The notes below the pieces were generated by a model. The model worked only from the letters and a program-made list of their open reading frames with translations, searched no databases and was not told where the DNA came from. A DNA stretch of 22,651 nt from a virus. The position numbers and the translations under genes are program-made. This document shows, piece after piece, positions 1-22,651 of this stretch. The DNA lies in IMG/VR virus record IMGVR_UViG_3300009408_000033, positions 1 to 22,651 of that record. One strand, 5' to 3'. Numbering within the stretch: the first letter of the stretch is position 1; each line of letters starts with the position of its first letter.

Positions 1-210
1 CCCTTCGTCATCGTCATCGTCATCGTCATCCCCTTCGTCATCGTCATCGTCATCGTCATCCCCTTCGTCATCGTCATCGTCATCGTCATCCCCTTCGTCA
101 TCGTCATCGTCATCGTCATCGTCAAACTCACAACCACACGCTTCTAGCTCCCCTTCGTCATCGTCATCGTCATCGTCATCGTCAAACTCACAACCACACG
201 CTTCTAGCTC
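1..210. repeat. Perfect tandem repeats inside the portal gene (30-bp units in two types)
   Basis: Seven consecutive 30-bp blocks. Read on the coding (minus) strand from 210 down: block A (codes ELEACGCEFD, 210-181), block B (Asp8-Glu-Gly, 180-151), A (150-121), then B four times (120-1). All B copies are identical and both A copies are identical. Block B is itself a run of the hexamer GATGAC. The array reaches position 1, so its true length is unknown. It may be real slippage expansion in an acidic loop or an assembly artefact at a contig end. Confidence 0.95.
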
Positions 211-1143
211 TTCGTGGTCTATGTCTCCGTGGTATTCCCACACTTCATAGCGATTGTTATCATTAATAGTTGTTATGCCGCCCATGGCTCTAAGCTCTTG
301 CAGGCGAGAATTACTTTTGTTTGATTCGCTCGGGTCAGTTAATAAAATCTCTTCAATCTGGTCATCCATAAAGCCGGGCAAGCCCTTTAACTTTTTAAGG
401 TCTGCTTTGCTCATGAAATGGCGTTCAAACGTAAAACCTGCATCTTCAATTTTAGCCACCGACATATCGGGAAAGAAATTCCAATAGTCCACACGTTGTG
501 GCACGGGGGTTGTTTCTTCAACCACGTTTAAGTGATGCACGTCATCTTCTTGCTGCCATGCTTTACGAGTGCGACCTATAATAAATGGCCCTTTTAAAAT
601 ACCCGTGCCTACTTCAATGGCATCGCTAATTATTTCACGGCATTCAATGGCATACTTGCCTTCGGTTAATTGGTCGTCTATCTCCTTTTCCATGTTAGCA
701 GCGCTTTCTTTAAACTCGTCTAACACCGCTTGCGACATTTCACCAATCGTCATGCCTTGGTCAACACCATTTTCAACATAAGGGTCTTGGTTTTTTAACT
801 CTTTGGTAAACTGGGGCACGGGCGTATGCTCAATTGCCCAATTTTTATCATCACTGGGAAACAACATATCGCCCAAACGACCTTTTGCAATATTGCACTG
901 AGTGCGCGTTAAATTAACAAAGGCACTACTTTTAGTATCATCGTCATCTAAAATGGCTTGAATTTTGGCATCATACTTTCCCTTAATGCGCCGTAAATCG
1001 TCCATCCAACGTTCTTCAATTTCTGTCCGTAAACCCACTTGCTTCATCGCAGAGGTATGCAAACGATGGGCAAAGCCACGAATAATATCATTGCTGCTTT
1101 TCTCTTCTTCGTCATCAACAACGTGCATCATTTCTTTATTCAT
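1..1143 (-). CDS. Phage portal (head-tail connector) protein, partial, 3' end beyond window
   Basis: The frame is open from an ATG at 1143 to the window edge, giving 381 codons with no stop. The portal forms the ring at the unique capsid vertex through which terminase pumps DNA. Evidence is its place directly after terminase (the terL stop is 3 nt upstream) and a sequence style I recognise from podovirus-type portals: an acidic N-terminus, then a segment GRLGDMLFPSDDKNW near residue 90, and YWNFFPDMSV near residue 230. The odd part is from residue 312 on: ELEACGCEFD, then eight Asp plus Glu-Gly, the same pair again, then three more Asp8-Glu-Gly units up to the edge. Portals of this type are normally well over 500 residues, so a large part is missing. 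The ribosome-binding site is weak (GGG 10 nt before the ATG), so translation may be coupled to terL. Confidence 0.72.
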   Translation of the reverse strand, partial: MNKEMMHVVDDEEEKSSNDIIRGFAHRLHTSAMKQVGLRTEIEERWMDDLRRIKGKYDAKIQAILDDDDTKSSAFVNLTRTQCNIAKGRLGDMLFPSDDKNWAIEHTPVPQFTKELKNQDPYVENGVDQGMTIGEMSQAVLDEFKESAANMEKEIDDQLTEGKYAIECREIISDAIEVGTGILKGPFIIGRTRKAWQQEDDVHHLNVVEETTPVPQRVDYWNFFPDMSVAKIEDAGFTFERHFMSKADLKKLKGLPGFMDDQIEEILLTDPSESNKSNSRLQELRAMGGITTINDNNRYEVWEYHGDIDHEELEACGCEFDDDDDDDDDEGELEACGCEFDDDDDDDDDEGDDDDDDDDEGDDDDDDDDEGDDDDDDDDEG

Positions 1144-1146
1144 TTT

Positions 1147-2442
1147 TTAAAAACCCATACTCGAATCAGACACACCGCCTGAATGAAAATTATTATGACT
1201 ACTACCAAACTCACCCACTGGATACGCAAAGGTTAATGCCAATGCATCGGCTTCGTCGGGTGAGCGCAATCCTCTTTTCTTCATGTTTTCTTTTTTCTCA
1301 ATCATTAATCTGCTTTTGCTGTCGTAATGGTATTCGGGCGCACATAAATCACCTCGCAACGAGCTTTTGTCGGGTATTTTGCACGGTGGCTCTTTAAACC
1401 ACTCGGCCATTTCGCCCCACATTTCTGCACGTTTATTACCGTATTTTTCAAAGTCTAATGCCCTGTTTGCACTATTAACCGCCGTTAATCTATCGCCATA
1501 ACCTAGCTCTCTTAGCCTATCGACTACGCCAGCGCCCAAGCCACCAACATCGACAAACACCATACGAATAGGGTTAGGCGTTTTGTCTTTGTTTTTAATT
1601 TCTTTAACAATTAAGCCGGTCACTTGCATGGTGTCTAATTGCGAATAACTCTTTAAGCCAAACGCGACACGACCACGACGATAAATAAACGACGATCTGT
1701 CATCGCCAAACCGTGCAGGGTCAACACCCAATACCAATGCACCTTGTTGCTGGGCATCTTCATCGGTTCTTGCGGCTGTGACCCATTCGGGCTGAATAAG
1801 CGCTTTATCAAAATTGGTTAAGCACTCGCCTTCCCAAATATGCCGATATTTTTTATAGTCCTTTTTCTTTAGCTCGTCTTTTTCCTTTTTAAGCTCTTCA
1901 GGGAACCATTTGTTATCACGCCAGTTAACCTTAACCACCAATGCGCCTTCTGGTGGATACATCACAAAACGTTGATAGGTTGGGTCAAACTCATCAAAAG
2001 GGTTAAAGCTAATCCAAATTTCAGAACCGGGCTTTCTAATAGTTGGGATCAACACTTCCCATGATCTGTCTGAAACATTTTCTGCTTCTTCAATCCATAC
2101 AATGTCTGCACCTTCGAGTGATTTAATGTTGCCCGTGTTACGCGCTAAACCAATAAAGATAAACTCAGTGCCATTTAATCCCTTAATCGAATTATCTGTA
2201 ATAATATAAAACCACTCCAAATTAAGCCGTTGAATCGTGTCACTAAGCAGCTTATGCACCGACTGCGAAATAGACGTTTGAAACTCTCTTGCACACGCAA
2301 TTAACAGTTCGCTATCTACACCTTTTAATAATAAAACCTGAGCAAATCCCCAGCTTTTTGCACCACCACGGCCACCATAAAAAATCTTATATCGACACTT
2401 ATAAAATAAAGGCTCAAACGCTTTGCCTATTTCAAGCTTCAA
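1147..2442 (-). CDS. terL: Terminase large subunit (packaging ATPase/nuclease)
   Basis: 431 residues, full length for PBSX-type (Terminase_3) large subunits. The N-terminal ATPase has Walker A GGRGGAKS (residues 23-30) and Walker B IVWIEE (114-119). The C-terminal RNase H-like nuclease has Asp241 in GVDPARFGDD, Asp298 in FVDVGG and a late acidic motif DEADALAL near residue 405. It drives ATP-dependent DNA translocation through the portal and cuts concatemers. The start is a TTG at 2442, two bases after the terS stop and without a good Shine-Dalgarno site, so translational coupling to terS is likely. The N-terminus fits the family, which argues that little is missing. The portal gene follows 3 nt after the stop. 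Confidence 0.95.
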   Translation of the reverse strand: MKLEIGKAFEPLFYKCRYKIFYGGRGGAKSWGFAQVLLLKGVDSELLIACAREFQTSISQSVHKLLSDTIQRLNLEWFYIITDNSIKGLNGTEFIFIGLARNTGNIKSLEGADIVWIEEAENVSDRSWEVLIPTIRKPGSEIWISFNPFDEFDPTYQRFVMYPPEGALVVKVNWRDNKWFPEELKKEKDELKKKDYKKYRHIWEGECLTNFDKALIQPEWVTAARTDEDAQQQGALVLGVDPARFGDDRSSFIYRRGRVAFGLKSYSQLDTMQVTGLIVKEIKNKDKTPNPIRMVFVDVGGLGAGVVDRLRELGYGDRLTAVNSANRALDFEKYGNKRAEMWGEMAEWFKEPPCKIPDKSSLRGDLCAPEYHYDSKSRLMIEKKENMKKRGLRSPDEADALALTFAYPVGEFGSSHNNFHSGGVSDSSMGF

Positions 2443-2444
2443 AA

Positions 2445-2948
2445 CTACACAAACTCTATTTCAAAGTTCATATCCTTATCTACGCTGTGAATCGTCTTTT
2501 CAGAGAATGAACCTGTTAACTTACCCTGCAAATCAATCGCACCTTTCACTCCATTAGCATCAAACTTTTGAATAGTTTCTGTGGTTTTATTTCCATCTTC
2601 ATTAATAACAGTATTTGTATAAGCAACATCACCAAAGCAATAATCCATTAAACGCCTAGAGTCTTTAATTAACTGAGCAGCATTCACATCCGCTTTAAAA
2701 GAAACATCCTCTGTCTTAATCTCTAAATACTTAACCATCGCTGGTCGTTTAAACAACTCACTGGCTCTTTTTTCAGCCGTGCGCTCGGTAGCGCGTGGGT
2801 GCAACACCATGTAACAGCGTTTTTTATTATTCGTAAATTCTTTGCTACCACCACGATATAAATCAGCAATCGCACGTTCTGAAGCTTTAAGTCCGTAATC
2901 GGCTGTTAAGTTGAATTTATCGCTATGTATATTGTCTTCATCAATCAT
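2445..2948 (-). CDS. terS: Terminase small subunit
   Basis: 167 residues, similar in layout to Terminase_2 family small subunits: an N-terminal helix-turn-helix region with a conserved-looking segment YMVLHPRATERTAEKRASEL (about residues 46-65), a central helical oligomerisation part, and a C-terminal stretch GAIDLQGKLTGSFSEK, which corresponds to the family's 'ALxLLGKxLGxF' tail. It recognises the packaging site and presents DNA to TerL. The ATG at 2948 has a good site AGAGAG six bases upstream. It is the first gene after a terminator at 3003-3027, so it either has its own promoter in 2949-3122 or depends on antitermination from upstream late transcription. Confidence 0.85.
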   Translation of the reverse strand: MIDEDNIHSDKFNLTADYGLKASERAIADLYRGGSKEFTNNKKRCYMVLHPRATERTAEKRASELFKRPAMVKYLEIKTEDVSFKADVNAAQLIKDSRRLMDYCFGDVAYTNTVINEDGNKTTETIQKFDANGVKGAIDLQGKLTGSFSEKTIHSVDKDMNFEIEFV

Positions 2949-3002
2949 TTTTCTCTCTGTTGGGGCATAACCGCAAACGCGCCGGTACTTTCATACGGGC
3001 AT

Positions 3003-3027
3003 AAAAAAACCCGAATTAACGGGTTTT
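3003..3027 (-). terminator. Rho-independent terminator between fibre/lysis operon and terminase genes
   Basis: The minus strand reads an 8-bp perfect stem AAAACCCG/CGGGTTTT with a 6-nt loop, followed by T7. It is nearly symmetrical but the T-tract favours the minus strand. It would stop transcription coming from the genes at 3123-9867 unless antiterminated. Confidence 0.8.
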
Positions 3028-3122
3028 GAATTGAATATAAATTGCATCTAACAACCACTAGATGCTGTGGGTTCTCGTTGGGGTTTTACCCCGTATCAAC
3101 GTCACTCGTCAGCAAAGCTGGG
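3028..3122. other. Structured non-coding leader upstream of terS
   Basis: No credible gene. It holds a perfect 7-bp hairpin at 3044-3065 (GCATCTA, 8-nt loop, TAGATGC) and a second GGGG/CCCC hairpin at 3080-3092 flanked by GTT/AAC that extend the stem with a bulge. With the terminator at 3003-3027 this makes three successive hairpins just before terS. In many phages cos or pac sites lie here, but nothing in the sequence proves a cutting site. Confidence 0.4.
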
Positions 3123-3392
3123 CTAATTAATAATCTGACTAATAACCTTTTCTGCAAGCAAATCGGCTTTACGCGCTTCATCAGAACTAATAAAAAAACG
3201 ATATGGTTTAGCATATTTTTTCATAAAATTAGGCTCATACTCATTTAACGTTATTGATAGATATTCTTCTTTTGTAAATTGATCTTCTAAAAGATCATAA
3301 GGATATTTAGAAAACTTAAAACAAGTCATGTCTGAACTATGTAACCCCACACAGATTAATACCGATGTATTTATGTATGCTCGATTAACCAT
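3123..3392 (-). CDS. Hypothetical protein in late operon (89 aa)
   Basis: I do not recognise this protein. It has a hydrophobic patch near the N-terminus (YINTSVLICVGL), then a charged part with several Tyr/Phe, and ends in a short amphipathic helix. I chose the ATG at 3392 because GGAAAA lies seven bases upstream; a TTG at 3407, adjoining the previous stop, would add five residues but has no ribosome-binding site of its own. It is the last gene of the late run before the terminator at 3003-3027. Confidence 0.6.
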   Translation of the reverse strand: MVNRAYINTSVLICVGLHSSDMTCFKFSKYPYDLLEDQFTKEEYLSITLNEYEPNFMKKYAKPYRFFISSDEARKADLLAEKVISQIIN

Positions 3393-3407
3393 AAATTTGT
3401 TTTCCAA

Positions 3408-3635
3408 TTAATCGATAATGTAAAAGATCGACTGCGCTAACATCATCAACAAATCATTGTTGTTGTTTTGTTGATCACTATTTTGACTAGGTGAATAATA
3501 CTTTTGTGCACCACTGCCAGGTTCAATAGGGTTGGGAACATCAATCACCCCACCACAAAAAACACCCAGCGAAGCCATCCCCAATGCTTTATTAGCACAT
3601 TGAGCACCTAAACTGGCTAAACCTAATGCAGACAT
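3408..3635 (-). CDS. Hypothetical small Gly/Ala- and Asn/Gln-rich protein (75 aa)
   Basis: Not recognised. The first 30 residues contain an internal repeat (ALGLASLGA, then ALGMASLGV), with three Cys at 13, 27 and nearby, and are mildly hydrophobic. The second half is Pro/Ser/Gln/Asn rich, with a run of four Asn, then a hydrophobic C-terminal helix. The ATG at 3635 directly follows the previous gene's stop (TAAATG), pointing to coupled translation in the virion-gene run. A small virion or fibre-associated protein is possible, but this is inference from position only. Confidence 0.6.
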   Translation of the reverse strand: MSALGLASLGAQCANKALGMASLGVFCGGVIDVPNPIEPGSGAQKYYSPSQNSDQQNNNNDLLMMLAQSIFYIID

Positions 3636-4208
3636 TTACTGTCTCTGGTGCGTTATGTTTCCACTGCCATCAACCAAGGCATCAACATCAATGCCTTGAG
3701 CATTAAAACTACCGTCAATATTATTCGTAACGGGTATAGCTGCATTCATGCCTAATCGTGTATGCACCTCATCAACCTTAGCGAGTTGAGCAATTTGAGA
3801 AGCATCCAATGCGGGTGTTGTGCCACCCGTATTAACTGTTTGTAATCCAGCGGAGTTATTGGCGATGGGTATTACATTGTTTGGTATAAAAATACCATTT
3901 TCTAAATCCCAACAATTATTATTAGAACTCTCAAAGCGTATAGACCACATACTGCCAGTGTTCTCACATCGTATTTTGTACGGTGCCAATATTTCTACTT
4001 TACGTGCATATGTAGAACCCACAATATTATACTCAGTATTGTGACTATAGGGAAAAGGCTCAGTACGACCCTCTTCTGTAGCCGCCCACAAACTCAAATC
4101 TTTTCTAAATTGATTCGTGTCCATTTTCCACAATGTGCCAACAACCTGAGTACAGTAGTTTTGTGGTATGTCTATAATGTGCGTTACTGGGTCTACCGAA
4201 ATTGGCAT
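3636..4208 (-). CDS. Conserved phage structural-type protein (190 aa)
   Basis: The sequence pattern ISVDPVTHIIDIPQNY at the start, then DTNQFRKDL, NNCWDLENGIF and NNSAGLQTVNTGG, matches a protein type I recognise from tail/fibre regions of phages and prophages of aquatic proteobacteria, with no firm function. Predicted mostly beta in the first two thirds, then a helical segment (ALDASQIAQLAKVDEVHTRLG, residues about 132-152) that could trimerise, then a short tail. It is two bases after the 570-residue gene, with which it normally travels, so a role in the virion (tail or fibre base) is likely. No signal peptide or membrane segment. Confidence 0.6.
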   Translation of the reverse strand: MPISVDPVTHIIDIPQNYCTQVVGTLWKMDTNQFRKDLSLWAATEEGRTEPFPYSHNTEYNIVGSTYARKVEILAPYKIRCENTGSMWSIRFESSNNNCWDLENGIFIPNNVIPIANNSAGLQTVNTGGTTPALDASQIAQLAKVDEVHTRLGMNAAIPVTNNIDGSFNAQGIDVDALVDGSGNITHQRQ

Positions 4209-4210
4209 TA

Positions 4211-5923
4211 TTAGGCATCCGAGTTGCGAATTGCGTTAACTGTCTGATTTGTGCTTCCTAATGTAATGGGCTGTATGTACGGCTCAATTAAATTTGCAGG
4301 ATCACGAATTTCAAGAACCGCTTTAATGTCTGAGCCATAAGTGTAAGTAAACTGTAAAGTACCCGCTGTGGCATTATTTAAAGTTGAATCTATATACGCA
4401 TTCCAAACGTAGGCACCCACCGTCACTTGTGATGCAAACGCATCACTAATCACGTAGGTGTTTGTTCCTGTATTTCTGGCGCTATAAGCCACCAATTGCA
4501 CCGAGCCATTATCTAATGTAATACGTAAAAAACCCGAATCAGGCGTATTATCAGGAATAGCATTAACAACCACCTCAACTTCTGCACCTAATAATGCTGT
4601 TGATAAGGTCATTTGTGAATTGTTGTACTGAGGATTATCGTCAGCATCAACAGCAACGCCATCCCAAGGATAAAGAGTCGCCGAGCCTTTGAACAAATTC
4701 CCTGCTGTAAAAACAATTACATCAGGTGGTGATATTACCGCTCCTGTTAAATCCGTTAACTTATCACTCGTCGTTAGGGCGCTAACAACGCCAAAACCAA
4801 AAGCAGCAATGATGGCTGCCCCTGTTGATGTGCCAATTAAGGGCGCTTCAACATCTTTAGTCACTACGCTCACATTCACCAAGCAAGCGGCTGTTGTGCT
4901 GTCTGAATTTATTACATCGTTATCACTTGGCGCAACACCAGACATTAATTGTATCCACATCTTAGTAGGGTTTGATACGCTATTAATTGCTAATAATTGA
5001 CCCGCGCCTGTAGACCAACTAACAGCCTCAAAAGCTGCAAAATCAACACCACTTTTAGTATCAACATCTATTTCATGCGTAATGCCTCTAAAAGACGCGG
5101 CTGGCAATCCATAAAGAGTTGCGGTAGAGCCATCATAAGCTTGCGATTTCACATATTCATATAAGTCATTGGTCGAGTTTGATCCCTTTGTCCAAGACGA
5201 ATAGTAAAACTCATCTGTCGTATCACCATCAGCATCAATAGCGCTATAGCCTTCAACTTGATTTGATATACCCACCAATGAAGTAATGACACCAATTGAG
5301 CTTGTATTATTAAGGTCAGCTTTTTGGTCAAGAGCCAACGTATTTTTACCACGCTCAGAGCCATTAATAGCAAACTCTTTCCACGTTTTATTCCAAGCTC
5401 TAGTTGTACCAATTAAACGTCTACCGTCAATATCAACACCGTTCTCACGAACCTTAACTAAAAATTTATGAGATATATTTGTTGTGGAATGCAAACCAAA
5501 CCCTAAAGCATCAGGGTCATTATTCCAAAAATCATTGGCGAGCTTCAAACCGGATTGTAAAACGTGAATTTTAGGGCAATTACCAAACACTGTAATGCCA
5601 TCCCAAATATCTTCCGTTTGATTTGAACCCGATGTAATGCTGCAATCGTATAAATGTTCTATGGCAACACCCGTCACCGTATAGCCATTTTTAAGTAAAA
5701 TGATAAAATTTGTAAATCGCTTAGATGCTATGGGCTTCGCTCTATCAATGAGGTCATCATTGATAGATGCAGAGTTATCCGATAAATCAGCCAACCAACG
5801 ATGAAATTCTATACCACTTCCGTAAGATGGATTAGCACCACCATGTGCATCACCAATATAATCAATAACTTTACTGGCATTTACAGACCAATCCGCATCT
5901 ACCATTGAATATGTCGCGGCCAT
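4211..5923 (-). CDS. Large phage virion-type protein (570 aa), function unassigned
   Basis: N-terminal pattern ATYSMVDADWSV, YIGDAHGGANPSYGSGIEFH, FHRWLADLSD and later AIEHLYDCSIT is a family I recognise from marine phage genomes, where it is annotated only as a structural or hypothetical protein. No enzymatic motif is visible. The protein is rich in Ser, Thr, Asn and beta-type segments, with Asp/Asn-rich turns, as expected for a tail or fibre component. It starts at an ATG that overlaps the previous stop by one base (TAATG). It sits with the 110- and 190-residue proteins downstream of the fibre-like protein, suggesting one assembly. Confidence 0.65.
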   Translation of the reverse strand: MAATYSMVDADWSVNASKVIDYIGDAHGGANPSYGSGIEFHRWLADLSDNSASINDDLIDRAKPIASKRFTNFIILLKNGYTVTGVAIEHLYDCSITSGSNQTEDIWDGITVFGNCPKIHVLQSGLKLANDFWNNDPDALGFGLHSTTNISHKFLVKVRENGVDIDGRRLIGTTRAWNKTWKEFAINGSERGKNTLALDQKADLNNTSSIGVITSLVGISNQVEGYSAIDADGDTTDEFYYSSWTKGSNSTNDLYEYVKSQAYDGSTATLYGLPAASFRGITHEIDVDTKSGVDFAAFEAVSWSTGAGQLLAINSVSNPTKMWIQLMSGVAPSDNDVINSDSTTAACLVNVSVVTKDVEAPLIGTSTGAAIIAAFGFGVVSALTTSDKLTDLTGAVISPPDVIVFTAGNLFKGSATLYPWDGVAVDADDNPQYNNSQMTLSTALLGAEVEVVVNAIPDNTPDSGFLRITLDNGSVQLVAYSARNTGTNTYVISDAFASQVTVGAYVWNAYIDSTLNNATAGTLQFTYTYGSDIKAVLEIRDPANLIEPYIQPITLGSTNQTVNAIRNSDA

Positions 5924-6255
5924 TACTCAACTCCTACAAAATCTATATCGTAATAAATGGATGCTAAAATCCCCAAACCTTCTTGAACCTTCGCCAATGC
6001 CAACACTGCCTCTGCTTTTCTCGCATTAGCTACTTTCGTCACAATATAAGCATCTAAATTAGGTATATTCAAAGGTAGCATAGCGTCTTTAGAATAATAC
6101 TTAATGCCGCTATCAATGCCGTAACTTCTTAGTTTTCCGCTTATTGATATATTGTGAGGAGAGTTTTCGCCAACAACCATATGAAATTCACTATATTGCA
6201 AATGATCTAAATCAACTGCGGGTATAGAGCCTAAAACACCTGTCTTAATTGCCAT
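5923..6255 (-). CDS. Hypothetical late-operon protein (110 aa)
   Basis: Not recognised. It is soluble, with no membrane segment; the C-terminal half is helical and Ala-rich (TKVANARKAEAVLALAKVQEG, about residues 73-93), ending in a hydrophobic strand. The ribosome-binding site AGGAATAAAG ends directly before the ATG at 6255, within the end of the fibre-like gene. The stop overlaps the next start (TAATG), so translation with the 570-residue protein is coupled. A chaperone, adaptor or minor virion part are all possible. Confidence 0.6.
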   Translation of the reverse strand: MAIKTGVLGSIPAVDLDHLQYSEFHMVVGENSPHNISISGKLRSYGIDSGIKYYSKDAMLPLNIPNLDAYIVTKVANARKAEAVLALAKVQEGLGILASIYYDIDFVGVE

Positions 6256-6257
6256 CT

Positions 6258-7526
6258 TTATTCCTGATCACTTATCATATAAACAGAGCCGGAATACCCG
6301 CCTCCCGTTAAAACGCCTTTGCTTTTACCTTCTTGATAAAAGGGTTGAACCGTTGCTTTTCTGCCCTGTATTATTAAAGGCTGAACTCCTGTAAATTCAG
6401 GAGTAACATTAATCTCACCATTCACATCAGAAGTTCCCGAACTAATTTCAGTACCTTGAGGTAAAGTACCGCCAATATCTGCATAGATATAAAGATCAAC
6501 ACCCTGTATTTCTAAAAGTGTTTGTGCGTCATAAGCCGTGATACCTAAAGGTACTGTAAAAGCACCTGGTTGATCACAACCAATAGGCCATCCAGTAAAA
6601 GGTTGACCGTCAATATCTTTATTATTGGATGCTGAAATATCACCTCTTACCACCAAATCAAGACCCGATGTTTCTATTGAGTTACCTGCTTTAAGGTGTG
6701 GGTTTAGACCTGCAAGATTCTCTATCTCGTTAGCAGGAACAAGATTAATGGTTGGGTTTGTTCCCCAAGCTGTGCCATCGCTAGATGCATTATTAGAGGC
6801 TTCTAATACATTAGTTAACCCAGTACTAAAATCCTCTGCGTTACCTAATCCTAAACAGTTAATTGTGGTTGTTAATGCACTACCATTACTATTAGAATCA
6901 AAACCTCTTGACGTACAATTTAACGCTACGCAATTAAGCTGCCTACCTCCATTGTAGGATTCAGTGTAAAATCCAACTTGGGAATTAAAAGCTAGACAAC
7001 TTATTGCGGTAGGTATATTTGCTGAGGTATCATATCTAAACTCAAAGGCACGTTTATCTGCCTGACTTATCAAACCAATCCCTACTGCATTACCATGTAA
7101 TTGAAGTGTTCTAATCCCAGTACCAGTACCATTACCAGTGGAGAAAAACTCTAAAAACAAAACCAACACATTTCCACTAAATAAGTACTTGTCAGCATAA
7201 GCTATAGTGTTGCTTATTTTTATTCCTGTGTTGGGTAGTCCTGAGTGTTCATAAGATGGAGCAGCCCTAACAACAACCCAATTATCAATAAAAGTGAAGT
7301 TACCAGTACTTATACCTACTACCTCAGTATAAGAATAAAACACATCAAAATAAGGAGACTCATTTGACCCAGTTGTTGAAGATATATCCCTACTACCATA
7401 AGTAGCATCTGCTATAGCAGCAGATAAACTAGAAAATGTAGCAGCATAGGTAAACCCAGTATCATCAGATACAACATCACCAGTTCTTGATACATCGCTA
7501 ATAGCAACATAGACTTTAGTAGGCAT
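6258..7526 (-). CDS. Probable tail fibre/spike protein with beta-helix-like repeats (422 aa)
   Basis: The central part (about residues 95-260) is a series of short hydrophobic strands separated by Asn/Gly/Ser turns (INCLGLGN, LNCVALNCTS, AISCLAFNS), typical of right-handed parallel beta-helix folds used in phage spikes. A C-terminal beta domain follows (about 300-422) with TAYDAQTLLEIQGVDLYIYAD. The N-terminus MPTKVYVAISDVSRTGD is like that of phage virion proteins. It is likely a receptor-binding protein, inferred from fold signs and position. The ATG at 7526 immediately follows the stop of the small lipoprotein gene (TAAATG). No catalytic motif for a depolymerase could be picked out by eye. 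Confidence 0.6.
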   Translation of the reverse strand: MPTKVYVAISDVSRTGDVVSDDTGFTYAATFSSLSAAIADATYGSRDISSTTGSNESPYFDVFYSYTEVVGISTGNFTFIDNWVVVRAAPSYEHSGLPNTGIKISNTIAYADKYLFSGNVLVLFLEFFSTGNGTGTGIRTLQLHGNAVGIGLISQADKRAFEFRYDTSANIPTAISCLAFNSQVGFYTESYNGGRQLNCVALNCTSRGFDSNSNGSALTTTINCLGLGNAEDFSTGLTNVLEASNNASSDGTAWGTNPTINLVPANEIENLAGLNPHLKAGNSIETSGLDLVVRGDISASNNKDIDGQPFTGWPIGCDQPGAFTVPLGITAYDAQTLLEIQGVDLYIYADIGGTLPQGTEISSGTSDVNGEINVTPEFTGVQPLIIQGRKATVQPFYQEGKSKGVLTGGGYSGSVYMISDQE

Positions 7527-7637
7527 TTAGCGAGTAAAACGAAAATTAGAAGGAAGAAACAGAATCACACTTAGCAATTCCCCTTCAACACATGAAGTTG
7601 TTAAAGCAATGGCAAGTAAAAGTATGTATTTTTTCAT
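7527..7637 (-). CDS. Predicted small lipoprotein (36 aa), candidate outer spanin
   Basis: A short gene beginning ATG at 7637. The product starts MKKYILLLAIALTTSC: two Lys, a hydrophobic core and a Cys at position 16, which fits a lipoprotein signal peptide, though the residue at -3 is Thr rather than Leu/Val/Ile. The mature part would be only 21 residues. The start overlaps the stop of the 154-residue TM protein (ATGA), and its stop abuts the next ATG (TAAATG), strongly suggesting it is a real coupled gene. Phage outer spanins follow inner spanins in this way, but 21 mature residues is very short for one. It could instead be a lysis-type or unknown lipoprotein. Confidence 0.6.
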   Translation of the reverse strand: MKKYILLLAIALTTSCVEGELLSVILFLPSNFRFTR

Positions 7638-8098
7638 TTAATTTGCATCTTAAGAATGTAATCTCTTAGCGAGTTGTAATTGCGCTGCTGTGTTGCGCTT
7701 AATTTATTGTAATTTTCTTGCTGTATGTCTGTTAAATTTTCTAGCTTAACGCTGAACTTATCTTGTGTGATTTTAAGATCATCTATTGATGAAACCACGG
7801 CACCCATTTCTATATTTTGTTTAAAAATTAAATTATCAACAGAACCCTGAGTAACTAACGTGCTCTTTAGTTTTGTGATGTCTTCTGCATTTGTATCGAT
7901 GTCTGCAAACGATAAGGTGATTGATTTAAAAGCACCGCCGCCGATAATTAATAAACTAAGCACAAAAGCTAATGGCACACTCTTATTAAACTGCCAGCCC
8001 TTATTGTTATCAACTAATGCTTGAGGCTTTTGCATCGAGTATAATGTCTCACGAATTGCTCTTAAGTCACCTCTGCGCTCATCGCCTTCGTAGCTCAT
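7634..8098 (-). CDS. Single-pass membrane protein with coiled-coil tail (154 aa), candidate inner spanin
   Basis: A hydrophilic N-terminus of about 38 residues (MSYEGDERRGDLRAIRETL) is followed by one membrane segment (VPLAFVLSLLIIGGGAF, about 41-57) and then roughly 95 residues that are helical and rich in Gln, Asn, Lys and Leu with heptad-like spacing. Orientation N-in, C-periplasm is likely. This is the shape of an inner spanin, and the lipoprotein gene directly overlaps its 3' end. No sequence family recognised with certainty. Its start overlaps the stop of the receiver-domain gene (ATGA), placing it firmly in the lysis cassette. Confidence 0.6.
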   Translation of the reverse strand: MSYEGDERRGDLRAIRETLYSMQKPQALVDNNKGWQFNKSVPLAFVLSLLIIGGGAFKSITLSFADIDTNAEDITKLKSTLVTQGSVDNLIFKQNIEMGAVVSSIDDLKITQDKFSVKLENLTDIQQENYNKLSATQQRNYNSLRDYILKMQIK

Positions 8099-8520
8099 GC
8101 TATAAATCTCGGTCTGTGCTTTCCTAAGTGCAACCTAACAATTGCGCTTATATCTAAAATTAAATCTTCGGGCGTTTTCATCTTTGATATCGATGTTTTT
8201 ATGTATTTATCTAAATCAGACAAATCACTTAATTCAATATCAGCAGACATAGCAATAATCGCAACAGGCTGATGGTAAACCTCGCTTAAAATCCTAATGC
8301 ACTCAGCTCCATTAACGTTGGGCATTCTCATATCCATGAAAATTACGTCAGGCTTTAGCTTTAGTTTATTCATCGCGTGAAGCTCATCAACCATGTCTGA
8401 ACAATTTGTAAACAAACTAATTTCATCGCGTATAAATGATTTATCTAAAACAGATTGAAGCACCGCTTTTAAAACTTTTGAATATCTTGGATCATCGTCG
8501 CAGATAAAGATCACTAGCAA
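8095..8520 (-). CDS. Stand-alone response-regulator receiver domain (CheY-like), 141 aa
   Basis: A complete receiver domain with no output domain. The expected residues are all present: acidic pocket Asp8-Asp9-Asp10 in FICDDDP, phosphoacceptor Asp63 in VIFMDMRMP, Ser92 in AIIAMSAD, and Lys113 in SISKMKTPED. It should be able to accept phosphate from a host histidine kinase or a small donor. About 15 residues after the last helix hold no recognisable effector. The start is TTG at 8520 or GTG at 8514; GGAGA lies upstream and fits both, the GTG overlapping the previous stop (TAGTG). It sits between a membrane protein and a putative spanin in a lysis operon, an odd place for a signalling protein. 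Lysis timing or interference with host signalling are inferences. Confidence 0.88.
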   Translation of the reverse strand: MLVIFICDDDPRYSKVLKAVLQSVLDKSFIRDEISLFTNCSDMVDELHAMNKLKLKPDVIFMDMRMPNVNGAECIRILSEVYHQPVAIIAMSADIELSDLSDLDKYIKTSISKMKTPEDLILDISAIVRLHLGKHRPRFIA

Positions 8521-8885
8521 TGGTCTCCGGTAATCGTGTCGTAAGGGTCAAGCACTTCATCACACATATAATCTGCAACAGTTAATCTGATTTTATTTAA
8601 AAAACGAAGGTTCATATAACCTTCGTCAATCAACTTGCGATAACGCTTTAAGCGCCTAGTTACTAATAATTCTTCAGGTAAGTTCAACGTTAAAATAGTG
8701 ACAGGGATGACATTCACAGCAAAATCAAATAATGCAAACGGCACAATACCAAACCAAAAAATTAGGCGGTTTTTCTTGCCCCATTTCTTAATAGCCATCA
8801 TTAGAAGGACAAACCACGCAAGCAGAACAAAAACACAAGCAAGAGAAGCAAGCACAAGTGCCAATAACCATAAAAACAATTCCAT
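8514..8885 (-). CDS. Phage membrane protein, two TM segments (123 aa)
   Basis: Two hydrophobic segments (about residues 3-31 and 42-67) are separated by a basic loop KKWGKKNR, followed by a soluble C-terminal half ending DPYDTITGDHC. I recall proteins of this shape, with a C-terminal 'LDPFD...G.HC' signature, next to endolysin genes in many proteobacterial phages, without an assigned function. The start overlaps the holin stop (TAATG). A second holin-like or antiholin-like function is possible from topology and place. The C-terminal Cys and conserved Asp-Pro pattern suggest a specific interaction rather than mere membrane insertion. Confidence 0.7.
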   Translation of the reverse strand: MELFLWLLALVLASLACVFVLLAWFVLLMMAIKKWGKKNRLIFWFGIVPFALFDFAVNVIPVTILTLNLPEELLVTRRLKRYRKLIDEGYMNLRFLNKIRLTVADYMCDEVLDPYDTITGDHC

Positions 8886-9433
8886 TACTTACGACTCAAT
8901 AACGAAGCAAGCAAGCCCAATGGTTGCGGCTTATCATCAATCGTTGCATGGCGTGATTTCGTTTCAGTACGCAAGTCACCAAAGTAAGCGCGGATCACAT
9001 AAGTAAATGTCCCCGTAACAGTTAAAAACACACCGGCCATTTCAATAGAAAATGCAGCCTCAGCGCCATGCTTTACATACACATAAGCAGTAGCAGCCAT
9101 AAAAGCAATTGAAATAACAATTAAAGCATTCATCGCTTTATTAACTTGCTTCGCTCTAGTCTCTTGCCCGTCTGAACTGGTCATCGCTTGATAACGAGCA
9201 GTTCGACCCTCTTCTTCTTTAACCAATAAATTAATTTCAGCTAAATTTAATTTTCTTTGCTCTTCAGGCGGTAGCTGCTTAATAGCGGCTATCGCCACAT
9301 CACCCGTAGCATTAGCCGATAGCTTTTTATCGTCAGGTAAAATCGCATTAATCAACGGAATAGCAACAGCCCCAAAAGGAGAAGCACTCAACAAACCCAT
9401 GCCAACCGTTTTTAATATTGATCCAATATTCAT
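8885..9433 (-). CDS. Holin, 3-TM type (GTA/phage holin family)
   Basis: The protein has an N-terminal hydrophobic stretch (about residues 6-28), a long charged helical part with EEGRTARYQAMTSSDGQETR, then two clear membrane segments (about 100-119 and 131-152) and a basic C-terminus. This matches the three-TM holin family in which a long soluble stretch precedes two close TM helices. It would permeabilise the inner membrane to release the lysozyme. I chose the ATG at 9433 rather than 9439: GGGAG lies seven bases before 9433 but only one base before 9439, and 9433 overlaps the lysozyme stop as ATGA. Confidence 0.7.
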   Translation of the reverse strand: MNIGSILKTVGMGLLSASPFGAVAIPLINAILPDDKKLSANATGDVAIAAIKQLPPEEQRKLNLAEINLLVKEEEGRTARYQAMTSSDGQETRAKQVNKAMNALIVISIAFMAATAYVYVKHGAEAAFSIEMAGVFLTVTGTFTYVIRAYFGDLRTETKSRHATIDDKPQPLGLLASLLSRK

Positions 9434-9867
9434 GCCCATGCTCCCGTTCGCATCATTTCAGACAACCGAATCGCACGGTGCCCAACTTGTTTAGCCCATT
9501 TACTATCAAGCATTTCAGTAGCTGCATGATCAAACTCACGCGCATCAATAAAAGCAATAGTCTTCTCAAACTCTTTAAAACCAGCAAGCCCCAAGTTATA
9601 AACCATGCTAACCACAGCGGCATAGCGAGCAGGCTCTAGCGTAAACTCATCAAACCAAACAAACTCATTGCCGCAGTCATAAATCAATTCTTTCACTGAT
9701 TGATTTAATAAATGATCCGCTTCTTCAAAACTAATACCCACTTTCTCAATGCAACGGCCATAACCAATCGTCATCAAACCTTCGCTATCTTCGTAAGGCA
9801 TCATGCGTCCATTAACCACTGGCCCCGTACCTTCATCATTTTTCAATAAATCAAGAATATGTTGCAT
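9430..9867 (-). CDS. Endolysin, GH24 lysozyme (T4 type)
   Basis: 145 residues from the ATG at 9867. The catalytic triad of the T4 family is visible: Glu12 in KNDEG, Asp27 in PYEDSEG and Thr33 in LMTIGYG. It cleaves the glycan between MurNAc and GlcNAc. No signal peptide or N-terminal TM anchor, so it should depend on the holin for export. A GTG at 9888 would add seven residues, but the ribosome-binding site GAGGAAAG lies inside that extension, six bases before 9867. The stretch between Glu12 and Asp27 is longer than in T4 lysozyme by a short loop. It is the first gene after the predicted late promoter and terminator. Confidence 0.92.
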   Translation of the reverse strand: MQHILDLLKNDEGTGPVVNGRMMPYEDSEGLMTIGYGRCIEKVGISFEEADHLLNQSVKELIYDCGNEFVWFDEFTLEPARYAAVVSMVYNLGLAGFKEFEKTIAFIDAREFDHAATEMLDSKWAKQVGHRAIRLSEMMRTGAWA

Positions 9868-9942
9868 GGCTAACTTTCCTCTGGGCACAAAAAAGGCCAG
9901 ATACCTAAAAAGATAACTAGCCTAATAAATTATTACGGACAT

Positions 9943-9976
9943 AAAAAAACCCGTTTAAATTACTCTAAACAGGTTT
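9943..9976 (-). terminator. Terminator between Q-like gene and lysis cassette
   Basis: On the minus strand, an 11-bp stem AAACCTGTTTA/TAAACGGGTTT (one G-U pair) with an 8-nt loop, followed by T7. It lies between the early operon's last gene and the lysozyme gene. It can end the early transcript, and it also lies just downstream of the promoter at 10000-10028, as a Q-regulated leader terminator would. Confidence 0.8.
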
Positions 9977-9999
9977 TTGTCGAAACGTTGGATGCTGGG

Positions 10000-10028
10000 A
10001 ATATACACCCATAAAGTGGGTAAAACAA
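10000..10028 (-). promoter_or_regulatory. Possible late promoter (PR'-like)
   Basis: Minus strand: TTGTTT (10028-10023), 17-base spacer, TATATT (10005-10000), placing the start near 9993, some 20 bases before the terminator stem at 9943-9976. A promoter, a leader terminator and the Q-like gene just upstream form the arrangement of lambda-type late control. The -35 is weak. A small 5-bp hairpin ACCCA/TGGGT lies in the spacer. Confidence 0.45.
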
Positions 10029-10041
10029 GTTTTTTTATAAA

Positions 10042-10569
10042 TTATCTCAATCGCGCCGTTAATTTTCGTTTATTACTCGCATCCCAACCCCTCAAAATAT
10101 TAAGCAAAGCTTCATGCATCGCTTCAAACTGATACCAACAACGATGATTTTTATTAATCACCTTCATTCGTGCTCTAATACTCATAAACTTATTACCCGA
10201 ACCACCACAAGGCTTGCACTCAACATAATCAGCATTTAACCCAGTGCCGTTACAATGCTTACAAATCGGTGAGCTTACAAACTCCTCAATCACCAAATGA
10301 CACAGCGCATCCATACAGCCATTATTCTTAATTTTAAACGTCAAATACTCAGGCAACGCCATACCAGCCATAAACAAACCCGCCCAAACACTGCTGCGCT
10401 CAGACTCATCGCCAACCACCATTAACAAAGCCAAACTAAACTGAGCGGCAGACGAACCACTTAAAGCCCAAATCACCGCCTCTCGATCAATAATTGATGG
10501 GCCACCTCCCGCAATATGATCAAAATTAACCCCATTAGCATTTAACTTTAACAAAATCTCTTGGTTCAT
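10042..10569 (-). CDS. Probable late antiterminator, Q-like (zinc motif)
   Basis: 175 residues with two DnaJ-like Cys motifs, CKHCNGTG and CKPCGGSG (about residues 103-126), as seen in the Phage_antitermQ family, and a helical basic C-terminus. The motifs should bind one zinc ion. Lambda-type Q proteins load onto RNA polymerase at the late promoter and let it read through terminators. The gene is the last of the early operon, directly before a promoter-terminator pair, exactly where Q belongs. The start ATG at 10569 overlaps the previous stop (TGATG). The first 90 residues are less recognisable, so another zinc-binding phage protein cannot be excluded. Confidence 0.55.
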   Translation of the reverse strand: MNQEILLKLNANGVNFDHIAGGGPSIIDREAVIWALSGSSAAQFSLALLMVVGDESERSSVWAGLFMAGMALPEYLTFKIKNNGCMDALCHLVIEEFVSSPICKHCNGTGLNADYVECKPCGGSGNKFMSIRARMKVINKNHRCWYQFEAMHEALLNILRGWDASNKRKLTARLR

Positions 10570-10754
10570 CAGTAATCTTCACTTAAATTTTGCATGTGTA
10601 AAACATCATTCTCAGGTCGAGAAGAGCGCAACCAACCCAACTCAGGCCCCGCCCAATAAAACAAAAAATTATGAACACCGCGTTTATAAAACATACAGTT
10701 TTCAGAAAACTCTGCATCACTTGGGCGAACACCTTTAGGCAAAAAATTAGCCAT
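10569..10754 (-). CDS. Hypothetical early protein (61 aa)
   Basis: Not recognised. A small protein with many aromatic residues in the middle (MFYKRGVHNFLFYWAGPELG, about 21-40), no clear TM or HTH. The ATG at 10754 is three bases after the DUF2829 gene's stop, and its own stop overlaps the Q-like start. The tight packing on both sides supports it as a real gene. Confidence 0.6.
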   Translation of the reverse strand: MANFLPKGVRPSDAEFSENCMFYKRGVHNFLFYWAGPELGWLRSSRPENDVLHMQNLSEDY

Positions 10755-10757
10755 TAC

Positions 10758-11288
10758 TTATTCGACAATCATCCAATCTTCTGCAAGCATGTCAGTTTGT
10801 GATGCAAGCCAGCCCATAAGCACTTCATCCTTAGCTGTCTTCATAATGACAGTATCTAATACAGGCGCGTATCCTCCATTATCCTCAGCGAATTTTTTAG
10901 AATGCTTATTCCAAAAGAAAATAGATTCAAGTTCTTTATTGCCAGTTGAAATAGCAATCCACATCCCCTTACCGTTCCAACCCATTCTAGCGACTTTAAA
11001 ACCACGCTTCATAAGCTCTAAAGCAGAGCCAAACGAAAACTCACCACTCGCTTTATAGGCCTCTGCAAACACATTAAGCGGATACCAACTTACATACCCT
11101 TTACCTCCTTCAACGTTTGGATGATTCGTATCTTCATACTCAACCAACATGCCCTCTTCATCAGCTAAATGCTTTTCATCTTCGGGCAAATCCCACCGCC
11201 TAAAATCGCTATATTCTTGTCGCGTCATGCACTCACCAACAATTAACTTAGTGCCTATGTATAAATCACCGTTGATTAAATCGCTCAT
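10758..11288 (-). CDS. Tad2-like (DUF2829) protein fused to an N-terminal phage domain
   Basis: The C-terminal half (about residues 83-176) is a DUF2829 domain: FSFGSALELMKRGFKVARMGW near its start, NGKGMWIAI, and the ending WLASQTDMLAEDWMIVE. Tad2 proteins of this family block Thoeris immunity by sequestering the cyclic ADP-ribose-type signal. The N-terminal half (YIGTKLIVGECMTRQEYSDF ... EGYVSW-like part GYVSWYPLNVFAEAY) is a separate small domain I recognise from many phage proteins, without known role. Stand-alone Tad2 proteins are about half as long. Anti-Thoeris activity here is inferred from family only; DUF2829 is wider than the tested Tad2 proteins. The start ATG overlaps the stop of the gp49-like gene (ATGA). 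Confidence 0.8.
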   Translation of the reverse strand: MSDLINGDLYIGTKLIVGECMTRQEYSDFRRWDLPEDEKHLADEEGMLVEYEDTNHPNVEGGKGYVSWYPLNVFAEAYKASGEFSFGSALELMKRGFKVARMGWNGKGMWIAISTGNKELESIFFWNKHSKKFAEDNGGYAPVLDTVIMKTAKDEVLMGWLASQTDMLAEDWMIVE

Positions 11289-11596
11289 GATGTCAGCACC
11301 CCCTCAAACAATGATTGCTTCAAAAGATAACCTTCCAAAGCCCAAATTTTGTTACGCGCATTATCTCTAGAAATTCTGCGACCAACATCTTCATCAAAGT
11401 TCTCAGGGCTTGCACAAGCGCTCTCACCTGTAACCGTAAAGCCATTAGTTAGCGTCAAGCAGCACACAGTTAATTGGCTATTCTCAAACACATGAAATTG
11501 CTCTTTAGCAATCGTTGCATCAATCAGATCAGGTGTTAACCGAGCGGCTGTTAAGCCTTTGTCTTGAATTTCTTTTTCTAAATCGTGTTCATTCAT
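11285..11596 (-). CDS. Phage protein of the N4 gp49/Sf6 gp66 family
   Basis: 103 residues with the family's block: TIAKEQFHVFENSQLTVCC, NGFTVTGESACASPENFD, and NKIWALEGYLLKQ. The family is widespread in phages of Gram-negative bacteria and often sits, as here, beside DUF2829 genes. The biochemical role is not known to me. The two adjacent Cys (CC) and ACASPENFD are its most recognisable parts. AAGGT lies before the ATG at 11596, about nine bases away. Coupled downstream to the Tad2-like gene. Confidence 0.85.
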   Translation of the reverse strand: MNEHDLEKEIQDKGLTAARLTPDLIDATIAKEQFHVFENSQLTVCCLTLTNGFTVTGESACASPENFDEDVGRRISRDNARNKIWALEGYLLKQSLFEGVLTS

Positions 11597-11599
11597 TTT

Positions 11600-11761
11600 C
11601 TATTTACCTTTTTTAAAATTACGTTGAACTGCATTAATAGTTTCAGTGGTCGAAAACCGATGCTGGCACTTAAAACACGTTCGCCTTCTTGTTACACAAT
11701 TAATTTTATTGCGCGTATTACTGGTAGATAACAGATTAGAACTGCATTTAGGACAATTCAT
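11600..11761 (-). CDS. Small zinc-ribbon protein, NrdR N-terminus-like (53 aa)
   Basis: A 53-residue gene from the ATG at 11761. The product begins MNCPKCSSNLL, later RRRTCFKCQHRFSTTE, i.e. CxxC...CxxC followed by RF(S/T)T, which is the zinc ribbon pattern of NrdR and of small phage activators of the Ogr type. The basic run RRR and basic C-terminus suggest nucleic acid binding. It lacks the ATP-cone that a real NrdR has. GGGGTG precedes the ATG by five bases. The stop is three bases before the gp49-like start, so it belongs to the early operon. A role as a transcription factor is inference. Confidence 0.7.
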   Translation of the reverse strand: MNCPKCSSNLLSTSNTRNKINCVTRRRTCFKCQHRFSTTETINAVQRNFKKGK

Positions 11762-11828
11762 AAAACACCCCAAAAAAGCCCACTCCCCCTAACTCCCCAT
11801 AACAATTAAGTTATTTAAAAACAAACAC

Positions 11829-12182
11829 TTAACCATTATTAAGCCTTAACATATTCTTAATACCAATCATCGAATTCACTGCATTAGCACCGTTATCAAT
11901 GTTTAAAATATAAACCCTTAAATCTTTTGTAACACGGGCAATCCACGCATAAACAAACTCATGCGTCATCGGTTTATAACGCAAACCCAAGCGACTAATT
12001 GACTGAGCAATTAACAAAAAATCTTTATGCTCAACAATGCGATCACGCACAATCATCCAATCTTTTGCGGTTGCTGCATCATGAAAATCACACACGCCAT
12101 TGCCATCGCGTAACGTAACAACATCAACAGACAACGGACAACCATTGCACTTGCACTTTTTTAAACGGTCATATTTAGCCAT
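11829..12182 (-). CDS. Hypothetical early protein with Cys-rich N-terminus (117 aa)
   Basis: Not assigned to a family. The first 35 residues carry CKCNGCPLSVD and CDFHD, a likely metal site (three close Cys, then Cys and His). The rest is helical without membrane segments. The ATG at 12182 is chosen over a GTG at 12188 because GAGGTG sits at the right distance only for the ATG. It overlaps the end of the P-like gene by eight bases. Since it follows the helicase loader, a role in replication or recombination is possible, unproven. Confidence 0.6.
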   Translation of the reverse strand: MAKYDRLKKCKCNGCPLSVDVVTLRDGNGVCDFHDAATAKDWMIVRDRIVEHKDFLLIAQSISRLGLRYKPMTHEFVYAWIARVTKDLRVYILNIDNGANAVNSMIGIKNMLRLNNG

Positions 12183-12852
12183 GTGCACTCACCTCAGCCT
12201 CTAAATCACCTCTAAATTTATAATAACTCTCTTGTCGGTTTGTTTTTTCGCTTAACGATAAACCACCAGGCTTTAAGCTAATTTTAAGCGCAGCAAACAC
12301 AGGCAGTCCCACTGCTTTTTTCTCTTGTCGAGTCACTGCTTTGCCAACACGGTTCTCAAGCATTGGCTTATCAGGCAAATCAAAAACCTCACCCGCAAAA
12401 GCCCGATCAATAAAATGTTTATAAATCGGTGCAAACCGTCTAAGCCCTTGCACCTCTGTCATTCTTACCCAATCGTAATGGTGCAAACGCTTATCACGCG
12501 ACATCGCAAAAACAATCCCATTTTTATACGGTTTTTCACTGCAAATTTCTAACCAAGCATCTTCAATGTTCGGGAAACTATGACCCGAATTCACAAAACA
12601 CAATTTTTTAAACTCACCAATTGTGGGTGGCCAAGAAGGAAACTCATCAACCAATTTATCAATGGCTCTTAACACTTGGTTCATCGAAAAACCAACTAAC
12701 TCCTTACCCCATTCATCCTTGCCAACAGCTTCAACTTTCGTATTCGGAAACTGGCTAGACCACTTGTGCCCATACTTCACACCCATCAAAATCCAAAAAC
12801 GATTAATATTTTTATTCGCAGGCTTCTGCGGCTTCACGCATAGACCGGGCAT
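12175..12852 (-). CDS. Replication protein P-like (helicase loader)
   Basis: 225 residues from the ATG at 12852. The part INRFWILMGVKYGHKW, then AIDKLVDEFPSWPPTIGEFK followed by a Cys, matches lambda P-type loaders (pattern 'YGHKW', 'WPP..EF..LC'). P brings the host DnaB helicase to the initiator at the phage origin. The frame stays open further upstream to 12969, but that part lies inside the O-like gene and would be unrelated protein; even the chosen start overlaps the O-like gene by 41 bases. The gene following O is the standard place. Confidence 0.75.
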   Translation of the reverse strand: MPGLCVKPQKPANKNINRFWILMGVKYGHKWSSQFPNTKVEAVGKDEWGKELVGFSMNQVLRAIDKLVDEFPSWPPTIGEFKKLCFVNSGHSFPNIEDAWLEICSEKPYKNGIVFAMSRDKRLHHYDWVRMTEVQGLRRFAPIYKHFIDRAFAGEVFDLPDKPMLENRVGKAVTRQEKKAVGLPVFAALKISLKPGGLSLSEKTNRQESYYKFRGDLEAEVSAHG

Positions 12853-13687
12853 GATTACTTTCGGGTCTTTTATTTTGGTCAAAGTTGTTTTCGTGACTTG
12901 GGCTATTTTTATCATAATTTTTATCCAACGGGTAAATGCTTGGGTAACCACCAATAATTGATTTATCAATCATCTTTTGCTGATCTTCATGGTTAAAATC
13001 TTTTAGCAAATTAGCTAATTTTGTTCGGGCTAAATTAGTCCATGATTTTGGCTTTAATATTTTTCTGTGTTGCTCAAATTCAGACCATGCAATTTGATTA
13101 ACCCAAATAGGAATAACCCAGTTTTTTTCTTTATTATTCTTTTTATTACTTAATGTAGAGTTAACTGGGAGATTAGTGTCCCTATTTTGGGACATGGATA
13201 AGGCGTTTTTTGGTGTCCCGTTTTTGGGACATGGGTTTATAGCTTTCAAAGGCTCATTTTTGAGGCTGTGCTTATCTTGTAGAGCATTATTGTCATTGCT
13301 AACCGTGTCCCTATTTTGGGAGGTGGTTGTTGGTACGTGGTTTTCATCGCCATGTACCAGTTTTGGGGGGTGGTTATTGGTACGGGTGGCAGCGCCTTTT
13401 TGATGCTCATTTTCACGCCCAACAACACCCATTAAAGTATAAATATTGCGCTTAAATTGACCGTGATTAGTCTTAGTTTTTGCAATAGAAATAAAACCTT
13501 GTGTCGTAAGTTTTTTTAAATTAGACATCACCGTTTTACGGTTTAAACAAGTGTCTTTAGCTAAGCGCTCAATCGATGGATAACATCGATGAAACTCATC
13601 AGCACGATCAGCTAAAGACAACAAAGTAAGCTTCATCGAAGACCCCATTTGTTGACTCCACGCCCATTGATAAGCATCCAAACTCAC
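12812..13687 (-). CDS. Replication initiator O-like, winged-helix N-terminus
   Basis: 291 residues from a GTG at 13687 (overlaps the previous stop as GTGA). The N-terminal part LSLADRADEFHRCYPSIERL ... NRKTVMSNLKKLTTQGFI (about 23-66) is a helix-turn-helix of the HTH_36 type common in phage O proteins. The middle (about 90-180) is a low-complexity Asn/Pro/Thr linker, and the C-terminal domain (about 190-291) has IAWSEFEQHRKILKPKSW, typical of these proteins. The linker is coded by repeated DNA (13176-13389) that looks like origin iterons, as in lambda. It would bind them and recruit P. Confidence 0.78.
   Translation of the reverse strand: MSLDAYQWAWSQQMGSSMKLTLLSLADRADEFHRCYPSIERLAKDTCLNRKTVMSNLKKLTTQGFISIAKTKTNHGQFKRNIYTLMGVVGRENEHQKGAATRTNNHPPKLVHGDENHVPTTTSQNRDTVSNDNNALQDKHSLKNEPLKAINPCPKNGTPKNALSMSQNRDTNLPVNSTLSNKKNNKEKNWVIPIWVNQIAWSEFEQHRKILKPKSWTNLARTKLANLLKDFNHEDQQKMIDKSIIGGYPSIYPLDKNYDKNSPSHENNFDQNKRPESNHARSMREAAEACE
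13176..13389. repeat. Predicted replication origin: four iterons inside the O-like gene
   Basis: Four related 22-bp units at 13176-13197, 13213-13234, 13305-13326 and 13352-13373. The first reads GTGTCCCTATTTTGGGACAT then GG, with an inner dyad TCCC/GGGA. The second differs at two positions, the third ends GGGAGGTGG, the fourth is more diverged. Units 3 and 4 each carry a further similar tail (GTTGGTACGTGG; TATTGGTACGGG). On the side toward the P gene (about 13120-13160) lies a strongly AT-rich tract, a possible unwinding element. The arrangement follows the lambda origin. Confidence 0.65.
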
Positions 13688-13872
13688 GAATCAGGCTCAC
13701 CCAAGCGAAAACGAGCAACATCACATGATGATTCAACACCACCAGACGTATTACGCTTAAGATCAGAACAGGCCAATAACTGAGAAGCCTCTACAAAACT
13801 AATGCCACGTTTTTGAGCAATGCGCGCAATGATCAAACGATCATCATCACTAAAAATAACAGTATCAAACAT
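13684..13872 (-). CDS. Small hypothetical early protein (62 aa)
   Basis: Starts MFDTVIFSDDDRLIIARIAQ; a helical segment RGISFVEASQLLACSD may be a small DNA-binding or protein-binding helix pair, but no clear family. GAGG lies nine bases before the ATG at 13872, whereas a TTG at 13896 lies upstream of that site. The stop overlaps the O start (GTGA). It is placed between the RHH-like regulator and O. Confidence 0.55.
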   Translation of the reverse strand: MFDTVIFSDDDRLIIARIAQKRGISFVEASQLLACSDLKRNTSGGVESSCDVARFRLGEPDS

Positions 13873-13905
13873 TTTGCAGGCCCTCAAAAGTCCCAAATAA
13901 AAAAC

Positions 13906-14130
13906 TTAACTGGCGCATTTCAACACCCCCTCAGAACCTTCACGCAACAAAGCATCACGTCTATCATCTTCAGCAAGAATTAAACGCGCCTCACGCATCA
14001 CCATTTGGCGCAACAAAGTGGCACGCTGTTCACCAATTTGGTCAACCACGTCATCTAAAATTTTATTTTCAGCATCATTAAAACGGAGCTTCACCTCATG
14101 CGTTCTAATGCGACTTACATCGTCATACAT
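13906..14130 (-). CDS. Small regulator, ribbon-helix-helix-like (74 aa)
   Basis: MYDDVSRIRTHEVKLRFNDA at the start, then helices ENKILDDVVDQIGEQRATLL and RQMVMREARLIL, fits a ribbon-helix-helix fold: a short beta strand (EVKLRFN) followed by two helices. I recall similar 'YDD..RIR.H.VK.RFND' proteins in the cII position of lambdoid prophages. It is the first gene after the cro terminator. ATG at 14130 has GGAG seven bases upstream; a TTG at 14136 lacks a site. It may control the lysis-lysogeny choice or early expression, by position only. Confidence 0.6.
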   Translation of the reverse strand: MYDDVSRIRTHEVKLRFNDAENKILDDVVDQIGEQRATLLRQMVMREARLILAEDDRRDALLREGSEGVLKCAS

Positions 14131-14157
14131 AAACAAACTCCATCTTCAAATAAGGGT

Positions 14158-14186
14158 AAAAAAAACGCCCTGCCCGAAGGCAAGGC
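14158..14186 (-). terminator. Strong terminator after cro (tR1-like)
   Basis: Minus strand: GCCTTGCC, loop TTCG, GGCAGGGC (8-bp stem, one G-U pair, stable UUCG tetraloop), then G and T8. It separates cro from the replication operon, so an antitermination step or leaky read-through must feed the downstream genes. Confidence 0.9.
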
Positions 14187-14261
14187 AAAATTACATCAAG
14201 GAGGAAAAGGTATATTTTCAGCATGTTCCAGAGCCATACCACCCGATATACCAGCGGATAT

Positions 14262-14456
14262 TCATCTATTGTCATTTTTTAAAGAAAACAACTGGAATCT
14301 TAGAGCAGCGTTTTCAGGTAAATACTCTCTACCATCTCTCACCATATTGTTAATATATGCGCGTCGATACCCTAGCATTCTTGCTAATTCAGCTTGGTTT
14401 CCACCAGCCACATCTAACGCATCACTTATTTTTATATCTGGAATATCTATAGCCAT
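14262..14456 (-). CDS. Cro-type repressor (64 aa)
   Basis: Small HTH protein: MAIDIPDIKISDALDVAGGN, QAELARMLGYRRAYINNMVRDG (helix-turn-helix, about 22-43) and the ending REYLPENAALRFQL, which is the familiar Cro tail (YLP...ALR). It should compete with the repressor for the operators and push the phage to lytic growth. I take the ATG at 14456. The frame continues to a TTG at 14492, but that codon is part of the promoter's -35 hexamer, so it cannot be translated from this promoter. The predicted start of transcription is one or two bases before the ATG, so the mRNA would be leaderless. Confidence 0.85.
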   Translation of the reverse strand: MAIDIPDIKISDALDVAGGNQAELARMLGYRRAYINNMVRDGREYLPENAALRFQLFSLKNDNR

Positions 14457-14463
14457 ACCTTTA

Positions 14464-14492
14464 AGTATGTATCTACATACAAATAGTGTCAA
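14464..14492 (-). promoter_or_regulatory. Early promoter for cro and replication operon (PR-like) with operator
   Basis: Minus strand: perfect -35 TTGACA (14492-14487), 17-base spacer, -10 CATACT (14469-14464). Inside lies a dyad GTATGTA-GA-TACATAC (14480-14465), perfect in its two 7-base arms, overlapping spacer and -10. Binding there must block polymerase. The dyad starts 12 bases after the first base of the -35. Confidence 0.85.
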
Positions 14493-14496
14493 CCCC

Positions 14497-14520
14497 TACA
14501 TACTCGAAAAAAAATACAAT
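14497..14520 (+). promoter_or_regulatory. Repressor promoter (PRM-like) with operator half-site
   Basis: Plus strand -10 TACAAT at 14515-14520; seven bases later is the A of the repressor ATG (14527), so the message would be leaderless, as for lambda cI from PRM. No good -35 is seen at the right distance, so the promoter probably needs activation. A single operator half TACATAC at 14497-14503 lies in the -35/spacer zone. Confidence 0.5.
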
Positions 14521-14526
14521 ATATCT

Positions 14527-14994
14527 ATGAATCTTTTAATGAATCGACTCGAAAAAGCCATTAAAGAGTGGGAGAAATCTCACGGCAAAAAATTCATCAA
14601 TGCGAAATGTGCTGATGCTTGTGGCGTTAAACGCCAAACTTTTGGAGATTGGAGAAAAGGCAGAACCCAAAAAATATTAGGCGCACCTTTGATAAAAGTA
14701 GCGGATTTTTTTAGTTTAAATCCGCAATGGTTAAGCGATGGATCAGGTGAAAAATACGCTAGAAAGTTATTCCTATCATCAAACAATCAAAACCTACAAC
14801 ATCTCGATGACATGGCGAATCCATCACAAATATTAGACATACTCGACATCATCCAGCAAACCGTTGGCATCTCAGAGTTCTTTAACCACTACAACGAAAA
14901 AGAACAATTAAGGCAAATTAAAATCCTTATCACTGCCCTTAATACGGATTTAAACGAAGAGCAAGCCATTAAGCTCTTCAAATCATCTTTATAA
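14527..14994 (+). CDS. Prophage repressor, short type without peptidase domain (155 aa)
   Basis: N-terminal helix-turn-helix of the XRE/CI type: KFINAKCADACGVKRQTFGD (about 21-40), followed by WRKGRTQKILGAPLIKVADFF and LNPQWLSDGSG, the usual repressor end of the DNA-binding domain. The last 80 residues are helical and acidic (SQILDILDIIQQTVG, LNEEQAIKLFKSSL), probably for dimerisation. No S24/LexA-like Ser-Lys protease domain is present, so RecA-stimulated self-cleavage should not occur. The frame is open to 14098, but that upstream part runs through cro on the other strand and precedes the promoter. The start at 14527 fits the -10; an ATG at 14539 is an alternative. Confidence 0.82.
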   Translation: MNLLMNRLEKAIKEWEKSHGKKFINAKCADACGVKRQTFGDWRKGRTQKILGAPLIKVADFFSLNPQWLSDGSGEKYARKLFLSSNNQNLQHLDDMANPSQILDILDIIQQTVGISEFFNHYNEKEQLRQIKILITALNTDLNEEQAIKLFKSSL

Positions 14995-15017
14995 CTTAAA
15001 CTGCAAATGGAGTATTT

Positions 15018-15356
15018 ATGGACAAGCAGACAATCATCGCCTTACTAAAAGACCAAGGCAACAACATACAGGCAAAAAAAAACAACTTTCAAGCGCAAAG
15101 CTTCATGTCATTCCCGTACAACACACGCACAAAGGGGATTGTAATAGCAATCTTTGCCATCAGTGCATTTACAGCTTCACAGACAATAAACAACAGTTAT
15201 TATTCTAAAAGCGCTCAAATTGAGCCTGCTCTCACTGAAAAGGCTCAATTTATCCCAACTACCTATGCACCCTATCAAATCATTGACAGATCAGAAGATT
15301 GTACGGGGTTAATACAAACGATAGGTGATAAAGTGATTTGTCAGACAGGGATTTAG
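15018..15356 (+). CDS. Small membrane protein in repressor operon (112 aa), candidate lysogenic-conversion gene
   Basis: Not recognised. It has a hydrophilic basic N-terminus of about 39 residues, one membrane segment (GIVIAIFAISAFTASQTI, about 40-57) and a C-terminal part of about 50 residues with two Cys (in EDCTGL and VICQTG), which could form a disulfide if exported; the positive-inside rule favours C-terminus outside. It starts 23 bases after the repressor stop with GGAG five bases before the ATG, so it is probably expressed from the prophage with the repressor. Superinfection exclusion is a reasonable guess for such a gene, nothing more. Confidence 0.65.
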   Translation: MDKQTIIALLKDQGNNIQAKKNNFQAQSFMSFPYNTRTKGIVIAIFAISAFTASQTINNSYYSKSAQIEPALTEKAQFIPTTYAPYQIIDRSEDCTGLIQTIGDKVICQTGI

Positions 15357-15491
15357 TCAAAAAAGTCTTTAGGTAAACCAAAGCGCCTTATAATGTTTGA
15401 TACGTAATGTGCGGTCTTGTTCCACAATGTATCTCTTTGTTACATAGTATAGTAAATAACGGCAATCTCGCCACTCCCTTTAGAGATACGA

Positions 15492-15899
15492 CTAAATTTT
15501 CATCCCTACATTAAAACCGTGCTTTTCTAAAAACCAACCACTCGCAACTTGAATGTCTTTCTCAGATATATCCAGTAAAAAAGGATTACTCAGAAGAAAC
15601 CACTCATTACCAATCAATGTTGGAGCAACATTCAGCGAATCCATAGACATCCATACCAACGTATAAAATTGAAAATCATTATTAGCCTCCATTCTATTTG
15701 ACTCTTCAATCATAAGCTCATGCCTTTCAACAGGCACGCGATTGATATCTATTTCTTTACCATATGTCCGATATAAAGTGATCGCTGCATTCTTATAAAC
15801 AAGCTTTTCATATTCATCACACCCCAAATACATAACTTTCGCATTCATTGCATTCTTAATCGCCATAAGTTTTTTTACTGACTTAAAGACACCAAACAT
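15492..15899 (-). CDS. Unknown immunity-region gene (135 aa), probable moron
   Basis: Not recognised. It is a soluble mixed alpha/beta protein starting MFGVFKSVKKLMAIKNAMNA, with a middle rich in Glu, Asn, Met and aromatic residues and an ending WFLEKHGFNVGMKI. The site AAGGAG lies six bases before the ATG at 15899. It is transcribed alone, opposite to the genes on both sides, between the repressor operon and the second early promoter. This is a common slot for accessory (defence or conversion) genes. The 135 bases at its 3' side (15357-15491) hold only an 8-bp inverted repeat GTATCTCT/AGAGATAC (15429-15436, 15482-15489). Confidence 0.6.
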   Translation of the reverse strand: MFGVFKSVKKLMAIKNAMNAKVMYLGCDEYEKLVYKNAAITLYRTYGKEIDINRVPVERHELMIEESNRMEANNDFQFYTLVWMSMDSLNVAPTLIGNEWFLLSNPFLLDISEKDIQVASGWFLEKHGFNVGMKI

Positions 15900-15962
15900 T
15901 TTTAACTCCTTATAATAATTACCTGATAAATAGAACAATATCACAATACCAATATGTTGTTG

Positions 15963-15991
15963 TTGACATTAAATGTATGCTAATACATACT
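15963..15991 (+). promoter_or_regulatory. Second early promoter (PL-like) with repressor operator
   Basis: Plus strand: TTGACA (15963-15968), 17-base spacer, CATACT (15986-15991), the same hexamers and spacing as the cro promoter. The dyad GTATGCTAATACATAC (15975-15990) matches the cro-promoter operator at 13 of 16 positions and lies at the identical place, 12 bases after the start of the -35. It should be controlled by the same repressor. Transcription would start near 15998, giving a leader of about 32 bases before the first gene. Confidence 0.88.
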
Positions 15992-16029
15992 TTAAGGAAC
16001 ACAACACAAAAAAACTTAGGAGAATCCAC

Positions 16030-16197
16030 ATGAATGGAGCCAACACAACAATGCCAGAGCGGTTTATCACAACGCAAAAACAAGCAAACCATCAAATAGA
16101 TAAACACAGTTTTTTTGAACGCATTAAAACCGCCATCGAAAAACAAATAGAAAACGGCCAAACAACAAAAAAAGTAGCGCTAAACCATGCCAACTAA
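16030..16197 (+). CDS. Small early protein (55 aa)
   Basis: First gene of the plus-strand early operon: AGGAGA six bases before the ATG at 16030. The product is hydrophilic and mostly helical (SFFERIKTAIEKQIENGQTT) with Lys/Gln/Asn in excess and no known family. An in-frame start further upstream (to 15973) would lie within the promoter and is rejected. Its end overlaps the start of the next gene by 11 bases. Confidence 0.65.
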   Translation: MNGANTTMPERFITTQKQANHQIDKHSFFERIKTAIEKQIENGQTTKKVALNHAN

Positions 16198-16573
16198 TAA
16201 CACACTAAACCCCTGCCCTTTTTGCGGCAGCACAGAGCTTACAACCAATTACTGGAGCATGAACGATGGCGAACAAGAGGCCATCGAATGCACCCAATGC
16301 TACGGCTCAAATCTACGCAAAAACTGGAACAATCGTAAAACATTGCCATTAAAAATACCCTGCCTTGCAGAAGTGCCACTTTTTTCACTATGCGCCGGAG
16401 TCGTTACCAAAACAGCTGAAAACAGCGTTCAAATAACCGACAACACCAACCACAAATACAACTACGGCAACATAGATCACCGCTTAAAGATCGATCAAAT
16501 CATAGAAGCCGAGCAAATCATAGGTTTTTGCAAAAAAGGGTCCAACCACATCGAATTACAGGTGGCTCACTAA
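16187..16573 (+). CDS. Zinc-ribbon protein, Lar-like (restriction alleviation family) N-terminus
   Basis: 128 residues. The first 55 have the Lar pattern: NPCPFCGSTELTTNY, then ECTQCYGSNLRKNWNNRK, i.e. CPxCG...CxxC followed by a WNxR end. Lar of Rac prophage relieves type I restriction by modulating the host enzyme. The C-terminal 70 residues form an extra, mainly beta domain not found in short Lar proteins. Anti-restriction function is inferred from family; many Lar-like ribbons have no tested role. Located in the early operon, where anti-restriction genes are useful on infection. Confidence 0.65.
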   Translation: MPTNNTLNPCPFCGSTELTTNYWSMNDGEQEAIECTQCYGSNLRKNWNNRKTLPLKIPCLAEVPLFSLCAGVVTKTAENSVQITDNTNHKYNYGNIDHRLKIDQIIEAEQIIGFCKKGSNHIELQVAH

Positions 16574-16617
16574 TGGATGATTCAAAACACTGGCTGCTCG
16601 ACCCATTTTACCCATAA
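16573..16617 (+). CDS. Possible minipeptide gene (14 aa)
   Basis: ATG at 16573 overlaps the previous stop (TAATG), with AGGTGG seven bases upstream inside the end of the Lar-like gene. It codes MDDSKHWLLDPFYP and then stops. It may be a real short gene, a remnant of a larger one, or just chance. Confidence 0.3.
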   Translation: MDDSKHWLLDPFYP

Positions 16618-16640
16618 ACACAACAAAAAAAGGAAAAACA

Positions 16641-16853
16641 ATGTTAGAACTCACCAGAACCACCGGTAAATCCATCATCATAAATGACAACATAACCGTC
16701 ACCATACTCGAAGTGAACGGCCACCAAGTCAAACTCGGCATAGATGCCCCCAAACACATACCCGTAAACCGCGAAGAAGTACACGAACGTATCCTGCAAG
16801 GCACACCGCCGCCAAAAGGAAACTTCAAAAATTCATCAGCGTATCGTTATTAA
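16641..16853 (+). CDS. csrA: CsrA/RsmA-type RNA-binding regulator, phage-encoded
   Basis: 70 residues, close to the usual 60-65 of CsrA, with the whole pattern: MLELTRTTGKSIII, VTILEVNGHQVKLGIDAPK, and PVNREEVHERI. Arg44, needed for binding GGA motifs in RNA, is present, as are Leu4 and Arg6; Arg7 of E. coli CsrA is Thr here. The C-terminal 20 residues (QGTPPPKGNFKNSS) are longer and different. It is a post-transcriptional regulator that blocks or changes translation of target mRNAs. AGGAAAAAC lies just before the ATG. Its place in an early phage operon suggests it acts on host physiology or phage messages soon after infection. Confidence 0.92.
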   Translation: MLELTRTTGKSIIINDNITVTILEVNGHQVKLGIDAPKHIPVNREEVHERILQGTPPPKGNFKNSSAYRY

Positions 16854-16874
16854 ATTACACACAAAAAGCAAGCA

Positions 16875-17393
16875 ATGAACCTACAACCAAATCAAATAAT
16901 GATCGACCTAGAAACCATGGGTACAAACGCCAATGCCGCCATATTATCCATAGGCGCAGTACGTTTTGGCACAGACAGCATCATAGACGAATATTATCAA
17001 ACCATAGACCTAGAATCCTGCATAGAATGGGGACTAGAAATGGATGCCAGCACCGTAAAATGGTGGCTAAAACAAAGCAAAAAAGCCCAACGTGCATTAG
17101 CCGCAAACACCAAAACGCTCGACGAAGTGCTTAATAGCCTAAGCGCATGGCTTGGCAAAAAAGCCACCGTATGGGGCAACGGCTCAGACTTCGACAACGT
17201 GATACTAGCCAACGCCTATAAAACGATAGAACAAAAACAACCATGGCCTTACTACAACAACCGCTGCTATCGCACGTTAAAAGAATTGCACCCACACATA
17301 AAAATAGAGCGTCAAGGCACGCACCACAACGCACTAGACGATGCCACCACCCAAGCGCAACATCTTATGCAAATTTTAAAAGGAATGAACTAA
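16875..17393 (+). CDS. DEDDh 3'-5' exonuclease (Rv2179c-like/exonuclease VIII-type)
   Basis: 172 residues with the DEDDh set: Asp11 and Glu13 in MIDLETMG, an Asp in WGNGSDFDN (105/107), and His151/Asp156 in HHNALDDA. The family contains phage and host 3'-5' exonucleases acting on RNA or DNA with two metal ions; the form MIDLETMG...ILSIGAV is typical of the Rv2179c-like (PF16473) group. It is in the early operon with ssb, so a recombination or nucleic acid turnover role is likely, but substrate cannot be read from sequence. Confidence 0.85.
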   Translation: MNLQPNQIMIDLETMGTNANAAILSIGAVRFGTDSIIDEYYQTIDLESCIEWGLEMDASTVKWWLKQSKKAQRALAANTKTLDEVLNSLSAWLGKKATVWGNGSDFDNVILANAYKTIEQKQPWPYYNNRCYRTLKELHPHIKIERQGTHHNALDDATTQAQHLMQILKGMN

Positions 17394-17397
17394 CACC

Positions 17398-17805
17398 ATG
17401 TTGTCATTAAAAAGACAAGCCGATTTAACAATAGGCGAAAACTACCTAGAGCGCTGGTATTTAATACCGCGTAACGCCCTTTTTAACATCTATTTACATC
17501 GTTTTAACGGCTCAGACGACGACAGAGCGCTACACGACCATCCATGGTACAGCGTCTCTATGCTACTAAAAGGCGAAATGATAGAGCACCTCATCAGCCA
17601 CAAACGGCACATACCCTTTTTACGCCCCGTGTTTCGCAGCGCCAAACTCGCGCATAGGCTAGAACTCATCAAAGGCCCAGCAACCACCTTATTCATCACC
17701 GGTCCACGCATTCGAGAATGGGGTTTTTTATGCCCCAACCAATGGCGACACTGGACACAATTCACCGACGAAAAAGGCAACAACATAGGCAACGGCTGTG
17801 AATAA
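17398..17805 (+). CDS. Cupin-like phage protein (135 aa)
   Basis: Recognised as a protein type common in phages: YLERWYLIPRNALFNIYLHR, DDDRALHDHPWYSVSMLLKG, KLAHRLELIKGPATTLFITG and WGFLCP. Beta-rich, with His in LHDHPW and AHRLEL placed as in cupin metal sites. No activity is known to me. ATG at 17398, four bases after the exonuclease stop, without a strong ribosome-binding site, so coupling is likely. Confidence 0.75.
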   Translation: MLSLKRQADLTIGENYLERWYLIPRNALFNIYLHRFNGSDDDRALHDHPWYSVSMLLKGEMIEHLISHKRHIPFLRPVFRSAKLAHRLELIKGPATTLFITGPRIREWGFLCPNQWRHWTQFTDEKGNNIGNGCE

Positions 17806-17844
17806 CAGACGAACAACAACACAACCAACAAGAGAACTCAAATA

Positions 17845-18162
17845 ATGTCAAAAGACCTAAATAACTGCTCATTCATCGGACGCTTAGGGCGCGACATAGA
17901 GCTAAAATACACCCCCAGTGGCGAAGCAGTCGCCAACTTTAGCATAGCCTGTGGCGACGACTACAAAGACAAAAACGGCCAAAAAGTAGAGCAAACCAAC
18001 TGGATCAACATAGTCATGTTTAGCAAACGCGCAGAACTCGCCGCGCAATACCTAAAAAAAGGCTCACGCCTATATGTAAGCGGAAAACAAATCACCCGAA
18101 AATGGCAAGACAAAAACAACCAAGACCGCTACACAACCGAAATAGTCGCCAACGAAATGTAA
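17845..18162 (+). CDS. ssb: Single-stranded DNA-binding protein, OB fold only (cut by in-frame TAA)
   Basis: 105 residues that form a complete OB fold: NNCSFIGRLGRDIELKYTPS, GEAVANFSIACGDDYKD, QTNWINIVMFSKRAELAAQY, LKKGSRLYVSGKQITRKW and TTEIVANEM. The frame then hits TAA at 18160-18162, where related SSBs have Gln (EMQMLG). After that codon the same frame continues for 58 more codons as a typical SSB tail. As written, the product lacks the tail and acidic tip used to recruit replication and repair partners, but could still bind ssDNA. It is most easily read as a CAA to TAA mutation; see the tail entry and findings for alternatives. Confidence 0.85.
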   Translation: MSKDLNNCSFIGRLGRDIELKYTPSGEAVANFSIACGDDYKDKNGQKVEQTNWINIVMFSKRAELAAQYLKKGSRLYVSGKQITRKWQDKNNQDRYTTEIVANEM

Positions 18163-18339
18163 ATGCTAGGCAGTGGCAGCAATAGCTCAAGCTCTGGTGC
18201 CGCACACCCTAATGCGCCATCACAACAAAGCAGAAACTTCGACCAACAAGCAGGACGAGCAGACGCAGGCAAAACAGGTGCAGCACCAGCCCAAACACTG
18301 CCGCCCGTAGACGAAGGCCTTGATTACATGCCATTTTGA
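18163..18339 (+). pseudogene. SSB C-terminal tail, same frame after the stop, with own ATG
   Basis: Directly after the TAA is ATG (TAAATG), then 58 codons MLGSGSNSSSSGAAHPNAPS ... DEGLDYMPF and TGA. Gly/Ser/Gln/Ala-rich linker and final PPVDEGLDYMPF are the SSB disordered linker and acidic tip (E. coli ends DDDIPF). There are no frameshifts or other stops, so the decay, if it is decay, is recent. Re-initiation at the ATG could make a free tail peptide; stop read-through could make full-length SSB. Confidence 0.75.
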
Positions 18340-18389
18340 TACGCACCTTTTTGGCTAAAGTGGGACTTAAAATTAAAGAAGAAAAAATT

Positions 18390-18647
18390 ATGATACAGAC
18401 ATTCAAATACGACAAAAAAGAATATTCGGCAATAGCACTGGGTGAAAAGCTAAAAATAAAGCCAGGTTCAATATACAGCCGCTATCGCGTCATAAGAAAA
18501 GAAGGGCTAAACGCAACCAAAATCATCAACGATGAGGTTTATTGGAAAGCAAGAAGAGACGGCAGAAGAAGCAGCATAAAAAAAACAACAGTGATGCCAG
18601 TTTTTATAAAGCCAGTAGATCAATGGCTATATGTTGCGAGAGCGTAG
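18390..18647 (+). CDS. Small HTH-like early protein (85 aa)
   Basis: SAIALGEKLKIKPGSIYSRY followed by RVIRKEGLNATKIIN looks like a helix-turn-helix with the second helix SIYSRYRVIR; the C-terminus is basic (WKARRDGRRSSIKK). It may be a DNA-binding regulator or an excisionase-type protein, but no family is clear. The ATG at 18390 has a weak AAGAAG site; the frame is open back to a TTG at 18336 without a better site. Last part of the early operon before the restriction-modification block. Confidence 0.5.
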   Translation: MIQTFKYDKKEYSAIALGEKLKIKPGSIYSRYRVIRKEGLNATKIINDEVYWKARRDGRRSSIKKTTVMPVFIKPVDQWLYVARA

Positions 18648-18711
18648 CGAACGTCAAACTTAAGCGATTTATTATGTTGAGCTATTATGAATTACCGAAG
18701 AGTTGAAAATT

Positions 18712-18906
18712 ATGATTGATTTAGTAAAAGCCACCGAAAGTAAAAACGCTTTTTATTCAATTTACAAAAGCAACGCTGAATATAAAGACAAGCAATCTGT
18801 GGTTGCTGCGTTATTTAAAAAACTGATAAACAAAGGCACTTTTGATTTTGACTCAAAGCGAAGCAAGCAGGCAATTTATAGATTTAGATCAAAAGTAGAA
18901 ATTTAA
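18712..18906 (+). CDS. Hypothetical small basic protein (64 aa)
   Basis: MIDLVKATESKNAFYSIYKS, then SVVAALFKKLINKGTFDFDS and KRSKQAIYRFRSKVEI. Helical and basic, without known family; perhaps nucleic acid-binding. GAAGAG lies nine bases before the ATG at 18712. It ends three bases before the attC-like structure. Confidence 0.5.
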   Translation: MIDLVKATESKNAFYSIYKSNAEYKDKQSVVAALFKKLINKGTFDFDSKRSKQAIYRFRSKVEI

Positions 18907-18908
18907 GA

Positions 18909-18985
18909 ATATAACGCCAGCTTCATCTGCCAAAAAAGCAGAACGAAGTGGCGCTTTTTTGGTCAGATGCAAGCTTTTGTTAGCT
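18909..18985 (-). repeat. attC-like site (integron cassette recombination site)
   Basis: Read on the minus strand from 18985: R'' AGCTAAC, 5-base spacer, L'' CTTGCATCTG (18973-18964), then an inner stem with CCAAAAAAGC (18962-18953) and GCTTTTTTGG (18939-18930), L' CAGATGAAG (18929-18921), 5-base spacer, R' GTTATAT (18915-18909). L'' and L' pair perfectly apart from one extra base at the fourth position of L'' (18970), which is where attC sites have their extrahelical base. The endonuclease stop TAA lies inside R'', as is usual for cassette genes. 77 bases in total. The same structure could also act as a bidirectional terminator between the two convergent operons. Confidence 0.6.
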
Positions 18986-19963
18986 ATTTTTTGACGTAAA
19001 ATCCATAAAGTAATTTTCTTCATCAATTTTATAAAAATCTACATTTGTCCTTCCATGAGAGGTAAAATTTTCGATTGTTACTAATTTACCATTTGCAACC
19101 CCAAGCCTAAACCTAAAGTATTCACCTATTAAACTGTTATTATGAGGGGTATGAATAGCTTTCCCATTTTCTTGTGCTCTAGTACAAATTAAAATTTTCC
19201 CATCATCCGTATGGATAGTAAAATGCTGTGCTATCGGCGGAAAAAAGTCAGAACTGTATACATCAACTTTTAATGGAATATATGCCTGATTAGGTTCTCG
19301 CCCCTCTCTTTGTCCCCAGTTTAATCCTGACTTCTGAGAAATTTCACCTGACCTATTAATAAATGATATTTTCTTATGCTCTAAACCTTTAGTTGTACTG
19401 TATTCTGCTGTTTCTTCTTCCACAGCATCTTTTGTTGAATTAACAGCCCGATTATCGTTATAGAGAGTAATAACTTCTTCTGCATCTTGATGATTGCAAT
19501 AGATAGATTCATCAATCAAAGATTCATAATAGTCATATGCAGTTACAGGATCACATTCAGTTGCTACCTCTCGTTGCGATTTACCAATAAATGCTTGTTG
19601 AGAATAATTTGCTGAACCCGCAAAGGCAATGACTGGTTTTTTGTTTTGAATCCATGTATATACTTTTGAGTGAACAGGAGGGCGATTTATCAGATAACTA
19701 CAGTTAAAAACACCAGCTAAATCTTTTTCTACCAAAGCCTGAAAGCCACGGTGATTAGTTTTAGATAAACCATCTCTGCATGTCATACCAATAATTAAAT
19801 TGATATTTATATTTGAATTTTGTTCTTTGAGTTTTTCTGCATGGTGAAATACCATTGCAGAAGAGGCGTAGCCAGAAATTATATATAAATCACTAGCTCC
19901 ATTTTTAGCAGGTTTTAAAAGTATCTCTGAAAATAAATTATCAGCAAACAAGGCGTTGCTCAT
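18980..19963 (-). CDS. Type II restriction endonuclease, PLD-type (NgoFVII-like family)
   Basis: 327 residues. The catalytic signature of phospholipase D-type nucleases is in the N-terminal half: His98-x-Lys100 in PPVHSKVYTW, followed by FAGSANYSQQ (about 115-124). The remainder (about 200-327) is a beta-rich domain expected for DNA recognition. This layout and its pairing with a C5-methyltransferase fit the NgoFVII family of type II enzymes, which cut DNA without the usual PD-(D/E)xK fold. GGAG seven bases before the ATG at 19963, inside the methyltransferase gene. The recognition site cannot be read from sequence. The reading frame is intact. Confidence 0.8.
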   Translation of the reverse strand: MSNALFADNLFSEILLKPAKNGASDLYIISGYASSAMVFHHAEKLKEQNSNININLIIGMTCRDGLSKTNHRGFQALVEKDLAGVFNCSYLINRPPVHSKVYTWIQNKKPVIAFAGSANYSQQAFIGKSQREVATECDPVTAYDYYESLIDESIYCNHQDAEEVITLYNDNRAVNSTKDAVEEETAEYSTTKGLEHKKISFINRSGEISQKSGLNWGQREGREPNQAYIPLKVDVYSSDFFPPIAQHFTIHTDDGKILICTRAQENGKAIHTPHNNSLIGEYFRFRLGVANGKLVTIENFTSHGRTNVDFYKIDEENYFMDFTSKNS

Positions 19964-21041
19964 TTTGATACTCCAATTTGATATTGTGATCTATTGATTC
20001 GTAGTTAATGCCAGCAAATGTTTTTAAAATAGAATCAAATATTGTTTTTATACCTTTAGATGGTACAGCCATCCCAATTTGCTTTCTTACACTTTCTTTT
20101 GACCCAATAAACTCAAAATCATCAGGGAATGTTTGTAGTCTTGCTCTTTCTCTATTCGTCAATGCTCTATTTTCTGACCAATGATATACATGAGTTCCCC
20201 CACCTCCGCTACCAGTTACTGTATATGATGGTTTTTCTGGATGTAGTCTTTTATAGATTTGGCTTATTTTAACACTTTTTACATTTAGCTCTAAGTCTTT
20301 AGGAAGGTTTGCATTAAAAGCATTTTCTCCTGCCTTAATATGCTTTAAGCGTTCTATAACCTGTGAGGCATGTTTAGTATATTCATTATTAAATGCATCA
20401 TCAGGAATTGGTGGGCTTTCAATTGCTGTTCGAGACGAAGTATCAATATTTTTATAGGGTTCTGGTGATGGAACTTTAAATGTTTTTTCTAAGTCATTAC
20501 GAATTCCAACAATAATGATTCTATGCCGTGCTTGTGGGACTCCATATTCTTCAAATTTATAAAGGTGGGGGGTAATTGTATAACCAGAGTCTTCTAATTC
20601 TTTAAGTATTGTTTTAAAGGCATTTCCTTCATTTGAATTCCTTAATCCACCAACATTTTCAGCCAAAAACCACATTGGTTTGAATATTTTTAATGCTTTA
20701 ACACCATAACTATATAAAGGGCCAAATGTACCATTTATACCTTTTTGTTCACCAACCATACTAAAATCATTGCATGGGAATCCAAAAGCAAGACCATCAA
20801 TACCAGATATATCTTCTAGCTTACTGAAATCTAATTTTCTTATGTCTTTACAAATGACACTTCCATTTTCATTGACACAAATGTTTTTTTCATATGTACT
20901 GCATGTGTCCTTGTCATAATCAGTAGCCCATGCATGTGAAATGCTAAATTTTTCACCTTTTTTTGAAGTTGATTCAGCTTTCATTGCGGCATACCCAATA
21001 CCGCCAGGACCACTAAATAACTCTCCAAGTTTAAATTTCAT
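19941..21041 (-). CDS. DNA (cytosine-5) methyltransferase of the R-M system
   Basis: 366 residues with the ordered motifs: I LGELFSGPGGIG (5-16), IV GFPCNDFS with catalytic Cys90, VI ENVGG (129-133), VIII QARHR (168-172), IX RALTNRERARLQTFP and X QIGMAVP. The Cys is followed by Asn-Asp rather than the common Gln-Ser, a variant seen in some C5 enzymes. The variable region with the target recognition domain is about 175-280. Methylates the host DNA and protects it from the partner endonuclease, whose gene it overlaps by 23 bases. Both genes are clearly more AT-rich than the phage genes around them, a sign of separate origin. Confidence 0.93.
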   Translation of the reverse strand: MKFKLGELFSGPGGIGYAAMKAESTSKKGEKFSISHAWATDYDKDTCSTYEKNICVNENGSVICKDIRKLDFSKLEDISGIDGLAFGFPCNDFSMVGEQKGINGTFGPLYSYGVKALKIFKPMWFLAENVGGLRNSNEGNAFKTILKELEDSGYTITPHLYKFEEYGVPQARHRIIIVGIRNDLEKTFKVPSPEPYKNIDTSSRTAIESPPIPDDAFNNEYTKHASQVIERLKHIKAGENAFNANLPKDLELNVKSVKISQIYKRLHPEKPSYTVTGSGGGGTHVYHWSENRALTNRERARLQTFPDDFEFIGSKESVRKQIGMAVPSKGIKTIFDSILKTFAGINYESIDHNIKLEYQNEQRLVC

Positions 21042-21072
21042 TTCAATGCCCCATGTAATAGTTGATTGCTAT

Positions 21073-21078
21073 ATTATA
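21073..21078 (-). promoter_or_regulatory. Possible -10 of the R-M operon promoter
   Basis: Perfect TATAAT on the minus strand, 32 bases before the methyltransferase ATG and inside the proposed cassette. No good -35 at 16-18 bases is seen, so this is weak evidence for a cassette-borne promoter. Confidence 0.4.
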
Positions 21079-21182
21079 CATGATTGATTCCTAGAAAGCT
21101 GCCTTGATGTAATATTATTGCTTTAGATAGCTAACAGATATTAAACAGCCATTTGGCAGTTATTGACGCAACTGCTCAATGG

Positions 21183-22301
21183 TCACTTTTTTAGCTTCAC
21201 TAAATAATCACCCCATTGATGCATCATTTTTATGCGCTCTTCTAATTTATAAGAACGATCATAAGCCGCTTTAACTGAATTGCCAACACTGTGCGCAAGC
21301 TGCCGCTCAATCAAATCTTCATCTAATCGCAATTCTTCACGAGCCAACGTACTAAATGACGACCTAAACCCATGAAATGTAACCGCACTTTTATCATAGC
21401 CCAATGAGCGCAAGGCATGGTTTAAAGTATTCTCACTTAATGGCCGCCCTGCTTTAGCACCAGAAAAAACATAATTATCACGACTAAATGAATAAGCATC
21501 TCTAACAAAACCCACTGCGGCAGGATGCAAAGGCACAACATGGTCCCGTTTCATCTTCATGCGATCAGCTGGAATCGTCCACAACAGCTTATTAAAATCA
21601 AACTCATCAAAAACAGCCTCACGCAATTCATTGCTACGCACAAAAACAAAAGGAGCAAACTGCAAAGCGAATTTAACCGAAGGTGACAAACGGCTTGCGT
21701 TATCAATCGACTTTAATAAATCAGCAAAGCCCACCTCGTCAACAATAGCCGCCATATTTTTAGTAATCGGCTTTTTGGTTGCACCAAGCAAAACCCCCGC
21801 AGGGTCATGCTCACACATCAAATTAACAACAGCATAACGAAAAACACGACTCGCCAAAGCGCGAACCCGCCGCGCCAACTCTAAATGCCCAGAGCGCTCA
21901 ATCGTCTTTAAAATAGGTAAAATGTGTTTTGGTTTAATCTCCGCCACACGCATATCACCTAAAGTTGGCAACAAATAATTTTCAATCCGCCGCCATTCAA
22001 GCTTTTTATTTTTTTCACTCGAATAATTTTTATGTGCATGCCAATCCCTAGCCACAGCCTCAAACACATGAGCACCATACTCCAAAGCCGCTTTAGCCTG
22101 ATCACGCTCAATGCGAGCCATATCAATATCAACTGACGGCCACTCGCCAAGCGACATCATTTTGGGTTTAGGCTTAAAAATCCTTAAACGCCAATACTTC
22201 TTACCATTTGGCTTAACCTCAATATAAAGCCCATCACTATCAATCTCTCTATAAAGCTTCTCCCTGGGCCTTAACCTTTTAATCTTAGTATTAGTTAACA
22301 T
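21183..22301 (-). CDS. int: Prophage integrase, tyrosine recombinase of the P4 type
   Basis: 372 residues. The N-terminal arm-binding domain (DUF4102 type) has KPNGKKYWRLRIF and MSLGEWPSVDID; the catalytic domain has Arg222 (VRSNELREAVFDEFD), His310-x-x-Arg313 (HGFRSSFSTL), His337 (QLAHS) and the nucleophile Tyr347 (AAYDRS). It catalyses integration and excision at the tRNA gene. The linker between arm and core-binding domains is short: EYGAH is followed at once by VFEAVARDWH, where relatives have about 15-20 more residues. The ATG at 22301 has no strong ribosome-binding site. It reads away from the tRNA, with phased repeats just upstream. Confidence 0.95.
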   Translation of the reverse strand: MLTNTKIKRLRPREKLYREIDSDGLYIEVKPNGKKYWRLRIFKPKPKMMSLGEWPSVDIDMARIERDQAKAALEYGAHVFEAVARDWHAHKNYSSEKNKKLEWRRIENYLLPTLGDMRVAEIKPKHILPILKTIERSGHLELARRVRALASRVFRYAVVNLMCEHDPAGVLLGATKKPITKNMAAIVDEVGFADLLKSIDNASRLSPSVKFALQFAPFVFVRSNELREAVFDEFDFNKLLWTIPADRMKMKRDHVVPLHPAAVGFVRDAYSFSRDNYVFSGAKAGRPLSENTLNHALRSLGYDKSAVTFHGFRSSFSTLAREELRLDEDLIERQLAHSVGNSVKAAYDRSYKLEERIKMMHQWGDYLVKLKK

Positions 22302-22305
22302 TGCG

Positions 22306-22381
22306 ATATACGTTTTGAATCCGATCCATTGAAAAACAATATACGCTTGAGGTTTTATTAATATACGTTTTATATACGTTT
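22306..22381. repeat. Four phased direct repeats upstream of int (likely integrase arm sites)
   Basis: ATATACGTTT at 22306-22315, 22361-22370 and 22372-22381, and a variant ATATACGCTT at 22339-22348. Distances between starts are 33, 22 and 11 bases, so all lie on one face of the helix. They sit between the integrase start and the tRNA, where arm-type sites are expected, and may also let integrase or excisionase control the int promoter. Confidence 0.7.
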
Positions 22382-22465
22382 AGAACAAAAACCCAAGCGT
22401 CACTTAAAAACGCACAATGTCACATAATGGCACGAAAAGCCATACAAACACTTTATTACAGGCAT

Positions 22466-22487
22466 AAAAAAACCCTCAATGAGGGTT
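22466..22487 (-). terminator. Terminator downstream of tRNA-Ser
   Basis: Minus strand: AACCCTC, loop ATT, GAGGGTT, followed by T tract (T7 with the last stem bases). It lies 15 bases after the tRNA 3' end and would stop tRNA transcription before the integrase. Confidence 0.85.
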
Positions 22488-22501
22488 AATGATAGTATAA
22501 A

Positions 22502-22589
22502 TGGCGGAGAGCGAGGGATTCGAACCCCCGGTCCCTTTCGGGACAACGGTTTTCAAGACCGCCGCATTCGACCACTCTGCCAGCTCTCC
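22502..22589 (-). tRNA. serT: tRNA-Ser(UGA), probable prophage attachment gene
   Basis: 88 bases including an encoded CCA. Acceptor GGAGAGC pairs with GCTCTCC, discriminator G; the anticodon loop CTTGAAA gives anticodon UGA; a long variable arm (GTTGTCCCGAAAGGGACC region) is typical of tRNA-Ser; the T-arm has GGTTCGAATCC. The gene is intact. Its 3' end faces the integrase, so the element probably re-created the 3' part at integration and a second copy of that part should mark the far end of the prophage. A TATAAC at 22607-22602 could be its -10. Confidence 0.97.
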
Positions 22590-22651
22590 AGTAATTCTTC
22601 AGTTATATTCTTAATAGCTGTTAGAGTGGTCTTCTTTCAGCTATCTCATGC

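Follow-up and report, generated by a model that had tools for sequence, protein, structure and literature searches.

A type II restriction-modification operon with integron cassette anatomy in a prophage, beside the phage integrase gene

RESULTS

Restriction-modification genes within a prophage

The DNA stretch analyzed here (the window) is a 22.7-kb virus record, IMG/VR IMGVR_UViG_3300009408_000033, which contains part of a temperate phage. Its genes comprise those for portal, terminase, tail, and lysis proteins, early genes including those for SSB and an exonuclease, and the gene for a P4-like tyrosine integrase (int). Positions 1 to 250 encode Asp/Gly-rich repeats (DDDDDDDDEG) that form the end of a portal-like gene at the contig end, and the assembly possibly ended within this repeat. 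A block of two restriction-modification (R-M) genes occupies the space between the end of the early operon, whose stop codon lies at 18906 on the plus strand, and the end of int, at 21183 on the minus strand (Table 1). Integrase genes of this kind usually adjoin their tRNA attachment site and, read from the host side, the order is tRNA-Ser, int, R-M block, and early genes. This order supports the location of the block inside the prophage, as proposed in a preliminary description of the locus. When the tRNA-Ser was searched in 369 genomes sampled from the class of G001, the best match was 95% identical, occurred in one genome, and was confined to the tRNA.

According to our analysis, the two genes encode a C5-cytosine DNA methyltransferase and a type II restriction endonuclease of the NgoFVII family and overlap by 23 bp. 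The methyltransferase retains the motifs PC (89), ENV (128), and QxRxR (170), while the endonuclease, which matches the R.NgoVII structure entry 4rct, combines an N-terminal PLD nuclease domain and a C-terminal B3-like DNA-binding domain, with the HxK...GSxN motif intact. This domain composition, the intact motifs, and the adjacent C5 methyltransferase gene are those of an NgoFVII-family type II R-M system. NgoFVII/NgoAVII-type systems likewise pair a PLD nuclease plus B3-like endonuclease with a C5 methyltransferase; in contrast to several relatives, the window pair has no vsr gene. Going by these protein families, incoming DNA that lacks methylation would be cleaved by the endonuclease, with the methyltransferase protecting the host and the prophage. 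The TATAAT hexamer of the leader is a possible promoter of the operon's own, from which expression is predicted.

Table 1. Features of the R-M block and its phage surroundings in the window
Feature	Position	Strand	Characteristics
Last ORF of phage early operon	18703..18906	+	Stop codon 2 nt from R' box
attC site	18909..18985	-	77 bp including both R boxes; R boxes, 3-nt spacers, L stem, extrahelical bases
R' box GTTATAT	18909..18915	-	G from cassette, TTATAT outside cassette
Inferred integron cassette	18915..21134	-	2220 bp, between two G/TT crossover points
R'' box AGCTAAC	18979..18985	-	3' edge of block
Type II restriction endonuclease gene, NgoFVII family	18980..19963	-	327 aa; PF09565, E 3e-42; PF20731, E 1e-35
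C5-cytosine DNA methyltransferase gene	19941..21041	-	366 aa; PF00145, E 4e-75; PADLOC MTase_II, E 3e-117
Cassette leader	21042..21134	-	TATAAT hexamer 37 nt before methyltransferase ATG; no good -35
5' junction GTTAGCT	21129..21135	-	G from target, TTAGCT from the cassette's original R'
Phage tyrosine integrase gene (int)	21183..22301	-	P4-like, Arm-DNA-bind_3; distinct from integron integrase
tRNA-Ser(TGA)	22502..22589	-	Probable attachment site, host DNA past it; right end of window

An attC site at the end of the operon

The operon is followed by a hairpin which, read on the minus strand, runs AGCTAAC-AAA-AGCTTgCATCTGaCC...GGCAGATGAAGCT-GGC-GTTATAT, where lower-case letters mark the extrahelical bases of the L'' arm. 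It displays the anatomy of an integron attC site, since the R'' box ends in AAC and the R' box starts with GTT, the L stem is folded and set off by a spacer, and the two extrahelical bases show the canonical spacing, 6 bp apart on the L'' arm, with the first lying 8 nt past AAC and with A as the second. The arrangement is identical in attC-aadA7 (ATTcAAGCCGaCGCCGC) and in the attC sites of phage TJE1, which share with the window the 8-nt distance from AAC to the first extrahelical base, the 6 bp between the two, and A as the second; sites of TJE1 recombined with IntI1 (PMC9892861). The hairpin also fits the published description of attC sites, which lists R and L boxes, an unpaired spacer, two to three extrahelical bases, and a variable terminal structure (PMC11641012), and it folds far better than shuffled sequences (z of -4.0).

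attC sites were sought by a geometric scanner that does not demand A as the second extrahelical base and that was run with positive and negative controls. The scanner recovered attC-aadA7 and both published attC sites of TJE1, and in 1.8 Mb of first-order Markov sequence it gave three matches with a top score of 17. In 2.07 Mb of fetched sequence it reported 27 sites, nearly all with A as the second extrahelical base, among which the window site was second best with a score of 26. Over all loci, the distance from AAC to the first extrahelical base was 8, as in the window, in 24 of the 32 sites whose second base is A and in none of the four sites where it is not.

The scanner found no second attC in the window, which thus does not hold a CALIN (at least two attC sites within a few kilobases without intI). 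Nor did we find an integron platform, i.e., intI, attI, and Pc beside the cassette: intI is absent from the virus record, the sole recombinase encoded in the window is the P4-like phage integrase, and this protein had no match in an integron-integrase family search. A blastn search of the attC sites against plasmids returned no match. Elsewhere, a Kiritimatiellae metagenome-assembled genome (MAG) (L103) has an attC (9026-9092) whose A-tract terminal stem (TCAAAAAAG/CTTTTTTGA) is that of the window site.

Edges and composition of the cassette

At the opposite edge of the block, the heptamer GTTAGCT (minus strand, 21135-21129), which precedes the methyltransferase start codon by 87 nt, is the exact complement of R'', as first pointed out in the preliminary description and as recombination at G/TT would leave it. 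This 7-mer occurs just twice in the whole window, at R'' and at the 5' edge, a count that is unremarkable alone given 2.6 expected over the window; within the 141 nt that separate the methyltransferase start from the int stop, 0.007 correctly oriented copies are expected by chance. From the two G/TT crossover points we obtained the same block limits as had been given before, and both R-M genes read toward the attC site, again in agreement with that account. Removal of the cassette in silico left a 56-bp convergent spacer between the early operon and int, with no ORF broken.

Two further arguments of the preliminary description hold only in part. The R' box is complementary to R'' at five of seven positions, and this mismatch, which is real, had been taken as the mark of a target outside an integron. 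In any ordinary cassette array, however, R' takes its outer half from the cassette that follows; the argument is therefore weak, as the mismatch does not distinguish a phage target from a following cassette. The composition of the block was said to differ from that of the phage, and its GC content is indeed 33.7% versus 39.9% for the rest of the window, with GC3 values of 0.19 to 0.22 in the cassette genes versus mostly 0.29 to 0.55 in the phage genes. Base composition is nevertheless supporting evidence only, since the phage gene at 6258-7526 has the GC3 of the cassette (0.215).

Relatives of the R-M pair

We searched for relatives of the endonuclease in a scan of about 85,000 genomes. The closest one, 83% identical, was found in a Lysobacterales MAG (L075), followed by a Leucothrix protein (L076, 61%) and by proteins of many phyla at up to 57%; methyltransferase identity tracks that of the endonuclease, with 84% for L075 and then 81% and 76%. 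In the maximum-likelihood tree the window groups with L075 (support 100/83), within a clade that also includes L076 and L078 (100/99), in which the relatives are all contigs of bacterial MAGs and no other viral sequence appears. At the DNA level, the window and L075 share 80% identity over the stretch that begins at the methyltransferase start codon and ends at R'', where the similarity stops exactly. The L075 pair is then followed by an attC-like site (CTCTAAC...GTTAGCT) with a 5-bp R pairing, a 3-nt spacer, a 5-bp L stem, and one bulge, which scores below the threshold of the strict scanner. Downstream of this site lie the gene for a phd-type antitoxin and, with it, a small partner, and the L075 genome encodes an integron integrase (399 bits, with a cut-off of 265). 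A second palindrome past the toxin-antitoxin pair was not counted as attC, being long and of the wrong shape.

No clear attC was found near the pair in L076 and L078, the next closest after L075. By eye, the Leucothrix pair seemed to be flanked by attC sites on both sides, a candidate we rejected as the arm lengths differ and no intI scores above the cut-off in this genome. Around its R-M genes, L076 has a long MITE-like palindromic repeat in two nearly identical copies (1634-1739 and 6403-6508), inverted relative to each other.

Among the other relatives, a Syntrophaceae MAG (L081/L193, G039:C86) carries intI, attC, M-R-vsr, and attC on one 10-kb contig, where the vsr gene was named from its sequence, without a family search. 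The first cassette of this integron is nucleotidyltransferase-like, the M-R-vsr genes form another, and the contig is masked in places near intI. An attC of the same kind also lies near the pair in L085, L086, L103, and L116, and intI is present in 10 of the 42 genomes or records holding the R-M family. Near most family members no attC was detected, and none of the 34 tested loci of phage-borne methyltransferase relatives had one nearby. Family membership alone thus does not imply a cassette: the R-M family spreads by several routes, and it is the attC site and the edges that carry the cassette claim.

Search for a prophage with an empty site

No prophage relative with an empty site, for which the preliminary description predicted an uninterrupted TATCTG/TTATAT joint, was found through the junction 19-mer, the neighboring ORF, or the int relatives. 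The exact junction 19-mer was present among viral contigs in only one, unrelated contig, with the match overlapping the start of another ORF; the neighboring ORF at 18336-18647 had no viral relatives; and the int relatives, at most 39 to 43% identical, are too distant for a comparison of junctions.

DISCUSSION

An integron-cassette origin of the R-M block, as put forward in the preliminary description, is well supported, because three features identify it as a cassette: the geometry of attC, a 5' edge that matches, and, in a genome encoding intI, a chromosomal sister pair with an attC-like end. We assign a probability of nearly 0.8 to the reading that it is an integron-type type II R-M cassette (M, R, attC), most likely placed in the phage spacer by the integron integrase of a past host. 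This integrase would have excised the cassette as a circle, whose attC (bottom strand) would then have recombined with a G/TT core of the phage, within what would originally have been a 56-bp spacer separating int from the early operon convergent with it. Insertion by the integrase at a non-integron site of the phage is the best explanation of the locus, plausible and unproven. Once there, the R-M pair may be expressed in the lysogen from a cassette promoter, and the prophage-borne system would protect the lysogen against phages. The fuller proposal, to which we incline with less assurance, is that the integron integrase put one complete R-M cassette, by itself, next to int at a site that is not part of an integron, and that the prophage arms its lysogen and ferries the cassette between hosts and integrons.

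A cassette of integron origin may instead have entered the phage through recombination, ordinary or illegitimate, with a chromosome that bears an integron, or may form the end of a larger array of attC sites that was captured. Published phage integrons do resemble captured chromosome segments, and homologous or illegitimate recombination that takes place off target, at GTTRRRY motifs, has been proposed for them (PMC9892861); moreover, TTATAT, the outer half of R', could be where a following cassette, now lost, began. We consider this route rather unlikely, since exactly one cassette is bounded at both G/TT points, the window holds no other attC, and the cassette edges lie 2 nt from the stop of the early ORF and 47 nt from that of int. 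Far less probable still is that the R-M operon is an ordinary phage moron followed by a transcription terminator, with the core sites arising by chance. The A-tract/T-tract hairpin (AAAAAAGC...GCTTTTTT) downstream of the operon would suit a terminator, and relatives of the R-M genes in other phages lack attC. Yet a terminator scan does not call this hairpin, attC sites themselves can be weak terminators (PMC9892861), and against this reading stand two extrahelical bases at the canonical places, the second an A, the R boxes on both sides, the matching GTTAGCT at the opposite edge, which chance makes improbable, and the attC-like end of the sister operon in L075.

The preliminary description knew of no standard example of such a locus, which is correct only in part. 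The components of the locus are of known kinds, as phage integrons and attC clusters (PMC9892861) and defence and R-M cassettes in integrons (PMC12409362, PMC12444791) have been published, while a single complete R-M cassette in a prophage, seemingly inserted alone, is new. Qi et al. (2023, PMC9892861) reported three complete integrons and 17 CALINs in 10,705 phage genomes, with methyltransferases among the cargo, and when six phage attC sites were tested with IntI1, five recombined. Their phages, both temperate and virulent, likewise hold attC-bearing cassettes, some with methyltransferase genes, but in arrays of at least two attC or captured integron pieces with orphan methyltransferases, whereas the window has a single cassette with a complete R-M pair beside int. 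According to the accounts in PMC12901181 and PMC12444791, cassettes integrate at non-integron attG sites in bacterial genomes (Loot et al. 2024, Nat Microbiol, doi 10.1038/s41564-023-01548-y); as in the window, the cassette there sits at a target other than attI or attC, although those targets were reported in bacterial genomes and a phage target is what we propose here. Anti-phage cassettes, type II restriction included, are described in chromosomal and mobile integrons (Darracq 2025, Kieffer 2025, and Getz 2025, as covered in PMC12409362 and PMC12444791); they are likewise compact systems, theirs in bacterial integrons and that of the window in a prophage.

Attention should also be drawn to attC-like arrays between small phage ORFs in other IMG/VR phage contigs: L006 (1335-1388 and 2099-2190), L059 (five sites, 808-3044), L215 (two, 8566-8968), L229 (8919-9031), and L242 (three, 7318-8102). 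Unlike in TJE1, aadA7, and the window, the extrahelical bases of these five lie on the opposite arm relative to the ORFs (ORFs on the plus strand, attC top strand on the minus strand), and an integron integrase would be expected to use the other strand. With five of about 150 scanned viral contigs, such arrays seem more frequent than in the published phage survey.

Since the screen of Qi et al. required two or more attC per phage (PMC9892861), single-cassette insertions of this kind would go uncounted. The strict attC geometry used here offers a way to look for them. In the current view, integrons store anti-phage genes and prophages carry genes for defence. Transfer of a defence cassette out of an integron and into a prophage would link the two, the cassette gaining a vehicle between hosts and the phage a ready-made defence against competitors.
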